This document shows, one piece after another, positions 1-64,000 of a stretch of DNA of 64,000 bases. Every line of letters starts with the position of its first letter. Within the stretch, counting starts at the first letter, position 1. Under the pieces are notes generated by a model that saw nothing but the letters and a program-made list of their open reading frames with translations, was not told where the DNA came from and ran no database searches. The stretch is from Caproiciproducens faecalis (GTDB lineage Bacteria > Bacillota > Clostridia > Oscillospirales > Acutalibacteraceae), in the NCBI RefSeq assembly GCF_019448085.1, contig NZ_JAGFNZ010000001.1:558001-622000 (forward strand). The letters run 5' to 3'. The translations under genes were made by a program, and so were the position numbers.

Positions 1-422
1 CCGTTTTCTGCAATATATCTTTCTTTCAGTTCCCGCAGCGTCAGTTTGTCGGCCGTGTCGGATATTGCCGAGGAAATCCGTATCCAGACATTCCGGCTTA
101 CACAGTTTGACCGTACCTTGCTTTTGCAGGCGGAAAGACTGTGGATACATTCGACCGGTACCATATTGCCTTCCATGGCGCGTATGATCTTGCCGACGGT
201 AATTTCATCTTGGTCTTCATTCAGAACAAAACCGCCTTTCGAGCCCCGAACGGTGGATACCAGTTCGGCTTTTTTCAGACTGAAAAAGATCTGTTCCAGA
301 TATGCCGCGGAAACTTGGATTCCCGCGGACAGTTCCTTGATGCTCAGCAGTTTTTCATTGCCGAAGATCGCCAGATACAGCATTCCTTCAAGCGCATAGC
401 GGCTTTTTGTAGAAAGTTTCAT
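1..422 (-). CDS. Rrf2-family transcriptional regulator (3' end cut by window edge)
   Basis: About 140 codons are visible and the C-terminus lies outside the window. The N-terminus (MKLSTKSRYALEGMLYLA) and the helix around residues 25-55 (LLSIKELSAG...YLEQIF) are the Rrf2 winged-helix signature, and a GGSKGG-like wing follows near residue 60. Cysteines at about residues 92, 99 and 107 have a spacing close to the Fe-S ligands of IscR, so a cluster-binding sensor is plausible. A GAGGAG ribosome site precedes the ATG. It is divergent from cysK. Family knowledge: CymR, an Rrf2 protein, controls cysteine genes in Firmicutes, but CymR lacks these cysteines, so IscR-like iron-sulfur or redox sensing is an equal alternative. 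Confidence 0.85.
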   Translation of the reverse strand, partial: MKLSTKSRYALEGMLYLAIFGNEKLLSIKELSAGIQVSAAYLEQIFFSLKKAELVSTVRGSKGGFVLNEDQDEITVGKIIRAMEGNMVPVECIHSLSACKSKVRSNCVSRNVWIRISSAISDTADKLTLRELKERYIAEN

Positions 423-505
423 AGGTCGCTCCTCATTTTGTAATTCCTTATTCAGTATCATACTATGTTATCACAATCGTTGCAATAAAAACATTACTTT
501 TCCTA

Positions 506-534
506 TTGACATTCTCATATATCGGTTCTATAAT
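506..534 (+). promoter_or_regulatory. SigA promoter of cysK
   Basis: TTGACA at 506-511 and TATAAT at 529-534 are separated by 17 bp, a full consensus match. Transcription would start near 541, leaving a leader of about 170 nt before cysK. Confidence 0.85.
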
Positions 535-587
535 AGAATCAAATCAAATATATTACTAAACAGATATGTTTTATAACGATTGGGGGA

Positions 588-701
588 ATGTTGGTGAATC
601 GGCTGTTTTTTCTTAGGGCGGGGCGCAATATTTATTGTAGCAGCTTGCCAAATATTGTTTATGCCCCAAAAAAATACTATACTGTCAATATAAACTGCTA
701 A
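588..701 (+). CDS. possible leader ORF upstream of cysK
   Basis: A 37-codon ORF (start ATG 588, or GTG 594) lies wholly inside the cysK leader. A run of five G precedes it as a possible ribosome site. Its last sense codon is Cys (TGC) and its TAA stop merges with the AGGAG ribosome site of cysK. A second Cys codon lies mid-way. Ending on a Cys codon directly against the ribosome site of a cysteine synthase gene would suit translational coupling or cysteine-dependent attenuation. No homology is recognised, and the ORF may be chance. Confidence 0.3.
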   Translation: MLVNRLFFLRAGRNIYCSSLPNIVYAPKKYYTVNINC

Positions 702-713
702 GGAGAGATGATT

Positions 714-1640
714 ATGTCTATAGCCAGAAATTTAACCGAACTGATTGGCAACACTCCGCTTCTGGAGCTGACCAACTATGAAAAAGCCAAGGAACTGGAC
801 GCCACGGTTGCGGCGAAGCTCGAATATTTTAATCCCCTTTCCTCTGTCAAGGACAGAGTCGGGTACGCGCTGATTAAAGATGCGGAAGAGAAAGGCCTTA
901 TTAATAAAGATACCACCCTGATTGAGCCTACCAGCGGCAACACCGGTGTCGGCCTTGCGTTTGTCGCGGCGGCCAAGGGGTACCGTCTGATTCTCACCAT
1001 GCCGGAAACCATGAGCATTGAGCGCCGCAGACTGGTCGCCGCTCTGGGTGCCGAACTGGTTCTCACCGAGGGAGCAAAAGGCATGAAGGGCGCCATTGCC
1101 AAGGCGGAAGAGCTTGCGAAGGAAATCCCGAACTCGTATATTCCCGGCCAGTTTGTGAACCCGGCAAACCCGGCGATTCACCGCGCGACGACAGGCCCGG
1201 AAATCTGGCGCGATACGGACGGTAAGGTCGATATCTTTGTGGCCGGTATCGGCACCGGCGGCACCATTACCGGTGTCGGCGAATACCTGAAGTCGCAGAA
1301 CCCGAACGTAAAGGTCGTCGGTGTGGAGCCTGCCTCGTCTCCGGTCATTTCCGAAGGAAAATCCGGCCCGCACAAAATTCAGGGAATCGGCGCGGGATTT
1401 GTTCCGGACATTCTGAACACCGACATTCTGGACGAAGTGATTACCGTTGCCAATGAAGACGCTTTCGCCACCACAAAGGCTCTCGCTTCCAGCGAAGGCC
1501 TGCTCGTCGGCATTTCCTCCGGCGCCGCCACATTCGCGGCGACCCAGCTTGCGAAGCGCCCGGAAAACAAGGGGAAACTGATTGTTGCGTTGCTGCCGGA
1601 TACCGGCGAACGCTACCTGTCCACAGGCGTTTTTGACTGA
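714..1640 (+). CDS. cysK: cysteine synthase A (O-acetylserine sulfhydrylase)
   Basis: This 308-residue PLP enzyme converts O-acetylserine and sulfide to cysteine in the cytoplasm. The PLP lysine is K46 in PLSSVKDR. The substrate loop TSGNTG follows near residue 70 and the phosphate-binding GTGGTITG near 177. Length and motifs match CysK throughout. ATG 714 is preferred over ATG 708 because AGGAG at 701-705 is 8 bp from it but only 2 bp from 708. It has its own consensus promoter and is followed by a strong terminator, so it is probably monocistronic. The divergent Rrf2 gene is a candidate regulator. Confidence 0.95.
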
Positions 1641-1672
1641 TTCATACCTTTGCTGACAAATCCATTTTAAGC

Positions 1673-1710
1673 AGCTGCGGCAGATTTCATTCGTCTGCCG
1701 CGGCTTTTTT
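1673..1710 (+). terminator. intrinsic terminator of cysK
   Basis: A GC-rich hairpin (arms around AGCTGCGGCAGA and TCTGCCGCGGCT) is followed directly by six T. Confidence 0.85.
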
Positions 1711-1979
1711 ATTTTCTCCGGCTCCCAGAAACCGTACATCATAACCGTTTCGTGCGTTTTTGGGGGAATAATTGATTGGCGGGATTAAATGTATTTTTTA
1801 TAATTTTATTATTGCATAAAAACACTGTTCCTGCAAGCCCGTTCCGTGTTACAATACCAATATAAAAGACCGGTTTTCGCGGGAATTGCGGCAAATATCG
1901 CGGAACTGTCACAGAGTCTTCACAATATTAGGGTAAGATTACGATGTATCATAATCATTTAAAAGCGGGGGCGAACAGC

Positions 1980-2672
1980 TTGTATCATATTTTAGTAGTG
2001 GACGACGAGGAAAAAATAAGAGAACTGATTAAAAAATATGCCACCTTTGAGGGACATACCGTTACCGAAGCCGGGGACGGAATGGAGGCGGTTTCCATTT
2101 GCCGAAGCCATCCCAATGATTTTGACATCATTCTGATGGATGTCATGATGCCGGAATTGGATGGTTTTTCCGCTGTACGGGAAATCCGTAAATACAGCGC
2201 TACTCCTGTGCTGATGCTCAGTGCCCGCGGGGAGGAATACGACAGAATCCATGGATTTGAGCTCGGTATCGACGACTATGTCGTTAAGCCGTTTTCCCCG
2301 AAGGAACTGATGCTGAGAATTCATGCCATCATCAAGCGCGCCAGTCCGGAGAGCGGCGCGGCGCAGAAGGACGTTCAGCGGTTTGAGGGTTTGACCGTTG
2401 ACTTTACGGGGCGGATAGTCACCGTGGACGGGGAAAAGGTTGACTTGTCTCCCAAGGAGTACGACCTTCTTTTCTATCTTGTGAACAATAAGAACATTGC
2501 TTTGACACGGGAAAAGCTGATTACCAATGTATGGGGCTATGACTTTTACGGGGATGACCGTACATTGGACACGCATATCAAGCTGCTTCGCCGCAGCCTG
2601 AAGGATTACAGTAAATTCATCGTCACGTTACGAGGGGTGGGGTACCGCTTTGAAGTTGAGAGAACACTTTAG
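1980..2672 (+). CDS. OmpR/PhoB-family response regulator
   Basis: A receiver domain (acidic VVDDE near the start, phospho-acceptor in ILMDVMMP, lysine in VVKPFSP) is followed by a winged-helix DNA-binding domain ending GVGYRFE. The TTG at 1980 is chosen because it begins MYHILVVDDE, as family members do, with a GGGGG run upstream. An in-frame ATG at 1944 would add 12 residues. The gene overlaps the following kinase by 23 bp, so the two form a translationally coupled two-component system. The sequence does not show the signal or regulon. ResD, PhoP and WalR types are all similar at this level. Confidence 0.88.
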   Translation: MYHILVVDDEEKIRELIKKYATFEGHTVTEAGDGMEAVSICRSHPNDFDIILMDVMMPELDGFSAVREIRKYSATPVLMLSARGEEYDRIHGFELGIDDYVVKPFSPKELMLRIHAIIKRASPESGAAQKDVQRFEGLTVDFTGRIVTVDGEKVDLSPKEYDLLFYLVNNKNIALTREKLITNVWGYDFYGDDRTLDTHIKLLRRSLKDYSKFIVTLRGVGYRFEVERTL

Positions 2673-4080
2673 GCGAATCGGGATTAAATGGCGTATCTTT
2701 GCTTATTTCGCCGGTTTTACAGCAGTTATTCTGGTACTGCTGTGGGTGTTTCAGGTGGTCTTTCTGAACAGCTTTTATAAAGCAATTAAAACACGGGAAA
2801 TCAGGACGTCGGCCCAGACAATCGCGAAAAATATCGATTCCGACGATCTGTCCGCCGTGGTGCAGAACCTTTCCCAGAGAAATCAGATCGGCATTATTGT
2901 TTCCGACCAGAACGGGGTCACCTACTATAAGGAGGATTCCCTGCCCAACAGCGTTATCAGCAGGCTGAGCCTGTTCAACCTTGCACAGGTTTATGCGGCG
3001 ACAGAAGCGCAGGGCGGTACTTATTTCGAACGGCTGCCGCGCAGTTTTTCAACGGAAACTTATCAGCACCGGCTGGAACCGCCGAAGATTGAGAGCATTA
3101 TTTACGCTCAGATTGTGGAGAAGAAGGACGGCACGAATCTGATGGTTCTGCTGAACTCCACGATTTCGCCGATTGATTCCACGGTCAACACCCTGCGGGT
3201 TCAGCTCATCTGCATCACTGTCGTCATGCTGATTCTTTCCCTTTTGCTTGCTCTGTTCCTGTCCAGAAAAATCTCCACGCCGATTATTAAAATCAACGCG
3301 GCTGCAAAAATTCTTGGAACCGGGCAGTACGACGTAACCTTTGATGAGACGGGCTACCGGGAAATTTCGGAGCTCGGGCAGACCCTGAATTACGCGGCGA
3401 AGGAGCTGTCCAAAACGGAGGCGCTGCGGCGCGACCTGATTGCCAATATCTCCCACGATCTGCGCACGCCGCTGACGATGATTACCGGATACAGCGAAGT
3501 CATGCGCGACCTGCCGGGGGAGAATACGCCCGAAAATGTGCAGATCATTATCGACGAAGCCACGCGCTTGACCACTCTGGTCAACGACGTTCTGGATATT
3601 TCCAAACTGCAGTCCGGCACCCAGCCGCTCAGCAGGGAGGACTTTAACCTGACGGAAAGCATCCGCACAATTTTACAGCGGTACTCTAAGCTGACGGATT
3701 ACAACATATCCTTCCATGCAGATGAAGACGTGACAGTCAATGCCGACGAGCTGAAAATTTCCCAGGTCGTCTATAACTTGGTCAACAACGCCATTACCTA
3801 CACCGGCAAGGACAAAGTCGTTGAAATTACCCAGTCAGTGCGGGACGGCAGGGTGAAAATTTCCGTGCGTGACACCGGTGAAGGGATTCCGCAGGATAAA
3901 CTCAACGACATCTGGGATCGTTACTATAAAGTAGACAAGGAACACAAGCGCGCCCAGATCGGTACCGGACTGGGGCTTTCCATCGTAAAGTCTATTCTTG
4001 ACATGCACGGCGGTGCGTACGGCGTACAAAGTCAGGAAGGCAGCGGAAGTGTGTTTTGGTTTGAACTGGATATCCTGTGA
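2650..4080 (+). CDS. membrane sensor histidine kinase
   Basis: 476 residues. Transmembrane segments lie at about 14-38 and 183-205 and enclose an extracytoplasmic sensor of some 145 residues. HAMP follows (RKISTPIIKIN), then HisKA with phospho-acceptor His269 in ISHDLRTPLT. The ATPase domain has N box YNLVNNA, G1 DTGEGIP and G2 GTGLGLSIVK. The start is a TTG inside the end of the upstream regulator. It autophosphorylates and passes phosphate to that regulator; the ligand is unknown. Confidence 0.9.
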   Translation: MKLREHFRRIGIKWRIFAYFAGFTAVILVLLWVFQVVFLNSFYKAIKTREIRTSAQTIAKNIDSDDLSAVVQNLSQRNQIGIIVSDQNGVTYYKEDSLPNSVISRLSLFNLAQVYAATEAQGGTYFERLPRSFSTETYQHRLEPPKIESIIYAQIVEKKDGTNLMVLLNSTISPIDSTVNTLRVQLICITVVMLILSLLLALFLSRKISTPIIKINAAAKILGTGQYDVTFDETGYREISELGQTLNYAAKELSKTEALRRDLIANISHDLRTPLTMITGYSEVMRDLPGENTPENVQIIIDEATRLTTLVNDVLDISKLQSGTQPLSREDFNLTESIRTILQRYSKLTDYNISFHADEDVTVNADELKISQVVYNLVNNAITYTGKDKVVEITQSVRDGRVKISVRDTGEGIPQDKLNDIWDRYYKVDKEHKRAQIGTGLGLSIVKSILDMHGGAYGVQSQEGSGSVFWFELDIL

Positions 4081-4120
4081 GGATTGTTCCTGATTCCTCC
4101 TTTTTCACTGCCGCACAATA

Positions 4121-4129
4121 TGGTATAAT
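4121..4129 (+). promoter_or_regulatory. extended -10 promoter of the gpsA-like gene
   Basis: TGGTATAAT is an extended -10 element 21 bp before the start codon. No good -35 hexamer is present, which is normal for this promoter class. Confidence 0.5.
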
Positions 4130-4150
4130 AAAAAAGAAGGAGGCGATGGA

Positions 4151-5107
4151 ATGAATCTATCAGTCATCGGCTGCGGCAGATGGGGCAGCTTCTTGGCGTG
4201 GTATCTGAACAGATTGGATCATCGTATTACCCTCTATGGGCGCGCGGGTTCTCATAACATGAAAATGTTCCGTGAGACGCGCACCAATGGATTGGTTACA
4301 TTGGATAAAGAAATTGAGCTTTCGGAGGATCTGGCCGAAACGGTGAAAAAGGCAGAGATTCTGATTGTTTCCGTGGGAGCGCAGAGCTTCCGTTCCCTGA
4401 TGCAGCAGTTGTCCCCGCTCAGCCTGAGCGGAAAGACGATCGTACTGTGCATGAAAGGTCTGGAAGCGGGTACGGGCAGGCGGCTGACACAGATTGTGGA
4501 GGAGTACGCGCCGAAGGTACCCTGTGCCATTTGGGTCGGACCGGGGCATGTGCAGAATTTTGTGAAGGGCATTCCCAACTGCATGGTGATTGACAGCCGC
4601 AGTATGGAGATCAAGGAATATCTGGTCAAGGCGTTTTCCAGCGACTTGATCCGTTTTTACTACGGAACCGATCTTTTGGGCAACGAGGTAGGAGCGGCCG
4701 CCAAAAATGTCATCGGCATTGCGGGCGGTATGCTGGACGGACTGAACCGCACTGCACTGAAGGGCGCTTTGATGTCCCGGGGGACAAGGGAAATTGCCCG
4801 TCTGATTCAGGCGATGGGTGGCAATGAGATCACCGCTTACGGGCTCAGCCATTTGGGCGACTACGAAGCGACCGTTTTTTCGGAATTCAGCCACAACCGC
4901 AGGTTCGGGGAGCTGTTCGTCAAGGGCGAAAATTACGGCGAACTGGCCGAGGGTGTGGCAACCACCACGGCTCTTTTGAGGCTGGGGGAAGAGTACGGCG
5001 TGGAACTGCCGATCTGCCGCGCGGTGGACGTGGTCATTAACGGGAAAAAGGACCCCAAAACCGTTCTTTCCGACCTGTTTCTGCGCAGCCTGAAAATGGA
5101 ATTCTGA
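4151..5107 (+). CDS. gpsA: NAD(P)-dependent glycerol-3-phosphate dehydrogenase
   Basis: 318 residues, slightly short for GpsA (about 330-340). It has an N-terminal Rossmann motif GCGRWGSFLAW, the central AAKNVIGIAGGMLDGL with the catalytic lysine, and the C-terminal GLSHLGDYEATVFS plus SHNRRFGE that are typical of GpsA. It reduces dihydroxyacetone phosphate to sn-glycerol 3-phosphate for phospholipid synthesis. AGGAGG lies 7 bp before the ATG. The glycine motif GCGRWG differs from the common GAGSWG, so a divergent paralogue is possible. It stands alone between its own promoter and a terminator. Confidence 0.87.
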   Translation: MNLSVIGCGRWGSFLAWYLNRLDHRITLYGRAGSHNMKMFRETRTNGLVTLDKEIELSEDLAETVKKAEILIVSVGAQSFRSLMQQLSPLSLSGKTIVLCMKGLEAGTGRRLTQIVEEYAPKVPCAIWVGPGHVQNFVKGIPNCMVIDSRSMEIKEYLVKAFSSDLIRFYYGTDLLGNEVGAAAKNVIGIAGGMLDGLNRTALKGALMSRGTREIARLIQAMGGNEITAYGLSHLGDYEATVFSEFSHNRRFGELFVKGENYGELAEGVATTTALLRLGEEYGVELPICRAVDVVINGKKDPKTVLSDLFLRSLKMEF

Positions 5108-5119
5108 GTTTTTTCACTG

Positions 5120-5152
5120 TCTCCCTCCGTTTAACCGGGGGAGATTGTTTTT
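5120..5152 (+). terminator. probable terminator after gpsA
   Basis: A hairpin with arms CTCCCTC and GGGGGAG (one G-T pair) is followed by ATTGTTTTTA. Confidence 0.5.
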
Positions 5153-5187
5153 AGGGCGAGTCTGCTATAAATATTTTGGGGATAAAG

Positions 5188-5216
5188 TTGACAAATTTGG
5201 TATATAATCTTACAAT
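5188..5216 (+). promoter_or_regulatory. SigA promoter of the Mrp-type ATPase
   Basis: TTGACA 5188-5193 and TACAAT 5211-5216 with a 17-bp spacer. A short perfect hairpin (TGCGGC-TT-GCCGCA, 5240-5253) sits in the leader. Confidence 0.75.
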
Positions 5217-5283
5217 ATATCTGTTCTAAGATCGGATTCTGCGGCTTGCCGCAAATCGTATTACTGAAAAAAGGATGATTATG

Positions 5284-6132
5284 ATGAGCGAAGAAAATTG
5301 TACGCATAATTGCGATTCCTGCGGTGAGAATTGTCCGTCACGCGGGGCAAGCCCGGCTGATTTTCTGGAAGCCCCAAACGCAATGAGTAAAATTAATAAA
5401 GTGATCGGCGTAGTCAGCGGAAAAGGCGGAGTTGGCAAAAGCATGGTGACTTCTATGCTGGCCGTTCTTCTGAACCGCCGCGGCAGTCACACGGCTATTC
5501 TTGATGCGGATATTACCGGGCCGTCCATCCCCAAAGCGTTCGGTATTCACCAAAAAGCCATGGGAAGCGAACTGGGTCTGCTCCCGGTCAAAAGCAAAAC
5601 CGGAATTGACGTGATGTCCGTCAACCTTCTGCTCGATGAGGAAACCGCGCCGGTCGTCTGGCGCGGCCCGATGATTGCCAATACGGTTAAGCAGTTCTGG
5701 ACGGATGTGATCTGGACGGATGTGGACTACATGTTTGTCGACATGCCCCCGGGAACCGGCGATGTGCCGCTGACGGTTTTCCAGTCCATCCCGCTGGACG
5801 GTATCATTATTGTTACGTCTCCGCAGGAGCTTGTCTCCATGATTGTCGCCAAAGCGGTGAACATGGCAAAAATGATGAATGTGCCGATTATCGGCATTGT
5901 GGAAAATATGAGCTATGTGAAATGCCCGGACTGCGGAACGGTGATTAAGCCGTTCGGCGAAAGCCATGTGGAAGAAATCGCCGCAAAATTCGGACTGAAG
6001 GTTCTTGGCAAGTGCCCGCTCGACCCCGAGGTCGCGAAAAACTGCGATACAGGTCTGGTAGAGCTGGTCAATGCACAGTGGCTGGAAGGCGCTGCCGACG
6101 CGGTGGAACAACAGCCTGCAAAATCCAAATAA
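5284..6132 (+). CDS. Mrp/NBP35-family Fe-S cluster carrier ATPase
   Basis: 282 residues. An N-terminal cysteine cluster (CTHNCDSCGENC) precedes a deviant Walker A, GKGGVGKS, of the MinD/Mrp class. DMPPGTGD (Walker B/switch) and the C-terminal CPDC metal-binding pair follow. The family builds or carries 4Fe-4S clusters to apoproteins in the cytoplasm. Of three clustered in-frame ATGs (5275, 5281, 5284), the last is 9 bp from AAGG and gives the family-typical MSEENC start. It is flanked by its own promoter and terminator. Confidence 0.9.
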   Translation: MSEENCTHNCDSCGENCPSRGASPADFLEAPNAMSKINKVIGVVSGKGGVGKSMVTSMLAVLLNRRGSHTAILDADITGPSIPKAFGIHQKAMGSELGLLPVKSKTGIDVMSVNLLLDEETAPVVWRGPMIANTVKQFWTDVIWTDVDYMFVDMPPGTGDVPLTVFQSIPLDGIIIVTSPQELVSMIVAKAVNMAKMMNVPIIGIVENMSYVKCPDCGTVIKPFGESHVEEIAAKFGLKVLGKCPLDPEVAKNCDTGLVELVNAQWLEGAADAVEQQPAKSK

Positions 6133-6154
6133 TTTATTTACGGCAAGATACAAT

Positions 6155-6198
6155 CCGCCCCCTGAACTGATTTCCAGTTTGGGGGGCGTTCCTTTTTT
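6155..6198 (+). terminator. intrinsic terminator after the Mrp-type ATPase
   Basis: Long hairpin with arms CGCCCCCTGAACTG and CAGTTTGGGGGGCG, then CTTTTTTGC after a short gap. Confidence 0.85.
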
Positions 6199-6272
6199 GC
6201 GTCATAACCTGCCAGAATCCGGTAAATATATGGATAGAATGTAAACAATGCGTAAAGAACGAAAAAAAGGGC

Positions 6273-6345
6273 TTGATTTCTGACAAAGATTGCGTATAAT
6301 AATATTTCATGTAGTTAACTATTAATGTACTTAATATTCATGAAT
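6273..6345 (+). promoter_or_regulatory. promoter and palindromic operators of the MarR-ABC exporter operon
   Basis: TTGATT (6273-6278) and TATAAT (6295-6300) are spaced by 16 bp. Two perfect 10-bp palindromes follow, TAGTTAACTA at 6312-6321 and ATTCATGAAT at 6336-6345, placed just past the transcription start. They are likely binding sites for the MarR protein encoded next. Confidence 0.6.
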
Positions 6346-6366
6346 GGAACAAAGGAGGGCGAATGT

Positions 6367-6822
6367 ATGGACCAGACGGAAAAGGAGAAACTGTTTGAGG
6401 CAATGCACAACCTGAAAAGGGCCCACGCGTGGGGGCCGCAGATGGAAGGGGCGTCCCGCGGCGAGTATTTTACCCTGCACATGATTCATCGGCTTACGGA
6501 AGAATCGGGCGAAAGCAATCCCGGTGCAAAGATCACCGATTTGAGCCGTTCGGCGCAGATGAGCAGGCCCGCCGTATCCCAGATGCTGAACACTTTGGAA
6601 AATAAGCAGCTGATTGAGCGCATCATGGCAAAAAGCGACCGGCGTGTTGTCTATGTCAAACTGACGCGGTCGGGGGAAGAACTGCTTCAAAAAAGCCATG
6701 AGCAGTTTCACTTCTGGTTTGACAGAGTGGTAGAAAAGCTTGGGCCGGAGGATACCGCGGAACTCACCCGGCTTGTCACCAAGCTGCGTATGATTATGGA
6801 AAATCTGCGGGCAGATCAATGA
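6367..6822 (+). CDS. MarR-family repressor of the downstream ABC exporter
   Basis: 151 residues with a winged helix-turn-helix: ITDLSRSAQMSRPAVSQMLNTLE as the recognition region and SDRRVVYVKLT as the wing. ATG 6367 is chosen because GGAGGG ends 7 bp upstream; in-frame ATGs at 6325 and 6340 overlap the operator region. Only 13 bp separate it from the first transporter gene, so it is the lead gene of a three-gene operon. Family knowledge suggests autorepression relieved by a drug-like ligand; the ligand is unknown. Confidence 0.85.
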   Translation: MDQTEKEKLFEAMHNLKRAHAWGPQMEGASRGEYFTLHMIHRLTEESGESNPGAKITDLSRSAQMSRPAVSQMLNTLENKQLIERIMAKSDRRVVYVKLTRSGEELLQKSHEQFHFWFDRVVEKLGPEDTAELTRLVTKLRMIMENLRADQ

Positions 6823-6835
6823 AAGGATATACTAT

Positions 6836-9079
6836 ATGAACAAACTGGCGAAATACTTAAAGCCCTATACGCTCATGATTCTTGTATCGATCGCTCTGCT
6901 GTTCGGGCAGGCGATGGCGGATTTGAATCTGCCGAATTACATGTCTGAGATTGTCAATGTCGGCATTCAGCAGAGCGGCATCGAAGACGCCGCGCCCGAA
7001 GCGATAAGCGCAAAAGGGCTTCAATTTATGACGAATTTTATGACGGAGGAACAGAAAAAGACGGTAGCAAGCAGTTACACGCTGGTATCTTCCTCCGGTT
7101 CGGGCGACAGCTACAACGGCTACGTCGGGCAATATCCTCTGCTGAAAACAGAGGATATCTATGTGCGCGGCAGCGTTGACAGCGCGACCCTTACAGAACT
7201 GAACCGGGTGTTCGGTGAATCGTCCTGGACTTTTATCAATACCATGAAAGCCCTTGCGCAGCAGTCCGGCAAAGGCCTGACGGATTCCGAAAACGGGAAG
7301 ACTGATGTTTCGGAAATGGATTTCAGTAAGGTGTACACGCTGGAGCCGATGCTGACAAGACTTCCTGCCGGTGTGATTGAAAATGCGAGGAGCGAAGCGC
7401 TGAAGAATTCTGAATCCATGCTGGTGCAGAGCGGAACGGCAATGTGCAGAAGCTTTTACCGGGAACTGGGCATGAATCTCTCCGGCATCCAGACCGCCTA
7501 TATTCTTAGAATGGGGCTTCTGATGCTCCTCATCGCGCTTGCAGGCGGCGCGGCGACCGTTATGGTCGGTTATTTTGCCGCAAGACTCAGTGCCGGTGTG
7601 GCGCGGGATTTGCGCCGCGCGGTATTCAGAAAGGTAGAAAGCTTTTCCAACCGCGAGTTTGATGAATTTTCAACCGCTTCTCTGATTACGCGTACCACAA
7701 ACGATGTTACGCAGGTGCAGATGCTCCTGATGATGGGCGTGCGCATGCTTTGCTACGCCCCGATTATGGGAGTCGGCGGCATCATCATGGCGGTGCGCAA
7801 ATCGGTGTCCATGAGCTGGATTATTGCGCTGGCCTGTGTGATTCTGGTCAGCATTATTGCAATCGTGTTCGGTGTTGCTCTGCCCAAATTCAAAATTGTG
7901 CAGCAGCTGGTTGACCGGCTCAATCTGGTTTCCCGCGAAAACCTGAACGGCCTGATGGTTATTCGTGCCTTTGGCACACAGAATTTTGAAGAGGAGCGGT
8001 TTGATATTGCCAACCGTGACCTTACTAAAAATTCACTGTTTGTCAACCGCATCATGGTGTTTATGATGCCGGTGATGATGCTGATTATGAATGCCGTCAC
8101 CATCCTGATTGTCTGGGTGGGTGCGCACCAGATTGCAGACTCCGCCATGCAGGTCGGTGATATGATGGCTTTCATGCAGTACGCCATGCAGATCATCATG
8201 AGTTTCCTGATGATTTCAATGATGTTTATCATGGTGCCGCGCGCGGCGGTGTCCGGCAACCGTATTGCCAAGGTGCTTGATGTGGAGCCTTCCATTCAGG
8301 ATCCGGAACATCCCGCATCCTTTGACGGGAACCAAACCGGTTATGTCGACTTTAAAGATGTTTCTTTCCGGTACAGCGGCGCAAGCGAAGATGTGCTTCA
8401 GCACATTACCTTTACTGCCAAACCGGGTCAGACGACCGCGTTTATCGGTTCCACCGGTTCGGGAAAAACGACCCTCATCAACCTGATTCCCCGTTTTTAT
8501 GACGTGACCGGCGGCGAAGTGCTGGTGAACGGCGTCAATGTAAAGGATGTCTCGCAGAAAGAACTGAGGGATCAGATCGGCTATGTGCCGCAGAAGGGAA
8601 TCCTACTCTCCGGTACCATCGATTCCAATCTGCGTTACGGCGACAAAGATGCGGCGGAACAGGATATCCGTACCGCGGCTGAAGTTGCCCAGGCAATGGA
8701 ATTTATCTCGGAAAAGCCGGAAGGGCTTGAGTCGGAAATCGCTCAGGGCGGCGGAAATGTTTCCGGCGGCCAGAAACAGCGCCTTTCCATTGCGCGTGCG
8801 CTGGTGAAAAAACCTCCGGTTTATATTTTTGACGACAGTTTTTCCGCATTGGATTATAAAACCGACGCTGCTCTTCGGCTTGCGCTGAAAAAGCACACGG
8901 GGCAGAGTACTGTGTTAATTGTGGCGCAGCGTGTCAGCACCATTATGAACGCGGAACAGATCATTGTTCTGGACGAAGGGAAAATCGTAGGGATCGGTAC
9001 GCATAAGGAGCTTTTGAAATCCTGCCCTACTTATTATGAAATTGCGTCGTCACAGCTTTCAAAGGAGGAACTGGCATGA
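6836..9079 (+). CDS. ABC exporter half-transporter, degenerate-site subunit
   Basis: 747 residues. After a first membrane helix (about 13-30) comes a large non-membrane insertion of roughly 170 residues before the second helix near 225, then the rest of a six-helix ABC exporter domain. The C-terminal nucleotide-binding domain has Walker A GSTGSGKTT, signature NVSGGQKQR and Walker B IFDDSFSALD. The residue after the Walker B Asp is Asp rather than the catalytic Glu. The stop overlaps the next start by 4 bp. Together they form a heterodimeric multidrug- or peptide-type exporter like TM287/288 or BmrCD. Substrate unknown. Confidence 0.88.
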   Translation: MNKLAKYLKPYTLMILVSIALLFGQAMADLNLPNYMSEIVNVGIQQSGIEDAAPEAISAKGLQFMTNFMTEEQKKTVASSYTLVSSSGSGDSYNGYVGQYPLLKTEDIYVRGSVDSATLTELNRVFGESSWTFINTMKALAQQSGKGLTDSENGKTDVSEMDFSKVYTLEPMLTRLPAGVIENARSEALKNSESMLVQSGTAMCRSFYRELGMNLSGIQTAYILRMGLLMLLIALAGGAATVMVGYFAARLSAGVARDLRRAVFRKVESFSNREFDEFSTASLITRTTNDVTQVQMLLMMGVRMLCYAPIMGVGGIIMAVRKSVSMSWIIALACVILVSIIAIVFGVALPKFKIVQQLVDRLNLVSRENLNGLMVIRAFGTQNFEEERFDIANRDLTKNSLFVNRIMVFMMPVMMLIMNAVTILIVWVGAHQIADSAMQVGDMMAFMQYAMQIIMSFLMISMMFIMVPRAAVSGNRIAKVLDVEPSIQDPEHPASFDGNQTGYVDFKDVSFRYSGASEDVLQHITFTAKPGQTTAFIGSTGSGKTTLINLIPRFYDVTGGEVLVNGVNVKDVSQKELRDQIGYVPQKGILLSGTIDSNLRYGDKDAAEQDIRTAAEVAQAMEFISEKPEGLESEIAQGGGNVSGGQKQRLSIARALVKKPPVYIFDDSFSALDYKTDAALRLALKKHTGQSTVLIVAQRVSTIMNAEQIIVLDEGKIVGIGTHKELLKSCPTYYEIASSQLSKEELA

Positions 9080-10977
9080 GTAAAACGACCTCCCAGCCAC
9101 GCAAACCGATGCAGGGCCACGGTCCCGGCGGTATGATTATGCACGGGGAAAAAGCAAAAGATTTTAAAGGAACCTTCAAAAAGCTTGTCCGCTACATGGG
9201 TACCTATAAATTTTCTCTGATTACTGTTCTTATTTTTGCCGTGGCGTCCACGGTGTTCTCCATTTTGGGGCCGAAGATTTTGGGGAAGGCGACCAACGCG
9301 CTGTTTACCGGAATTATGAGTAAGGTTACCGGCACAGGCGGCGGCATTGATTTCGGCTACATCGCGAACATCATGCTGTGGCTGATTGGGCTGTATCTGA
9401 TTAGCACTCTGTTTTCCTATGTTCAGGGGTATATCATGACCGGCATATCCATGAAGGTGACCTATCAGCTTCGCCGCGAAATTGCGGCAAAAATTCAGAA
9501 GCTTCCCTTTCAGTATTACGATTCTACGAGCAACGGCGAAGTGCTTTCCCATATTACGAACGATGTGGATGCCATCAGCCAGAGCCTGAACCAGAGCGTT
9601 ACGCAGATTATCACCTCCGTAACGACGATCATCGGGATTCTGATTATGATGCTGTCCATCAGCTGGCAGATGACGCTGGTCGCGCTGTGCATTATCCCCG
9701 CTTCCATGACTTTTATCCTGACCATTCTCAGAAAGTCGCAGAAACATTTTATAGCGCAGCAGACCTTTCTTGGCCATGTAAACGGCCACATTGAGGAAAT
9801 GTACTCCAGCCATGTCGTGGTCAAAGCGTTCAACGGCGAAGCGGAGTCCGCCAAAACTTTTGACAGCTTCAATGACACCCTTTATACCTCCGCATGGAAG
9901 AGCCAGTTTATGTCCGGTATGATGATGCCCGTGATGAGCTTTATCGGCAACCTCGGCTATGTCGGAGTTTGCATTTTGGGCGGATACCTTGCCGCCAACG
10001 GCAGGATTTCCGTGGGTGACATTCAGGCGTTTATCCAGTATGTGCGCCAGTTTACTCAGCCGATGACGCAGGTCGCAAATATTTCCAATGTTCTGCAGCA
10101 GACCGCGGCGGCGGCGGAGCGCGTGTTCGCGTTTCTGGAGCAGCCGGAGGAAGTGCCGGAAAGCAGTTCGCCGATCAGCGTCAACACCGGCCACGGGCCG
10201 GATACGGAGCTGAATGTTCACATTCAGGGAAGCGTGCAGTTCGCGCACGTTCATTTCGGCTATCATCCGGATAAGATTATCGTCAATGATTTTTCAGCGA
10301 ATATCAGGCCGGGGCAGAAGGTTGCCATCGTCGGTCCGACGGGCGCCGGAAAAACCACCATGGTGAAGCTTCTGATGCGTTTTTACGATGTGAACGAAGG
10401 CGCGATTTTGGTCGACGGTTACGACATCCGCGATTTCCGGCGCAATGACCTGCGTTCCCTGTTCGGCATGGTGCTGCAGGACACCTGGCTTTACAACGCC
10501 AGTATCGCGGATAATATCCGTTACGGCAGGCTGGACGCCACGGACGAGGAAGTGATTGCGGCGGCGAAAGCCGCGCAGGTGCATCATTTTGTTCGCACTT
10601 TGCCGGACGGCTACAATATGATTCTGAACGAAGATACCAGCAACGTGTCGCAGGGGCAGAAACAGCTTTTGACCATTGCGCGCGTCATTCTGGCTGATCC
10701 GCAGATCTTGATTCTGGATGAGGCGACCAGCAGCGTGGATACCCGTACAGAGATTCTGATTCAGAAGGCGATGGATAACCTGATGAAGGGACGTACCAGC
10801 TTTGTCATTGCGCACCGCCTTTCCACCATCCGTGACGCCGACCTGATTCTGGTCATGAAGGACGGCGACATTGTGGAGCAGGGGAACCACGAGGAGCTGC
10901 TCGGTAAAAACGGATTTTACGCCAACCTGTACAACAGCCAGTTCGTCAAGCCGGAAGCGCTTGAGGCGGGCGTATAA
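9076..10977 (+). CDS. ABC exporter half-transporter, catalytic-site subunit
   Basis: 633 residues. A Gly/Pro-rich cytoplasmic lead of about 35 residues precedes six membrane helices and a nucleotide-binding domain with Walker A GPTGAGKTT, signature NVSQGQKQL and Walker B LILDEATSSVD with the intact catalytic Glu. The signature SQGQ instead of SGGQ is the usual partner difference in heterodimeric exporters. Translation is coupled to the upstream subunit by an ATGA overlap. A strong hairpin terminator follows. Confidence 0.9.
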   Translation: MSKTTSQPRKPMQGHGPGGMIMHGEKAKDFKGTFKKLVRYMGTYKFSLITVLIFAVASTVFSILGPKILGKATNALFTGIMSKVTGTGGGIDFGYIANIMLWLIGLYLISTLFSYVQGYIMTGISMKVTYQLRREIAAKIQKLPFQYYDSTSNGEVLSHITNDVDAISQSLNQSVTQIITSVTTIIGILIMMLSISWQMTLVALCIIPASMTFILTILRKSQKHFIAQQTFLGHVNGHIEEMYSSHVVVKAFNGEAESAKTFDSFNDTLYTSAWKSQFMSGMMMPVMSFIGNLGYVGVCILGGYLAANGRISVGDIQAFIQYVRQFTQPMTQVANISNVLQQTAAAAERVFAFLEQPEEVPESSSPISVNTGHGPDTELNVHIQGSVQFAHVHFGYHPDKIIVNDFSANIRPGQKVAIVGPTGAGKTTMVKLLMRFYDVNEGAILVDGYDIRDFRRNDLRSLFGMVLQDTWLYNASIADNIRYGRLDATDEEVIAAAKAAQVHHFVRTLPDGYNMILNEDTSNVSQGQKQLLTIARVILADPQILILDEATSSVDTRTEILIQKAMDNLMKGRTSFVIAHRLSTIRDADLILVMKDGDIVEQGNHEELLGKNGFYANLYNSQFVKPEALEAGV

Positions 10978-10992
10978 GTCAGCAGATATAAA

Positions 10993-11033
10993 GAACAGGC
11001 GGATGGCGGTCATTGACCGTCATCCGCCTGTTC
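10993..11033. terminator. bidirectional terminator between convergent genes
   Basis: A nearly uninterrupted inverted repeat of about 20 bp per arm (GAACAGGCGGATG... / ...CATCCGCCTGTTC) lies between the end of the exporter operon and the end of the minus-strand ABC-F gene. T-rich sequence is weak on both sides. Confidence 0.7.
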
Positions 11034-11046
11034 CTATTTATCAAAA

Positions 11047-12528
11047 TTAGCGAAAATCGACACGGCGGGTAGCCACCCTGTCGACGAAAGAGCTGTCATG
11101 TTCCACAAACAGCATGGTGGGCCGGTGTGCAAGGATGAGTTCTTCTATCTGCATCCGGGACAGAATGTCAATGAAGTTGAGAGGTTCATCCCAAATATAT
11201 AGATGGGCCTGTTCGCACAGACTTTTTGCAAGGAGCACTTTCTTTTTCTGACCTCCGCTGAAGTCCGCCATGTCTTTTTCAAACTGTACCCTGGAAAAGT
11301 CCAGTTTACGCAGAATGGCCTTAAACAGACTTTCATCAATCCGGCTGTTTTCCGCGTAATCCTTTAAACTGCCTTTCAAAAAGGAAGTGTCCTGCGGGAC
11401 ATAAGAGATAATCAGGTTTTTGTCCATCTGCACAGTGCCGGTGAAGTCGATTTTTTCTCCGGTCAGCAGTTTGAGAATGCTGGATTTTCCGCAGCCGTTT
11501 TTGCCGCACAGTGCAATTCTGTCGCCGGGGCTGACCGTAAAGGAAAGCCCACCGCATACCTTTCTTTCTCCGTAAAAGACACAGAGGTTTTCCAGCTCGG
11601 CCATACGGCTCTTCGGGTATTCCAGCGGCCTGATAGACAGGCTTTCTGCCGTTTCAATATTTTTCAGAAGCTTTGCCTTTTCCTGTGCCGCTCGTTCCCT
11701 GCGTGCTTCAATTGCGCCTGCGCGTTTCATCATTTTGGCGGCTTTGTGGCCAATGTAGCCTTTGTCCGGCTTCAGGCCGGAGTTCAGGCTGCCGATTTTT
11801 GTTTTTTCTACCTTGTCCGACCATCCTGCAGTCCGCTTTGCGGCGTCGGACAGTTGAGTGATTTGTTTTTTCAGTTTTGCATTTTCTTCGGTTTCGTACT
11901 GATCCTGCATTGCCTTGTTTTGCAGCCAGGAGGAAAAATTCCCCTTTTGAACCTCAATGTTTGTTTTGTTGATGGACAGCACGTGGTCAATGCAGCGGTC
12001 AAGAAACGCGCGGTCGTGAGAAACCAGAATAAATCCCTGTTTCGTGTTCAGATAGTTGCCGACGATCCGGCGGGCTTCCATATCCAGATGATTCGTCGGC
12101 TCGTCGATCAGGAGAAAATGGTTGTCGTTTAAAAACAGTGCGGCCAGTAACACCTTGGTCTGTTCGCCGTTGCTCAATGTCCCGAAAGGGCGGTATAAAA
12201 CGTCCTGGGAAACGTCCAGCAGGGACAGTTCCCGGTTCAGCTGCCAGAGCTCTGCTTCCGGACAGATACGGTTGACTGCGTCCAGTGTATCCAGTGTTTT
12301 GTCGGGAACATCAAAAGGAAAATAGTCGAACGGTACGGAAGACGAAATGGTTCCGGTATATTCGTACTTTCCCTGCAAAAGATTTAAAAAGGTAGTTTTT
12401 CCCCGTCCGTTCCGCCCCGTAAATCCAAGCTTCCAGTCGGTATCGATCTGGAAGGAAACATTCTCAAAGATGGTATCGTAACTGCCGTCATAGCAGAAGG
12501 TCAGGTTGCTGATTTGTATCAGCGACAT
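11047..12528 (-). CDS. Lsa-type ABC-F ribosomal protection protein
   Basis: 493 residues, two nucleotide-binding domains and no membrane segment, as in antibiotic-resistance ABC-F proteins (Lsa, Vga, CplR, VmlR). Domain 1: Walker A GRNGRGKTT, signature LSNGEQ, Walker B LIDEPTNHLD. A charged linker spans about residues 215-300. Domain 2: GKNGCGKSS, FSGGQKKK, and the Lsa/Vga-typical DEPLNFID. Such proteins bind the ribosomal E site and displace lincosamides, pleuromutilins or streptogramin A. ATG 12528 (MSLIQIS) is chosen because GGAGG is 9 bp upstream; ATG 12534 is only 3 bp away. The long leader with an attenuator supports antibiotic-induced expression. Drug spectrum cannot be read from sequence. 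Confidence 0.88.
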   Translation of the reverse strand: MSLIQISNLTFCYDGSYDTIFENVSFQIDTDWKLGFTGRNGRGKTTFLNLLQGKYEYTGTISSSVPFDYFPFDVPDKTLDTLDAVNRICPEAELWQLNRELSLLDVSQDVLYRPFGTLSNGEQTKVLLAALFLNDNHFLLIDEPTNHLDMEARRIVGNYLNTKQGFILVSHDRAFLDRCIDHVLSINKTNIEVQKGNFSSWLQNKAMQDQYETEENAKLKKQITQLSDAAKRTAGWSDKVEKTKIGSLNSGLKPDKGYIGHKAAKMMKRAGAIEARRERAAQEKAKLLKNIETAESLSIRPLEYPKSRMAELENLCVFYGERKVCGGLSFTVSPGDRIALCGKNGCGKSSILKLLTGEKIDFTGTVQMDKNLIISYVPQDTSFLKGSLKDYAENSRIDESLFKAILRKLDFSRVQFEKDMADFSGGQKKKVLLAKSLCEQAHLYIWDEPLNFIDILSRMQIEELILAHRPTMLFVEHDSSFVDRVATRRVDFR

Positions 12529-12543
12529 AAGCATACACCTCCG

Positions 12544-12582
12544 ATAAAAATAAAAGGCCTGCAGGAAAGCGAATTCCTGCAG
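12544..12582 (-). terminator. attenuator terminator upstream of the ABC-F gene
   Basis: Read on the minus strand, a perfect 9-bp hairpin (CTGCAGGAA / TTCCTGCAG, 6-nt loop) is followed by GCC and a long T-rich run that ends just before the gene's GGAGG. It lies in the leader, not after a gene. An earlier hairpin (12691-12704, CAGCC/GGCTG) is also followed by a T-rich stretch. Confidence 0.75.
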
Positions 12583-12735
12583 ACCGAAAATACAGCGCCG
12601 AACACTCCGTGCCGGTTGGCGCAGATATGTTCTGAACTTTATTCCGAGTATGAGATTTGCAACTTTCCTGCTTACGCACAGCAAAACAAACAGCCAAAGG
12701 GCTGCTTCTTTTGGGGTACACTATTTAATTCATAG

Positions 12736-12756
12736 TCAGCAAGAAAAATTGCGCAT
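12736..12756 (-). CDS. six-codon leader peptide of the ABC-F gene
   Basis: ATG-CGC-AAT-TTT-TCT-TGC-TGA (MRNFSC) has GGAG 8 bp upstream (12765-12768) and starts about 27 nt after the predicted transcription start. Short leader peptides on which an antibiotic-bound ribosome stalls are the known sensors for several ABC-F and erm genes. Function here is inferred from position and the downstream terminator. Confidence 0.6.
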   Translation of the reverse strand: MRNFSC

Positions 12757-12789
12757 CTTTTCAACTCCAATTCTTATCGTTGTAACCAT

Positions 12790-12818
12790 AATATATCATG
12801 GGCGGATTGCTGTGTCAA
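12790..12818 (-). promoter_or_regulatory. SigA promoter of the ABC-F leader
   Basis: On the minus strand TTGACA (12818-12813) and TATATT (12795-12790) are spaced by 17 bp. The leader would be about 255 nt long. Confidence 0.8.
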
Positions 12819-12834
12819 GGGAATATGTAATCAG

Positions 12835-12900
12835 TCATTTTGTAAAGCGCTTATACAAAGCGCCGAGTGATTTCTTTTCAATACGCGATACATAGGAGCG
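12835..12900 (-). pseudogene. sigK: 3' fragment of sigK (last 21 codons), separated from the 5' part by a skin-like element
   Basis: Read on the minus strand this encodes RSYVSRIEKKSLGALYKRF-TK and a stop, the conserved end of sigma-K region 4.2. It has no start codon, and the codon two positions upstream in frame is a stop inside the element. It is not a decayed gene but a separated exon-like segment. Recombination between the 14-bp repeats at 12887-12900 and 19892-19905 fuses it in frame to the 207 codons encoded upstream of the repeat at 19906-20526. I typed it as pseudogene only because it is not translatable as it stands. Confidence 0.9.
12887..12900. repeat. 14-bp direct repeat, left junction of the sigK intervening element
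   Basis: GATACATAGGAGCG, identical to 19892-19905. On the minus strand it encodes the R-S-Y-V-S stretch of sigma-K. Immediately inside the element 12896-12913 forms one arm of the reconstructed attP. Confidence 0.92.
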
Positions 12901-12923
12901 CGCTTATGGTAAGTAAGTTGCCT

Positions 12924-14501
12924 CTAAGAAATCGCCTCCGGCTGGCGGAAGCGAAAATGAATGATAATCTGTTTGTCTTCGGTCAGCTCCACACGCTCAA
13001 TCAGGCTGACAAGCAAATCTCTGCTGCAATACGCGGTGTCGACAAAACGCTTTACAAGCTGCTTTGCAATCTCTGTTTGCTTATCGGGAGAATCATCCGG
13101 CGTATCAATCTCCGAGAGCTTTTGCTCGAGCGCAGACCGTTCTTCTTTAACCTTCCGGTAAATGCGTTCAAAATCCTGATCGTCCAGAAGTCCTGTCAGC
13201 TTATCCATGTACATTTTGTCGAGGTGAGCCGTTAGGCTTTCTATTTTACCCTGCAACGCGGCAATCTCATTTTCATGATCTTTCGTTTGCCGCGCTTCCG
13301 CAAGCGCCTGTTCCGCTATCGGAATCAACTCTTCTGCATGGAAATACGGCTGACATACTTCCCGTACTTTTTGTAATACCGCATTGGTCACAGTTTCTTC
13401 CTTGATGGAATGACAGGTGCAGACACCGGCCTTCGTGAAGCGCTGATAGGTACGGCAGACAAAGTATAGACAATCCTTACCTTTGGCGTTCGGGCGGTTG
13501 ATGACTGCCAGCGGATAACCGCATTCGTGGCAATAAATCAGTCCCTTGAGCAGAAAATCATAAGTGCGGGAACGGGTCGTTTTGCGGCTGTTCACCATGC
13601 GCTGTACCTTGTCAAACATTTCAGGGTCGATCAGCGGTTCGTGCGTACCCTCCACAACAATCCAATTTTCACGCGGCTGCCGGATCGTTTTTTTCGATTT
13701 GTAGCTGATCTTTTTGCTGCGCCCCTGAACCATGTTGCCGATATACGTTTCATTTTGCAGCATATCGGAAATCCGTTCGCTGCTCCACCTTCCGGCGTAT
13801 GGCCCGACGCGTCCCTGATTTAATCCGGCGTAAGATGCCGGAGTCGGAATTTTCTCCGCGTTGAGCTGAACCGCGATTTGCCGACAGGACATTCCCGTGA
13901 GCGCCATATCAAAGATGCGCCGCACGATTGGTGCCGTTTCCTCGTCAATGATGATTTTATTTTTATGATGCGGGTCCATTTTGTAGCCATATCGGGGTTT
14001 TCCTCCGATAAATAATCCCTTGCGCTGCTTGTCGTGCTTGACACTTTTGATTTTTTTTGAGATGTCTTTCGCATACATGTCGTTCATGATCGCGCGGAAC
14101 GGCGTGATGTCGTTGGCGGTGCTCTCCACGCCCGTATCGATTCCATCCAATAAAGATATGTAACGCACGCGGTTTTCCGGAAAATACCGTTCCATGTAGT
14201 GCCCGGTCATGATATAGTCACGGCCAAGACGGGAGAGGTCTTTGGTGATGACCATATTGACCTTACCGGCCTCAATATCCGCAATCAGCCGATTGAAGCC
14301 TGGCCGGTCGAAATTTGTGCCGCTCCAGCCGTCGTCTATATAAATGTCAAAGACGTCCAGCTGCCGCTCTTGTGCAAAGGTTTTGAGCATGGAGAGTTGG
14401 TTGTTTACGCTTTCAGATTGCCCTTCGTTATCATCCTCTTTGGATAACCGAATATATAGTCCTACTTGATAGTCCATTGGATTGCATATTTCTAAAGACA
14501 T
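12924..14501 (-). CDS. large serine recombinase, probable sigK-element excisionase (SpoIVCA-like)
   Basis: 525 residues. The N-terminal resolvase catalytic domain has nucleophile Ser20 in YIRLSKEDD and the arginine-containing DLSRLGRDY near residue 90. A recombinase domain (YGYKMDP...MSCRQIAVQLN) follows. A zinc ribbon has CHECG near residue 345 and CHSI near 385. A coiled coil lies at about 410-480. This is the TnpX/TndX/SpoIVCA architecture. ATG 14501 has GGAGG 6 bp upstream. It lies inside the element next to the sigK 3' fragment, on the same strand as sigK. Expected role: excise the element in the mother cell during sporulation. A directionality factor is not identified. Confidence 0.93.
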   Translation of the reverse strand: MSLEICNPMDYQVGLYIRLSKEDDNEGQSESVNNQLSMLKTFAQERQLDVFDIYIDDGWSGTNFDRPGFNRLIADIEAGKVNMVITKDLSRLGRDYIMTGHYMERYFPENRVRYISLLDGIDTGVESTANDITPFRAIMNDMYAKDISKKIKSVKHDKQRKGLFIGGKPRYGYKMDPHHKNKIIIDEETAPIVRRIFDMALTGMSCRQIAVQLNAEKIPTPASYAGLNQGRVGPYAGRWSSERISDMLQNETYIGNMVQGRSKKISYKSKKTIRQPRENWIVVEGTHEPLIDPEMFDKVQRMVNSRKTTRSRTYDFLLKGLIYCHECGYPLAVINRPNAKGKDCLYFVCRTYQRFTKAGVCTCHSIKEETVTNAVLQKVREVCQPYFHAEELIPIAEQALAEARQTKDHENEIAALQGKIESLTAHLDKMYMDKLTGLLDDQDFERIYRKVKEERSALEQKLSEIDTPDDSPDKQTEIAKQLVKRFVDTAYCSRDLLVSLIERVELTEDKQIIIHFRFRQPEAIS

Positions 14502-14540
14502 ATACTGCCTCCGCAAATAAGTGACCGTTCATGATGAATA

Positions 14541-14693
14541 TCATACATGTGATGTCGCCGGCATTGCAGGTTTGCGGCCATCCCGCGCAAGTTCCCGCTG
14601 AAGAAAGAAACGAAAGGAACGAAACAGTATTTGGCAAGCCGTCTCTCCTTTGTCCGGAAAGACGCATGTCACTGTTATCTCAGGCTTACTCAT
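14541..14693 (-). CDS. small protein encoded just upstream of the recombinase
   Basis: 50 residues starting MSKPEITVTCVF with a central ILFRSFRFFLQRELARD segment. A G-rich ribosome site lies 6-7 bp before the ATG, and the gene ends 39 bp before the recombinase start, so the two are probably cotranscribed. Small proteins of this look lie beside large serine recombinases in Tn4451-type elements, from memory of that gene order. A role as accessory or directionality factor is only a guess. AAGGTATG at 14724-14731 reads CATACCTT on the minus strand and resembles a sigma-E -10 element; no convincing -35 goes with it. Confidence 0.5.
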   Translation of the reverse strand: MSKPEITVTCVFPDKGETACQILFRSFRFFLQRELARDGRKPAMPATSHV

Positions 14694-14879
14694 CAATCTG
14701 CCCCCTTTATGCTGCGATAGTAAAAGGTATGCAAATCCGTGTAATTTTTGCCTGTCCGTCAAAAAAGAACCGAAATAGGAAACAGCCGCACTGTATATTT
14801 CCTATTCGCACATGTTAAATTTTGACGGTGAGATTCCTCCTTTGCGTTGAAATGAAATTCATTATCAAAGCAACCGCTA

Positions 14880-14935
14880 TTGACAAATCAGCTATTATGC
14901 GTTACTATATAGCAGTAGTAAGTTATACATAATAG
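14880..14935 (+). promoter_or_regulatory. promoter with nested operator dyads for padR
   Basis: TTGACA (14880-14885) and TACTAT (14903-14908) are 17 bp apart. Two inverted repeats embrace the -10 region: CTATTATG/CATAATAG (14892-14899 and 14928-14935) and TTACTA/TAGTAA (14902-14907 and 14916-14921). They suit PadR autorepression. Confidence 0.7.
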
Positions 14936-14951
14936 CAAAGAGGTGATTGTA

Positions 14952-15290
14952 CTGGAAAACCTAACGGAAATGCTCAAAGGCGTGCTTGAGGGCTGCGTCC
15001 TTGAAATTATAAGCCGCGGTGAAACCTACGGCTACGAAATCACGCGGCGGTTGAATGCCCTCGGCTTCACAGATGTTGTGGATGGAACGGTGTATACCAT
15101 CTTGGTTCGATTTGAAAGAAGCAAGCTGGTAGATGTTACAAAAAAGCCTTCAGACATGGGCCCGCCGCGAAAGTTTTTCGCGCTCAACGACGCGGGGCGT
15201 GAGGAACTGCGGAAGTTCTGGGAAAAATGGAAGTTCCTATCATCAAAAATTAGTGAGTTAAAGGAGAAAAGTAATGAATTTCTGGGATAA
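14952..15290 (+). CDS. PadR-family transcriptional regulator
   Basis: About 112 residues. The winged helix is YGYEITRRLNALGF, then VVDGTVYTILVRFERSKLV, with the PadR hallmark GPPRKFFALNDAGREEL. The start is uncertain: CTG 14952 (MENLTEMLKGVLEG) is 9 bp from AAAGAGG and matches the family N-terminus, whereas GTG 14943 directly touches it. It overlaps the next gene by 17 bp. PadR next to DUF1048 genes is a recurrent Firmicute arrangement that usually controls an ABC transporter; none is present here. Confidence 0.85.
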   Translation: MENLTEMLKGVLEGCVLEIISRGETYGYEITRRLNALGFTDVVDGTVYTILVRFERSKLVDVTKKPSDMGPPRKFFALNDAGREELRKFWEKWKFLSSKISELKEKSNEFLG

Positions 15291-15621
15291 AGTTACCGGC
15301 AATGATATGACAAAAGAGTTGCAATCTTTTGAATCGCGAGCCAAAAAGCTGCCGGCTGATTATCAAGCGGCATGGGAAAACATGAAGGCCAGTCTTTGGC
15401 CGCACTCAGATTTCACCGGCCGCAACCTCATGCCAATTCTTGACGGTGTGCTTGGCCTGTTCGAAGAAACGGCCGCTGACGGTCAAAGTGCCCAGGAGGT
15501 TTTGGGTGACGATATCAAAGGCTTCTGTTCAGCGCTGGTCGGCGAAGATGGGGCAAAGTCTTTTCGTGACAAGTGGCGCGAGCAGCTCAACAATAATATT
15601 GCTAAGAAATTAGGGAAATAG
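15274..15621 (+). CDS. DUF1048-family protein
   Basis: 115 residues, mainly helical, soluble and without a signal peptide. It shares with the next gene the pattern KxLPxDYQ...GxLxLFE...VxGxDxxxFCxxL, the mark of DUF1048 proteins. Translation is coupled to padR by overlap. Function unknown; members commonly accompany PadR regulators. Confidence 0.75.
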   Translation: MNFWDKVTGNDMTKELQSFESRAKKLPADYQAAWENMKASLWPHSDFTGRNLMPILDGVLGLFEETAADGQSAQEVLGDDIKGFCSALVGEDGAKSFRDKWREQLNNNIAKKLGK

Positions 15622-15630
15622 GAGGATAAA

Positions 15631-15981
15631 ATGAGCATACAAGATATGATCGAAGGTAAAAAAGAGTGGCGGGCGCACATGGCGCGTGTCAAAGCGCTCC
15701 CGCAGGATTATCAGATTGTTTATAAAGAAATTCAAAAATATCTCTTCAAGGTCGGCCCTGTTGAGCTAACCGAAGGGACGGGTCTGCTCTCAGGAATTGT
15801 CGATCTCTTTGAAGGGGATGCGGCCCTGGGGAAAGGCGTACTCGAAGTGACGGGCAGTGACGTAGCGGCTTTCTGCGACGATCTAATCAAAGATTCAAAA
15901 ACTTACGCTGACATCTATCAGGAATCTGTTGACCAGGAAGTTAACAAGGCCATGAAGAAGGCTACGGATAAAACAAAGTAA
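15631..15981 (+). CDS. DUF1048-family protein, tandem paralogue
   Basis: 116 residues, preceded by GGAGG and 9 bp after the first DUF1048 gene. ALPQDYQIVYKEIQKYL and VTGSDVAAFCDDLI align with the upstream paralogue, so the pair arose by duplication or acts as a hetero-oligomer. Function unknown. Confidence 0.75.
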   Translation: MSIQDMIEGKKEWRAHMARVKALPQDYQIVYKEIQKYLFKVGPVELTEGTGLLSGIVDLFEGDAALGKGVLEVTGSDVAAFCDDLIKDSKTYADIYQESVDQEVNKAMKKATDKTK

Positions 15982-16000
15982 AAGATAAACGGAAAGCAGC

Positions 16001-16114
16001 ATGAAATTTGATCGGCAAACCATTTCTATCGGAGGACTTGTAACCAAGGCCTCCGATATTTTTATGGGTGGACAGGTCAAGCCCTGTATACTCGGCGTAG
16101 CTCATATTTCGTAG
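16001..16114 (+). CDS. short ORF or remnant after the DUF1048 pair
   Basis: 37 codons beginning MKFDRQTISIGGL, with a GGAAAG site 5-10 bp upstream. It occupies the position where a transporter gene follows PadR/DUF1048 in other genomes. No homology is recognised. The rest of 15982-16258 holds no gene except the promoter described next. Confidence 0.25.
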   Translation: MKFDRQTISIGGLVTKASDIFMGGQVKPCILGVAHIS

Positions 16115-16187
16115 CTGTCCGCATAATGACAGGAGGCCGGTTCCCCGGATTGTTTCCTTAAAATATGGAATGATTTATAATATTCTA

Positions 16188-16238
16188 TTGTAACCGGTAT
16201 TACAATGTGATATTATTTTGTCTGTAACCAGTATTACA
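16188..16238 (+). promoter_or_regulatory. promoter with two palindromic operators for the ChrB-like/MFS operon
   Basis: Two copies of TGTAACC(G/A)GTATTACA (16189-16204 and 16223-16238) are 34 bp apart, each with TGTAA/TTACA half-sites. The first covers the -35 (TTGTAA 16188-16193). The -10 TATTAT is at 16211-16216 after 17 bp, and the second copy covers the transcription start. Confidence 0.7.
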
Positions 16239-16258
16239 TTTAATGAGAAGGCGATTTT

Positions 16259-16795
16259 GTGAATCAAAGAGAATGGAGCGCTATCAATTATACGCTGCCA
16301 AGGGAGCCGTCAAGGGCGCGGGTATCCATATGGAGAAAGCTGAAAAAAATCGGGGCGATCAGTATCCAGCAGTCCATGTGGATACTGCCTTTGAGCGATG
16401 AAAATTATAATCTGCTTAATGATATCAAAGATGAGGTTTCCCGGAACGGCGGCGAGGCATTTGTCATGACGATCTCGACAGACGAGGATGGGGAAAAAAG
16501 AATCATTAATAAATTCAACGCGGCAAGAGATGAGGAATATGGAGAACTTCTGGAGCAGTGCGAGGAATTTTTCAAAGAGATCGACAAAGAGACGGCCAGA
16601 AAGAACTTTACGTTTGCTGAAATCGAGGAAAACGAGGAAGAACTTAATAAACTGAAACAATGGTATGAAAAAATAGCCGCGCGGGATTCTTTCGGCTCGC
16701 CGCTTCAGGAAAAAGCAGAATCAATGCTGGCGAAATGTGCGGATATTCTGGATGGTTTCTGTGACAAAGTATATGAATTTAATGAGAAAGCGTAG
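16259..16795 (+). CDS. ChrB-domain protein
   Basis: 178 residues with GTG start and GAGAAGG 7-8 bp upstream. The N-terminal half (YTLPREPSRARVSIWRKLKKIGA...MWILPLS) is the ChrB N-terminal pattern. The C-terminal half is a charged helical region. ChrB of chromate-resistance operons is a chromate-sensing regulator; the family also occurs beside unrelated transporters. Here it leads a two-gene operon with an MFS transporter 9 bp away, and the operator pair upstream suggests it is the regulator. No ChrA transporter is present. Confidence 0.7.
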   Translation: MNQREWSAINYTLPREPSRARVSIWRKLKKIGAISIQQSMWILPLSDENYNLLNDIKDEVSRNGGEAFVMTISTDEDGEKRIINKFNAARDEEYGELLEQCEEFFKEIDKETARKNFTFAEIEENEEELNKLKQWYEKIAARDSFGSPLQEKAESMLAKCADILDGFCDKVYEFNEKA

Positions 16796-16804
16796 GGAGC
16801 GGAA

Positions 16805-17974
16805 ATGAAGCAGAAAAAAGTGGTATCCAATATTGTGCTAATCGGGCTTGTCAGCCTGTTTGTTGATATGAGTACCGAAATGGTCTATCCTTTGGTTCCG
16901 CTGTTTCTGACCGCTACGCTTGGTGCGTCGCCCGCCATCGTAGGGATCATCGAAGGAATTGCCGAGAGTATTGCATCGCTTCTCAAGGTATTCAGCGGCT
17001 ACATCGGGGATGTGCACCACAATAAAAAGCGTCTTACTTTTATTGGTTATTCGACGTCTGTCTTGTATAAGGTGTTTCTTCTCCTTGCAGCATCATGGCC
17101 CGGCGTTTTATTGGCGAGAGTCATTGACCGCACCGGAAAAGGCATCCGCACCGCACCGCGCGATGCTCTTGTAGCGCAGTCAAGTGACGGCAAAAAACTC
17201 GGAGGAGCGTTCGGGCTGCATAAGATGCTGGATATGGCCGGTTCCTCTCTTGGCGCGCTGCTCGCTTATTTTTTCGTTGCAGCCAACGTTGGTTTTCACC
17301 AGGCGTTTCTGCTTTCCATCATCCCGGCGGTGATTGGAATTTTGATTATTTTTTCCGTCAGAGAAGACAAAAACGGTGTTACAGCAAGTGAGAAGCTCAC
17401 TTTGAAAGGGCTAAAGCTTGATAGAAAGCTGAAAATGTACCTTGCTGTCATATTTGTTTTCTGCCTCGGCAATTCATCAAACACGTTTTTGCTTCTGAAA
17501 GCTCAAAAGCAGGGCTTTTCAGCGTCACAGGTCATGCTGCTGTATCTGATTTTCAATGTGGCCGCCTCCGTCCTTGCCATTCCGTCAGGCAAATTATCCG
17601 ACAAGTTCGGCAGAAGCAGGATTCTTGTGCCGGGTTACCTGATTTACGGCCTTGTCTATCTCGGCTTTGCTTTTCTCTCCGCCAAGTCCACTATCTTGGT
17701 TCTGTTTATCGCATATGGCGCGTACACCGCGTTTATCAGCGGCGCGGAAAGGGCTTTTATTGCTGAAAATGCGCCGACAGGATTAAAGGGAACCGTTCTT
17801 GGGATTTACGGAATGCTGCAAGGTGTCGGACTGCTGTTGTCGTCAATCATAGCCGGATTCCTTTGGGACAGAATAAATTCCGGCGCTCCGTTCCTGTTCG
17901 GCGGCGTTCTTGGAATTATTTCAGCCGTCCTGATAGAAATTACACTTGGAAGGAATAATAGTGTTACGGAGTAA
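16805..17974 (+). CDS. MFS transporter
   Basis: 389 residues with twelve likely membrane helices. Motif A-like GYIGDVHHNKKR lies after helix 2 and its repeat SGKLSDKFGRSR after helix 8. The motif LLARVIDRTGKGIRTAPRDALVA in the first half is typical of a bacterial MFS subgroup found in metal- or drug-resistance loci. It is cotranscribed with the ChrB-domain gene. Substrate not readable from sequence; chromate or another oxyanion is only suggested by the neighbour. Confidence 0.82.
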   Translation: MKQKKVVSNIVLIGLVSLFVDMSTEMVYPLVPLFLTATLGASPAIVGIIEGIAESIASLLKVFSGYIGDVHHNKKRLTFIGYSTSVLYKVFLLLAASWPGVLLARVIDRTGKGIRTAPRDALVAQSSDGKKLGGAFGLHKMLDMAGSSLGALLAYFFVAANVGFHQAFLLSIIPAVIGILIIFSVREDKNGVTASEKLTLKGLKLDRKLKMYLAVIFVFCLGNSSNTFLLLKAQKQGFSASQVMLLYLIFNVAASVLAIPSGKLSDKFGRSRILVPGYLIYGLVYLGFAFLSAKSTILVLFIAYGAYTAFISGAERAFIAENAPTGLKGTVLGIYGMLQGVGLLLSSIIAGFLWDRINSGAPFLFGGVLGIISAVLIEITLGRNNSVTE

Positions 17975-18109
17975 AAATGATACCGGGGTGAGGGGATGGA
18001 ACCGAAAAGGGCTGGGGGGACAAGATAGCTGACGGGCCCGCGATGCTTTGGGCAACCGATGGCTTTTCGCTGATTGCAGGCTTCGATTTTCTCCTTTCTG
18101 ATTGGCGCA

Positions 18110-18142
18110 CAAAAAAGGACAACCGATTTCTCGATTGCCCTT
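18110..18142 (-). terminator. terminator of the nitroreductase/FMN-reductase operon
   Basis: On the minus strand a 12-bp hairpin with two G-T pairs and a GAAA tetraloop (AAGGGCAATCGA / TCGGTTGTCCTT) is followed by six T. The region 17975-18196 otherwise holds no gene. Confidence 0.85.
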
Positions 18143-18196
18143 ACATGGTGGCAGTTATTTACTTTGAGATGCTGGTATTCCGGCTTCGTGCGCTCT

Positions 18197-18724
18197 TCAG
18201 TCTGCGTAAAACACATGATTTTCCTTGCGAGGCGCGGCTTGGGGAATCGGCCCGTCGGGATAGCCCAGCACACAGTGACCGATACCCTCGTATTCGCCTT
18301 CGATCCCAAGAGATTTGAGAATTGCTTTGCCCTCGTCGCTTTCGAATTCTTGCTTCGCCCGGTTAATCCAGCAACTGCCGATACCGAGGGAATGCGCCGC
18401 CAGCATCAGATTACCCATAACAAGGCTGCCGTCGTAGACGCAGTTCCTCCAGTTTTTCTCCGCCAGCACAATGAGCACGACAGGTGCGCCGTAGAACGGG
18501 TCGAAATCCGGTTCCCAGCCGCCGATCTCCGAATTCATCTTGGAAAGCCTGTCACGCAGTTCCTTGTTCGTCACGGCGACGATGATGGCCGATTGCCTGC
18601 CCATCCCGTTGGGGGCATAGGTACCCGCCCGGATGATCTTGTCGATAATTTCCTTCGGCACGGAGTCCGGCTTATATTGGCGGATACTTCTTCTTTCTTC
18701 CATTGCTTTCAGCACTTCGTTCAT
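18197..18724 (-). CDS. nitroreductase-family FMN enzyme
   Basis: 175 residues. Motifs are ERRSIRQYKPDSVP near the N-terminus (FMN phosphate contacts), APNGMGRQSA, and SLGIGSCWINRAKQEF in the C-terminal half. The family reduces nitroaromatics, quinones or flavins with NAD(P)H in the cytoplasm. ATG 18724 has GGAGG 8 bp upstream. It follows the flavodoxin-like reductase gene by 17 bp and is cotranscribed with it. Confidence 0.85.
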   Translation of the reverse strand: MNEVLKAMEERRSIRQYKPDSVPKEIIDKIIRAGTYAPNGMGRQSAIIVAVTNKELRDRLSKMNSEIGGWEPDFDPFYGAPVVLIVLAEKNWRNCVYDGSLVMGNLMLAAHSLGIGSCWINRAKQEFESDEGKAILKSLGIEGEYEGIGHCVLGYPDGPIPQAAPRKENHVFYAD

Positions 18725-18741
18725 GTGTAAAACCTCCATGT

Positions 18742-19278
18742 TTACAGATTTTTTCCCAATTTATATGCTTGCTGTGGATAGTCGGTCTTCTCAATATCCT
18801 TCCGATCAGAACAATCGTAAGCCAGTACTTTTCCGCAGTCCTGCCATTTTAGATAGTGGAGCATTTCCTGGTAGCTGCCTACAATACCGTTCATGATTCG
18901 GGGAGCCGCATCGGCAACGGTCACGAGCAGCACCGCCTTTTTCCCAGAGCCCACCAAATCATTGTCAATACCGTGGAAGCGGTCGATGACGGTTTTGATT
19001 TGCGCGGATGCACCGTGATAGTACAGCGGCGTAACAAAAACCAATAAATCCGCTTTCTTCAATTCCGGGTACAGTTTCATCATGCCGTCTTCAAATACGC
19101 ACGGAAATTTACCACATTCGCATTTATCACAGCCAATACAAGGATGGACTTCTTCAAATGCCGCATCAAAACGAAACACTTCGTGTCCAACTTCTTTTGC
19201 GCCTTTTATAAACTGCTCAGCCAGCAAAGCTGATGTTCCGGCTTTATGAGGGCTGCCGGTAACCATCACAATTTTCAT
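18742..19278 (-). CDS. flavodoxin-fold NAD(P)H:FMN reductase
   Basis: 178 residues. The N-terminal GSPHKAGTSALLAEQFIKGA is the FMN-phosphate loop. The CIGCDKCECGKFPC cluster near residue 48 is typical of this reductase subgroup in anaerobes. TPLYYHGASAQIKTVIDRF is the second flavin loop. ATG 19278 (MKIVMVTGS) has GGAG upstream. Divergent from hxlR, which probably controls it. Role: electrophile, quinone or flavin reduction. Confidence 0.85.
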   Translation of the reverse strand: MKIVMVTGSPHKAGTSALLAEQFIKGAKEVGHEVFRFDAAFEEVHPCIGCDKCECGKFPCVFEDGMMKLYPELKKADLLVFVTPLYYHGASAQIKTVIDRFHGIDNDLVGSGKKAVLLVTVADAAPRIMNGIVGSYQEMLHYLKWQDCGKVLAYDCSDRKDIEKTDYPQQAYKLGKNL

Positions 19279-19311
19279 AGATCGTACTCCTTTCGGATGT
19301 TGCACTGTGGA

Positions 19312-19383
19312 TTGCACTCCGTTGTTCCTTATTGTATAATAGTATAAATCAACATACAAGTATGCACTTTATTGACGCATACT
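19312..19383. promoter_or_regulatory. overlapping divergent promoters and operators (FMN reductase / hxlR)
   Basis: Rightward: TTGCAC (19312-19317), 17 bp, TATAAT (19335-19340). Leftward, TTGTAT, 17 bp, TACAAT can be read on the minus strand over the same DNA. CATAC-AA-GTATG (19353-19364) and AGTATGC...GCATACT (19359-19365, 19377-19383) are nested inverted repeats that suit an HxlR dimer. Confidence 0.65.
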
Positions 19384-19402
19384 ATCTCAGAGGGAAGTAT
19401 AA

Positions 19403-19729
19403 ATGGAAAATTTAGATGGCTATACAAAAATATCGGACACTCCATACGGTTACACACTAAGCATTATAGGCGGCAAATGGAAGATGATTATCCTCTATCT
19501 GCTGTCTAATCATAAAGTGGTTCGTTATAATGAATTACATAGAATGATTGGCTCGATTACCTACAAAACACTAAGTGTTCAACTGAAAGAGCTGGAAGCA
19601 GACGGGCTGATTGTGCGCAAAGAATATCCACAGATACCGCCAAAGGTGGAATACAGCCTTTCTACCAAAGGGGAATCCCTAATCCCGATTATGGATGCAA
19701 TGTGCGATTGGGGACATGAGCATCAATAA
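19403..19729 (+). CDS. HxlR-family transcriptional regulator
   Basis: 108 residues. The family signature is GYTLSIIGGKWKMIILYLL, followed by the winged helix RYNELHRMIGSITYKTLSVQLKELEADGLI and wing RKEYPQIPPKVEYSLSTKGESL. HxlR proteins of this size often sense electrophiles through a cysteine; one Cys is seen near the C-terminus (MCDWGHEH). Divergent from the flavin reductase genes, its likely targets. Confidence 0.88.
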   Translation: MENLDGYTKISDTPYGYTLSIIGGKWKMIILYLLSNHKVVRYNELHRMIGSITYKTLSVQLKELEADGLIVRKEYPQIPPKVEYSLSTKGESLIPIMDAMCDWGHEHQ

Positions 19730-19760
19730 CGCCGATTAATCTACCCGCAAATTAAATACT

Positions 19761-19800
19761 AAAACAGGGCGTTCCATTCATTGAAGCGTCCTGTTTTATT
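19761..19800 (+). terminator. terminator of hxlR
   Basis: Hairpin arms AAAACAGGGCG and CGTCCTGTTTT with one G-T pair, ending in TTTTATTG. This is the last feature inside the element before the right junction. Confidence 0.7.
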
Positions 19801-19878
19801 GTTATAGCTTGTCTGCTTCATAATTCAAAAATTGATGAATAACCGCATCGATTTTTATGTATGATACCACTGCTTACA

Positions 19879-20526
19879 TTAAGCGCGCTCGGATACATAG
19901 GAGCGGGAAATGCCCAGTTTCTGCGCCACTTCGCGCTGGGTCAGCGGACTACGTCCCGTCAGACCGTACCGCAGTTCAATAATGGTCTGCTCTCTGGGGG
20001 ACAGTACCTCACGAATATACCTCTTGAGCTGCTCGGATTTGATTTTACAGTCAAGGTTGTCAACGATGTTGTCTTCCGTGGCCATGACATCCATCAGTGT
20101 CAGCGCGTTTCCGTCCTTATCGGTGTCGATCGGTTCGTTGATGGAGATATCCTGCGCGGTCTTTTTGGAGGAGCGGAAAAACATCAGCACTTCATTTTCA
20201 ATGCATCGGGCCGCATAGCTGGAAAGGCGGATTCCCTTGCTGCTGTCAAACGTGTTTACCGCTTTGATTAACCCGATGGTTCCAATGGAAATCAGATCAT
20301 CCTGGTCGTTTGAGTTGGCGTAGTATTTCTTGATGATATGGGCGACCAGACGTAAGTTGTGTTCAATCAGTTCATTCTTTGCCTTCAGATCCCCGTTTTT
20401 CAGCCGTTCAAGACAGTCCCGTTCCTCCTGTGCCGTAAGCGGTCTGGGGAAGGAACCCGAGCCAGTGACGTGAAGAATAAAAAACAGCAATCCGGAGAGC
20501 GCAAATCCAAGTACGGCACCAATCAT
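19879..20526 (-). CDS. sigK: RNA polymerase sigma-K factor, 5' part, interrupted by the skin-like element
   Basis: 215 codons as it stands. The first 25 residues are hydrophobic (MIGAVLGFALSGLLFFILHV) and match a sigma-K pro-sequence. Region 2 (HNLRLVAHIIKKYY...DLISIGTIGLIKAVNTFD) and region 4 (LSPREQTIIELRYGL...LTQREVAQKLGISRSYVS) follow. After the repeat the frame runs into element DNA and stops after S-E-R-A, so region 4.2 is truncated. Excision joins codon 207 to the 21 codons at 12835-12900, giving 228 residues. Sigma-K directs late mother-cell genes for coat and cortex. Both DNA rearrangement and pro-protein cleavage would therefore gate it. Confidence 0.95.
   Translation of the reverse strand: MIGAVLGFALSGLLFFILHVTGSGSFPRPLTAQEERDCLERLKNGDLKAKNELIEHNLRLVAHIIKKYYANSNDQDDLISIGTIGLIKAVNTFDSSKGIRLSSYAARCIENEVLMFFRSSKKTAQDISINEPIDTDKDGNALTLMDVMATEDNIVDNLDCKIKSEQLKRYIREVLSPREQTIIELRYGLTGRSPLTQREVAQKLGISRSYVSERA
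19892..19905. repeat. 14-bp direct repeat, right junction of the sigK intervening element
   Basis: GATACATAGGAGCG, identical to 12887-12900. The 18 bp just inside the element (19873-19890) form the other arm of the reconstructed attP. Confidence 0.92.
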
Positions 20527-20626
20527 ATAGCCACCCCTTTCTATTGTCGTTTGTCATTATATGCCCCGTCTCCCTTGTCCGTTGCAAGTCCGGTGAGGGG
20601 CGGCTTTTTTATTTGCGTAAACGGAG

Positions 20627-20655
20627 TTGAAAAAGAACGAATGATCGTGTAAAAT
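20627..20655 (+). promoter_or_regulatory. SigA promoter of the MATE gene
   Basis: TTGAAA (20627-20632), 17 bp, TAAAAT (20650-20655). Its position excludes the upstream ATG at 20654 as translation start and supports TTG 20684. Confidence 0.6.
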
Positions 20656-20683
20656 GAATGAGATAAACAAAGGAGTGAAATTT

Positions 20684-22030
20684 TTGGAGAAAACAGAAAA
20701 CAAAATGGGTACGATGTCGGTTTTTCCGCTAATCATATCCATGTCGGTACCGGCCATGCTGTCAATGCTGGTACAGGCTATGTATAACGTGGTGGACAGC
20801 TTTTTTGTTGCAAAAGTAAGTGAAAATGCGCTGACTGCGGTTTCACTCGCATTTCCAATACAGACTTTGCTGATTGCCCTTGCGGTGGGTACCTCCGTCG
20901 GAATTAATTCCCTGGTATCGCGCCGGCTGGGAGAGCGCAGGCAGGAAAAAGCAAATTCCGCCGCTACGCACGGGATTCTTTTGGGAGCGTTTAACTGGGC
21001 AATTTTTGCGTTGGTCGGGCTGCTTTTTTCAGAGCCATTTTTCCGCAGCTTTACGGCAAATGAAGAAATCATAACCATGGGCACCCAGTACATGAGTATT
21101 GTGTGTATCGTTTCTATGGGTGTTTTTATTGAAATTAACATAGAAAAAACGCTTCAGGCCACCGGAAATATGATTTACCCCATGCTGTCCCAGATTTTGG
21201 GGGCTGTTACGAATATCATTCTGGACCCGATCTTTATTTTCGGATTGCTGGGAGTACCCAAAATGGGCGTTGCAGGCGCGGCGATTGCTACCGTGATCGG
21301 TCAGATTTTTGCGATGCTGTTTCTGATTTATATTATCGTAAAAAAAGATCATCAGGTAGTTATCAGCTTCCGGAACTTCAAACTTGATTTTTCAACCATC
21401 AGAGATATTTATTCCGTTGGTTTCCCGTCCATCATTATGCAGGCGATCGGTTCCGTTATGGTGGTTGGTATGAACGCGATCTTAATCGGTTTTACGGAAA
21501 CGGCGGTCGCTTTGTTCGGAGTGTACTTTAAGCTGCAGTCCTTTGTATTTATGCCGGTTTTCGGCCTGATGCAGGGGGTCATGCCGATCATCGGGTACAA
21601 CTTCGGCGCGCGCAGACGCGACCGCCTTTTATCTACCGTCAGAATCGGTTCCATCATTTCTGTTGTGATTATGGCAATTGGCACCGCTTTGTTCTGGCTG
21701 ATTCCGGACAGGCTTCTGCTGATTTTCAACGCATCCCGGCTGATGCTGGAAATCGGTGTTCCCGCGCTGCACACCATCAGCATCTGTTTTGTACCGGCAG
21801 CGCTGGGAATCATGTTTTCAACGGTCTTTCAGGCTGTCGGCAGCGGCTTTAAAAGCCTGATTATCTCTGTGCTGCGGCAGCTGATCGTGCTTTTGCCAGC
21901 TGCGTTTCTGCTTTCAAAAATCGGCCTGCCTTTCGTCTGGTACGCTTTTCCGATCGCCGAGGGTGCATCGTTGATTGCAAGTATTGTGTTTTACCTTCAG
22001 CTATACAAAAAAAGGCTGAAAACACTTTGA
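20684..22030 (+). CDS. MATE-family efflux transporter
   Basis: 448 residues with twelve predicted helices. MATE motifs are seen in the first half (PAMLSMLVQAMYNVVDSFFV and FPIQTLLIALAVGTSVGINSLVSRRLG) and repeat in the second half (FPSIIMQAIGSV...GVYFKLQSFVFMPVFGLMQGVMPIIGYNFG). It exports cationic drugs or metabolites against Na+ or H+. TTG start with AGGAG 8 bp upstream, inferred from promoter position. Divergent from sigK; no partner gene. Confidence 0.9.
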   Translation: MEKTENKMGTMSVFPLIISMSVPAMLSMLVQAMYNVVDSFFVAKVSENALTAVSLAFPIQTLLIALAVGTSVGINSLVSRRLGERRQEKANSAATHGILLGAFNWAIFALVGLLFSEPFFRSFTANEEIITMGTQYMSIVCIVSMGVFIEINIEKTLQATGNMIYPMLSQILGAVTNIILDPIFIFGLLGVPKMGVAGAAIATVIGQIFAMLFLIYIIVKKDHQVVISFRNFKLDFSTIRDIYSVGFPSIIMQAIGSVMVVGMNAILIGFTETAVALFGVYFKLQSFVFMPVFGLMQGVMPIIGYNFGARRRDRLLSTVRIGSIISVVIMAIGTALFWLIPDRLLLIFNASRLMLEIGVPALHTISICFVPAALGIMFSTVFQAVGSGFKSLIISVLRQLIVLLPAAFLLSKIGLPFVWYAFPIAEGASLIASIVFYLQLYKKRLKTL

Positions 22031-22131
22031 TTATTGCTCCGCAGTATGTTAGAATAATGATAATTTACATTGTATGATTGTGGGTGTCCGCGCAGCTGCG
22101 GAGCAGATCATATGCAATACAGGTGATAAAA

Positions 22132-22620
22132 GTGCAAAACGGGCAAAGACAACGGACTACTGCCAACTCCCAGAGCATTATCTATTTGAGTTCCATTAAA
22201 AGTGAAACTCTGAGAGGGCATGTTTACAGTGAATATTACAAAAAAATCCTGCCGTTTCGCAATGAGTGCGAGCTTTTGCGCGGAATGGACGATCTCTTTG
22301 ACAGTATATCCTTTCCGCAGGCCTCTTTTGAGGGCCGAAAATTTGAAGTGAAGAAACCCAAGCCTATCATAGAAAAGGTGGATGACGCTGTGGATGAGAT
22401 CATGAATAAGATCCTGAATGAAAAGCCGATAACCTTTGTTGTCAACGTTCAGTACCGAAAAAACGCTACCTGGCAGGGGACGATTACCTGGGTTGAGCAA
22501 AATCAGACCGTCCGTTTCCGGAGCGCGCTGGAAATGCTGAAGCTGATGGAGCAGGCGTCCCTGGACGGCGCTGCACCGGTCGTCAACTGGAGCGGCAAGA
22601 ATTCCGGCGGATCAGAATAA
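22132..22620 (+). CDS. conserved hypothetical protein
   Basis: 162 residues with GTG start and AGGTG upstream. The N-terminus is basic and Gln-rich (MQNGQRQRTTANSQ). The centre has IYLSSIKSETLRGHVYSEYYKKILPF. The C-terminus (FVVNVQYRKNATWQGTITWVEQNQTVRFRSALEMLKLM) predicts a beta-sheet then helix. No signal peptide or membrane segment. I recognise the final part as recurrent in clostridial hypotheticals but cannot assign a function. A strong terminator follows. Confidence 0.65.
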   Translation: MQNGQRQRTTANSQSIIYLSSIKSETLRGHVYSEYYKKILPFRNECELLRGMDDLFDSISFPQASFEGRKFEVKKPKPIIEKVDDAVDEIMNKILNEKPITFVVNVQYRKNATWQGTITWVEQNQTVRFRSALEMLKLMEQASLDGAAPVVNWSGKNSGGSE

Positions 22621-22627
22621 AATAAGC

Positions 22628-22675
22628 AGAACCCGGGACAGTGTCATGAAATTGACCATCCCGGGTTCTTTTTTG
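22628..22675. terminator. intrinsic terminator between convergent genes
   Basis: Perfect 11-bp arms AGAACCCGGGA and TCCCGGGTTCT, then six T on the plus strand. Confidence 0.88.
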
Positions 22676-22687
22676 ATGCTTTATCGG

Positions 22688-23593
22688 CTAGTTCAGCCAT
22701 TTTTGTTCAAGAGTCTTCATCATTTCTTCGTATTTTTCCGCGCATTGCTGCGGATTTGCGTTTTCCAGCGATTTTAGACAGGGGGAAAGGTAAGTCTCCC
22801 AGATTTCCCGATACTCAGTCCGGCATTTTTCAGACCGGTCAATCCTGTCTACAATCATGGGTGCAAAAAGGTAATATTCACCGATTTTGGCTTTGCCCTG
22901 CGGGGTAGCCGCAAGCCAGCTGTCGCGGAAATGTCGGAAGGCGTTTAGTTCGGGGCAATTGTCTCCTTTTCCAAGCGAGGAGCAGACCGCGGTGGTGATA
23001 AAGCACAGCTTTTTTCGAAAACCGCTGCTGATGGTTTCATAGTTCGATTTGCCCAGCGGATTTTTCGGGTAATGCTCGTTCCAAATCCTTAAAAAGCTGT
23101 CCGCCAGCGCTTCCGCTGCGGGTGTGTGCTGTTCCAGCATAGCCGGAACCGTGAAAGCGACGATCATATAGCGGTATTCGAAGAGCCGCGGATCGCTTTC
23201 CTTTTTAATTCCGTCTTCCGCTATTTTTTTCTGAAAACGGTCAAATAAAATGCCCGCAAAAAAGTCGGGCGCTTCGTCATTGCCCGGCGCGGCAAGACAG
23301 TACGCTTTGAGCGCGGGGGAAATCAGCTCGCGGTAATTTTCAAATGCGGTGGGGTAAACGTTCTGCTTGACGTTCTTTAATCCGTTTTTCACGGTAAAAA
23401 TTTCTTCATTTAAAAGAGAGAAGGCTTCATCCATCAGCCTTTGATAGTCATTTTCCTTTGCGCGTTCCGATTCGGAGAGCAGGGATTTTACATGGATGGG
23501 CTGCGCGCAGTACATGCACACAATCTCTTCCGCGTCCTGTGGTACCTGCAGCTCTTTTTTGCAGTGGGGACACTGTGCGGTGATGTAATTCAT
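22688..23593 (-). CDS. zinc-ribbon protein with C-terminal CFI-box domain
   Basis: 301 residues. The N-terminal zinc ribbon is CPHCKKEL...CMYCAQPI (residues 8-33). A long helical region follows. The C-terminal CFITTAVCSSL...ELNAFRHFRDSWL matches the CFI-box, a conserved cysteine-containing motif of unknown function usually found at protein C-termini. There is no signal peptide. The start overlaps the end of the DtxR gene by 4 bp, so the two are coupled. Function unknown. Confidence 0.6.
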   Translation of the reverse strand: MNYITAQCPHCKKELQVPQDAEEIVCMYCAQPIHVKSLLSESERAKENDYQRLMDEAFSLLNEEIFTVKNGLKNVKQNVYPTAFENYRELISPALKAYCLAAPGNDEAPDFFAGILFDRFQKKIAEDGIKKESDPRLFEYRYMIVAFTVPAMLEQHTPAAEALADSFLRIWNEHYPKNPLGKSNYETISSGFRKKLCFITTAVCSSLGKGDNCPELNAFRHFRDSWLAATPQGKAKIGEYYLFAPMIVDRIDRSEKCRTEYREIWETYLSPCLKSLENANPQQCAEKYEEMMKTLEQKWLN

Positions 23594-23979
23594 ACGGTAC
23601 CTCCGTCGTTTTTGTGTACCTGCGTAAAGTGCTTGATACGGTCAAAGCTCTCTTCACTGATAATATGCTCAATCCGGCAGGAATCCTGCAAAGCAATGTC
23701 GCTGCTGACCCCGAGGGTCATTTCCAGAAACTGCGCAATCAAAGTGTGGCGTTCATAAACGGAACTCGCTTTTGTGCGTCCCAGCTCCGTCAAAACCAGA
23801 TTGCCGTTTGCTTCCATGGTAAGATAACCCGCTTCTTTTAAGATGCTCATGGCACGGCTTACGCTCGCTTTTGTAAATTCCAAGTAGTTGGCAACGTCAA
23901 TAGAACGGACATAGCCGTTTTTATTCTGTAAAATCAGTATTGTTTCCAAATAATTTTCGCCCGATTCCTGTATTTTCAC
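23590..23979 (-). CDS. DtxR/MntR-family metal-dependent regulator
   Basis: 129 residues. The helix-turn-helix is VRSIDVANYLEFTKASVSRAMSILKEAGYL, then the dimerisation and metal-binding region with ERHTLIAQFLEMTLG and CRIEHIISEESFDRI. There is no SH3-like third domain, so it is MntR-length. GTG start with AGGAGG about 8 bp upstream. These proteins repress metal uptake or induce efflux when loaded with Mn2+ or Fe2+. Its translational coupling to a zinc-ribbon protein is unusual. Confidence 0.85.
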   Translation of the reverse strand: MKIQESGENYLETILILQNKNGYVRSIDVANYLEFTKASVSRAMSILKEAGYLTMEANGNLVLTELGRTKASSVYERHTLIAQFLEMTLGVSSDIALQDSCRIEHIISEESFDRIKHFTQVHKNDGGTV

Positions 23980-24025
23980 CGGTATACCTCCTAATTGGCG
24001 CGAAAATGCGGTCCGTATTTTTCAT

Positions 24026-24054
24026 ATTGTAGCATTGTTCCTCAAAAATGACAA
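24026..24054 (-). promoter_or_regulatory. SigA promoter of the DtxR/CFI-box operon
   Basis: On the minus strand TTGTCA (24054-24049), 17 bp, TACAAT (24031-24026). Confidence 0.7.
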
Positions 24055-24153
24055 GCGTTATTGCGATTAGTTTATAATTTCCGCTATATTTTTCTGAGCG
24101 GTTTTATGTTAAAATAATAAAATATATATTTATGTTTTCACATTGGAGGAACT

Positions 24154-25752
24154 ATGATTACTGTATCCGATCTTGGCCTTGCGTTTAACGGCCAAAACCT
24201 GTTTTCCCATGTTAATTTGCTGTTCACTGCCGGGAACTGCTACGGTGTCATCGGAGCGAACGGCGCGGGAAAGTCTACTTTTTTAAAAATTCTTTCCGGC
24301 GAACTGGAGCCTTCAAAGGGTGAGGTTGTTATTGATCCCCGTCTGCGGATGTCCGTGCTCAGTCAGGATCACCACGCCTATGACTCCTATACCGTTTTTG
24401 AAACTATTCTGATGGGCAACGCGCGTCTGTACGAAGTAAGACAACAAAAGGACGCTATTTATGAAAAAGAGAATTTCACCGATGAGGACGGGATTCTTGC
24501 CGCGGAGCTGGAAGCGGAATTTGCCGATCTGAACGGTTGGGACGCAGAAACCGAAGCCGGAAAGCTGCTGCAGGGTCTGGGTCTGGACAACGCGCTGCTG
24601 GATACCGTGATGGGTACCCTCACGGGTACGGAAAAGGTACGCGTCCTGCTTGCGCGCGCCCTGTTCGGGCAGCCGGACATCATCCTTCTGGACGAGCCTA
24701 CCAATGATCTTGACAACAAATCCATTGCCTGGCTGGAAAACTTTTTAATGGATTATGAGGGAACGGTCATCGTAGTGTCCCATGACCGTCACTTCCTCAA
24801 TAATGTCTGCACCCATATTGTCGACATTGATTTCAACAAAATCAAGATGTATGTCGGCAACTACGATTTCTGGTATGAGTCCAGCCAGCTGATGCAGCGC
24901 GTGATGCGCGACCAGAACAAGAAAGCGGAGGACAAGATCAAGGAACTGCAGAATTTTATTCAGCGCTTTTCCGCAAACAAATCAAAGTCCAAGCAGGCGA
25001 CGTCCCGTAAGAAGCTGCTTGATAAAATCTCCGTTGAGGAAATGCCGGCGTCATCGCGCAGGTATCCCTATGTCGGCTTTACGATGGACCGTGAGCCGGG
25101 CAAGGAAATTCTTGAGGTCACCAACCTTTCCAAAACCGTTGACGGGGTGAAGGTGCTGAACAACGTCAGCTTCCGTGTGAACAAAGGCGACAAAATTGCC
25201 TTTGTCGGCTCCAATGAAATCGCCAACACTACGCTGTTCCGAATTCTGATGGAGGAGCTGGAGCCGGACGAAGGCTCTTTCAAGTGGGGTGTTTCCACCA
25301 GCCAGTCCTATTTCCCGCAGGATAACTCCGCCTACTTCAACGGCTGCGAGGAAAGCATCCTAAAATGGCTGGAGCAGTATTCCAAGGATACGACGGAAAC
25401 TTATCTGCGCGGATTTCTGGGGAAGATGCTCTTTTCCGGAGAGGACGTTTTAAAACCGGTAAATGTGCTTTCCGGCGGTGAAAAAGTTCGCTGCATGCTC
25501 TCCCGCATGATGATGTTCGGCGCCAACGTGCTTGTGGTCGACCAGCCGACCAACCATCTTGATCTGGAATCCATTACCGCCGTGAACGACGGCCTGACGG
25601 ATTTCAAGGGCGTGGTGCTGTTTGCTTCTCACGACCATCAGTTTGTTCAGACGATTGCGAACCGTGTCATTGAAATTACGGATGACGGCATTATTGACCG
25701 TATCTCCACCTATGATGAATATCTGGAAGCGCGCGACGGCATCCTCTCTTAA
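24154..25752 (+). CDS. ABC-F ATPase, YkpA/YbiT-like
   Basis: 532 residues, two nucleotide-binding domains, no membrane helices. Domain 1: Walker A GANGAGKST, signature LTGTEK, Walker B LLDEPTNDLD. The linker near residues 245-300 is Lys-rich. Domain 2: the Walker A position reads GSNEIANTT instead of GxxGxGKT/S, the signature is LSGGEK and Walker B VVDQPTNHLD with Gln in place of the catalytic Glu. Second-site degeneration therefore appears real. These proteins act on ribosomes in translation rather than transport. GGAGG precedes ATG 24154. Confidence 0.87.
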   Translation: MITVSDLGLAFNGQNLFSHVNLLFTAGNCYGVIGANGAGKSTFLKILSGELEPSKGEVVIDPRLRMSVLSQDHHAYDSYTVFETILMGNARLYEVRQQKDAIYEKENFTDEDGILAAELEAEFADLNGWDAETEAGKLLQGLGLDNALLDTVMGTLTGTEKVRVLLARALFGQPDIILLDEPTNDLDNKSIAWLENFLMDYEGTVIVVSHDRHFLNNVCTHIVDIDFNKIKMYVGNYDFWYESSQLMQRVMRDQNKKAEDKIKELQNFIQRFSANKSKSKQATSRKKLLDKISVEEMPASSRRYPYVGFTMDREPGKEILEVTNLSKTVDGVKVLNNVSFRVNKGDKIAFVGSNEIANTTLFRILMEELEPDEGSFKWGVSTSQSYFPQDNSAYFNGCEESILKWLEQYSKDTTETYLRGFLGKMLFSGEDVLKPVNVLSGGEKVRCMLSRMMMFGANVLVVDQPTNHLDLESITAVNDGLTDFKGVVLFASHDHQFVQTIANRVIEITDDGIIDRISTYDEYLEARDGILS

Positions 25753-25764
25753 TCGATTTTATAT

Positions 25765-25795
25765 AAGCCGGGGATGGACAAACCCGGCTTTTTGT
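25765..25795 (+). terminator. intrinsic terminator after the ABC-F gene
   Basis: Arms AGCCGGG and CCCGGCT, then TTTTTG. Confidence 0.8.
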
Positions 25796-25868
25796 TTTAA
25801 ACTGTTTTTATCAAGCCGAAGGCTCCGGAACGGAGTCCCGGCGATACGCTGCAAAAGGGGACGGAAAG

Positions 25869-26735
25869 ATGGCAAACGGGGAATTTCTTTTAAAGATCAA
25901 TTCGCGGTATAATCTTTTTACAAAGGCCGAAAAAAAGGTGGCGGATTATGTCTTGCAGGACCCGAAACGGGTTTTGTTTCTATCCATTACCGACCTTGCG
26001 GAAGCGTGTGAGGTGGGGGACACCAGCGTTTTCCGCTTCTGTAAAACGATGCAGCTGCAGGGCTACCAGGAATTCAAAATGCTGCTTTCCCTCAGCATAT
26101 CGGACGAGGAGGACAGCAGCAGCATCACGACGATGCTGTCCGGAAAAATTACGCAGGAGGACACCATTGAGGATGTGGCCAAAAAGGTTCTGCAGACCAA
26201 CATTAACGCGCTGAACGAAACCTATTCGCTGCTGAATTTTGAGGAGCTTTCCCTCACGATTGATTATATGATCGGGGCAGGGCAAATTTATTTTTTCGGC
26301 GTGGGTTCCTCTCTGCTGACCGCTATGGACGCGGTGGACAAATTTGTGCGCATTACTCCGAAGGTTCACAATTACGCCGACGCGCATTTACAGGCGATGG
26401 CGGCTTCCATCCTTTCCCCGGAAGATCTGGCGTTCATTATCTCCTATTCCGGTGCGACAAAAGATACCATTCAGGTGGCGCAGCAGGCAAAAAAAGCCGG
26501 CGCAAGGGTGGTCTGCATCACCCGGTTCGCAAAGTCCCCGCTCACCGCCTATTCCGATGTGGTGATTTTGTGCGGCACGAACGAAGGCCCGCTGCAGGGC
26601 GGCTCCACTTCGGCCAGAATTAGCCAGATGCTTCTGATTGACCTGATCTATATGGAATACTTTAAGCGAACCTATGAGAAGAGCAGCGCCAACAAGCAGA
26701 AAACCTCCGGAGCGGTGTTAAAGAAACTTTATTAA
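25869..26735 (+). CDS. MurR/RpiR-family transcriptional regulator
   Basis: 288 residues. N-terminal helix-turn-helix (FTKAEKKVADYVLQDP...DLAEACEVGDTSVFRFCKTM) and a C-terminal SIS phosphosugar-binding domain (IYFFGVGSSLLTAMDAVDKF, IISYSGATKDTIQVAQQAKKAGARVVCIT). Regulators of this type sense phosphorylated sugars or amino sugars. No sugar gene lies next to it, so its target is elsewhere or is itself. Flanked by terminators on both sides. Confidence 0.9.
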   Translation: MANGEFLLKINSRYNLFTKAEKKVADYVLQDPKRVLFLSITDLAEACEVGDTSVFRFCKTMQLQGYQEFKMLLSLSISDEEDSSSITTMLSGKITQEDTIEDVAKKVLQTNINALNETYSLLNFEELSLTIDYMIGAGQIYFFGVGSSLLTAMDAVDKFVRITPKVHNYADAHLQAMAASILSPEDLAFIISYSGATKDTIQVAQQAKKAGARVVCITRFAKSPLTAYSDVVILCGTNEGPLQGGSTSARISQMLLIDLIYMEYFKRTYEKSSANKQKTSGAVLKKLY

Positions 26736-26752
26736 TGGGGTATTCCCATACA

Positions 26753-26784
26753 AATGCCTCCGCCGTCCGGCGGGGGCATTTTTT
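26753..26784 (+). terminator. intrinsic terminator after rpiR
   Basis: Hairpin AATGCCTCCGCCG / CGGCGGGGGCATT with a 2-nt centre, then TTTTT. Confidence 0.85.
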
Positions 26785-26824
26785 ACGTTTTTCCAAAATT
26801 AACACTACGTTCACAGAATTGCGG

Positions 26825-26877
26825 TTGAATTCTAAAGCAAAAATAGTTATACTATAAAAATATAAACAAATGTTTAT
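26825..26877 (+). promoter_or_regulatory. promoter and operator of the MarR-citrate synthase unit
   Basis: TTGAAT (26825-26830), 17 bp, TATACT (26848-26853). The inverted repeat ATAAACA-AA-TGTTTAT (26862-26877) covers the transcription start and suits MarR autorepression. Confidence 0.7.
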
Positions 26878-26908
26878 TATCATGAAAAGTTTACTAAGGG
26901 TGTTTAAA

Positions 26909-27358
26909 ATGGCAAATCAGTATGTACAGGCCGATGATGATATCTTTCATTTTCTGGTATTTGTTCACAGAACATTGGCAAAACCGTTTGAAGATCATTT
27001 CAGGGGAAAATTCACAAGCCTGCAGCTGAACGCGCTGTGCGTTCTGTGCGCTGGCGAGCCGATGACAATGAGTGAGCTGGCTGCCAGCTTGCATACGCCG
27101 CGTCAGCAGATGAGCCGCATGATTGAAAAGCTGTATGAGGAAGGCCATATTGTGCGCAGTCTGGACAAAAGGGACAGACGAAAAATACGAATTTCCGTTT
27201 CGGAGGCAACCGCCAAAGAAATCCGTGATGGACGCGAAGAATTCGACAAAGCACTGAAATTGGCTATGGAAGGTTTCAGTGAAGCGGAATACAGAGATTT
27301 TAACGCCGCAGTTCGTATCGTAAACAGAATTCTCACCAAAATTCCCCAAAAGGATTAG
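26909..27358 (+). CDS. MarR-family transcriptional regulator
   Basis: 149 residues. The winged helix is MTMSELAASLHTPRQQMSRMIEKLYEEGHI with wing SLDKRDRRKIRISVS. ATG 26909 is chosen because AAGGG lies 8 bp upstream; the in-frame ATG at 26870 sits in the operator. Citrate synthase begins 30 bp after its stop with no intervening promoter seen, so both may share a transcript and a regulatory logic. Confidence 0.85.
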   Translation: MANQYVQADDDIFHFLVFVHRTLAKPFEDHFRGKFTSLQLNALCVLCAGEPMTMSELAASLHTPRQQMSRMIEKLYEEGHIVRSLDKRDRRKIRISVSEATAKEIRDGREEFDKALKLAMEGFSEAEYRDFNAAVRIVNRILTKIPQKD

Positions 27359-27388
27359 CGTATAATGAAAGAAAAGGAGATATGAAAT

Positions 27389-28768
27389 ATGGAGAGAAAC
27401 GGAAACGCAGATTTCTTTACGGTAACTCCCGCAATTTTGGAGCTTACCGACCTTTGTAAGAACCACAGTACGATCGATCCCTCGTTGTTCGCCAAATATG
27501 ACGTGAAACGCGGTCTGCGCGATATTAACGGAAAAGGCGTTCTGACCGGTTTAACGGAAATATCGGATATCATTTCCTCCAAGGAAGTCGACGGAAAAAG
27601 CGTGCCCTGTGAAGGAGAGCTGTATTATCGCGGCATGAATATTCAGAATATTGTACGCGGTTTTATAGCGGAGAACCGCTTCGGCTTTGAAGAGACGACT
27701 TATCTGCTCCTGTTCGGCGAACTGCCGACAGAGGAAAAGCTGGAGGAGTTCAAAAAGCTGTTGTCCAAATACAGAACCCTGCCGACTAATTTTGTGCGCG
27801 ACATCATTATGAAGGCCCCCTCGTTCGATATGATGAACACACTGGCAAGAAGTGTGCTTACCCTTTACGCTTATGACGAAAGGCCGAACGACACCTCTCT
27901 GCCGAACGTGCTGCGCCAGTGTCTGGAAATGATCGCGCTGTTCCCGCAGCTTGCGGTTTACGGTTATCAGGCCTACGCCCACAATATGGATCCAAATTAC
28001 AGCTTCTTTATCCATGCCCCCAAACCGGAGCTTTCCGTGGCGGAGAACATTCTTTACATGCTGCGTATCAATAATCAATATACCGCGCTGGAAGCCCGTA
28101 TCCTTGACCTTGCGCTCGTTCTGCACGCGGAGCACGGCGGCGGCAACAATTCCAGCTTTACCACCCATGTGGTGGCTTCTTCCGGAACGGACGCGTACTC
28201 GGTCATTGCGGCGGCGCTCGGTTCCCTGAAAGGGCCGAAGCACGGGGGCGCGAACATCAAGGTCATGATGATGTTTGAGGATATGAAGCAGAATATTGAC
28301 GACTGGGAAGACGAGGATAAGGTTGCCGACTATTTGAGCAGGCTGCTGAACAAGCAGGCCTTCGATCGGGCCGGTTTGATCTACGGGATGGGTCACGCGG
28401 TATATTCGCTGTCCGACCCGCGCGCCAATATTTTCAAGAAATTCGTGCAGAGCCTATCCGAAGAAAAGGGCCTTACCAAAGAGTATAAGCTTTATTCTCT
28501 GGTTGAGCGTCTTGCTCCGGAAGTGATCGGGCGCGAGCGTAAGACCTATAAGGGCGTCAGTGCGAACATCGACTTTTACAGCGGGTTTGTTTACCATATG
28601 CTCGGTCTGCCGCCGGAACTGTTTACGCCCGTTTTCGCCATGGCGCGTATTGCCGGATGGAGCGCGCACTTAATGGAGGAACAGATCAACGTCGGCAAAA
28701 TCATCCGACCCGCATACAAGAGTATTTCCGCCCACAGGGCCTATGTTCCCCTCCACGAAAGATCATAA
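27389..28768 (+). CDS. gltA: citrate synthase
   Basis: 459 residues. Active-site segments are LHAEHGGGNNSSFTTHVVAS (His), GPKHGGAN, GMGHAVYSLSDPRA (His) and NIDFYSGF (Asp). It condenses acetyl-CoA and oxaloacetate to citrate. The N-terminal extension of some 75 residues before YRGMNI places it with the longer clostridial citrate synthases; a methylcitrate synthase cannot be excluded. AAGGAGA precedes the ATG. A terminator follows. Confidence 0.92.
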   Translation: MERNGNADFFTVTPAILELTDLCKNHSTIDPSLFAKYDVKRGLRDINGKGVLTGLTEISDIISSKEVDGKSVPCEGELYYRGMNIQNIVRGFIAENRFGFEETTYLLLFGELPTEEKLEEFKKLLSKYRTLPTNFVRDIIMKAPSFDMMNTLARSVLTLYAYDERPNDTSLPNVLRQCLEMIALFPQLAVYGYQAYAHNMDPNYSFFIHAPKPELSVAENILYMLRINNQYTALEARILDLALVLHAEHGGGNNSSFTTHVVASSGTDAYSVIAAALGSLKGPKHGGANIKVMMMFEDMKQNIDDWEDEDKVADYLSRLLNKQAFDRAGLIYGMGHAVYSLSDPRANIFKKFVQSLSEEKGLTKEYKLYSLVERLAPEVIGRERKTYKGVSANIDFYSGFVYHMLGLPPELFTPVFAMARIAGWSAHLMEEQINVGKIIRPAYKSISAHRAYVPLHERS

Positions 28769-28777
28769 AATTTCATA

Positions 28778-28817
28778 CGGCGGGCACTTCGGTTTTACGG
28801 AATGCCCGCCGCTTTTT
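28778..28817 (+). terminator. intrinsic terminator after citrate synthase
   Basis: Arms CGGCGGGCA and TGCCCGCCG, then CTTTTT. Confidence 0.88.
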
Positions 28818-28841
28818 CGTTTGTCTTTCCGGTGGATAAAC

Positions 28842-28870
28842 TTGACAATACCTCCGATTAAGCCTATACT
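28842..28870 (+). promoter_or_regulatory. SigA promoter of the Xaa-Pro aminopeptidase gene
   Basis: TTGACA (28842-28847), 17 bp, TATACT (28865-28870). The leader to 29028 is about 150 nt; nothing else was recognised in it. Confidence 0.8.
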
Positions 28871-29028
28871 TTTTTATATTCTGAGGTTTCTTTTGTCCTT
28901 TTTCAAAAAGCTGTTTTTACCGATTTTGACCGCCCGATGCGGCGCCATTTCATGAAAGCGGCTTTCTGTTTTCAGACCGTGCAAACAGAAGGGAAATGTC
29001 ATTTTATAGAGTTAAGGAGTAATGTATC

Positions 29029-30822
29029 ATGAACAGCGTAAATGAAAGACTTGCCGCGCTGCGCAGCCAGATGAAGCAAAACGGCGTGCAGGCGTGCATC
29101 GTGCCTTCCGCCGACCCGCACATGAGCGAATATCTTCCCGCTCACTGGCAGGCCAGAAGTTATTTTTCGGGCTTTACCGGCTCCGCGGGAACTCTGGTTG
29201 TGACGGAGACGGAGAGCGGCCTTTGGACGGACGGACGGTATTTTATACAGGCAGCGCACCAGCTGGAGGGCAGCGAAATCGTCCTGTACCGCATGGCGGT
29301 CAAAGGGGTGCCGACCTACACGGAATTTCTGGCCGATAAACTGGAAGACGGTGAGACGGTCGGATTTGACGGCAAGATGCTTTCCGCGGCTTCCGTTGAA
29401 GAAATGCGGGAGAAATTTGCCGACAAAAAGCTGAAGATCAAAGCGGTTGACCTGATAAAGGATATTTGGACGGACAGACCGGACATCCCCTCTAGCAAAG
29501 TGTTTGTTCATGATGCAAAATATGCCGGTTATACCTGCAAAGAGAAACTGGAGCAGATTCGGGAAGAACTGAAAAAACAGCATGCGGACGGAGAAATTTT
29601 TACCAAGCTGGACTGTGTGGCCTGGCTGATGAATATCCGCGCGGACGACATAGAATACAATCCGCTGGCGGTTTCCTACGCAATGGTTTATTCGGATTCC
29701 GCTTATTTGTTTATCAATACCGCGCGCGTTCTGCCGGAGACGCTTTCTTACCTGAAAGAAAACGGTGTGACGGTCAGGGAATACGAAGAGATCGACCGTG
29801 CGCTGCAGGAAATCCATACGGACAGGACGATTCTGGTAGACCCCGTCAATGTCAATTACGATCTGTATATGCTCCTGAAACAGAACAGCCATGTGACTGT
29901 GAAAGAGGGGGGAGATACCGTTATTGCGCTGAAGGGCGTCAAGAATGAAACGGAGATCAAAAATATCATCGAGGCTCACATCAAAGACGGCCGCGCGCTG
30001 GTTGAATTCTGTGTGAAATTCGAGAATATGATGAAAAACGGAGAAACCGTTACCGAATGTACCGTGTGCGACATGCTCAGGGAATACCGGGCAAAGCAGC
30101 CGAACAACATGGGGGAGAGCTTTGGCACTATCGCGGCCTACAACGCAAACGCGGCCATGATGCATTACAGCCCGAAGCCGGAAACCTGCAGTACGCTGAA
30201 AAATCAGGGCTTCCTGCTGATCGATTCCGGCGGGCAGTATCTGGAAGGTACCACCGACATTACCCGTACCTTCGTTTTGGGACCGATCAGCCGCGAGGAA
30301 AAAGAGCATTACACCTATGTCCTGAAAGCCCATATCGCACTGGCAATGGCTGTGTTCCTGGAGGGCTGCACCGGCGGGAACATCGACATCCTCAGCCGTG
30401 TGCAGGTGTGGAAGCACGGCATCGACTACCGCTGCGGTACAGGCCACGGCGTAGGAATGTTCAGCGGGGTGCACGAGGGCCCGCAGAACATGAGAATCAG
30501 CAACAATGTCGCCTTTAAAAAGGGCATGACGATTACCAATGAACCGGGAATATATGAGGAAGGCAAGCACGGAATTCGCACGGAAAACATCATGCTGGTC
30601 ACCGAGTTTGTCAATAACGAATACGGCCAGTTCCTGAAATTTGAGCCGATTACCTATTTCCCGATTGATACCGCGGGAATCCTGACGGAGCTGATGACGC
30701 ACGAGGAGCTAGAATGGCTCAACAACTACCACCGTTTGGTCTGGGAGAAACTTTCTCCCGGTTTAGACGGGAAAGAGCTTCAGTGGCTGAAAGACCGCAC
30801 CCAACCGATTCAAAAGGCATAA
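29029..30822 (+). CDS. Xaa-Pro aminopeptidase (M24B)
   Basis: 597 residues in three parts: two creatinase-like N-terminal domains (residues 1-300) and a C-terminal pita-bread metallopeptidase domain. Metal ligands are visible in LIDSGGQYLEGTTDITRTF (two Asp), GTGHGVGMFSGVHEGP (His), TNEPGIYEEGKHGIRTEN (Glu) and LKFEPITYFPID (Glu). The enzyme removes N-terminal residues preceding proline from peptides in the cytoplasm. The length matches the long APP1-like form. AAGGAG lies upstream of the ATG. Confidence 0.93.
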   Translation: MNSVNERLAALRSQMKQNGVQACIVPSADPHMSEYLPAHWQARSYFSGFTGSAGTLVVTETESGLWTDGRYFIQAAHQLEGSEIVLYRMAVKGVPTYTEFLADKLEDGETVGFDGKMLSAASVEEMREKFADKKLKIKAVDLIKDIWTDRPDIPSSKVFVHDAKYAGYTCKEKLEQIREELKKQHADGEIFTKLDCVAWLMNIRADDIEYNPLAVSYAMVYSDSAYLFINTARVLPETLSYLKENGVTVREYEEIDRALQEIHTDRTILVDPVNVNYDLYMLLKQNSHVTVKEGGDTVIALKGVKNETEIKNIIEAHIKDGRALVEFCVKFENMMKNGETVTECTVCDMLREYRAKQPNNMGESFGTIAAYNANAAMMHYSPKPETCSTLKNQGFLLIDSGGQYLEGTTDITRTFVLGPISREEKEHYTYVLKAHIALAMAVFLEGCTGGNIDILSRVQVWKHGIDYRCGTGHGVGMFSGVHEGPQNMRISNNVAFKKGMTITNEPGIYEEGKHGIRTENIMLVTEFVNNEYGQFLKFEPITYFPIDTAGILTELMTHEELEWLNNYHRLVWEKLSPGLDGKELQWLKDRTQPIQKA

Positions 30823-30825
30823 AAC

Positions 30826-30860
30826 AAAGCCGCGCTTCACATTGTGAAACGCGGCTTTTT
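30826..30860. terminator. bidirectional terminator between convergent genes
   Basis: Arms AAAGCCGCG and CGCGGCTTT extended by TTCACA/TGTGAA, with T and A runs on both sides. Confidence 0.88.
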
Positions 30861-30872
30861 CATACCCAGATG

Positions 30873-31637
30873 TTATTCTTCGTTGAAGCGGGATAAAAAT
30901 GCTTTTGTGCGGTCGTTCTGCGTATTTCCGAAAAGTTGTTCCGGGTTTCCCTGCTCAATTATTGTTCCGTTGTCCATAAAAACCACATAATCGGCCACAT
31001 CCCGGGCAAATTTCATTTCATGGGTGACAACCACCATCGTCATATGCTCCGCGGCTAGCTCGCGGATGACCTTGAGAATTTCTCCCGTCAGCTCCGGGTC
31101 AAGCGCACTGGTCGGCTCGTCAAAGAAAAGGATATCCGGGTTCATCGCCAGCGCGCGGGCAATGGAGACGCGCTGCTGCTGTCCGCCGGAAAGCTGGCAG
31201 GGGTACGCGTCTGCTTTATCCGCCAGATCCATTTTTTTCAGCAGCTCCGTTGCGGCCGCCTCTGCTTCCGCCTTCGACCGGTGCAGGACGCGGATAGGCG
31301 CTTCCGTAATATTCTGCATGACCGACAAATGGGGAAACAGATTAAAATTCTGGAAGACCAATCCGATATGCAGCCCGATTTTGCTGCACGCCGCTTTGTC
31401 CGAATAGACAGCCTTACCGTCCGCGCCGTTTTTCACCAGCCGTTCGCCGCAGATGGTAATCTCGCCGGAATCGACTGTTTCCAGTTGGGTGACGCAGCGC
31501 AGCAGGGTACTTTTTCCCGAACCGGAAGGTCCTATAATCGCAAGCACCTGCCCCTTGGTTACTTCTATTGAAATTCCGTTAAGCACTTTCGTGCCGTCAA
31601 AGCTTTTACAGATGTTTGTCGCAGTTAAGATATGCAT
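30873..31637 (-). CDS. polar amino-acid ABC transporter, ATP-binding protein
   Basis: 254 residues. Walker [11 protein letters not shown]-loop [13 protein letters not shown], signature LSGGQQQR, Walker [15 protein letters not shown] and switch His in VVTHEM. It is GlnQ/TcyN type. ATG 31637 is 6 bp from GGAGG; the ATG at 31643 touches it. A non-canonical insertion ([19 protein letters not shown], about residues 70-90) lies between Walker A and Q-loop, as in some cystine/glutamine transporters. It is the last gene of a three-gene minus-strand operon. Confidence 0.9.
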
Positions 31638-31647
31638 TTCCATCCTC

Positions 31648-32289
31648 CTAACGGTAGTAGTTCAGCTTGGTTTCGGCCATTGTAAAGCAGCGGGTGACCA
31701 CGCCGTTCATGACAAGGTAGAACGCGCCGGCAATTACCAGCGGGGTCATGTTGACCGCCGAGGAAACCCAGTTGGAGGTTACCTTGAGCAGTTCAACAAT
31801 GCCAATGACCTGTGCCAGGGAAGTGTCCTTGACCAGTGTGATAAACTCGTTGCCCATCGGCGGGATAATGTGCTTTACAACCTGCGGCAGGATAATGCGG
31901 AAGAAGGTCTGGCTGCGGGTAAAGCCGAGTACTTTAGCCGCTTCGTGCTGACCGCGCGGAATCCCTTCGATTCCACCACGGAAAATCTCCGCAAAATACG
32001 CCGCGTAGTTTAACACAAAGGCGACTTCCGCCGCCAGAACACGGTTAAGCTGAATGCCGATCAGGGGCTTCAGGGCGTAAAAGAAGAACAAAAGCTGCAG
32101 CATCAGCGGTGTTCCGCGCATCAGCAGTATGTAGAGTCTGACCGGAAGATTGATGATTTTGACCTTTGTCATGCGCCCTTTGGCAACAAGAAGGCCAAGC
32201 GGCAGGGAAAAAATGAGCGTAATGAAAAAAATACGCAGCGACATGAGCGTTGCTTCCAGCATTTGAGTTAAAAGCACCTGATAATTCAT
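31648..32289 (-). CDS. polar amino-acid ABC transporter, permease
   Basis: 213 residues with about five membrane helices. The EAA loop is [29 protein letters not shown], and the N-terminal [16 protein letters not shown] is typical of the HisM/GlnP class. One permease gene implies a homodimer. ATG 32289 has GGAGG 8 bp upstream. Confidence 0.9.
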
Positions 32290-32317
32290 GAACGCGACCT
32301 CCATAAAATGATTGTGT

Positions 32318-32363
32318 AAAAAAAGCCAAAGGCACAGAACCGGACAGAGTCCGGCTCTATGCC
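32318..32363 (-). terminator. leaky terminator between binding-protein and permease genes
   Basis: On the minus strand GGCATAGAGCCGGAC-TCT-GTCCGGTTCTGTGCC (one bulge, one G-T pair) precedes TTTGGC and seven T. This placement normally gives a surplus of binding-protein mRNA over permease mRNA. Confidence 0.8.
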
Positions 32364-32474
32364 GCGCGGGGGAGAAAATCTGTTTTGTCTTTCTGAGTGA
32401 AGAGAGTTCTCAGACGACAGCTATAAAACGATTCTTCGGTTACAGTATCCCTCAGAATGCAATGTGAAAGCGCT

Positions 32475-33332
32475 CTATTTTTCTACGGTGGTCACATCTT
32501 CACCGAACCATTTTTTGGAGATTGTCTCCATGGCGCCGTCTGCCGCCATTTCCTTCAAAACGCCGTTGAGCTTTTCGGTTAAAGCACTGTCCGTCTTGCG
32601 GAATCCGATGACATAATCCTCCGTGGCAAGGGAAGCGTCCTTACCGTCTTTATCCTGAAGCACCTTATATGCGTTGGGATTGTTGGTCAGATAGTAGCGC
32701 GCGACCACTTCGTCAATGCTGATTGCGTCAATGGTGCCGTTCTGCAGTTCCAGAACCGCTTTGGAGTAGTCGTCGATCTGTACGACGGATTTTAAGGTTT
32801 TTTTGAAATCCGCGTTTTCATTCAGTGCCACTTCCGCGGAAGAGTCCGACTGTACGCCGATGGTCTTTCCGGCCAGAGATTCAAGTCCCTGATAGGTGGA
32901 ATCTGTTTTCACCAGAATGATCTGCTCATTTTTCATATAGGGAATGCTCAGGCTGAATTCCTTTTCACGCTCATCGGTTTTGCTGAAACCGTTCCACAGA
33001 CAGTCGATATTGCCGTTGTTCAGTTCGGCGGTTTTGCTGTTCCAGTCAATCGGCTGTGTTTTCAGCTCGATGTTCAAACGCTTGCAGGCTTCTTTCGCAA
33101 GGTCAATATCAAAGCCAACCAGCTCACCGGTTTTGGTATCCACATATCCCATGGGAGGAAACGCGTCGTCAAGGCCAAGCACCAGCTTGCCCGCTTTTTC
33201 AACTTTTGTCCAGGATTCGTCCGCAGCAGGCGCGGAACCCGTACTCCCGGCGCTGCTGGCGGCGGCGCCGCCGCAGGCTGCGCAGGAAAGAGCAATGCCG
33301 GCCGCTAATAATAAAGATAATATTTTTTTCAT
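32475..33332 (-). CDS. amino-acid ABC transporter, substrate-binding lipoprotein
   Basis: 285 residues. Signal peptide with lipobox LSCAAC (Cys about 20), a Ser/Ala-rich linker, then the family 3 solute-binding fold (KLVLGLDDAFPPMGYVD near 49 and GFDIDLAKEACKRL). The motif DCLWNGFSKTDEREKEFSLSIPY is typical of glutamine, cystine or arginine binding proteins. First gene of the operon with its own promoter. Exact amino acid not determinable. Confidence 0.9.
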   Translation of the reverse strand: MKKILSLLLAAGIALSCAACGGAAASSAGSTGSAPAADESWTKVEKAGKLVLGLDDAFPPMGYVDTKTGELVGFDIDLAKEACKRLNIELKTQPIDWNSKTAELNNGNIDCLWNGFSKTDEREKEFSLSIPYMKNEQIILVKTDSTYQGLESLAGKTIGVQSDSSAEVALNENADFKKTLKSVVQIDDYSKAVLELQNGTIDAISIDEVVARYYLTNNPNAYKVLQDKDGKDASLATEDYVIGFRKTDSALTEKLNGVLKEMAADGAMETISKKWFGEDVTTVEK

Positions 33333-33376
33333 TTATAATACCTCACTTCTCTTCGTTTGCCATGTTCAATGATAGT

Positions 33377-33405
33377 ATTTTACCTTATTAGCACGCTAAA
33401 GTAAA
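33377..33405 (-). promoter_or_regulatory. promoter of the polar amino-acid ABC operon
   Basis: Minus strand: TTTACT (33405-33400), 17 bp, TAAAAT (33382-33377), about 45 bp before the ATG. Confidence 0.65.
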
Positions 33406-33499
33406 GGGGTATTTTAAAATTTGGCGATATTGTACCAATCACAGCCGGTCATTTCCGCCCGATATACCGCGATATGGACAAAGAATTCCTATATAAAGG

Positions 33500-33540
33500 G
33501 CGGAACAGGCACGGAGATCATTCTCCGTGCCTGTTCCGTG
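33500..33540 (-). terminator. terminator at the end of the TrpXYZ-like operon
   Basis: Perfect 16-bp arms GGAACAGGCACGGAGA / TCTCCGTGCCTGTTCC with a 4-nt loop just past the last stop. The T-run after it on the minus strand is weak. Confidence 0.65.
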
Positions 33541-33547
33541 AGAATTT

Positions 33548-34342
33548 TTAAGAAAGAAGCATCCTGTCGTTGTCCATGGCGTCCCCGCTCATGGTTTCGA
33601 ATTTTTCCAGAAGGTCCTTTACCTGCAGGTTTTTCTTTTCCTGACCTTTGATGTCGAAGATGATTCTTCCTTCATGCATCATAATCAATCGGTTGCCCAG
33701 CCGGATGGCGTCTTTCATATTATGGGTAACCATCAGTGTGGTCAGGTTGTCCCGACTGACCATTTCGTCGGTCAGTTCCAGTACCTTGCGCGCGGTTTTG
33801 GGATCCAGTGCCGCGGTATGTTCGTCAAGCAGAAGAAGCTTTGGCTTCTGAAGGGTAGCCATCAGCAAGGTCAGCGCCTGGCGCTGGCCGCCGGACAGCA
33901 GCCCCACTTTGCTGGAAAGTCTGTTTTCCAGTCCAAGCTCCAGTGTTTTCAGCTTTTCCTGATAGACGGATCGCTCGCTTTTTTTGATTCCCCAGCCCAG
34001 CCCGCGCTTTTTTCCTCTGCGATATGCCATGGCAAGGTTTTCCTCAATGCCCATTTCCGCGGCGGTGCCCATCATCGGATCCTGAAACACGCGCCCCAGC
34101 AGCTTAGCACGGCGGTATTCCGGCTGTTTGGTCAGGTCGGTATCATCTAGGATAATCTGACCGCCGTCACAGGGGAAAACGCCCGCGATCAGGTTGAGCA
34201 GCGTGGATTTTCCGGCGCCGTTTCCGCCGATGACCGTAATAAAATCACCGGTTTCAATGGTCAGACTTAAATCGACCAGTGCCTTTTTTTCGTTAATGGT
34301 GTTTGCGTTGAAGGTTTTGCTCACTTTTGTCAGTTGAATCAT
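33548..34342 (-). CDS. ABC transporter ATP-binding protein (TrpZ-like)
   Basis: 264 residues. Walker A GGNGAGKST, signature LLSGGQRQA, Walker B LLLLDEHTAALDP (DEHT in place of DEPT, characteristic of this transporter class) and switch VTHNM. The start overlaps the permease stop by 4 bp. With the two genes upstream it makes an importer of the ABC_sub_bind type, whose known member TrpXYZ carries tryptophan. No T-box was seen. Confidence 0.85.
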   Translation of the reverse strand: MIQLTKVSKTFNANTINEKKALVDLSLTIETGDFITVIGGNGAGKSTLLNLIAGVFPCDGGQIILDDTDLTKQPEYRRAKLLGRVFQDPMMGTAAEMGIEENLAMAYRRGKKRGLGWGIKKSERSVYQEKLKTLELGLENRLSSKVGLLSGGQRQALTLLMATLQKPKLLLLDEHTAALDPKTARKVLELTDEMVSRDNLTTLMVTHNMKDAIRLGNRLIMMHEGRIIFDIKGQEKKNLQVKDLLEKFETMSGDAMDNDRMLLS

Positions 34343-35313
34343 TTTGCTTCCCCTCCGTTCGCGGCAGATGTCCTTGCACTTTTTCTGAAACGCGCGATAA
34401 AATTCTGCCATTTTTCAGCCAGATTTCTAAAGAATGCAGGGGATTTCCGCTTTACAACCGGAACCGCCAGTGCAACCGCAACCATAATGGCGGTAAGAAG
34501 TTTCAAGTCCGTAGACTTCAGGCCGAACCAGAGGACAAGGGCGATAATCACGCGGTAGATTACGGAACCAACGACCGCGGAAATCAACTTGTAGGCAAAC
34601 GAGAAGCGGTTGCCCATCAGCACCTCGCCAATAATGACGGACGCAAGGCCGATCATGATGGTACCGGTGCCCATGCCGACGTCCGCGTATCCCTGGCTCT
34701 GCGCCACCATCGCGCCGGACAGCGCGACAAGGCCGTTGCTCAGCACCAGCCCAAGAATTTTGGTTTTGTCGGTGTTCACGCCCAGCGCGCGAACCATGTA
34801 TTCGTTGTTGCCGGTCGCACGGACGGAGCAGCCGATTTCCGTACCGAAGAACCAGTACAGGAACCCAATCACAGCGGCGGCGAAAAGGAAGCCGATGATT
34901 AGCGAAATGATATTTACGCTGAGTGCCGGGTACAGCCCGGTCACCGTGGTGATGATGGTGGAAATGCCGAGAAGGGGAATGTTGGCCTGACCCATGATGC
35001 GGATATTGATGGAGTAGAGGGCGATCATGGTCAGAATTCCCGCCAGAATCCCCGGGATTTCCAGTTTCGTGTGCAAAAAGCCGGTGATAAAGCCGCAGAC
35101 CATACCGGCTGCTAAAGCGAACAAAAGCGCCAGAAAAGGGTTCATTCCGTGAGAAATTAAAATTGCCGTGACCGCGCCGCCGGTAGCAAAGCTGCCGTCA
35201 ACCGTCAGGTCGGCAAAATCCAATACCTTAAAAGTGATATAAACGCCAAGAGTCATGATGCTCCATAGAACACCCTGCGCCGCCGCGCCTTGCAATGCCT
35301 GTAATAGACCCAT
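34339..35313 (-). CDS. ABC transporter permease (TrpY-like, branched-chain permease family)
   Basis: 324 residues with eight or more membrane helices. The motif VDGSFATGGAVTAILISHGMNP near residue 35 and VRATGNNEYMVRALGVN near 195 mark the BPD_transp_2 family. AAGGAG precedes ATG 35313. Substrate inferred from the binding-protein family only. Confidence 0.87.
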   Translation of the reverse strand: MGLLQALQGAAAQGVLWSIMTLGVYITFKVLDFADLTVDGSFATGGAVTAILISHGMNPFLALLFALAAGMVCGFITGFLHTKLEIPGILAGILTMIALYSINIRIMGQANIPLLGISTIITTVTGLYPALSVNIISLIIGFLFAAAVIGFLYWFFGTEIGCSVRATGNNEYMVRALGVNTDKTKILGLVLSNGLVALSGAMVAQSQGYADVGMGTGTIMIGLASVIIGEVLMGNRFSFAYKLISAVVGSVIYRVIIALVLWFGLKSTDLKLLTAIMVAVALAVPVVKRKSPAFFRNLAEKWQNFIARFRKSARTSAANGGEAK

Positions 35314-35339
35314 GATAAATTCTCCTTAACGCAACATGA

Positions 35340-35364
35340 GCGATAGGGGATTTTCCCCTATCGC
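35340..35364 (-). terminator. intercistronic hairpin after the binding-protein gene
   Basis: Perfect stem GCGATAGGGGA-TTT-TCCCCTATCGC between the binding-protein and permease genes. No T-run follows on the minus strand, so mRNA 3'-end stabilisation fits better than termination. Confidence 0.55.
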
Positions 35365-35385
35365 CTTGCTGTTCTTTTTTGGTGT

Positions 35386-36414
35386 TTATTTGCTGGCAGT
35401 GCTCGCGGCACCTGCCTTATCCAGCAGTTCCTGCGGGATGGTCACACCGATTTTCGCGGCGACTTCTTTATTGATGGTCAGGTCGCAGTTGGTGGAATAC
35501 TCAATCGGCATATCCGCCGGTTTTGCGCCGTCTTTCAGAATTTTGACCGCCTGTTTTGCGGTAATTAGGCCAAGGTCATAGTAATTGATGCCGTATGTAG
35601 CCAGTCCGCCGTTGTCCACCATGCCGGATTCGCCAACGATAATCGGCAGCTTTGCGGGCTGTGCAACCATCGAAACCGTTGCCATGCCTGCGGCGATCAT
35701 GTTGTCGGTCGGGGCGTAAATTGCTTCCACCTTGCCGACAAGGGACTGAACCACCTGCTGAATCTCATTGGAATTGGATACTGTAGCGTCCACTGTTTCC
35801 AGCCCGAGTTCAGCCGCGCTCTTTTTGGCGATTTCCACCTGGAATTTGGAATTGGTTTCGCTGGAGCAGTACAGCATGGCAACCTTTTTTGCGGTGGGAA
35901 TCAGCTGCTTTAACAGCTTCATCTGTTCGGCTACCGGAGTCAGGTCGGAAGTACCCGAAACGTTTCCGCCCGGCTTTTGATTGGAAGCGACCAGTTTGGC
36001 GTCCGCGGGGTCGGTGACTGCCGTGACCAGAATTGGAATGTCTTTGGTTGTGTTTGCCACTGCCTGAGCGGCCGGGGTTGCAATTGCAAGGATCAGGTCG
36101 GACTTGTCGTTTACAAGCTTGCTTGCAATGGTTTGACAGTTCGCCTGCTCGCCCTGCGCATTCTGATAATCCAGAGTAATGTTCTGGCCGTCAACGTAGC
36201 CTTCTTTTGCAAGGCCGTCTACAAAGCCTTTGTACGCCGCGTCCAGTGCGGGGTGCTCTACAAGCTGAACAATACCGATTTTCAATTTCTTTTCAGCCGC
36301 TCCGGAAGCTGCCTGTGACCCTGCAGCCGCGGATGAAGCGGGACTGCTGGAGGAACAAGCTGTGGCGGAAAGCGCAATCAGGCCGGATAACAGCAATGCG
36401 AGTGTCTTTTTCAT
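35386..36414 (-). CDS. ABC transporter substrate-binding lipoprotein (TrpX-like)
   Basis: 342 residues. Signal peptide with lipobox LSATAC (Cys about 20), a Ser/Ala linker, then the ABC_sub_bind fold: KIGIVQLVEHPALDAAYKGF, DYQNAQGEQANCQTIA, ILVTAVTDPADAKLV, MLYCSSETNS. This family includes tryptophan/tyrosine-binding TrpX. ATG 36414 is preferred over ATG 36426, which touches its GAGG. Confidence 0.87.
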   Translation of the reverse strand: MKKTLALLLSGLIALSATACSSSSPASSAAAGSQAASGAAEKKLKIGIVQLVEHPALDAAYKGFVDGLAKEGYVDGQNITLDYQNAQGEQANCQTIASKLVNDKSDLILAIATPAAQAVANTTKDIPILVTAVTDPADAKLVASNQKPGGNVSGTSDLTPVAEQMKLLKQLIPTAKKVAMLYCSSETNSKFQVEIAKKSAAELGLETVDATVSNSNEIQQVVQSLVGKVEAIYAPTDNMIAAGMATVSMVAQPAKLPIIVGESGMVDNGGLATYGINYYDLGLITAKQAVKILKDGAKPADMPIEYSTNCDLTINKEVAAKIGVTIPQELLDKAGAASTASK

Positions 36415-36447
36415 GAATATACCCATCCTCTCGCTTAATTCTATTTT

Positions 36448-36483
36448 ATCGCTTTAAAGTCATGCATACTTCATCGCTTTAAA
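36448..36483 (-). promoter_or_regulatory. direct repeat in the TrpXYZ-like promoter region
   Basis: The 11-mer ATCGCTTTAAA occurs twice (36448-36458 and 36473-36483), offset by 25 bp. The copy nearer the gene is followed on the minus strand by TAAAAT, a possible -10. Likely operator half-sites on one helix face. From 36484 to 36639 no gene or other signal was seen. Confidence 0.45.
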
Positions 36484-36639
36484 CTGATTTTTAAATTTTA
36501 CAATATTTTTGCCGGTTAGTCAATCTTTATTTTTACTAAATATTCAAGGGGAAACTTTTGAATTTGGTCAAAGGTGTGTCGTCTAAAAAATATATTGTTT
36601 CGGATTGAGTTTCAGCGGCCGAAACGGATGGCATATTTA

Positions 36640-36694
36640 TTTAAATTCAATCTAAACTATGTTTAACAGGGATTTAACATTGAATTCGTACAAT
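36640..36694 (+). promoter_or_regulatory. Pho box and promoter of the pst operon
   Basis: Four heptamers at exact 11-bp steps: TTTAAAT 36640, TCTAAAC 36651, TTTAACA 36662 and TTTAACA 36673. The -10 TACAAT is at 36689-36694, and the last box takes the -35 place. This is the known PhoP recognition pattern TT(A/C/T)ACA with 11-bp spacing. Confidence 0.85.
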
Positions 36695-36744
36695 AACAGT
36701 GTGCTAAAGAGACTGAAACATAATTTTTAGGAGGACTGTCCAAA

Positions 36745-37632
36745 ATGAAAAAAATCATCTCTGCTGTATTAACAGCCGCGATTCTGGGCTCCGTATTTGT
36801 GGGGTGCAGTTCAGAAATTGAGGGAACCACTTCCAACGCTTCTGCGGCGGATACATCCAATACAGCCGTTTCTGAAAGCGGAGCCGCTCCTACTGAGCAG
36901 CTGAGCGGTAAACTGACATTGAACGGTTCCACTTCTATGGCGAAAGTATGTCAGGCACTGGGCGAAGCGTTCCAGGCGAAATATCCGGATGTTACGGTTG
37001 AAAAAAGCGGAACCGGTTCCGGCGACGCGGCAAAAGCAGTCAGTGCAGGTACCGCTTTGATCGGTGACCTCTCCAGAAAGATGAAGGATGAGGAAAAACC
37101 GGGAGATTATGAAATTGTACAGGTCGCCATTGACGGAATTGCCATTGCGGTCAATAAGGACAACAAGGTTTCCGGCCTGACTTCCGAACAGATTGCAAAG
37201 ATCTTTACAGGGGAAATTACAAACTGGAAAGACGTTGGCGGCGAGGATGCCAAAATCACGGTGCTTGGCCGTGAAGCCGCAAGCGGTACCCGCGACGGGT
37301 TTGAGTCCATCTTCAAGGTAGCAGAAAAATGCAAATATGCCGCGGAACTTTCTTCCACCGGCGAAGTTGTTACCAAAGTAAGCAGCGACAAGGGTGCGGT
37401 CGGATATGTCTCCCTTGACTCTGTAAACGACACCATTAAGGCGGTCGATGTGGACGGTATCAAGGCGACCGAAGAAAATATCGTAAGCGGAAGCTACAAA
37501 GCACAGAGACCATTTATTGAAATCTACAAAAAAGGTACCGACAGCGATCTTGTAAAAGCATGGTTTGAATTTATGAAATCTGATGAAGGACAGGATGTCA
37601 TCAAGAAAGCCGGATTGGTAACAGTAAAATGA
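36745..37632 (+). CDS. pstS: phosphate-binding lipoprotein
   Basis: 295 residues. Lipobox VFVGC (Cys about 21). Phosphate-binding segments LNGSTSMAKVCQALGEAF, EKSGTGSGDAAKAV, and LGREAASGTRDGFESIF in the second lobe. It delivers orthophosphate to PstCA outside the membrane. First gene of pstSCAB-phoU-phoPR, behind a Pho box. Its stop overlaps pstC by 4 bp. Confidence 0.95.
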   Translation: MKKIISAVLTAAILGSVFVGCSSEIEGTTSNASAADTSNTAVSESGAAPTEQLSGKLTLNGSTSMAKVCQALGEAFQAKYPDVTVEKSGTGSGDAAKAVSAGTALIGDLSRKMKDEEKPGDYEIVQVAIDGIAIAVNKDNKVSGLTSEQIAKIFTGEITNWKDVGGEDAKITVLGREAASGTRDGFESIFKVAEKCKYAAELSSTGEVVTKVSSDKGAVGYVSLDSVNDTIKAVDVDGIKATEENIVSGSYKAQRPFIEIYKKGTDSDLVKAWFEFMKSDEGQDVIKKAGLVTVK

Positions 37633-38987
37633 GCATAGCAATGAACAGTGCAGAGAATGCGCTGAAAATCCAAAAAAAGAATAATGTGAAAAAAGGCCTG
37701 GCAATTGTGTTAGGCCTTATTTCCGTTCTCGCATTTTTTCTTCCGTACATTCAGTTTGTTTTTAAAAATACAACATACGTTGTCAGCGCTTTTCAGCTTG
37801 CAACGATAAGGGGCTTTCGGGTGCATGGACCGGCACTCAGCGGCCTTGTGACGATTCCGTTCCTTACTAGAATTTCGGTGGTCGCGGGCGTGCTTCTCCC
37901 GATTGCGGGAATCGTCCTGCTTTTCCTGAAAAGACCGGTGATGGCCGGCACCGCGTTTGTATTGTCCGGCATTACTCCTCTGATTGTACTGATTACCACG
38001 TCCAGCATTCAGACGGCGGTTACTCAGCTGAATATCAGCAAAATCTCCATCGCGTACCTGTGGCCGTCTATTTATATGCTGGCGGGCGGAATTGTCTGCG
38101 CGATTCTTTCCATCTGGACACAGGGAACGGAAAAGCTTGCGGAATCTATTTTTCTGGTTTTTTCCTGCGTGTCCGTCGGCTCGGTCATCCTGATTACCGT
38201 TTACATTTTTGCGGCGGGATCACCCGCCATTTTACAGATCGGTCTGGGGCAGTTCCTGTTCGGCAGAACATGGAACGCGGAAGCGGGTGTCTTCGGTATC
38301 CTGCCGCTCATCTTGTCGTCCATTGCGGGAACGGTGGGTGCTATCCTGCTGGGAGTCCCCGTTGGAATTCTGACGGCCGTGTTCCTTGCGGAAACGGCAA
38401 AGCCCCGGCTGGCCCGCCTTGTCCACCCGGCAATTGAGCTGCTGGCCGGAATTCCTTCCGTAATCTATGGCTTTTTCGGCATGCTGGTGATTGTTCCGGC
38501 TATCCGCAGCTTTCCTCCCTTCCGGAATCATACCATCGGCGACAGTCTGCTGGCTTCCATCCTGATTCTTGCCATTATGGTGCTTCCTACGATTGTCAGT
38601 GTAACGGAAACCTCCTTAAAAGCGGTGCCGCAGGCTTACCGGGAAGCGTCTTTGGCGCTGGGGGCGACGCCTACCGCTACCATTTTCAAGGTCAGCATTC
38701 CGGCGGCCAAATCCGGAATCCTTGCGGGCGTTATCCTGGGCGTAGGCCGTGCCATCGGCGAGACGATGGCCGTGATTATGGTCGCGGGCAACGTTGCCAA
38801 TATGCCGTCTATTCTGGGAACGGTGCGCCTTTTGACCACCGGTATTGCTATGGAGATGAGCTATGCGTCCGGTTTGCACCGTCAGGCGCTTTTTACCATC
38901 GGACTGGTGCTGTTCGTGTTTATTATGATTGTCAATATCAGCTTTACCTATATCTCAAAGAAGGGGGTGCAGATGGATGCCGAGTAA
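37629..38987 (+). CDS. pstC: phosphate ABC transporter permease PstC with N-terminal membrane extension
   Basis: 452 residues, against the usual 285-330. The PstC domain starts near residue 170 (SIFLVFSCVSVGSVILITVYIF) and holds the permease loop EASLALGATPTATIFKVSIPAAKSG. The first 165 residues hold about four hydrophobic segments (22-42, 82-100, 103-122, 144-162) and do not match the permease repeat. Coding is continuous and in frame, so this is a genuine fusion or lineage-specific extension, not a frameshift. With PstA it forms the phosphate channel. Confidence 0.92.
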   Translation: MSIAMNSAENALKIQKKNNVKKGLAIVLGLISVLAFFLPYIQFVFKNTTYVVSAFQLATIRGFRVHGPALSGLVTIPFLTRISVVAGVLLPIAGIVLLFLKRPVMAGTAFVLSGITPLIVLITTSSIQTAVTQLNISKISIAYLWPSIYMLAGGIVCAILSIWTQGTEKLAESIFLVFSCVSVGSVILITVYIFAAGSPAILQIGLGQFLFGRTWNAEAGVFGILPLILSSIAGTVGAILLGVPVGILTAVFLAETAKPRLARLVHPAIELLAGIPSVIYGFFGMLVIVPAIRSFPPFRNHTIGDSLLASILILAIMVLPTIVSVTETSLKAVPQAYREASLALGATPTATIFKVSIPAAKSGILAGVILGVGRAIGETMAVIMVAGNVANMPSILGTVRLLTTGIAMEMSYASGLHRQALFTIGLVLFVFIMIVNISFTYISKKGVQMDAE

Positions 38988-39849
38988 CTCTCTTTACGGA
39001 AAAAGGAAGCGTCCCTTTGACACGTTCCTCAAGGTACTGATTAATACGGCCGCCGCGGTTACTGTTGTTGTGCTTTTGGGAATTATCCTGTATATTCTAT
39101 TTAACGGAATTTCTTATATTTCATGGAAGTTTATTTCCACGGCCTATTCGGAGACGAATGACGCTTTAAAGGGCATACTGCCCATGATCATCAACACCAT
39201 GTATATTGTGGTTATCACCCTGCTGATTTCGGCGCCGATCGGCATTTCCTCGGCAATCTATCTGACGCAGTACGCAAAGCAGGGCAGACTGGTCAGAGCC
39301 ATCCGTTTTACCACGGAAATTCTGTCGGGAATTCCCTCCATTATTTTCGGCCTGTTCGGGTACACGGTGTTCTGCATCCTGTTCCGTCTGCAGACGTCGA
39401 TTCTGGCCGGATGCCTGACCATGACGCTGTGTATTCTGCCGACGATTATCCGTACCACGGAAGAGTCCTTACTTTCCGTGCCGTCGTCTTACAAAGAGGG
39501 AGCCATGGCGCTCGGCGCGGGCAAGCTGCGCGTTGTGATGGGCATTGTTCTGCCCTGCGCAATGCCCGGTGTGCTGACCGCCGTGATTCTTGCCATGGGC
39601 AGAATCGTGGGAGAAAGCGCGGCCCTGCTGTTTACCTCCGGTTTGTCCTACAATATGCCGAAAGGATTCCTCAAACAGATCTTTTCAAGCGGACGCACAC
39701 TGACCCTGCATTTGTATCAAACCGCGCGCGAAGCCACGTCGCCCGACGCCATGCATATTGCCTTTGCCACGGCGTCCGTACTGCTGATTCTGGTTTTTTT
39801 ACTCAACCGGCTCGCGGGACTTCTCTCCAGGGCTCTCAGGAAAGGATAG
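38977..39849 (+). CDS. pstA: phosphate ABC transporter permease PstA
   Basis: 290 residues, six membrane helices. The EAA loop is [26 protein letters not shown], and [16 protein letters not shown] is typical of PstA. ATG 38977 overlaps the end of pstC by 11 bp and has a G-rich site 9 bp upstream. Confidence 0.93.
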
Positions 39850-39853
39850 AAAT

Positions 39854-40609
39854 ATGGAAACTAAAATTTCAATTCAGGACTTAAATTTATTTTACGGCGA
39901 TTTTCAGGCGCTGAAGGGGATCGGTATGGAGATACCCAAAAATAAGGTAACAGCCTTTATCGGCCCTTCCGGCTGCGGAAAATCTACCTGCCTGAAAACA
40001 ATCAACCGTATGAACGATATGGTGGAAAACTGTAAGATTACGGGAAAGGTAACCATTGACGGCGAGGACATCTACGATCCCCGCACCGACGTCACCCTGC
40101 TGCGCAAACGCGCCGGCATGGTTTTCCAGAAGCCAAACCCGTTTCCCATGACGCTGTACGACAACATTGCCTACGGCCCTCGCGTTCATGGAATTAAAAA
40201 CAAGCAGAAGCTCGACGAGATTGTGGAGCAGTCGCTCAGAAGCGCGGCACTCTGGGACGAAGTGAAGGACCGGCTGAAAAAATCCGCGCTCGGACTTTCC
40301 GGAGGGCAGCAGCAGCGTCTGTGCATTGCCCGCGCTCTGGCCGTGGAGCCGGATATCCTTCTGATGGATGAGCCGACCAGCGCGCTTGACCCAATTTCTA
40401 CTCTGAAGATTGAGGATCTGATGGACGACCTGCGCGCAAAATATACCGTCATTATCGTTACTCACAACATGCAGCAGGCTGCGCGTATTGCCGACCGCAC
40501 CGCGTTTTTCCTTCTGGGTGAGATCGTGGAATACACCGATACGCTTTCCATGTTCAACAACCCGAAGGACGAGCGCACGGAACGCTACATTACGGGACGC
40601 TTCGGCTGA
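39854..40609 (+). CDS. pstB: phosphate ABC transporter ATP-binding protein
   Basis: 251 residues. Walker [10 protein letters not shown], the PstB-specific INRMNDM, Q-loop [12 protein letters not shown], signature LSGGQQQR, Walker [13 protein letters not shown], switch VTHNM. Full match to PstB. It follows pstA by 4 bp. Confidence 0.96.
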
Positions 40610-40682
40610 TTTTCAGACCGCGGCGTTCGGTTGCCTATGGCTATTTAAAAAGGAACATTGTATAATATGAGGAGGAAATATC

Positions 40683-41348
40683 ATGCCGAGAAAAAACTTT
40701 GACCGGGAGATTGCGAATCTGATTGCACAGATGACCGATATGGGCAGCACGGTCAACCAGCGGATAGAGGACACCATTACCGCACTGCGCACCATGGACC
40801 TGGAAAAGGCGGCGGAGGTTGCGGGCAGCGACAATGAAATTGACCGCATTGAGCACAATATCGAAAAAATGTGTATGAATCTGATTGCGATGCAGCAGCC
40901 GATCGCCTCGGATCTGCGGGTCATCGCGGCCTGTCTGAAAATTCTGACGGATATTGAGCGCGAAGCCGACCAGTGCGCGGATATCTGCGATATCCTCACC
41001 ATCGGCGAGTTGAACACCAACAGCCTTGCCATCACTCATGTGGTACAGATGCTGGAAGCGGCGAACGATATGTTCCGCCGGGCGATGGACGTCTTTCTCA
41101 GCCGCGACGTGGAAGCGGCGCGGAAGGTCTGCGAAAGCGACGATATTGTGGACGGTATGTTTTCAAAAATCATTCTGGAGGTCTGCGGCATCATTACGCA
41201 GAATCCGCAGAACGTCATGCGGGAGGTAGACCTGCTCTTTATTTCCAAGTATATTGAGCGAATGGGCGACCACGCGACCAATATTGCCGAATGGGTGATT
41301 TATATGGAGACAGGGGTGCATCCCGACCTGAATACCAAGGAAACGTAA
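40683..41348 (+). CDS. phoU: phosphate signalling protein PhoU
   Basis: 221 residues made of two PhoU three-helix repeats. Metal-binding motifs EIDRIEHNIEKMC (first half) and DDIVDGMFSKIILEV (second half), plus DIEREADQCADI and IERMGDHATNIAEWV. It links PstB activity to PhoR and dampens the Pho response when phosphate is high. AGGAGG precedes the ATG; 73 bp separate it from pstB. Confidence 0.94.
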   Translation: MPRKNFDREIANLIAQMTDMGSTVNQRIEDTITALRTMDLEKAAEVAGSDNEIDRIEHNIEKMCMNLIAMQQPIASDLRVIAACLKILTDIEREADQCADICDILTIGELNTNSLAITHVVQMLEAANDMFRRAMDVFLSRDVEAARKVCESDDIVDGMFSKIILEVCGIITQNPQNVMREVDLLFISKYIERMGDHATNIAEWVIYMETGVHPDLNTKET

Positions 41349-41358
41349 GGAGGAACAC

Positions 41359-42054
41359 ATGGCTTTAGTTTATATTGCGGACGACGAACTGAATATCCGC
41401 AAGCTGGTTTCCTTCGGACTGAAGGACAGCGGGTTTGAAACCGCGGAGTTTCCGGATGGAACACAGCTGATGAGCGCTGTCCGGCAGCGCGCGCCGGACG
41501 CGATTATTCTTGACTGGATGATGCCGCAGCCGGACGGTCTGGCCGTTTGCCGGATGCTGCGGGAAAACGCGGCTACCCGCTCAATTCCGGTGCTGATGCT
41601 GACGGCGCGGGGCGAAGAGATCGACCGTGTGCTGGGGCTGGAGCTCGGCGCGGATGACTATATCGTAAAACCGTTCAGCATCAAGGAACTTTGCGCGCGC
41701 GTGCGCGCCGTTTTAAGAAGAACCGCTCGGCAGGAGGATCCTGCGGAGCAGGTGCTGACAAGTGGCGACCTCACCGTCGACATCACCCGGCACAGCGTGA
41801 CCAAAGGGGAAACCCTTGTGGAACTGACTGTCAAGGAATTTGATCTGCTTGTTATGCTGATGAAAAACAGCGGCAAGGTACTTACACGCGACACGCTTCT
41901 TGATAAGGTGTGGGGGGTAGAGTATTACGGCGACACCAGAACGGTGGACGTTCATGTGCGCTACCTGCGGCAGAAAATAGAGAATAACCCCGACGACCCG
42001 GTCTTTATTCAGACGGTGCGCGGGGTGGGGTATAAATTCAGCGGACAGAATTAG
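41359..42054 (+). CDS. phoP: phosphate response regulator PhoP/PhoB
   Basis: 231 residues. Receiver domain with ADDE, phospho-acceptor Asp in ILDWMMP and Lys in VKPFS; C-terminal winged helix RTVDVHVRYLRQKI...GVGYKF. The WMMP after the phospho-Asp is PhoB-like. It sits between phoU and the kinase with 10-12 bp gaps, and its target site is the Pho box before pstS, making the operon autoregulated. Confidence 0.92.
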   Translation: MALVYIADDELNIRKLVSFGLKDSGFETAEFPDGTQLMSAVRQRAPDAIILDWMMPQPDGLAVCRMLRENAATRSIPVLMLTARGEEIDRVLGLELGADDYIVKPFSIKELCARVRAVLRRTARQEDPAEQVLTSGDLTVDITRHSVTKGETLVELTVKEFDLLVMLMKNSGKVLTRDTLLDKVWGVEYYGDTRTVDVHVRYLRQKIENNPDDPVFIQTVRGVGYKFSGQN

Positions 42055-42066
42055 TCGGAGGCTGCT

Positions 42067-43800
42067 ATGAAAAAGAAGTTGATGCTCAGCAACGCGGTTA
42101 TTATTGTAGTCGGCTTTATTGCGGCTTTTTTGGTTGCCGCCCTTCAGATCCAGCGCCAGTATCAGATTGAGTTTACCAGAAGGCTCGACACCGCGCTGAG
42201 CATTTTGTCCACGCAGCTGGATGAGATTGAAAGGAATCCTGAAACCGCCGCGACCAATGTCGGCATTGAACTGGAAAAGACCGGTCAGGAAATGCGCATC
42301 AGCATTATCGATCCGGACGGGAAAGTGACCGGTGACAGCGCGAAGGAAGAAATCAACCAGAACCACAGCAACCGGCCGGAAATTATTCAGGCAAGGAAAA
42401 ACGGCCGCGGCTACGATACGCGTATCAGCGCAAGCCTGAACCAGCGTTATTATTATGAGGCTGTTTATGTGAAAGACCGGTTCTTTATCCGTGCCGCGCT
42501 TCCCACCGCAGACCTTGACAGGGTTCTGTACCGGCTGTGGACGGTTGCCGCACTCAGCATGCTGCTGGGCATCGCCATTGTCTGTATTGTGACCGGCATT
42601 CTCGTCTACCGCGTTACCGAACCGCTCAAGCAGCTCACCGGCGCGGCAAGGGAAATCTCCGGCGGTGATTATACCAGCCGTGTCACGGGCAGGTACGAGG
42701 ATGAGGTGGGGGAACTTGCCTGTTCCTTCAACGTGATGGCACAGAGTACCGAATCGGCCGTTTCCCAGCTGGTCAGCAAGCAGAATCAGCTGGAGGGTGT
42801 GCTTCAGGGAATGGACGACGGTGTGCTTGCGGTCAATGCCGAAAATGAAATCCTGTTTTTGAATCAGAGTGCGCGGCGCCTGCTGGAAAAGCAGAGCCTT
42901 GCCGAAAAAGAAAGGCTGGAGGGCAGTCTTCTAATCAGTAAAATCGCCAATATGATGAAGCATGCCATCGAAAGCGCATCCTCTGGGAAAGAGACGGTGC
43001 TCTGCGGGCCGAATGAAAAGCAGTTCACCGTTTATGTATCGCCCATAGTGGGACAGGAGGAGCAGTCCGCCCTTGCCGTTATCACCGATGTCACGCGGAT
43101 GCACAGGCTGGAGCAGATACGAAGCGAGTTTGTGGCGAACGTTACCCACGAGCTGAAAACGCCGCTGACCTCCATCCGCGGCAGCATTGAGCTTTTGAAA
43201 AGCGCGGACAGGGACGAGGATACCCGCCGCTATTTCTACGATGTGCTGGACATAGAAGCAGAGCGCCTTCACCGTCTGATCGACGACATGCTTGCTCTGT
43301 CACAGATTGAAAATGCCAGGGAAGATCCTTCCGTGCGCCGCTGCAGCGTCCGTCAGGAGTTGGAGCAGTGCATTGACAGGCTTGCCCCTCTGGCGGAGAA
43401 AAACAAAGTACAGCTTACGCTGGACGCCGACAGCACACTGTTTGTGGCCTGTTCTCCGACAAGGCTTCAGCAGATGTTCGGCAATCTGATTGAGAACGGA
43501 ATCAAATACAACAAACCAAACGGCAGCGTTTCCGTTACGGCGCGCCGTCAGCGCCAGACGGCGGTCATTCAGGTGAAGGATACCGGAATCGGAATTGCGC
43601 CCGAACACTTCGACCGGCTTTTTGAACGGTTCTACCGCGTGGACGCCAGCCGTTCGCGCGAAATCGGGGGAACCGGGCTCGGGCTTTCCATTGTTAAGCA
43701 TCTTGCCGCCCTTTATGGCGGGGAGGTCGGTGTGGAAAGCGAGGTCGGCAAAGGCAGCACCTTTATTGTGCGTCTTCCTCTTCTGAAAAACGAAGCCTGA
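42067..43800 (+). CDS. phoR: phosphate sensor histidine kinase PhoR
   Basis: 577 residues. Membrane helices near 8-28 and 160-180 flank an external domain of some 130 residues. HAMP follows (RVTEPLKQLTGAAREI), then a PAS domain (LQGMDDGVLAVNAENEILFLN), HisKA with phospho-acceptor in VTHELKTPLTSI, and ATPase domain (NLIENGIKYN, DTGIGI, GTGLGLSIVKHL). This is the PhoR architecture. Last gene of the operon before a terminator. Confidence 0.92.
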   Translation: MKKKLMLSNAVIIVVGFIAAFLVAALQIQRQYQIEFTRRLDTALSILSTQLDEIERNPETAATNVGIELEKTGQEMRISIIDPDGKVTGDSAKEEINQNHSNRPEIIQARKNGRGYDTRISASLNQRYYYEAVYVKDRFFIRAALPTADLDRVLYRLWTVAALSMLLGIAIVCIVTGILVYRVTEPLKQLTGAAREISGGDYTSRVTGRYEDEVGELACSFNVMAQSTESAVSQLVSKQNQLEGVLQGMDDGVLAVNAENEILFLNQSARRLLEKQSLAEKERLEGSLLISKIANMMKHAIESASSGKETVLCGPNEKQFTVYVSPIVGQEEQSALAVITDVTRMHRLEQIRSEFVANVTHELKTPLTSIRGSIELLKSADRDEDTRRYFYDVLDIEAERLHRLIDDMLALSQIENAREDPSVRRCSVRQELEQCIDRLAPLAEKNKVQLTLDADSTLFVACSPTRLQQMFGNLIENGIKYNKPNGSVSVTARRQRQTAVIQVKDTGIGIAPEHFDRLFERFYRVDASRSREIGGTGLGLSIVKHLAALYGGEVGVESEVGKGSTFIVRLPLLKNEA

Positions 43801-43840
43801 GCATTTTTATCCATTGTACCCGCCTGCCATTTAAAATAGA

Positions 43841-43878
43841 GCAGCAACCTCCGGTTTAGCCGGAAGTTGCTGCTTTTT
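43841..43878 (+). terminator. terminator of the pst-pho operon
   Basis: Arms GCAGCAACCTCCGG and CCGGAAGTTGCTGC with a TTTAG loop and one bulged base, then TTTTT. Confidence 0.87.
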
Positions 43879-43935
43879 CATTTTCATTCATCTTTATACG
43901 CATATTAATATTGTATTAAGATTGTGCCTTTCAAA

Positions 43936-43964
43936 TTGTAGATTGAATAACGAAGGTTTATAAT
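43936..43964 (+). promoter_or_regulatory. promoter of the P-type ATPase operon
   Basis: TTGTAG (43936-43941), 17 bp, TATAAT (43959-43964). The leader to 44084 is about 110 nt and no riboswitch was recognised in it. Confidence 0.65.
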
Positions 43965-44084
43965 GATTTCCTACCAGCGGGGAAAGACCTATTTTAGTAC
44001 TAGATCTTTGTTCTCACTATTCTTCACCGTTCTTTTCCGGCATTATAAACTTTTATTCTTTTAGAAAGAAGGATTGGCAAACAA

Positions 44085-46898
44085 TTGAGTACAATGGACA
44101 ATACATCGGGTAATCAAGAAATCATATATAAACTTCCCGTAGATAAAGCTTATGCGGCTCTGGGAACAACTCTCCAGGGGCTGACGCAGACACAGGCGCA
44201 GGAACGGCAGAGGGAACAGGGGAAAAACCTGATTAGTTCCAAAAAGAAAAAATCTGCTGTTCTTACGTTTCTGAGCAACTTTACGCATCTGATGGCTGTG
44301 CTGCTGTGGGTGGCCGGCGCGGTAGCCTTTTTTGCAGGGATGCCGGAACTGGGAGTAGCCGTCTGGATGGTCAATGTCATTAACGGCGTTTTCAGCTTCT
44401 GGCAGGAAAGCCGTGCGGACAAGGCTACGGAAGCGCTCAAAAATATGCTGCCCTCGTATGTGCGTGTGATTCGCGGTGGAGAGGAAACGAAAATTCTGGC
44501 CGAAGATCTGGTAACAGGCGATATTATCCTTCTGGAAGAAGGGGATAAAATTTCCGCTGATGCCCGTCTGGTCGAATGCAATGATCTGCAGGTGGACCAG
44601 TCCACCCTGACGGGAGAGTCCAACCCTGTACGCAAAACAAAAGATGCCGTATTGAGGGATGATCTGACGCGGGCGGAAACGCCGAACCTGATCTTTGCGG
44701 GCACCAATGTTTCGGAAGGCAACGGAAAAGCCCTTGTTATCGGAATCGGCATGGGAACCGAATTCGGCAAAATTGCCGATCTGACTCAGAACATGGAGAA
44801 AGAAGAAAGTCCGCTGCAAAAAGAACTGAACCGGCTGACAAAACAGATTTCCATTATCGCCATCATGTTTGGTATTCTGTTTTTCCTGGCGTCATTCTTC
44901 TTTGTCAACGAACCTTTTGCCGCGTCATTCGTCTTTGCATTGGGAATGATCGTCGCGTTTATACCGGAAGGGCTGCTTCCCACAGTTACCCTGTCCCTTG
45001 CAATGGCTGTGCAGCGTATGTCTAAAAGGAACGCTTTGGTGAAGAAGCTTTCCTCTGTGGAGACGCTCGGCAGTACATCCGTGATCTGCACGGATAAAAC
45101 CGGTACGCTTACACAAAATGAAATGACGGTCAGCCATTTATGGCTGGCGGAAAAAGAATTTGAAGTAACCGGCGTCGGTTATGAACCCAAGGGGGATATT
45201 CTGGAAGGCGGGAAAAAAGTCACTGCCCGCGACAATCAGGATCTGAACCTTCTGCTGACGGGCGCTGCCCTTTGCAGCAACGCCCGGCTGCTGCCGCCGA
45301 ATGAGGAATCAGCCCGCTACACTGTGCTGGGCGACCCCACAGAAGCCTGTCTGGGCGTTGTAGCGGAAAAAGCGGGGATAGACGTCCATAGGCAAATGGA
45401 GCTGACTCCCCGCTTACGGGAGCTGCCCTTCGAGTCGCGTCGCAAAAGAATGACGACGATTCACCAGCTGCAAAAACCGATGGATGGTACCGATCGTATC
45501 GCGTATGTGAAGGGTGCGCCCAAAGAGGTTATGAAGCTAAGCGAATCTATCCTCGTGAACGGTCAGGTTCAGCCGATGACGGAGGAAATGCGCCGGAAGA
45601 TCATGGAGGCCAACGACGGATATGCCTATGAAGGACTGCGCGTTCTGGCGGTCGCCTATCGCCTTCTGCACAAAGAAGACAATATTCCGAAAGCAATGAG
45701 TGCCTACACTCCTGAAATCATTGAACAGAACCTTGCTTTTGTGGGATTGGTGGTCATGGCTGATCCCCCGCGTCCGGAAGTTGCCGCCGCTGTGGAGGAA
45801 TGCCACCGCGCCGGTATCCGTATTATTATGATTACCGGAGATTACGGTCTGACGGCTGAGAGCATTGCAAAACGCATCGGCATCGTGAAAAGCCCTAATC
45901 CGCGTGTGGTGTCGGGGCTGGAACTGGAAGAGCTTTCCGACGAGAAATTGAAGGAATATCTGAAGGATGAGATCATTTTTGCCCGTGTGGCACCGGAGCA
46001 GAAGCTTCGTGTGGTGTCCAATCTTCAGCAAATGGGCGAGGTTGTGGCTGTGACGGGCGACGGTGTGAACGATTCCCCGGCGTTGAAAAAGGCCGACATC
46101 GGAGTGGCCATGGGCATTGCCGGAACGGATGTGGCAAAAGAAGCGGCGGATATGATTCTGACCGACGACAATTTTGCTTCGATTGTCCATGCGATTGAAG
46201 AAGGCCGCGCAGTTTACAGCAACATTCGGAAATTCCTGCTCTACATTCTGAATTCCAACATGCCGGAGGCAGTTCCTTCCGCTATGTTCCTGTTTTCCAG
46301 GGGCGCCATTCCGCTTCCACTGACGGTTATGCAGATCCTTACCATCGATTTGGGTACCGATATGCTGCCGGCGCTGGGACTGGGAACGGAAAAGCCGGAA
46401 AAGGGGATTATGGATCAGCCCCCGCGTAATCAAAAAGAATCTTTATTGACAAAAAAACTGGTTGTCAAGGCATTTTTGTGGTATGGTTTATTAGGGTCCA
46501 TTGCTTCGGCGTTTTCTTACTTTTTTATCAATCTGCAAAACGGCTGGCCAAGAGTGCCGCTTGCGGGTGGAGTGGACCCGATTTATATTAAGGCAACAAC
46601 CATGGCGCTTGCCGGTATTGTTTTCTCGCAGATCGGGGCAGCGTTTAACTGCCGCACAGAAAAGCAGTCCGTTTTTCAGGTTGGGCTGTTTAGCAACAAA
46701 CAGGTGAATTTCGGCATTGTCTTTGAGGTAATCCTGATTATTGCGCTGATTTTCCTGCCACCCCTGCAGTCCGTTTTCCATACGGCACCGCTGAATTTGC
46801 AGGATTTTATCATTTTGTGTGTATGGCCTCCGGTAATTCTGGTGCTTGAAGAGGTAAGAAAGGCATTTCTGCGAAAGAAAAATGCCAGACGCTATTAA
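44085..46898 (+). CDS. cation-transporting P-type ATPase (P2-type, Na,K-ATPase-like core)
   Basis: 937 residues. Actuator motif TLTGES near residue 180, membrane motif IPEGLLPTVTLSLAMAVQRM, phosphorylation site ICTDKTGTLTQNEMTV, hinge TGDGVNDSPALKKADIGVAMG. About ten membrane helices. The stretch KRNALVKKLSSVETLGSTS is closer to animal Na,K-ATPases than to SERCA or MgtA, so a P2A/P2C-like monovalent or Ca2+ pump is likely. TTG start (44085) with AAGGA 12 bp upstream; the next in-frame ATG is 44094. Two TrkA-type proteins follow closely. Ion not readable from sequence. Confidence 0.88.
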   Translation: MSTMDNTSGNQEIIYKLPVDKAYAALGTTLQGLTQTQAQERQREQGKNLISSKKKKSAVLTFLSNFTHLMAVLLWVAGAVAFFAGMPELGVAVWMVNVINGVFSFWQESRADKATEALKNMLPSYVRVIRGGEETKILAEDLVTGDIILLEEGDKISADARLVECNDLQVDQSTLTGESNPVRKTKDAVLRDDLTRAETPNLIFAGTNVSEGNGKALVIGIGMGTEFGKIADLTQNMEKEESPLQKELNRLTKQISIIAIMFGILFFLASFFFVNEPFAASFVFALGMIVAFIPEGLLPTVTLSLAMAVQRMSKRNALVKKLSSVETLGSTSVICTDKTGTLTQNEMTVSHLWLAEKEFEVTGVGYEPKGDILEGGKKVTARDNQDLNLLLTGAALCSNARLLPPNEESARYTVLGDPTEACLGVVAEKAGIDVHRQMELTPRLRELPFESRRKRMTTIHQLQKPMDGTDRIAYVKGAPKEVMKLSESILVNGQVQPMTEEMRRKIMEANDGYAYEGLRVLAVAYRLLHKEDNIPKAMSAYTPEIIEQNLAFVGLVVMADPPRPEVAAAVEECHRAGIRIIMITGDYGLTAESIAKRIGIVKSPNPRVVSGLELEELSDEKLKEYLKDEIIFARVAPEQKLRVVSNLQQMGEVVAVTGDGVNDSPALKKADIGVAMGIAGTDVAKEAADMILTDDNFASIVHAIEEGRAVYSNIRKFLLYILNSNMPEAVPSAMFLFSRGAIPLPLTVMQILTIDLGTDMLPALGLGTEKPEKGIMDQPPRNQKESLLTKKLVVKAFLWYGLLGSIASAFSYFFINLQNGWPRVPLAGGVDPIYIKATTMALAGIVFSQIGAAFNCRTEKQSVFQVGLFSNKQVNFGIVFEVILIIALIFLPPLQSVFHTAPLNLQDFIILCVWPPVILVLEEVRKAFLRKKNARRY

Positions 46899-46919
46899 AA
46901 AAACAGAGAGGTGAACGGC

Positions 46920-47570
46920 ATGAAAGTGATCGTAGTAGGTTTAGGAAGAATGGGGACGGGAATCGCCCTCAATTTGACGAAAAAAGGCCATCAGGTAACG
47001 GTAATCGATTCTAATCCGGATGCTTTTAAGAATCTTGGCAAGGAATTCAGCGGCAACAAAGTAACCGGTATCGGATTTGACCGGGATGTACTGAATAAAG
47101 CCAGGATAGATCAGGTAGATGCTGTAGTATCCTGTACGGCGAGTGATGAAGCCAATGTTGTAATTGCAAGGATCGCCAAAAATATTTACCGTGTTCCCCG
47201 TGTGGTGGCGCGCCTTTATGACTCGAACAAGGCGGACCTGTACCGGCGGATCGGAATCCAGACCATTTCCACTACGGCGTGGGGCATTGAACGGGCGACG
47301 GAGCTCCTGATGTACCATCAGATGGACAGTGTGTTTGAAATTGGGAACGGAAACGTAAACATTGTGCGCATTGAGGTTCCCCCCCTCTTGGTCGGCCATA
47401 CGGTCAAGGAGATTACGGCGATCGGGGAAATACAAGTATCCGGTGTCAGCCGAAGCAACAAAACATTTATTCCAACCACCGGTACCGTTTTTGAAGCAGA
47501 GGACATTCTGCATATTACAGTGATTGCTTCTGCTGTTGATAAACTGAAATCGATGCTGGGATTGGCATAA
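46920..47570 (+). CDS. TrkA/KtrA-type nucleotide-binding regulatory protein (first copy)
   Basis: 216 residues. An RCK-N Rossmann fold starts MKVIVVGLGRMGTGIALNL, with acidic residue in VTVIDSNPDAF. RCK-C domain from about 140 (VRIEVPPLLVGHTVKEI). ATG 46920 with GAGAGGTG upstream; the in-frame GTG 46911 lies in the ribosome site. Such proteins gate K+ channels or transporters by NAD(H), ATP/ADP or c-di-AMP. The usual membrane partner TrkH/KtrB is absent here. Confidence 0.87.
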   Translation: MKVIVVGLGRMGTGIALNLTKKGHQVTVIDSNPDAFKNLGKEFSGNKVTGIGFDRDVLNKARIDQVDAVVSCTASDEANVVIARIAKNIYRVPRVVARLYDSNKADLYRRIGIQTISTTAWGIERATELLMYHQMDSVFEIGNGNVNIVRIEVPPLLVGHTVKEITAIGEIQVSGVSRSNKTFIPTTGTVFEAEDILHITVIASAVDKLKSMLGLA

Positions 47571-47583
47571 AGGGGGAATTAAA

Positions 47584-48243
47584 ATGAAAGTCATTATCGT
47601 AGGCGGAGGACAGGTGGGTTCTTATCTTGCTTCCCTTCTGCTTTCCAATGGCCACGAGATACGGGTGATAGAGCACCGTGAAAGCGTTTTTCAAAAACTG
47701 GAAAAAGAACTGCCGCACGACACGCTGGTGTTCGGCAACGGTTCAGACCCGGAAGTACTGGAGAAAGTGGGCATCGCTACCGCAAATGTAGTCGCTGCCG
47801 TTACCGGTGCGGATGAGATCAACCTCGTGGTTTCCACCCTTGCAAAGATGGAGTTTGGCGTACCCAGAGTGGTGGCCAGAGTCAACAATCCTAAAAATAC
47901 TTGGTTGTTTAACAGCGGCATGGGTGTGGATATCGGCGTGAATCAGGCGGAACTGATGGCGCATTTCGTAGTGGAAGAAATGAACATGAAGGATATGTTC
48001 ACAATTCTGAAGCTCAACCGCGGAGATTACGCGATCGTCCAGATGAAGGTTCAGCCAAATTCAAGGGCCGTCAATCATTTGCTGAAAGATTTGTCCATTC
48101 CGAAAAAAACGGTGTTGATTGCCATAACGCGCGACAATGCCACCCTGATCCCGAAAGGGGACACTCAAATTTTAGAGGATGACGATATTCTGGCACTGAC
48201 CGACAGTGAGAGCCGCGAGGCGCTGAAAGAAATCTTCGGATAA
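47584..48243 (+). CDS. TrkA/KtrA-type nucleotide-binding regulatory protein (second copy)
   Basis: 219 residues. RCK-N motif MKVIIVGGGQVGSYLASLLL, then VIEHRESVF and the RCK-C part from about 140. Paralogue of the gene 13 bp upstream, with AAGGGGG before the ATG. A pair of single-RCK proteins could form a hetero-octameric ring acting on a K+ transporter elsewhere or on the P-type ATPase. Confidence 0.87.
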   Translation: MKVIIVGGGQVGSYLASLLLSNGHEIRVIEHRESVFQKLEKELPHDTLVFGNGSDPEVLEKVGIATANVVAAVTGADEINLVVSTLAKMEFGVPRVVARVNNPKNTWLFNSGMGVDIGVNQAELMAHFVVEEMNMKDMFTILKLNRGDYAIVQMKVQPNSRAVNHLLKDLSIPKKTVLIAITRDNATLIPKGDTQILEDDDILALTDSESREALKEIFG

Positions 48244-48252
48244 AAATAGAAT

Positions 48253-48288
48253 CAAAAGCCGTCGGAAATAAAACCGGCGGCTTTTTTG
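48253..48288 (+). terminator. terminator of the P-type ATPase/TrkA operon
   Basis: Arms AAAGCCGTCGG and CCGGCGGCTTT with one mismatch, then a T-run. Confidence 0.83.
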
Positions 48289-48334
48289 CATATTACATTC
48301 CTTTCGGTAAACCTTAATTCCGGAGGGATTTAAA

Positions 48335-49669
48335 ATGAAATCAATTTGGAGTGAAACCTGCACTTTCCCAAAAAGAGATCCGCTGAAAAATGACATTGTG
48401 GTAGACACCGCAGTGATTGGGGCGGGTATGGCCGGGCTTCTGACCGCTTACCTTCTTCAGGAGGAAGGACAAAAGGTGGTTGTTTTGGAAGCGGCGGAAA
48501 CCGCGAGCGGAGTCACCAAAAACACTACGGCAAAAATCACGTCTCAGCATGATTTAATTTATGACAGCATGATTCAGGATTTTGGAGAAGAAGCCGCCGG
48601 GCAATACGCCGCTGCCAATCAAAAAGCTGTGGAAAAGTTCCGGACAATCATTACAGAAAGCAAAATTGACTGTGATTTTGAAAGTAAGCCGTCCTTTGTT
48701 TACTCCCTTGACCGGGAAGAGGAACTGAAAGCTGAAGCACAGGCGGCGGAAAAACTGGGAATCCCAGCGGAATTCACTACGGAAACCGATCTTCCGTTCC
48801 CGGTTCTGGCGGCGGTGAAATTCAGCAATCAGGCTCAGTTTCATCCGCTGAAATTTCTGAACTCCATTTCTTCCGGCCTGACAATTTTTGAAAACACCCG
48901 AGCGTTGATTGTTCGCGGAGATTCCATTATCACAAACCGGGGCAGGGTAACGGCGGATCATATTGTTGTTGCCACGCATTTTCCGATTGTCAATGTTCCC
49001 GGATGGTACTTCGCACGGATGCATCAGGAACGTTCCTACGTCATCGCGCTGAAAAATGCGGGTCAGCTCAAGGGCATGTATATCGACGCCGATCCCGACG
49101 GCTATTCCTTCCGCAGCTATGGTGACTATATCTTTCTGGGCGGGGCCGGGCACCGCACCGGCAAGCACCCGGAATCGGGCTGTTACGAAAAGCTGCGCAA
49201 AGCGGCAAAACAGTATTTTCCGGAAAGCGAGGAAGTTTGCCACTGGTCGGCGCAGGACTGCATGACATGGGATAACCTGCCCTATATCGGGCAGTACGCT
49301 TCTTCCACCCCAAACCTCTATGTGGCGACGGGATTCAAAAAATGGGGCATGTCCACCTCTATGGCGGCGGCCATGATCCTGACGGATACGATCTGCGGAC
49401 GGGAGAATGAAGAAGCGGAAGTTTTTTCTCCCCAGCGCTTTCACGCCGCGGCCTCCGCTAAAAATATGATGACCGATTTCGGAACTTCCGCTGTGGAACT
49501 GACGGCCGGGCTGTTTTCACCGCCAAAAAGAAGATGTGCGCATTTGGGGTGCCGTCTGCAGTGGAATCCGGATGAAGAGACATGGGACTGCCCCTGCCAC
49601 GGGTCAAGGTTTACCGAACAGGGAGACTTAATTAGTGATCCAGCGCTTAGAGGGATAAAGCATGACTGA
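48335..49669 (+). CDS. FAD-dependent oxidoreductase with C-terminal Rieske domain
   Basis: 444 residues. N-terminal GAGMAGLLTAYLL binds FAD (DAO fold), with VVVLEAAETASGVTKNTTAKIT following. C-terminal Rieske 2Fe-2S site: CAHLGC near residue 400 and CPCHGSRF near 415, giving CxH...CxxH. The family is cytosolic and of unclear substrate; PuuB-like oxidoreductases carry the same fusion. GGAGG precedes the ATG. It overlaps the next gene by 8 bp. Confidence 0.87.
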   Translation: MKSIWSETCTFPKRDPLKNDIVVDTAVIGAGMAGLLTAYLLQEEGQKVVVLEAAETASGVTKNTTAKITSQHDLIYDSMIQDFGEEAAGQYAAANQKAVEKFRTIITESKIDCDFESKPSFVYSLDREEELKAEAQAAEKLGIPAEFTTETDLPFPVLAAVKFSNQAQFHPLKFLNSISSGLTIFENTRALIVRGDSIITNRGRVTADHIVVATHFPIVNVPGWYFARMHQERSYVIALKNAGQLKGMYIDADPDGYSFRSYGDYIFLGGAGHRTGKHPESGCYEKLRKAAKQYFPESEEVCHWSAQDCMTWDNLPYIGQYASSTPNLYVATGFKKWGMSTSMAAAMILTDTICGRENEEAEVFSPQRFHAAASAKNMMTDFGTSAVELTAGLFSPPKRRCAHLGCRLQWNPDEETWDCPCHGSRFTEQGDLISDPALRGIKHD

Positions 49670-50546
49670 TTACCGCTCGCTCCACAGGCATCGCTCTTTT
49701 TTTGAAGGCTGGTATTTCAGGCATCAGGGTGCGGACGGCGCTGTCGCCTTTATTCCGGGTGTCAGTATCAGTAAGCAGGGGAAAAAGAGCACCTTTGTTC
49801 AGGTAATCACAAAGAGCGGTTCTTTTAATCAGACTTATCCTTATACTGCTTTCCGCGCCTGCCGGAAAAATTTTTCCGTGCGTATCGGCAGGAATGTTTT
49901 TACCGAAAAAGGGGTTCATATTGATATGAACGGCCCCGGCCTGCACTGTACGGGCGAGATCCGCTACGGCCCGCTTACGCCGATTTCGTCGGATATTATG
50001 GGCCCGTTTCGCCTGATTCCGTTTATGGAGTGCAATCACGGGGTTATCAGTATGAAGCACAGCCTGACGGGTTCCGTCACTCTGAACGGAGAAAGCATCA
50101 GCATGGACGGGGGAATCGGTTATATTGAAAAAGACTGGGGAAGTTCGTTTCCCTCAAGCTACCTTTGGGTACAGTGCAACCGGTTCTCCGACTCCTCCTG
50201 CAGTGTGATGGTTTCTATTGCGGAAATCCCGTTCTGCGGCACTCGTTTTCAGGGGTGCATCGCCGTTGTTTGTTTTCAGGGCAGGGAATACCGTTTTGCC
50301 ACCTACCGTGGGGTGAAAATCATCCGCTGCTCGGAAACGGGATTTATCCTGAAACAGGGAGATTATTTGCTGGAGGCAGACATTCTTTCTAAACCCGCCC
50401 ATCAGCTGCTTGCGCCCCAATCGGGAGAAATGTCGCGGGTGATCCGTGAGAATATGTCTGCCGCGGCGCGCTTTCGCCTGTATGAAAATAATCTCCTTCT
50501 CTTTGACCTGACCGGTGACGAAGTCGGATTTGAATATGTAAAATAG
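49662..50546 (+). CDS. tocopherol cyclase-like (lipocalin-type) protein
   Basis: 294 residues, mostly beta. Family marks are the N-terminal RSFFEGWYFRHQ and the central YIEKDWGSSFPSSYLWVQCN, both typical of bacterial tocopherol cyclase-like proteins. No signal peptide. In plants the family cyclises tocopherol precursors; in anaerobic bacteria the function is unknown. Overlap with the FAD/Rieske gene implies a shared process, perhaps redox modification of a hydrophobic substrate (inference). Confidence 0.8.
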   Translation: MTDYRSLHRHRSFFEGWYFRHQGADGAVAFIPGVSISKQGKKSTFVQVITKSGSFNQTYPYTAFRACRKNFSVRIGRNVFTEKGVHIDMNGPGLHCTGEIRYGPLTPISSDIMGPFRLIPFMECNHGVISMKHSLTGSVTLNGESISMDGGIGYIEKDWGSSFPSSYLWVQCNRFSDSSCSVMVSIAEIPFCGTRFQGCIAVVCFQGREYRFATYRGVKIIRCSETGFILKQGDYLLEADILSKPAHQLLAPQSGEMSRVIRENMSAAARFRLYENNLLLFDLTGDEVGFEYVK

Positions 50547-50615
50547 CACCCGGTGTACGAAATCTGCATAGCGTATTTCCCGTTGCACATAATAACAGCA
50601 AAGGGGGTGGATACT

Positions 50616-50750
50616 TTGCCGAAAGACAGTCAGCCGGACAACAAACAAAACCGGATGAAAAAGGCGAACGGACAAACGCCGATCACTCGGGAAAATCAGA
50701 ATCAAAATAAAAACGCCAAAAAGCAGTCCATTAAAAATAACGACGTGTAA
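50616..50750 (+). CDS. small hydrophilic protein, possibly spore-related
   Basis: 44 residues, very rich in Asn, Gln and Lys (MPKDSQPDNKQNRMKKANGQ...). TTG start with GGGGG about 8 bp upstream. The composition recalls minor small acid-soluble spore proteins, but no specific family was recognised. It is followed within 12 bp by another small gene. Confidence 0.5.
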   Translation: MPKDSQPDNKQNRMKKANGQTPITRENQNQNKNAKKQSIKNNDV

Positions 50751-50762
50751 GGGGGAAGAATC

Positions 50763-50915
50763 TTGGCAAAAGCAGGGATGAGACGCCCGGACCCAAAAGA
50801 ACCGCACGGAACGGAAAGCAATCATAAGACGCATATCCCGAAAAATGATGTGCAGCCTGTTCCCGAGCTTCAGGGAAAGGCAAAGCACACTAAGGAAAGA
50901 GCCCCGCTTATCTAG
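50763..50915 (+). CDS. small hydrophilic protein (MAKAGMRRPDPKEPHG type)
   Basis: 50 residues, TTG start with GGGGG 6 bp upstream. Pro-, Lys- and His-rich; the N-terminal RRPDPKEPHGTESNHKT and VPELQGKAKHTKE look conserved and are familiar from clostridial hypotheticals. Probably cotranscribed with the preceding small gene. A spore-core role is a guess. Confidence 0.55.
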   Translation: MAKAGMRRPDPKEPHGTESNHKTHIPKNDVQPVPELQGKAKHTKERAPLI

Positions 50916-50939
50916 CGGGCAGCAACTTTTATGTAGACC

Positions 50940-50961
50940 GGGCGAGGTTTGAGCCTCGCCC
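50940..50961 (+). terminator. hairpin after the small-protein pair
   Basis: Perfect arms GGGCGAGG and CCTCGCCC with a TTTGAG loop. No T-run, so a terminator is only tentative. Confidence 0.45.
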
Positions 50962-51058
50962 TAACAGGGTATATATCCATGCACAAGGCACGTTTTTATA
51001 ATTCATGATAAATGCCCCGCCACTCATATCTTCTCCGCTCCGGGCGGAGATATAACTG

Positions 51059-51229
51059 TCAATTTTTGTTTATTAGGTTCTGCACATAGTCCTGCATTTC
51101 CTGTTTGGACTGAATTTCGTGTGTATGCTGGACTATTTGCTGCTGTTCCGGCTGCGGAAGAGCGGAAAAGTACTCCATCGCCTGCACATTTTGGGCGAGT
51201 GCCATGCCAAATCCCAGCGGAAGCTCCAC
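51059..51229 (-). CDS. conserved small protein (MELPLGFGMALAQN type)
   Basis: 56 residues, GTG start with GGAGG 8 bp upstream. LPLGFGMALAQN, then a helical region QQQIVQHTHEIQSKQEMQDYVQNL. Soluble and amphipathic. The pattern recurs in clostridial genomes as a hypothetical protein. Function unknown. Stands alone in its strand orientation here. Confidence 0.6.
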   Translation of the reverse strand: MELPLGFGMALAQNVQAMEYFSALPQPEQQQIVQHTHEIQSKQEMQDYVQNLINKN

Positions 51230-51344
51230 AGTTATCACCTCCCTGATTAGTGTTTGCCCGGTGTGTCAAATCATTCAGAACAATTTTAAAACAAAACCTC
51301 AGCCGGAAATAAAATAATATTCTATAAAAGAATTTATAAATTCA

Positions 51345-51377
51345 ATAAAAAAGGCGGCGGAGAATTCTCCGCCGCCT
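51345..51377 (-). terminator. terminator of the GH25 muramidase gene
   Basis: 26-bp perfect palindrome (arms AGGCGGCGGAGAA / TTCTCCGCCGCCT), with T-run on the minus strand. Confidence 0.85.
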
Positions 51378-51397
51378 CCTATGTATTTCAGAAGCTT

Positions 51398-52873
51398 TTA
51401 TGCCACGGTTATCACACACTGGCGAACCGCCTGCTGGCCCGGAAGTGTGGAATAAACGCCGGTGCAGCCGGCGCTTACGCCGCTGATTTTATAGTAGTAG
51501 CTCGAACCGACTTTCTGCGTCAAGACGGGTTTGAGCACACTGCCGTTTCCCGTTGTGAAAACCGGTGTGGCGCTTGTGCCATTGGGTGTGAATTTAAACT
51601 GATAGGTCGCGCCGCGTTTGATTGTGAAAGGGTGGGTCGTGTCGGAAATTACTCCGTTCGCTTTTCCGTTTGCGGTAAAGCTGGCGGAAAGACTGCCCAG
51701 TGTGGTAGTGATTTCAGCAGCACCCTGGTTCACATTTGTGATTTTATAAAGATAGCCGCCCGTGGTTTTCTGGTAAAAAGCCACGCTTACCGACGAAGGG
51801 TTGGAAGAAACCGCCGTGGGTCTGGAGGCTGAATTGGTGGTGATTTTATAGATATAGGAGCTGTTGGAGCCGAAATTATACGGATAGGTTGTGTCCGACT
51901 TAAAAGTTGTGTCGGGAGAAACCTGGGAAGGATCTTCAACAGGAGTCGTAGGCTGATTGACGGAGGAGTAATCCACATAGGAATAGTTCTGGTCAACTGC
52001 GCCGCTGATTCCGGGAACGGTTGCGGAGCCGTATTGCCACATGGTGTACGGATTGCTGTATTTGGCCACATCCACGCCCCAGTGCGCCACCCATTTGTCA
52101 TAGGGGTCAAGAATGGAGCTGGCAAGATTGGAGTTGTAGATACTGGGGGAGCTGTAAATGCCGGCCTTGTAGCCCGCGCTTTCAATCGCAGAGCAGAAGG
52201 TCTGGGCAATGCTGGACAGAAGCTCACGCGAAAGAACGCGCTGAGTACTGTCTTCAATATCGTAAAATACAGGGTAGTCGAGTTTGCGTCCATTTAAAAT
52301 GCTGAGGCACATCCGCGCTTCTTCGGCTGCCGCCGCCACGGTGGTCGCATAGCTGAAATGATAGACGCCTACCTTGATCCCGTTTGCGGTTGCCCCGCTG
52401 TAGTTGGCATTAAAATAAGCGTCGGTTTGCTGATCCCACATTTCGCTGCCGTAACCGGTGCGGATGATGGCGAAATCAACGCCGCTGCTTTTTACACTGC
52501 TCCAGTTAATATTGCCCTGCCATGCGGAAACGTCGATTCCCTTCAGCACAACATGAACGTTGCAGGTGGCGGTCTGGCCGTCGCTGGTTGTTGCCGTAAC
52601 GACTGCTCTTCCCAGTCCTGCGCCCGTTACCGTATTTCCCATTACGGTCGCCACGTTCGGGTCGCTGGATGTCAGGACAGCATCGCTCATAATGCATCCC
52701 ATAACGGAAGCCGTCAGAGAGGCGCTTTCGCCGATTCTTAAAGCCAGTTTGGTGCTGTCCAGGGTCATAGGTGCAGAGGTAATCGTGCTGGTGTCCGTCG
52801 CGTAAGCGGCGGTTGTGCAGAGTGATGCAATCATCGCGAGCGCCAATACGAGAGAGACGAGCTTTCTTTTCAT
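51398..52873 (-). CDS. secreted GH25 muramidase with Ig-like domain and C-terminal repeats
   Basis: 491 residues. Signal peptide (MKRKLVSLVLALAMIASLCTT, cleavage near AYA). A Big_2-type Ig-like domain spans about 35-110 (LRIGESASLTASV...VVTATTSDGQTATCNV). The GH25 catalytic domain spans about 113-305, with GIDVSAWQGNINWSSVK, the acidic pair in YPVFYDIED, and WVAHWG. Two related repeats of about 75-80 residues follow, each opening with SDTTYPYNF- or SDTTHPFTI-like sequence. It cleaves peptidoglycan glycan strands. ATG 52873 has GGAGG upstream. Confidence 0.9.
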   Translation of the reverse strand: MKRKLVSLVLALAMIASLCTTAAYATDTSTITSAPMTLDSTKLALRIGESASLTASVMGCIMSDAVLTSSDPNVATVMGNTVTGAGLGRAVVTATTSDGQTATCNVHVVLKGIDVSAWQGNINWSSVKSSGVDFAIIRTGYGSEMWDQQTDAYFNANYSGATANGIKVGVYHFSYATTVAAAAEEARMCLSILNGRKLDYPVFYDIEDSTQRVLSRELLSSIAQTFCSAIESAGYKAGIYSSPSIYNSNLASSILDPYDKWVAHWGVDVAKYSNPYTMWQYGSATVPGISGAVDQNYSYVDYSSVNQPTTPVEDPSQVSPDTTFKSDTTYPYNFGSNSSYIYKITTNSASRPTAVSSNPSSVSVAFYQKTTGGYLYKITNVNQGAAEITTTLGSLSASFTANGKANGVISDTTHPFTIKRGATYQFKFTPNGTSATPVFTTGNGSVLKPVLTQKVGSSYYYKISGVSAGCTGVYSTLPGQQAVRQCVITVA

Positions 52874-53003
52874 AGTTTTCCTCCAAATTGTTTTCGTTGT
52901 TCCATCATGTTTTACCCACTGAAATACGCAACAAAGTATGCATTTTTCTTCTCGGTCTTGAAGTAGCAATACTGCACAATACAGCAGGAACGATTTCATA
53001 TCA

Positions 53004-53032
53004 ATTATATTTTTAATTACTAATTATGTCAA
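53004..53032 (-). promoter_or_regulatory. consensus SigA promoter of the muramidase gene
   Basis: Minus strand: TTGACA (53032-53027), 17 bp, TATAAT (53009-53004), both perfect. The leader is about 125 nt. Confidence 0.88.
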
Positions 53033-53236
53033 GTAAGTATACTAAAAAACACCAATGCCTAAAATGCGTCAAATTTCCCAAAAAGAACAGCAAAACAGAA
53101 GAAAAGAAGCTAAAAATGGCAGTTTATCTGCGTATTAATGGAATACGGTCTTTCATACGCGGTTTTTTCCGTTGCTTTCTGGGTTTAATTACCATTTTGT
53201 TTTTTCCTGATCTTTTCAAGCACGGCAAAATTATAT

Positions 53237-53265
53237 TTGATTATTTTCCGTAAATGCTTTACAAT
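53237..53265 (+). promoter_or_regulatory. promoter of prfC
   Basis: TTGATT (53237-53242), 17 bp, TACAAT (53260-53265). The interval 53033-53236 holds only a doubtful 45-codon ORF. Confidence 0.7.
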
Positions 53266-53281
53266 GAACAAGTGTATTTTT

Positions 53282-53381
53282 ACAGCAATTCCGTTTCAGT
53301 TTGCGAGACAAAACACGTTTCTCCCCCGCCGAAGGTGGGGGAGAAACGCAAACTTTTTGTAGAATCAACTGAAACTGCTGT
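53282..53381 (+). promoter_or_regulatory. structured 5' leader of prfC with internal terminator-like hairpin
   Basis: Inner hairpin GTTTCTCCCCC / GGGGGAGAAAC (53317-53327, 53337-53347) is extended by GTTTGCG / CGCAAAC (53299-53305, 53347-53353) and followed by TTTTT (53354-53358). An outer stem pairs ACAGCA with TGCTGT (53282-53287, 53376-53381) and GTTTCAGTT with AACTGAAAC (53293-53301, 53367-53375). The outer stem and the extension share bases 53299-53301, so they compete in part. It ends 8 bp before the ribosome site. Confidence 0.7.
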
Positions 53382-53401
53382 AGTTGGTTGGAGGAAGTAA
53401 T

Positions 53402-54985
53402 TTGTCAAGTTATGTAAATGAGATTAAGAGAAGAAGGACATTCGCTATTATTTCCCACCCTGATGCGGGGAAGACGACCTTAACGGAGAAATTGCTGCTT
53501 TACGGCGGGGCGATTACGCTGGCCGGTTCTGTTAAGGGAAAAAGGACGGCGAAGCACGCTGTTTCCGACTGGATGGAAATTGAAAAGCAGAGAGGAATTT
53601 CGGTTACTTCTTCCGTTATGCAGTTCAATTACAACGACTACTGCATTAATATTTTGGACACCCCGGGTCATGAGGACTTTTCAGAGGACACCTACCGCAC
53701 CCTGATGGCTGCGGATTCCGCTGTCATGGTCATTGATGCCTCGAAGGGCGTTGAAAAGCAGACCCGTAAGCTGTTTAAGGTCTGTACGCTGAGGAATATC
53801 CCTATTTTTACATTTATCAATAAAATGGACAGAGAAGCCAGAAGCCCGTTTGACCTTCTGGAAGAGATTGAACAGGAGCTGGGAATCCGGACTTTTCCCA
53901 TGAACTGGCCGATCGGTTCGGGTAAAGAATTCAAAGGGGTCTATGACCGCAGTAAAAAAGAAATTATCGCCTTTACTGCCAACAACGGACAGCGGGAAGT
54001 GGAAGCGACTGAGGTCGACATTAATGATGAAAAACTGGAAGCGTTGATCGGAGAAGATCACCGCAAAATTCTGGTGGATGACATTGAGCTTCTGGACGGG
54101 GCGGGCGGCGAGTTCGATCTGGAAGCTGTCCGAACAGGCAGGCTTTCCCCTGTTTTCTTCGGTTCTGCGCTTACGAATTTCGGTGTAGAGCCGTTTTTGG
54201 AAGAGTTTTTGAATATGACGACGTCTCCCTTGCCCAGAGAGGCGGACACCGGCCTGATCGACCCGGTTACCAATGAGTTTTCCGCCTTCGTCTTTAAAAT
54301 TCAGGCCAATATGAACAAGGCGCACCGCGACAGAATCGCTTTTATGCGCATTTGTTCGGGCAGGTTTGAAAAAGGCATGGAAGTCATGCATATGCAGGGC
54401 GGCAAAAAGATGAAGCTTTCCCAGCCCCAGCAGCTGATGGCACAGGACAGGGAAGTGATTGACGAGGCGTACGCGGGCGATATTATCGGCGTGTTCGACC
54501 CGGGCATCTTTTCTATCGGCGACACCATCTGCACCCCGCCACAGAAATTTCTGTTCAGCGGCATCCCGACCTTTGCACCGGAGCACTTTAACCGTGTCCT
54601 GCAGGTGGATACCATGAAAAGAAAGCAGTTTGTCAAGGGAATGTCACAGATTGCGCAGGAGGGCGCCATCCAGATCTTTCAGGAGCTGGGCGGCGGTATG
54701 GAAGAGGTGATCGTCGGCGTGGTGGGTACCCTTCAATTCGACGTTCTGGGATACCGCCTTAAAAATGAGTACAATGTGGATATTCGCATGGACGGCCTGC
54801 CGTATCAGTATATCCGCTGGATTGAAAATGAAGAGCTTGACCCCAAAACCCTGAACCTTACATCCGATACGAAACGGATACAGGATTTGAAGGGGAACCG
54901 TTTACTTGTTTTTGCGAATGAGTGGAGCATCCGCTGGGCGGAGGAGCACAATAAGGAACTGAAGCTGGCGGAATTCGGCAGATAA
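53402..54985 (+). CDS. prfC: peptide chain release factor 3
   Basis: 527 residues. GTPase domain with G1 SHPDAGKTT, G2 region RGISVTSSVMQF, G3 DTPGHEDF and G4 FINKMDREARSPFDLLEEIE, the last typical of RF3 rather than EF-G. Domains II-III follow. It recycles RF1/RF2 from the ribosome after termination. TTG 53402 is chosen with GGAGG 7 bp upstream. Confidence 0.94.
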   Translation: MSSYVNEIKRRRTFAIISHPDAGKTTLTEKLLLYGGAITLAGSVKGKRTAKHAVSDWMEIEKQRGISVTSSVMQFNYNDYCINILDTPGHEDFSEDTYRTLMAADSAVMVIDASKGVEKQTRKLFKVCTLRNIPIFTFINKMDREARSPFDLLEEIEQELGIRTFPMNWPIGSGKEFKGVYDRSKKEIIAFTANNGQREVEATEVDINDEKLEALIGEDHRKILVDDIELLDGAGGEFDLEAVRTGRLSPVFFGSALTNFGVEPFLEEFLNMTTSPLPREADTGLIDPVTNEFSAFVFKIQANMNKAHRDRIAFMRICSGRFEKGMEVMHMQGGKKMKLSQPQQLMAQDREVIDEAYAGDIIGVFDPGIFSIGDTICTPPQKFLFSGIPTFAPEHFNRVLQVDTMKRKQFVKGMSQIAQEGAIQIFQELGGGMEEVIVGVVGTLQFDVLGYRLKNEYNVDIRMDGLPYQYIRWIENEELDPKTLNLTSDTKRIQDLKGNRLLVFANEWSIRWAEEHNKELKLAEFGR

Positions 54986-55013
54986 CAGCGAATACAGTAT
55001 GGGAGGGACTCTT

Positions 55014-55976
55014 GTGCGGTTTTTAAAGAGCTTTAATGCGTTTATTGAAAAGTGGATGGCATTGGTTACGCCGCTTTGCCTTCTTACCGGGGTGATTTTT
55101 GCGGATCAGTTCAGCCGCATGCTGTTTTTGGTTCCCTATATCTTTGCGTTTATGACCTTCTGCGGCAGCCTTGGCTCTAAATTTTCCGACATTGGGAAGG
55201 TGGTACAGCACCCGTTGCCTCTCATTCTCTCCGTGCTGATTCTCCATCTGCTTCTGCCGTTTCTGGCGCTCGGAGCGGGCAGCCTGCTTTTCCCGCAAAG
55301 CCCTTATATCATTACCGGCATGGTTCTGGAATTTGTGGTACCGAGCGCGGTAGTCAGTACCATGTGGGTATCCATCTATCGTGGGAGTACTCCGTTTACG
55401 CTGTCCCTGCTGTTGATTGACACGCTGCTGGCACCGTTTTGTGTACCGTTCAGCTTACGTTTGTTTGTCGGTTCCAGCGTGCAGGTGGATGCGTCGGGGA
55501 TGATGAAAGAACTGCTGCTGATGGTGGGCATTCCGGCGCTGGTGGGGATGACGCTGAACCAGCTTACGCGGGGCTCGGTTAAGCAGACCCTTTCGCCCAA
55601 GCTGGCGCCGTTTGGAAAAATCGCATTAATACTCGTGGTTTGCGCTAATTCCTCTAAAGTAGCGCCTTTTATTCGCCATATGACGCCGCAGCTGTTTGCG
55701 GTAGCCGGGGTCATTCTGCTGCTCGCCGCGGCGGGATATGCTCTGGGGTGGGCCGTTTCGGCGGTGCTGAAGCAAAAGCGCGAGCTTGTCGTGTCCATGT
55801 CGTTCGGCTGCGGGATGAGAAATATCAGCGCGGGCGCGGTGATTGCCGCGGCGTATTTTCCGGCGGAAGTCATGTTCCCGGTGATGATCGGTACTTTATT
55901 TCAGCAGATACTTGCCGCCAGCTTCGCGCAGCTTTTGAAAAAGCATTATGGATTGCCCGGCGAAGATGCCTGTTGA
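55014..55976 (+). CDS. BASS-family (bile acid:Na+ symporter type) transporter
   Basis: 320 residues, about ten membrane helices. Motifs include FMTFCGSLGSKFSDIG, FVVPSAVVSTMWVSIYRG and FGCGMRNISAGAVIAAAYFP, the last corresponding to the conserved helix-9 crossover region. GTG start with GGGAGGG upstream. It follows prfC by 28 bp and is probably cotranscribed. Such bacterial proteins move organic anions such as pantoate or keto acids; substrate unknown. Confidence 0.82.
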   Translation: MRFLKSFNAFIEKWMALVTPLCLLTGVIFADQFSRMLFLVPYIFAFMTFCGSLGSKFSDIGKVVQHPLPLILSVLILHLLLPFLALGAGSLLFPQSPYIITGMVLEFVVPSAVVSTMWVSIYRGSTPFTLSLLLIDTLLAPFCVPFSLRLFVGSSVQVDASGMMKELLLMVGIPALVGMTLNQLTRGSVKQTLSPKLAPFGKIALILVVCANSSKVAPFIRHMTPQLFAVAGVILLLAAAGYALGWAVSAVLKQKRELVVSMSFGCGMRNISAGAVIAAAYFPAEVMFPVMIGTLFQQILAASFAQLLKKHYGLPGEDAC

Positions 55977-55997
55977 GCAGCGGATTTCTACATATGC

Positions 55998-56047
55998 AAA
56001 ACGCGCCCTGAACGGATGGAAAATCCGAATCAGAGCGCGTTTTTTTA
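55998..56047. terminator. terminator between convergent genes
   Basis: Imperfect hairpin: outer arms AACGCGC/GCGCGTT and inner CGGAT/ATCCG, then seven T on the plus strand and an A-rich lead that serves the minus strand less well. Confidence 0.7.
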
Positions 56048-56064
56048 CCGGTATCGCTATAGGT

Positions 56065-56439
56065 TCAGTCCCTGTCTTCCGCCAGAATTTCCAGCCAGTA
56101 TCCGTCGGGATCGGAAATGAAATACAGGTCCATGTCATGGTTTTCGTAACAGATGCAGCCCATTTCCTTGTGCAGGGCATAGGCTTCCGCCTTGTCGGGC
56201 ACACTGAACGCAATGTGAATTTCGTTATCGCCCAGATTGTACGGCTCTTTGCGGTCACGCAGCCAGGTCAGCTCCAGCTGATGCTCCGTCTGGCCGTCCC
56301 CGAGAAAAGCCAGAATAAACGAGCCGTCCGACGCGGTTTTGCGTTTTATTTCTGTCAGCCCGAGCGCTTTTTTGTAAAACGCAATGCTTTTGTCTAAATC
56401 AAATACATTCAGATTGTTGTGAAGAAATTTCGCTTTCAT
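56065..56439 (-). CDS. glyoxalase I / lactoylglutathione lyase-family protein
   Basis: 124 residues, VOC fold in two halves: FLHNNLNVFDLDKSIAFYKKALGL and HIAFSVPDKAEAYALHKEMG...ISDPDGYWLEILAED. Metal-ligand positions (H near 6, E near 60, H near 78, E near 120) are present. It detoxifies methylglyoxal adducts if the family role holds. ATG 56439 has GGAGG 7 bp upstream. Divergent from the Crp/Fnr gene. Confidence 0.87.
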   Translation of the reverse strand: MKAKFLHNNLNVFDLDKSIAFYKKALGLTEIKRKTASDGSFILAFLGDGQTEHQLELTWLRDRKEPYNLGDNEIHIAFSVPDKAEAYALHKEMGCICYENHDMDLYFISDPDGYWLEILAEDRD

Positions 56440-56525
56440 AAAGACACCTCCGTCCGTTATGGGTTTATTATATTTCATATCCGGCAGCTTTTCAATATCG
56501 AAGTGTTGAAAACCGATGCGTCAGG

Positions 56526-56554
56526 TTGTTTTTTCGGCGGTTTCAGGCTATAAT
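56526..56554 (+). promoter_or_regulatory. promoter of the Crp/Fnr gene
   Basis: TTGTTT (56526-56531), 17 bp, TATAAT (56549-56554). This argues for the TTG start at 56616 rather than ATGs upstream. Confidence 0.65.
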
Positions 56555-56615
56555 CATGCTGAGCCGTCTTGTAAAAAAGGCTCTTGAAACACCTCTGAAA
56601 GGAAGTGGTTTTCGT

Positions 56616-57305
56616 TTGAAGAAATCCGTCGGTGTACTGGAAAAATGCGTATTGTTTCACGGAATTACTACTGAGGAAATCTCTCAGATGCTGAACTGCC
56701 TTGCTCCGCGGCAGGCTGAGTATGTCAAGGGCGGAATCATCGCACAGGCCGCCGGACTGATGCAGGAAGTCGGAATTGTGCTCGACGGAACGGTCGCTGT
56801 CACAAAAGAAACCCCAATGGGAGAACGGATTGTTCTGAACAAAATCCAGCCCGGGGGCATCTTTGGAGAAGTGGCGGCGCTGTCGGACTTTCAGCGTTCT
56901 CCGGCGACGATTTTCGCGCTGGAAAAAAGTACGGTGATGTTTATCCGGCCATCCAAAATTCTGGTGCCCTGCAGCCATATCTGCCGCTGGCATACCCGGC
57001 TGACAGAAAATCTGATTCACATTGTGGCGGACAGGGCGCTGTACCTGAACCGAAAAATTGATTTTCTTACCATTAAAAGCATGCGCGGCAAGCTGTGCAC
57101 CTACCTTTACGAGCAGTACTGCAAGTCGGGAAAACCGCGTTTCACCCTGCCGTATAACCGCAATGAACTCGCGGATTTCCTCAATGTTTCCCGCCCGTCC
57201 ATGTCGCGGGAGCTTGGCCGGATGCGCGATGAAGGGATTCTCTCTTTCCACGGGGACAGTTTTGAACTGCTCGACGTGGAAACCGTAAAAAGTTATGTGC
57301 AGTAG
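56616..57305 (+). CDS. Crp/Fnr-family transcriptional regulator
   Basis: 229 residues. Cyclic-nucleotide-binding-like sensor (VKGGIIAQAAGLMQEVGIVLDGTVAV...GGIFGEVAALSDFQRSPATIFAL), dimer helix, then helix-turn-helix YNRNELADFLNVSRPSMSRELGRMRDEGIL. There is no N-terminal FNR cysteine cluster. TTG 56616 with AGGAAG about 10 bp upstream. Leads an operon with HD-domain and radical SAM genes. Effector unknown. Confidence 0.87.
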   Translation: MKKSVGVLEKCVLFHGITTEEISQMLNCLAPRQAEYVKGGIIAQAAGLMQEVGIVLDGTVAVTKETPMGERIVLNKIQPGGIFGEVAALSDFQRSPATIFALEKSTVMFIRPSKILVPCSHICRWHTRLTENLIHIVADRALYLNRKIDFLTIKSMRGKLCTYLYEQYCKSGKPRFTLPYNRNELADFLNVSRPSMSRELGRMRDEGILSFHGDSFELLDVETVKSYVQ

Positions 57306-57329
57306 GCGGAAACGAAAGGATGGGAGACA

Positions 57330-57839
57330 ATGAACAATCTGAGCAATACCATTCTGAAAGCGATGATAAGCTATAATGTGGGAGACCCGAAAAGGGTACA
57401 GCACGCGCTGAAGGTGTACGCGTTTGCAAAGTCCATTGGCGAACTGGAGGGACTGGACGGAAATACGGCGGAAATTCTGGAGCTTGCCGCCATCCTTCAC
57501 GATATCGGAATTTGCAACAGCGAGAAGAAATACGGTTCCTCCGCCGGAAAATATCAGGAGCTGGAGGGCCCGCCGATAGCAAAAAAAATCCTTCTGGACG
57601 CCGGTGCCGAACAGGCGGTGATTGACCGGGTTTGCTTTTTGATTGGCCACCATCACACCTATACCGAAATCAGTGGTCTGGACTATCAGATTCTGGTGGA
57701 AGCTGATTTTCTGGTGAATCTTTATGAGGACGGCATGGGTAAATTGCAGGCACAAACTGTTTTGCAAAAATATTTCAAGACGAAAACGGGCAAAGAATAC
57801 CTTACAGAAATGTATTTACAGTCCGAAGCGGAGGAATGA
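57330..57839 (+). CDS. HD-domain phosphohydrolase
   Basis: 169 residues. HD motif residues: His in RVQHALKVYAFA, HD in AAILHDIGIC, HH in LIGHHHTY and Asp in LVEADFLVNL. These bind metal in nucleotide- or phosphate-hydrolysing HD proteins. It lies 24 bp after the regulator; the next start overlaps its end region with only 1 bp between. Substrate unknown. Confidence 0.82.
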   Translation: MNNLSNTILKAMISYNVGDPKRVQHALKVYAFAKSIGELEGLDGNTAEILELAAILHDIGICNSEKKYGSSAGKYQELEGPPIAKKILLDAGAEQAVIDRVCFLIGHHHTYTEISGLDYQILVEADFLVNLYEDGMGKLQAQTVLQKYFKTKTGKEYLTEMYLQSEAEE

Positions 57840-57840
57840 T

Positions 57841-58776
57841 TTGAAAAGCCCTTTTCTTTATTCCAACGATAATAAACGATATCATACCCTGAGCTATCAC
57901 CTGAAACAGCGGTTTGACCGGCGGGTTTTCAAAGCTGTGATCGACGCGGGCTTTACCTGTCCTAATCTGGACGGTTCCAGGGGCTTTGGCGGCTGTACTT
58001 ATTGTTTATCCGGCAGCGGGGACTTTACCCACGGAGCGGACAGGGACGTTGCCGAGCAGGTGCGCATGGAGCTCGATCGGGTGCGCGAAAAAACGCCCGG
58101 TGCGGATGTGATCGCCTATTTTCAGGCGCACACAAACACTTATGCGCCGCTTTCCAGACTGCGGGAACTGTATGAATCCGCCCTGAGCGTTGACGGCGTG
58201 TGCGGCCTCAGCATCGCCACGCGCGCGGATGCTCTGGAACAGGAGACGATGGATTATCTGGCGGAACTTTCCCAAAGGACGTACCTGACGGTGGAACTGG
58301 GGCTGCAGACCGTCCATGATGCTACCGCCGAAAGAATCAACCGGTGCCATACTTATTCCGAATTTGAAGAAGCTTTTCAGGCGCTCAAATCCCGCGGAAT
58401 CCGTGTCTGTGTACACCTTATCAACGGACTTCCTGGAGAAACTCCGGAAATGATGCTCGAGTCTGCCCGGACGGTCGGTGAGCTTGAGGCGGACGCGTTG
58501 AAAATCCATCTACTGCAGATTATGAAGGGGACTCTCATGGAGCGCCAGCTTGCCGCAGGGGAAATGATCCCCATGACCCGGGAGGGTTATCTGGACGTTG
58601 TCTGCTCTCAGCTGGAGGTTCTGCCGCCCGAGACGGTGATTGAACGGATCACCGGCGACGGCGCTCACGACAAACTGATTGCGCCGCGCTGGGGCGTAGA
58701 TAAAATCGCCGTGCTCGGCGGAATAGACCACTCGCTTGTCCAAAAAGACACCTGGCAGGGAAAGCGGTATCCATAA
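57841..58776 (+). CDS. radical SAM protein of the YhcC/YtqA (TIGR01212) family
   Basis: 311 residues. The Fe-S/SAM cysteines are in CPNLDGSRGFGGCTYC near residues 40-55; the wide first gap is characteristic of this family. Then AYFQAHTNTYAPLSRL, TVELGLQTVHDATAERINRCH and HLINGLPGETPEMM. Reaction unproven. TTG start with GGAG about 6 bp upstream, tightly coupled to the HD gene. Confidence 0.88.
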   Translation: MKSPFLYSNDNKRYHTLSYHLKQRFDRRVFKAVIDAGFTCPNLDGSRGFGGCTYCLSGSGDFTHGADRDVAEQVRMELDRVREKTPGADVIAYFQAHTNTYAPLSRLRELYESALSVDGVCGLSIATRADALEQETMDYLAELSQRTYLTVELGLQTVHDATAERINRCHTYSEFEEAFQALKSRGIRVCVHLINGLPGETPEMMLESARTVGELEADALKIHLLQIMKGTLMERQLAAGEMIPMTREGYLDVVCSQLEVLPPETVIERITGDGAHDKLIAPRWGVDKIAVLGGIDHSLVQKDTWQGKRYP

Positions 58777-58778
58777 AA

Positions 58779-58811
58779 AAAGAGCGCCCTTTCAACGAAA
58801 AAGCGCTCCGA
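58779..58811 (-). terminator. terminator of the MBL-fold gene
   Basis: Arms GAGCGC/GCGCTC flank a partly paired stem (CCCTTTC/GAAAAAG); seven T on the minus strand follow. Confidence 0.75.
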
Positions 58812-58820
58812 ATCATCTTT

Positions 58821-59549
58821 TTATGCTTCTGATTTCTGAAACGAAATCAGTTCTCCCCTTCGGGAAAAGAATGCAATTTTCTCGCGGTAGCTTTCGGTGC
58901 GGCTGTCGGCTTTCAGCTCCTCAAAAACAGAAGTGTTTTCGCTGAAATGCATCGGTACAACCAGATCTGCGCCCACGGTTTTCATAAAGTAATCCAGACC
59001 GCGCAGAGCATTGTCTTCCAGTCTGGGGTCGGCGGGGACAAAAGCAATGTCGATTTTTTCGTCTTTCAGCGTGTCAATCTGTTCCCGATAACGGCGGGTC
59101 ATTTCGCTGTTGTCGCTGTCGGGTTCCCCGTTCCAGTACCAGTCGTTTAAATCCCCGGCGTGATAAATGCACAGTCCGTCCGCCTTGACAAGAAACGCCA
59201 CGCCGATATCTGTGGATTCAAGCGTTCGTACGCTCAGGTCGCCAAGGTCATATTCTTTGCCGGGGCTGACTTTGATTACGTCTTCCTGTGTTTTAATGTC
59301 GTCGGACAGGATATATCGGATATTGCCGATGGTTTTGCGCCAACTGAAAATCTTGGGATTATAGTGGTCGGGGTGGCTGTGAGAGACAAAAACAACCACA
59401 TTCTGATCCTCAGTTTCCTTCGGGTCAACGACTCCCTTGTCAGAACCGCAGCCCTTCGGGGAATCTAGATAATAATCAAAAATAAAAAGATGGCTGTCCG
59501 TTTTCAGAGAAAATCCGCTGTTGTAAAGGTACCGGATTTCGGTTTTCAT
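58821..59549 (-). CDS. metallo-beta-lactamase-fold hydrolase
   Basis: 242 residues. Zinc motif SHSHPDHYNPKIF near residue 58, then IYHAGDLNDWYW near 130 and VPMHFSENT near 200, matching UlaG-like or general MBL hydrolases. No signal peptide. ATG 59549 is 7 bp from GGAG, while ATG 59555 is too close. It follows the MltG gene by 24 bp. Confidence 0.85.
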   Translation of the reverse strand: MKTEIRYLYNSGFSLKTDSHLFIFDYYLDSPKGCGSDKGVVDPKETEDQNVVVFVSHSHPDHYNPKIFSWRKTIGNIRYILSDDIKTQEDVIKVSPGKEYDLGDLSVRTLESTDIGVAFLVKADGLCIYHAGDLNDWYWNGEPDSDNSEMTRRYREQIDTLKDEKIDIAFVPADPRLEDNALRGLDYFMKTVGADLVVPMHFSENTSVFEELKADSRTESYREKIAFFSRRGELISFQKSEA

Positions 59550-59573
59550 ATCCATTCTCCTTCCTTTTAACGG

Positions 59574-60560
59574 TTACTGCATGCTTCCACCTTCTATAAT
59601 GCCCGCTTTGGTCAGGTTTTGCTTGTGTTCCTCATAAGTTTTTGCGTAGTAGTAATTCCCGCTTGCATCCGCGGCAAAATAAAGGTAGTCGGTGTCCGCC
59701 GGGTTGACGGCGGCGTTCAGAGCGGCCTTGCCGGGATTGCAGATGGCGCCGGCAGGCAGGGCGGGGCATTTTCGGGTATTGTAATAGGAGTTGTACCGGT
59801 TGATGTCGCCCGTAAGGTTGGGCTTCAGATATTTTTCAACATAAATGACCGTTACATCCGCCTGCAGCTTCATACCGGCTTTCAGCCTGTTGTGAAACAC
59901 GGAAGAAACCTTTGCCATTTCGTTTACATTTCCAGATTCCTTTTCAATAATGGAGGCAAGGGTGACGACCTGGTCGGTGGTCATACCGGAGTAGCTGTAG
60001 TTGCCGCCGATTCTGCTTTCCGCATTTTTCAGCATTTTGCCAAGCGCGTCCTGCGGCTTCATATCTTTGTAAAATTCATAAGTATCGGGGAAAAGGTAGC
60101 CTTCCAGCTTATAGCAGCGGCTTGCGCTGGACCCCAGCTTGCCGATCAGGGAGTAATAGCTGAAATCGTAGGAGTTTGCGGTGCTGAGCAGCTCGCTTTT
60201 TTTGCAGACGCCGTTTGCTTCCAACCGGTCGCCGATCTGGGAAAGCGTGTATCCTTCCGGAATCACCACGCGCACGGTCTGGGCCTTTTCCGGCTGAGAA
60301 GAAGAGGCGGGCGCGGAGGAGGTGTTCTGCTTTTGGGAGGAGGCTCCCTGCGAAGTAACTGCTCCCGCAGAAGAAACAGCCGAAGAAAGTACAGAACTGC
60401 TTACGGTACTGTCAGAGGAGTCCGGCACGGAGGAATCCGATTCACTGACCACGCTGCTGCTTGCCTGACTGGACACCGTGCTGCTGGTGTTGCTCTTGGA
60501 GCAGGCTGAAAAAGAAAAGCAGACTGCCAGTGCAGTCAGCATTGCTAGATATTGCTTCAT
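59574..60560 (-). CDS. MltG-like endolytic transglycosylase, lipoprotein
   Basis: 328 residues. Signal peptide with lipobox FSFSAC (Cys near 20), then a Ser-rich linker to about residue 90. A LysM-like segment follows (VRVVIPEGYTLSQIGDRLEANGV), then the YceG/MltG catalytic domain: EGYLFPDTYEF and LASIIEKESGN with the catalytic Glu, VFHNRLKAGMKLQADVTVIY. It cuts nascent glycan strands outside the membrane. The usual MltG is membrane-anchored by a helix, not by lipid. Confidence 0.88.
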   Translation of the reverse strand: MKQYLAMLTALAVCFSFSACSKSNTSSTVSSQASSSVVSESDSSVPDSSDSTVSSSVLSSAVSSAGAVTSQGASSQKQNTSSAPASSSQPEKAQTVRVVIPEGYTLSQIGDRLEANGVCKKSELLSTANSYDFSYYSLIGKLGSSASRCYKLEGYLFPDTYEFYKDMKPQDALGKMLKNAESRIGGNYSYSGMTTDQVVTLASIIEKESGNVNEMAKVSSVFHNRLKAGMKLQADVTVIYVEKYLKPNLTGDINRYNSYYNTRKCPALPAGAICNPGKAALNAAVNPADTDYLYFAADASGNYYYAKTYEEHKQNLTKAGIIEGGSMQ

Positions 60561-60591
60561 TCTATTTAATCACCTTTATTCCTTTTCTATT

Positions 60592-60620
60592 ATTTTATAA
60601 CCTTTTCGCCTATAATTCAA
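60592..60620 (-). promoter_or_regulatory. promoter of the MltG/MBL operon
   Basis: Minus strand: TTGAAT (60620-60615), 17 bp, TAAAAT (60597-60592). Confidence 0.65.
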
Positions 60621-60695
60621 TAGAATGTTCCATTTTTTGACATCACCAAAAACAGGAAGCCGTCTTAATCAACTCACTCACAGGAGGTATTTTTT

Positions 60696-61517
60696 ATGGG
60701 ATTCAGCTTTGAAAAATACAGTCAGAACTTTCTTCTTCTGCTGGAATCGTCGCTGCCAAAACTTTTTGGTGCGCTGTTGATTCTGGCAATTGGCTGGTGG
60801 CTCAGCAATCAGGTGGTTCGGCTGATGTTCCGAGCCATGTCGCGTTCAAAAACAGACACCGGCTTTGTTACGTTCATCAGTTCCCTGACCAAAGTACTGC
60901 TGAAGACGATTGTTTGCATTACGGCGGCGGCCCAGCTTGGCATGAACGTCGGCTCGATTATTGCCGCGGTCGGCGCGGCGGGTCTGACCATCGGACTTGC
61001 CGTAAAAGATAACATGGCTAATATTGCCTGCGGCGCGCAGATCATCTTTACAAAGCCGTTCCGCGTAGGGGATTACATTCTCTTTGAAGAAACGGAGGGA
61101 ACGGTGGAGCGCATTGAAACCATGTTCACCACCCTGAGAACCTTTGACAACAAAGAAGTTGTGATTCCAAACGCCAAAATCACCTCCGGCGTCATCGTCA
61201 ACTATTCGGCCATGGCGACCCGCCGTCTGGACCTGAAATACCTGGTCGGCTATGACGAAGATCTTGCTGAAGTAAAAAATCTGCTCAGGGAACTGGTTGA
61301 GCAAAATCCCATGGCTCTGACCAGTCCCGCTCCGCTGATTGTCGTCGGTGAGCACCGCGACAGCGGTATTACGGTGGAAGTCCGGGTCTGGTGTAAAACG
61401 CAGGATTATCTTACACTCTATTTTGCCATGCAGGAAAAGGTGAAGCTTGCGTTTGACAAAGCGGGAATTCGTATCCCCTACAATCAGCTGGATGTCCATG
61501 TTAAGCCCGGGGAATAG
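60696..61517 (+). CDS. small-conductance mechanosensitive channel (MscS family)
   Basis: 273 residues. Three membrane helices; the pore helix is VGSIIAAVGAAGLTIGLAVKDNMANIACGAQII, with the family's Gly/Ala pattern. The cytoplasmic beta domain FRVGDYILFEETEGTVERIETMFTTLRTFDNKEVVIPN follows. Releases solutes on osmotic downshift. AGGAGG precedes the ATG. Confidence 0.93.
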   Translation: MGFSFEKYSQNFLLLLESSLPKLFGALLILAIGWWLSNQVVRLMFRAMSRSKTDTGFVTFISSLTKVLLKTIVCITAAAQLGMNVGSIIAAVGAAGLTIGLAVKDNMANIACGAQIIFTKPFRVGDYILFEETEGTVERIETMFTTLRTFDNKEVVIPNAKITSGVIVNYSAMATRRLDLKYLVGYDEDLAEVKNLLRELVEQNPMALTSPAPLIVVGEHRDSGITVEVRVWCKTQDYLTLYFAMQEKVKLAFDKAGIRIPYNQLDVHVKPGE

Positions 61518-61539
61518 AAAAATACGATAAAAACTGCGA

Positions 61540-61580
61540 AGAGCGGCAGCCCTGTTTGTACGGGGCTGCCGCTCTTTTAA
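61540..61580. terminator. bidirectional terminator between mscS and metY
   Basis: Arms AAGAGCGGCAGCCC and GGGCTGCCGCTCTT flank a 10-nt loop, with TTTT on the plus strand. Confidence 0.85.
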
Positions 61581-61608
61581 AAATTCTGCTGCACCGGAGG
61601 CACGCGTC

Positions 61609-62889
61609 TTACGCCAGCGCCTGCTGCAGGTCAAACAGAATATCGTCTATGTGTTCAGTACCGATGGAAAGACGGACGGTGTTCGGCTTGATGCCGGACT
61701 GGAGCAGTTCGCTTTCGTTCATCTGGGAGTGGGTGGTGCTCGCCGGGTGGATGACCAGTGATTTTACGTCGGCCACATTTGCCAGCAGGGAGAAAACCTC
61801 CAAACGGTCAATGAAGTCTTTGGCTTCCTCAGCGCCGCCCTTGATCTCAAACGTGAAGATGGAGCCTGCGCCATTGGGGAAATATTTGTTATATAAAGAG
61901 TTGTATTTGCTGTCCGGTAAGGCGGGGTGATTGACGCGTTCCACCTTGGGGTGCTTGGAGAGAAAATCCACTACCTTCAGAGCGTTCTCAACATGACGCT
62001 CCACGCGCAGGGAGAGGGTTTCAAGGCCCTGCAGAAGCAGGAAAGAGTTAAATGGGCTGATGGTCGCGCCGGTGTCTCTCAGCAGGATCACGCGGATTCT
62101 GGTTACATAGGCCGCCGCGCCGACATCTTTTGTAAAGCTGATGCCGTGGTAGCTCGGATCGGGCTCGCTCAGCCACGGGAATTTGCCGGAGGCCGCCCAG
62201 TCAAAATTCCCGCCGTCCACGATGACGCCGCCTAATGAAGAGCCGTGGCCGCCGATAAATTTTGTAGCAGAATGCACCACAACGTCCGCGCCGTGCTCAA
62301 TGGGGCGCAGCAGGTACGGTGTGGCAAAGGTGTTGTCTACAATCAGGGGAATTCCGTTTTTGTGGGCGACAGCGGCCACCGCGTCAATGTCAATGACGCT
62401 GGAATTCGGATTGCCCAGCGTTTCGATGAAAATCGCTTTTGTATTCGGCTGAATTGCGTTTTCAAAGCTGCCTTCCGAATCCGGATCGACAAATGTGGTG
62501 GAAATGCCGAAAGCCGCGAGCGTATGTTCCAGCAGATTGTAGGTTCCTCCGTAGATGGTGTTCGCGGATACGATATGGTCGCCCGCGTGAGCGATATTTT
62601 CAATCGCATAGGTGATGGCCGCCGCGCCGGATGCCGCTGCCAGCGCCGCCACACCGCCTTCCAGTGCGGCAATGCGCTGCTCAAACACATCGGAGGTGGG
62701 GTTCATCAGTCGGCCGTATACGTTGCCGCCTTCGGTCAGGCCAAAGCGCGCGGCAGCCTGTGCGGAATCCTTAAAGACAAAGGAGGTTGTCTGGTAAATA
62801 GGAACCGCTCTGGCATCCGTTGCGGAATCCGGCTTTTCCTGTCCTGCGTGTACCTGTATTGTTTCAAATTTATATTTTCTTTCGCTCAT
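61609..62889 (-). CDS. metY: O-acetylhomoserine sulfhydrylase (aminocarboxypropyltransferase)
   Basis: 426 residues. Cys/Met-metabolism PLP family: [22 protein letters not shown], the PLP lysine in [13 protein letters not shown], and [11 protein letters not shown] near the C-terminus. The long insertion [25 protein letters not shown] separates MetY from MetB/MetC. It makes homocysteine from O-acetylhomoserine and sulfide. AAGGAG precedes the ATG. A Cys-rich small ORF lies in its leader. Confidence 0.93.
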
Positions 62890-62949
62890 TGTTGTTACTC
62901 CTTCTGCATATTTATTTCAGTATTTCGAAATATCGGGTAATTCCCGGTC

Positions 62950-63042
62950 TTATTTTCTGTTACAACGGCAGGAGGCGCACATTCGCTCATGCAGAAAGAG
63001 GGGACGGTTCTGGTTGTTTAAACGGTACTTTTTTGTTTTCAT
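62950..63042 (-). CDS. Cys-rich leader ORF upstream of metY
   Basis: 30 codons starting MKTKKYRLNNQNRP and ending ERMCASCRCNRK, with three Cys in six residues. AAGGAGGAG lies 5 bp upstream of the ATG, a near-perfect ribosome site. Between its stop and metY lie two short hairpins (CGGGTAATTCCCG and the palindrome TATTTCGAAATA). Cysteine-sensing leader peptides upstream of sulfur genes are known in other bacteria; this one is a candidate or a small metal-binding protein. Confidence 0.6.
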   Translation of the reverse strand: MKTKKYRLNNQNRPLFLHERMCASCRCNRK

Positions 63043-63063
63043 AGGGCTCCTCCTTTTTGTTAA

Positions 63064-63131
63064 TATTACAATACATATAATATTAGTAATATATTGTTGA
63101 CATAGTACTACGATAAAGAAGAAATGTCAAG
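63064..63131 (-). promoter_or_regulatory. promoter and inverted repeat upstream of the metY leader ORF
   Basis: Minus strand: TTGACA (63131-63126), 17 bp, TACTAT (63108-63103). Just downstream, ATATTAC (63064-63070) and GTAATAT (63087-63093) form a perfect inverted repeat in the early transcribed region, a candidate operator. Confidence 0.75.
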
Positions 63132-63141
63132 AGCTTTTCTT

Positions 63142-63190
63142 AAAAAGCGACCCGGAGCACAGGCATAAAAATTTCTGCGCTCCGGGTCGT
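63142..63190 (-). terminator. terminator of the methyltransferase gene
   Basis: Perfect 11-bp arms CGACCCGGAGC and GCTCCGGGTCG around a 20-nt loop, with CTTTTT on the minus strand. Confidence 0.85.
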
Positions 63191-63199
63191 ATGAAAGTT

Positions 63200-64000
63200 T
63201 CAGGTAATCTGGAAAATGTAAAATTTAAGGTAATTCGTTTCGGGTACGCTCCATAGAATGGGGTGGTCGGGGGACTGCTGGCGCGCTTCGATCTGACTGA
63301 GCGACACCTGAGCGTCGAACGCCGCACTGCGCAGCATACTGCGGAAAAGCTCCTCCGTCATAAAGTGGGAGCAGGAGCAGGTCGCGAGGTAGCCGCCGCG
63401 GGGCAGCAGCTTCATAGCGCGCAGATTGATCTCCTTGTACCCCTTCATCGCGTGGTCAACGGTCTGACGCGACTTGGTGAAGGCCGGCGGGTCGAGAACG
63501 ATTAAGTCGTAACCGTCTTTTTTGCCCATTGGCATCTGCGGAAGCAGGTCGAACACGTTGGCGGTCTGGAAGCTCATTTTTTCCTGCAGCTGGTTGCGTT
63601 TGGCGTTTTCCTCCGCCATGGCGACCGCGTCGGCGGAAATGTCCACCGCGTGAACGTGTTCCGCGCCGCCCTTCGCCGCGTTCAGCGCAAAGGAGCCGGT
63701 GTGGGTAAAGCAGTCCAGCACGCGCTTGCCGCGGCTGATTTTTGCGACCGCCTGCCGGTTGTATTTTTGGTCAAGGAAAAATCCGGTCTTCTGGCCGTTT
63801 TCAAAATCCACGGCGTATTCAATTCCGTTTTCCGTAATGGTTGTCTGCGTGGTCTGCGGCGTTTCCAACCCGGCAATGGGGAAGAAGCTTTTATTTTGCT
63901 GCATTCCTTCCAGTTCGCGGATGGCAACGTCGTTTCGCTCATAAACGCCGTTTATGTTCTGGCCGTCCTCCTTCAGAATCTTGCACAGCAGGGGGAAGAG
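63200..64000 (-). CDS. class I SAM-dependent rRNA methyltransferase, RlmI-like (5' end cut by window edge)
   Basis: 266 codons visible; the frame is open to the window end, so the start lies beyond 64000. The visible part holds a middle domain (NINGVYERNDVAIRELEGM...FENGQKTGFFLDQKYNR) and the methyltransferase domain: VLDCFTHTGSFALNAAKGGA (SAM loop), AVDISADAV, LIVLDPPAFTKSRQTVDHAMKGYKEIN and CSCSHFM. This matches RlmI/YccW, which methylate a cytosine of 23S rRNA. The N-terminal PUA domain would lie outside. Confidence 0.9.
   Translation of the reverse strand, partial: LFPLLCKILKEDGQNINGVYERNDVAIRELEGMQQNKSFFPIAGLETPQTTQTTITENGIEYAVDFENGQKTGFFLDQKYNRQAVAKISRGKRVLDCFTHTGSFALNAAKGGAEHVHAVDISADAVAMAEENAKRNQLQEKMSFQTANVFDLLPQMPMGKKDGYDLIVLDPPAFTKSRQTVDHAMKGYKEINLRAMKLLPRGGYLATCSCSHFMTEELFRSMLRSAAFDAQVSLSQIEARQQSPDHPILWSVPETNYLKFYIFQIT

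Follow-up and report, generated by a model that had tools for sequence, protein, structure and literature searches.

The sigK gene of Caproiciproducens faecalis, which is required to complete spore formation, is split by what is very probably a skin-like, sigK-intervening element of a compact non-phage family, which would be excised during sporulation by a helper and its recombinase to restore sigK. The window analyzed is a stretch of 64,000 nt (assembly GCF_019448085.1, contig NZ_JAGFNZ010000001.1, positions 558,001-622,000) and, as judged by sequence comparison, the element within it is a member of a large family that splits sigK in many gut Clostridia. The recombinase family sits at one sigK codon, which in the window is Val211, within the region encoding the C-terminal helix-turn-helix, such that the gene is split and its frame truncated. 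While the comparisons firmly indicate integration at sigK, we infer excision during sporulation, the role of the helper, and the regulation of the helper.

The divided sigK gene

The sequence-only reading that a skin-like element splits sigK held up: two sigK fragments enclose foreign DNA with identical ends, and the skin-like interpretation is supported by empty sites in relatives, by the finding of no second SigK, by the domains of the large serine recombinase, by the anatomy of the att sites, and by equivalent arrangements in the single-contig relative G025 and in named isolates (e.g., L078, L105, L107 and L128). The 5′ part of the gene (19895-20526, minus strand) holds codons 1-210 and the GT of codon 211, and its open reading frame (19879-20526, minus strand) enters element sequence after codon 215, just where the frame break had been placed. 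The 3′ part (12835-12891, minus strand), which has an intact equivalent in the same-genus genome G296, comprises codon 211 from its GT, codons 212-228 and the stop. This part had been described as the last 21 codons, lying 7 kb away; the separate far fragment is indeed present, but the count of 21 includes the repeat, and since the predicted crossover falls within codon 211 (Val), the far fragment gives 17 codons and one base.

Joining the flanks over the repeat yields the claimed frame of 228 codons, whose product ends in ...GISRSYVSRIEKKSLGALYKRFTK and is followed by a stop. The SigK equivalog model TIGR02846 (cut-off 298.65) assigns 301.3 bits to the joined protein versus 281.7 bits to the truncated ORF, although this cut-off is marginal here because the uninterrupted SigK of G296 itself scores 298.3 bits. 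Comparison with relatives carrying an uninterrupted sigK, which had been proposed as a check, revealed an empty site in three same-genus genomes, where the alignment runs through the junction at 77-81%. A second intact sigK elsewhere, coupled with a lack of junction reads during sporulation, had been named among the findings that would overturn the reading; a search of the organism's own genome, in an assembly that is 97% complete, found none. The next best match after sigK, on C5, is fitted best by the SigE model (361 bits, cut-off 339), and while it passes the broader SigK subfamily (260.9, cut-off 252), it fails the SigK equivalog (248.2). The circle junction was absent from the assembly at up to two mismatches.

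Between the window and G025, whose sigK genes are split by different elements, dN/dS is 0.016, a value also expected if the elements arrived recently; the far 18 codons show seven nucleotide differences and no residue differences.

Element ends and the predicted crossover

The element corresponds to a circle of 7,005 bp with a G+C content of 46.9%, versus 50.0% for the window. As had been noticed earlier, both junctions carry the 14-bp repeat GATACATAGGAGCG, at 12887-12900 beside the 3′ part of sigK and at 19892-19905 beside the 5′ part; allowing as many as two mismatches reveals no third copy in the window, and at least two matches arose in only one of 100 shuffles. The crossover is predicted at 12890-12891 and 19895-19896, respectively, in both cases GT on the minus strand. 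By their complementarity, a recombinase-side attP arm (12898-12913, minus strand) and a distal arm (19873-19888, plus strand) form the two halves of an imperfect inverted repeat. Across 20 elements, arm complementarity is 0.74 when centred on GT and does not exceed 0.34 at any of 16 other centres, and the GT at the attP symmetry centre is likely to be the crossover dinucleotide.

Among loci with a recognisable arm, this dinucleotide is GT in 68 of 68 forward loci, while all nine reverse loci have AC. In this count, a forward locus with several arm matches was scored by its GT match if it had one (every forward locus with an arm had GT); 13 loci in which no arm could be matched, of which 10 are forward and 3 unassigned, are excluded, as are 3 further unassigned loci. 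The 14-bp repeat was rejected as a required core, as four complete relatives share only GT around the crossover; on this comparison, the repeat is incidental. The crossover dinucleotide, the small upstream ORF and the family of relatives all lay outside the first reading.

The recombinase module and its relatives

The large serine recombinase reported to lie inside the element at one end is encoded at 12924-14501 (minus strand), spans 525 aa from an ATG behind GGAGG, and possesses resolvase, recombinase and zinc-ribbon domains. Its residues Y16, R18, S20, R91 and R94 are invariant in 12 sequences, and S20 is presumably the catalytic serine. Over most of its length the best solved relative is the SP-beta integrase (9dxh, E 6.4e-29), which is outscored by TnpX (2mhc) over the N-terminal domain alone.

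A recombinase end adjoins a sigK fragment in 87 of the 93 recombinase loci examined. In 78 of the 93, the recombinase 3′ end meets the 3′ part of sigK, versus 1 of 846 control windows, and nine further loci have the reverse arrangement, in which the recombinase adjoins the 5′ part in antisense. Five loci lack a standard sigK junction (G141, L098, L126, L152 and L155) and L090 ends too soon; the 93 loci include near-duplicates, G213 and L077 being one genome and the G028 and G031 recombinases being more than 99% identical. The 20 complete elements range from 2.4 to 15.2 kb and differ in cargo, yet sigK breaks at one and the same codon in all of them, with joined frames of 225-241 residues in 19; this set leaves out L110, which yields no sensible join, and for L127, truncated at the end of its contig, the joined frame is only partial. 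The skin insertion of B. subtilis probably lies elsewhere in sigK. Of 394 genomes sampled from the order, 21 carry close relatives of the recombinase, with sigK junctions examined in part only, and the recombinase tree was built without an outgroup, such that the family is unrooted. A limited search of the literature found no description of a compact sigK-splitting family, which is apparently undescribed.

What stays constant across the family is a pair of genes, one for the large serine recombinase and, upstream of it, one for a tiny protein. In the window, the latter is a 50-aa ORF (14541-14693, minus strand), a candidate recombination directionality factor whose position corresponds to that of Skr, the directionality factor of B. 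subtilis skin. Such an ORF, encoding 34-61 residues and under coding constraint in the family, is found upstream of the recombinase in all 87 loci with room for it on the fetched stretch (86 directly, one at 2.1 kb), and in the smallest member, of 2.4 kb, it lies within the 771 bp present besides the recombinase. The small ORF has no Pfam, PHROG or PDB match, the PDB profile search returning only three matches, all with E > 1 and taken as chance. A weak match to its profile (E 0.0017) was seen near a 32%-identical recombinase in L176, downstream of that recombinase.

Upstream of the small ORF, the window contains the promoter-like motif GGACAGGC-N18-CATA (14728-14757, minus strand), which may combine a SpoIIID-like box with a sigma-E-type −10 element. 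Of 53 nonredundant upstream regions, 22 have GGACARGC ahead of the small ORF, with CATA 26-27 nt further on. A soft form of the motif is present in 23 of the 53 (22 of these at the 26-27 nt spacing), whereas the controls averaged 0.25 (Markov) and 0.05 (random real windows), and 30 regions lack even this form. The strict motif occurs three times in the organism's own genome versus five times in the reversed control, and therefore does not emerge as a genome-wide signature; similarly, GGACAA is found in only 3 of 18 sigK upstream stretches, whose gene starts are only roughly placed, and common control of sigK and the small ORF thus does not emerge either. The SigE, SpoIIID and SpoIVA genes are present, and YabG was found in none of nine genomes, split and intact alike.

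Alternatives and a proposed mechanism

Exact in-frame rejoining is the automatic outcome of any serine-integrase insertion, and is therefore no proof of developmental control. It is also compatible with an integrative element, selfish or carrying cargo, that disrupts sigK, undergoes rare random loss instead of developmental excision, and resides in carriers that lose or lack sigma-K function. This explanation appears rather unlikely. Identities between recombinases do not follow those between SigK proteins (r = -0.10; 190 pairs from 20 loci, omitting L110, L127 and L089 and with L104 and L109 represented by partial SigK fragments), so that the behaviour of the element is that of a mobile parasite, and its arrivals may be recent; however, both parts of sigK are strongly constrained in the window and G025 though split by different elements, a small ORF, together with the motif in part of the family, is conserved directly before the recombinase, and all seven split genomes tested have kept SpoIVA.

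A degenerate prophage, like the B. subtilis skin, is a far less probable origin, even though PHROG 95, to which the recombinase has a match, is a phage integrase family and the known sigK-splitting elements in C. tetani and Alicyclobacillus have been described as prophages (PMC5553647, PMC13141910). By Pfam, the cargo in the window consists of a PadR-family regulator (14943-15290), two DUF1048 proteins (15274-15621 and 15631-15981), a ChrB_N-domain protein (16259-16795), an MFS transporter (16805-17974; short of the cut-off for each listed NCBIfam family) and an HxlR-family regulator (19403-19729), all on the plus strand, and of a nitroreductase-family protein (18197-18739) and a member of the NADPH-dependent FMN reductase family (18742-19359) on the minus strand. 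No phage structural or packaging gene was found by Pfam among these eight proteins, nor any conjugation gene, and the element is thus not classed as an integrative conjugative element. In the relatives, 76 Pfam families were matched in 92 of 121 ORFs of at least 75 aa from complete elements. Some of this cargo is phage-like (tail-fibre or tail PHROGs, and Phage_Mu_F with DUF859 in G025), but capsid, portal and terminase are absent from the 25 families listed of the 76, among which are tyrosine integrases; one relative's cargo includes a spore-surface type of gene. Furthermore, none of 734 matches in 50,697 phage records reaches 60% identity, the top-listed one standing at 36%, and neither does any of 477 plasmid matches, while the smallest member holds so little DNA besides its recombinase. 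An assembly artefact at the repeat can practically be dismissed: although the assembly is in eight contigs and the element ends are repeats, the same split is seen in single-contig G025 and in named isolates, and the independent assembly L076 shows the recombinase-sigK junction once more, with 88% across the recombinase module and 80% across the flank next to it.

For developmental excision, the reading preferred here, sigma-E with SpoIIID would transcribe a two-gene unit in the sporulating mother cell, with the small directionality factor first and the recombinase second, and the factor would switch the recombinase from integration to excision, whereupon the circle would leave and sigK would be rebuilt exactly. 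Sigma-K would be produced in the mother cell only, the spore chromosome would retain the element, and the module would pass between hosts with its cargo changing. A more far-reaching proposal, whose chances we regard as about even, is that of a mobile minimal developmental DNA intron: a two-gene module, down to 2.4 kb, that spreads between families of gut Clostridia into one sigK codon, acts as a dock for exchangeable cargo, and has flipped its orientation several times along with GT/AC, at a host cost that would be kept low by a promoter of its own responding to the mother-cell programme. A truncated-looking sigK in a gut genome need not entail the loss of sporulation. Consisting of no more than a pair of small genes and two short DNA sites, and with isolates in existence, this minimal system is therefore suited to the study of directionality-factor action, and its two orientations constitute a natural experiment on crossover dinucleotides.

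Several known systems resemble the element in part. Like the B. subtilis skin, it splits sigK, encodes its own large serine recombinase, and has a small ORF placed as is Skr, a 64-aa protein described as encoded directly upstream of spoIVCA under the control of sigma-E with SpoIIID (PMC6957869). However, skin is reported as a 48 kb prophage-like region (PMC13141910), whereas the present family spans 2.4-15.2 kb and no phage genes were found in the window element; likewise, Skr is described as overlapping spoIVCA, while in 82 of 85 loci the small ORF terminates upstream of the inferred start of the recombinase. The gin element of Bacillus cereus gerE (GirC, GirX) is similarly a non-phage element intervening in a sporulation gene, with a very small directionality factor, GirX, of 42 aa (PMC5595907), but its account gives a gerE target, 28.6 kb and three recombinases, as opposed to sigK and one recombinase here. 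YokA, the SP-beta integrase related to the recombinase (9dxh), belongs instead to a phage, SP-beta, which is reported to split spsM (PMC4191935). In the Clostridia, skin(Cd) of Clostridioides difficile (CD1231, CD1234) also interrupts sigK, with its recombinase gene beside the 3′ part, inverted repeats in its att sites, and a directionality factor, CD1234, under sigma-E and SpoIIID (PMC5025042). As described there, it differs in holding 19 genes and in that the CD1231 recombinase is constitutive and forms no unit with its factor. The same 2016 paper presents the skin element as an exception in clostridia (PMC5025042), whereas this type of sigK-splitting element recurs widely in a gut order. 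Finally, C. difficile SigK is described as having no pro-sequence, while the window SigK starts with a hydrophobic stretch.

The split sigK of the window and of its relatives

The 14-bp repeat was found at the two places where the sequence-only reading had put it, with no third copy in the window. The 5′ ORF of sigK ends after 215 codons, as that reading had held, with element sequence supplying its final few codons. Joining at the repeat is predicted to restore the proposed 228-residue frame, and this joined SigK lies above the equivalog cut-off, while the truncated form lies below it. A second intact sigK, which the same reading had named, together with an absence of junction reads during sporulation, as evidence against itself, was looked for in the organism's own genome (8 contigs, 97% complete) and not found; the next best match fits the SigE model best. 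The genes for SpoIIID and SpoIVA were both found there.

The suggested comparison with close relatives bearing an uninterrupted sigK was run, and revealed empty sites in three genomes of the same genus. The window flanks, joined by script, align across the junction in G296 (81%), G152 (77%) and G234 (79%), and a recombinase search at E 1e-100 gave no match in these genomes. In G025, a single-contig genome of the same genus, another element, of 5.7 kb, interrupts sigK at the same codon as in the window; its recombinase has 59% identity to that of the window. Between the window and G025, dN/dS for sigK is 0.016; seven nucleotide differences fall in the far 18 codons, and none changes a residue. 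The element is very probably excised during development.

A recombinase family at sigK

SigK was matched in 221 of 300 genomes of the family (E 1e-60), and by hand count 10 of the 150 matches listed end at residues 212-217 of 228. The recombinase was matched in 18 of the 300 (E 1e-100) and, across the order, in 21 of 394 genomes (E 1e-130; a single copy each at that threshold), the 21 belonging to eight family codes. A collection scan gave 481 relatives, the best 80 of which were fetched; together with 12 taken by handle and the window, these form 93 loci, or 45 clusters at 90% identity. The recombinase end adjoins the 3′ part of sigK in 78 of the 93 loci, compared with 1 of 846 control windows. 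In nine further loci it meets the 5′ part, antisense, and those elements are therefore inserted in the opposite orientation. We conclude that a dedicated recombinase family integrates at sigK.

Among the rest, L090 ends too soon, and G141, L098, L126, L152 and L155 have no explained sigK junction. In L098, an antisense sigK 5′ part with an attP-like arm lies 7.6 kb downstream of the recombinase, whose own end meets no sigK; this locus is possibly rearranged or tandem. L155 (L181:14108-15965) comprises a small ORF, a recombinase and a two-armed attP-like site beside a pyrE-like gene, outside sigK; neither a sigK fragment nor a second copy was found on its contig.

At 20 loci, both sigK parts lie on the fetched stretch and break at the same codon, enclosing elements of 2,382-15,197 bp. 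The joined frames have 225-241 residues in 19 of these 20; the other, L127, starts inside sigK at a contig end. In the 2.4-kb element of L115, only 771 bp separate sigK from the recombinase. They hold the small ORF, and a mechanical ORF call adds two antisense frames there, one of 139 and one of 72 codons. Cargo varies from element to element: that of the window carries redox and efflux genes, that of G025 a barstar/ribonuclease pair, that of L127 shikimate genes and that of L138 a chemoreceptor. The element of Marasmitruncus massiliensis (L078:4710-7322) encodes a protein that combines collagen repeats with a BclA C-terminal domain, beside a glycosyltransferase-family gene. This BclA-like gene is of a spore-surface type. 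Neither conjugation nor phage families turned up among the cargo of the window element.

Over the 10 kb fetched, similarity between the L076 element and that of the window is confined to the first 1.87 kb, a module of recombinase (90% identical), small ORF and promoter region. Recombinase and SigK identity are uncorrelated (r = -0.10; 190 pairs, 20 loci), which argues that the module passes from host to host; in one example, the pair Blautia wexlerae L109 and Oscillospiraceae L095, the recombinases are 96% identical and the SigK proteins 51%. Skin is already known as a kind of element. What is new is the family, which is compact, crosses host families, occurs in two orientations and, as far as seen, is non-phage.

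In L168 and L169, from a viral contig collection, a sigK 3′ fragment comes after a recombinase of this kind, and both contigs thus look like bacterial sigK loci. In G225, a genome of the family, two inverted sigK matches of equal score and identity (C8:18186-18836 and 27831-28481) lie 9 kb apart. The YabG family was seen in none, and SpoIVA in all, of nine genomes (G000, G025, G296, G152, G213, G028, G205, G155 and G202).

Crossover dinucleotide and orientation

The string common to both ends is GT alone in 4 of the 20 complete elements. Since the join codon is valine (GTN), the reading frame could itself force GT, and attP arm symmetry therefore served as an independent test. With the centre placed between G and T, the arms from both ends of the 20 elements have a complementarity of 0.74; none of 16 other centres gives more than 0.34. 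At 13 nt from the recombinase-side arm, all 68 forward loci carry GT and all 9 reverse loci carry AC, with 13 loci left out for want of a recognisable arm. In serine integrases orientation is set by the central dinucleotide, and the GT/AC split fits this rule. On the recombinase tree (54 sequences, 7 reverse) the reverse state requires five changes, and 0% of 200 bootstrap trees give it a single origin.

The small ORF and its promoter region

A profile seeded with six sequences recovered a small ORF immediately upstream of the recombinase, at its first round in 73 loci and, once iterated, in 85. G205, where the frame is longer, and L152, where it lies 2.1 kb off, bring this to 87, which is every locus whose fetched stretch leaves room for the ORF. 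One other match at E 0.01, in the 29,557 frames searched, fell elsewhere (L104, antisense). The ORF is under coding constraint, with 69, 75 and 142 substitutions by codon position, and all 19 pairs show dN lower than dS. Around seven more distant recombinases (36-42%) no match was found at E 0.5. In the viral collection it lies beside six relatives of at least 51%, and L176 (32%) has a weak match downstream of the recombinase. Nothing similar to the product was found in Pfam, PHROGs or PDB. The proven directionality factors Skr of B. subtilis (64 aa, directly upstream of spoIVCA; PMC6957869) and GirX (42 aa; PMC5595907) are like it in size. The small ORF probably encodes a directionality factor.

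A CATA-type -10 occurs in 71 of 83 regions upstream of the small ORF, compared with 27 in shuffles. The soft motif (GGACARGC with at most one mismatch, then CATA) is present in 23 of 53 nonredundant regions, against controls of 0.25 (Markov) and 0.05 (real random windows), and in 22 of the 23 the CATA lies 26-27 nt from the motif start. We take its GGACAAG to be a SpoIIID box; a literature search for GGACAAG in that role found nothing. Two observations count against sigma-E/SpoIIID control: 30 of the 53 regions are without the soft motif, and the organism's genome shows no enrichment of the strict motif (3 occurrences, versus 5 in the control). On balance, such control of the small ORF and recombinase seems fairly likely. 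According to two reports (PMC3789822, PMC517825), sigma-E and sigma-K promoters have a common -10, and the octamer CATATAAT belongs to a C. difficile sigK promoter; this octamer is present upstream of the window sigK as well.
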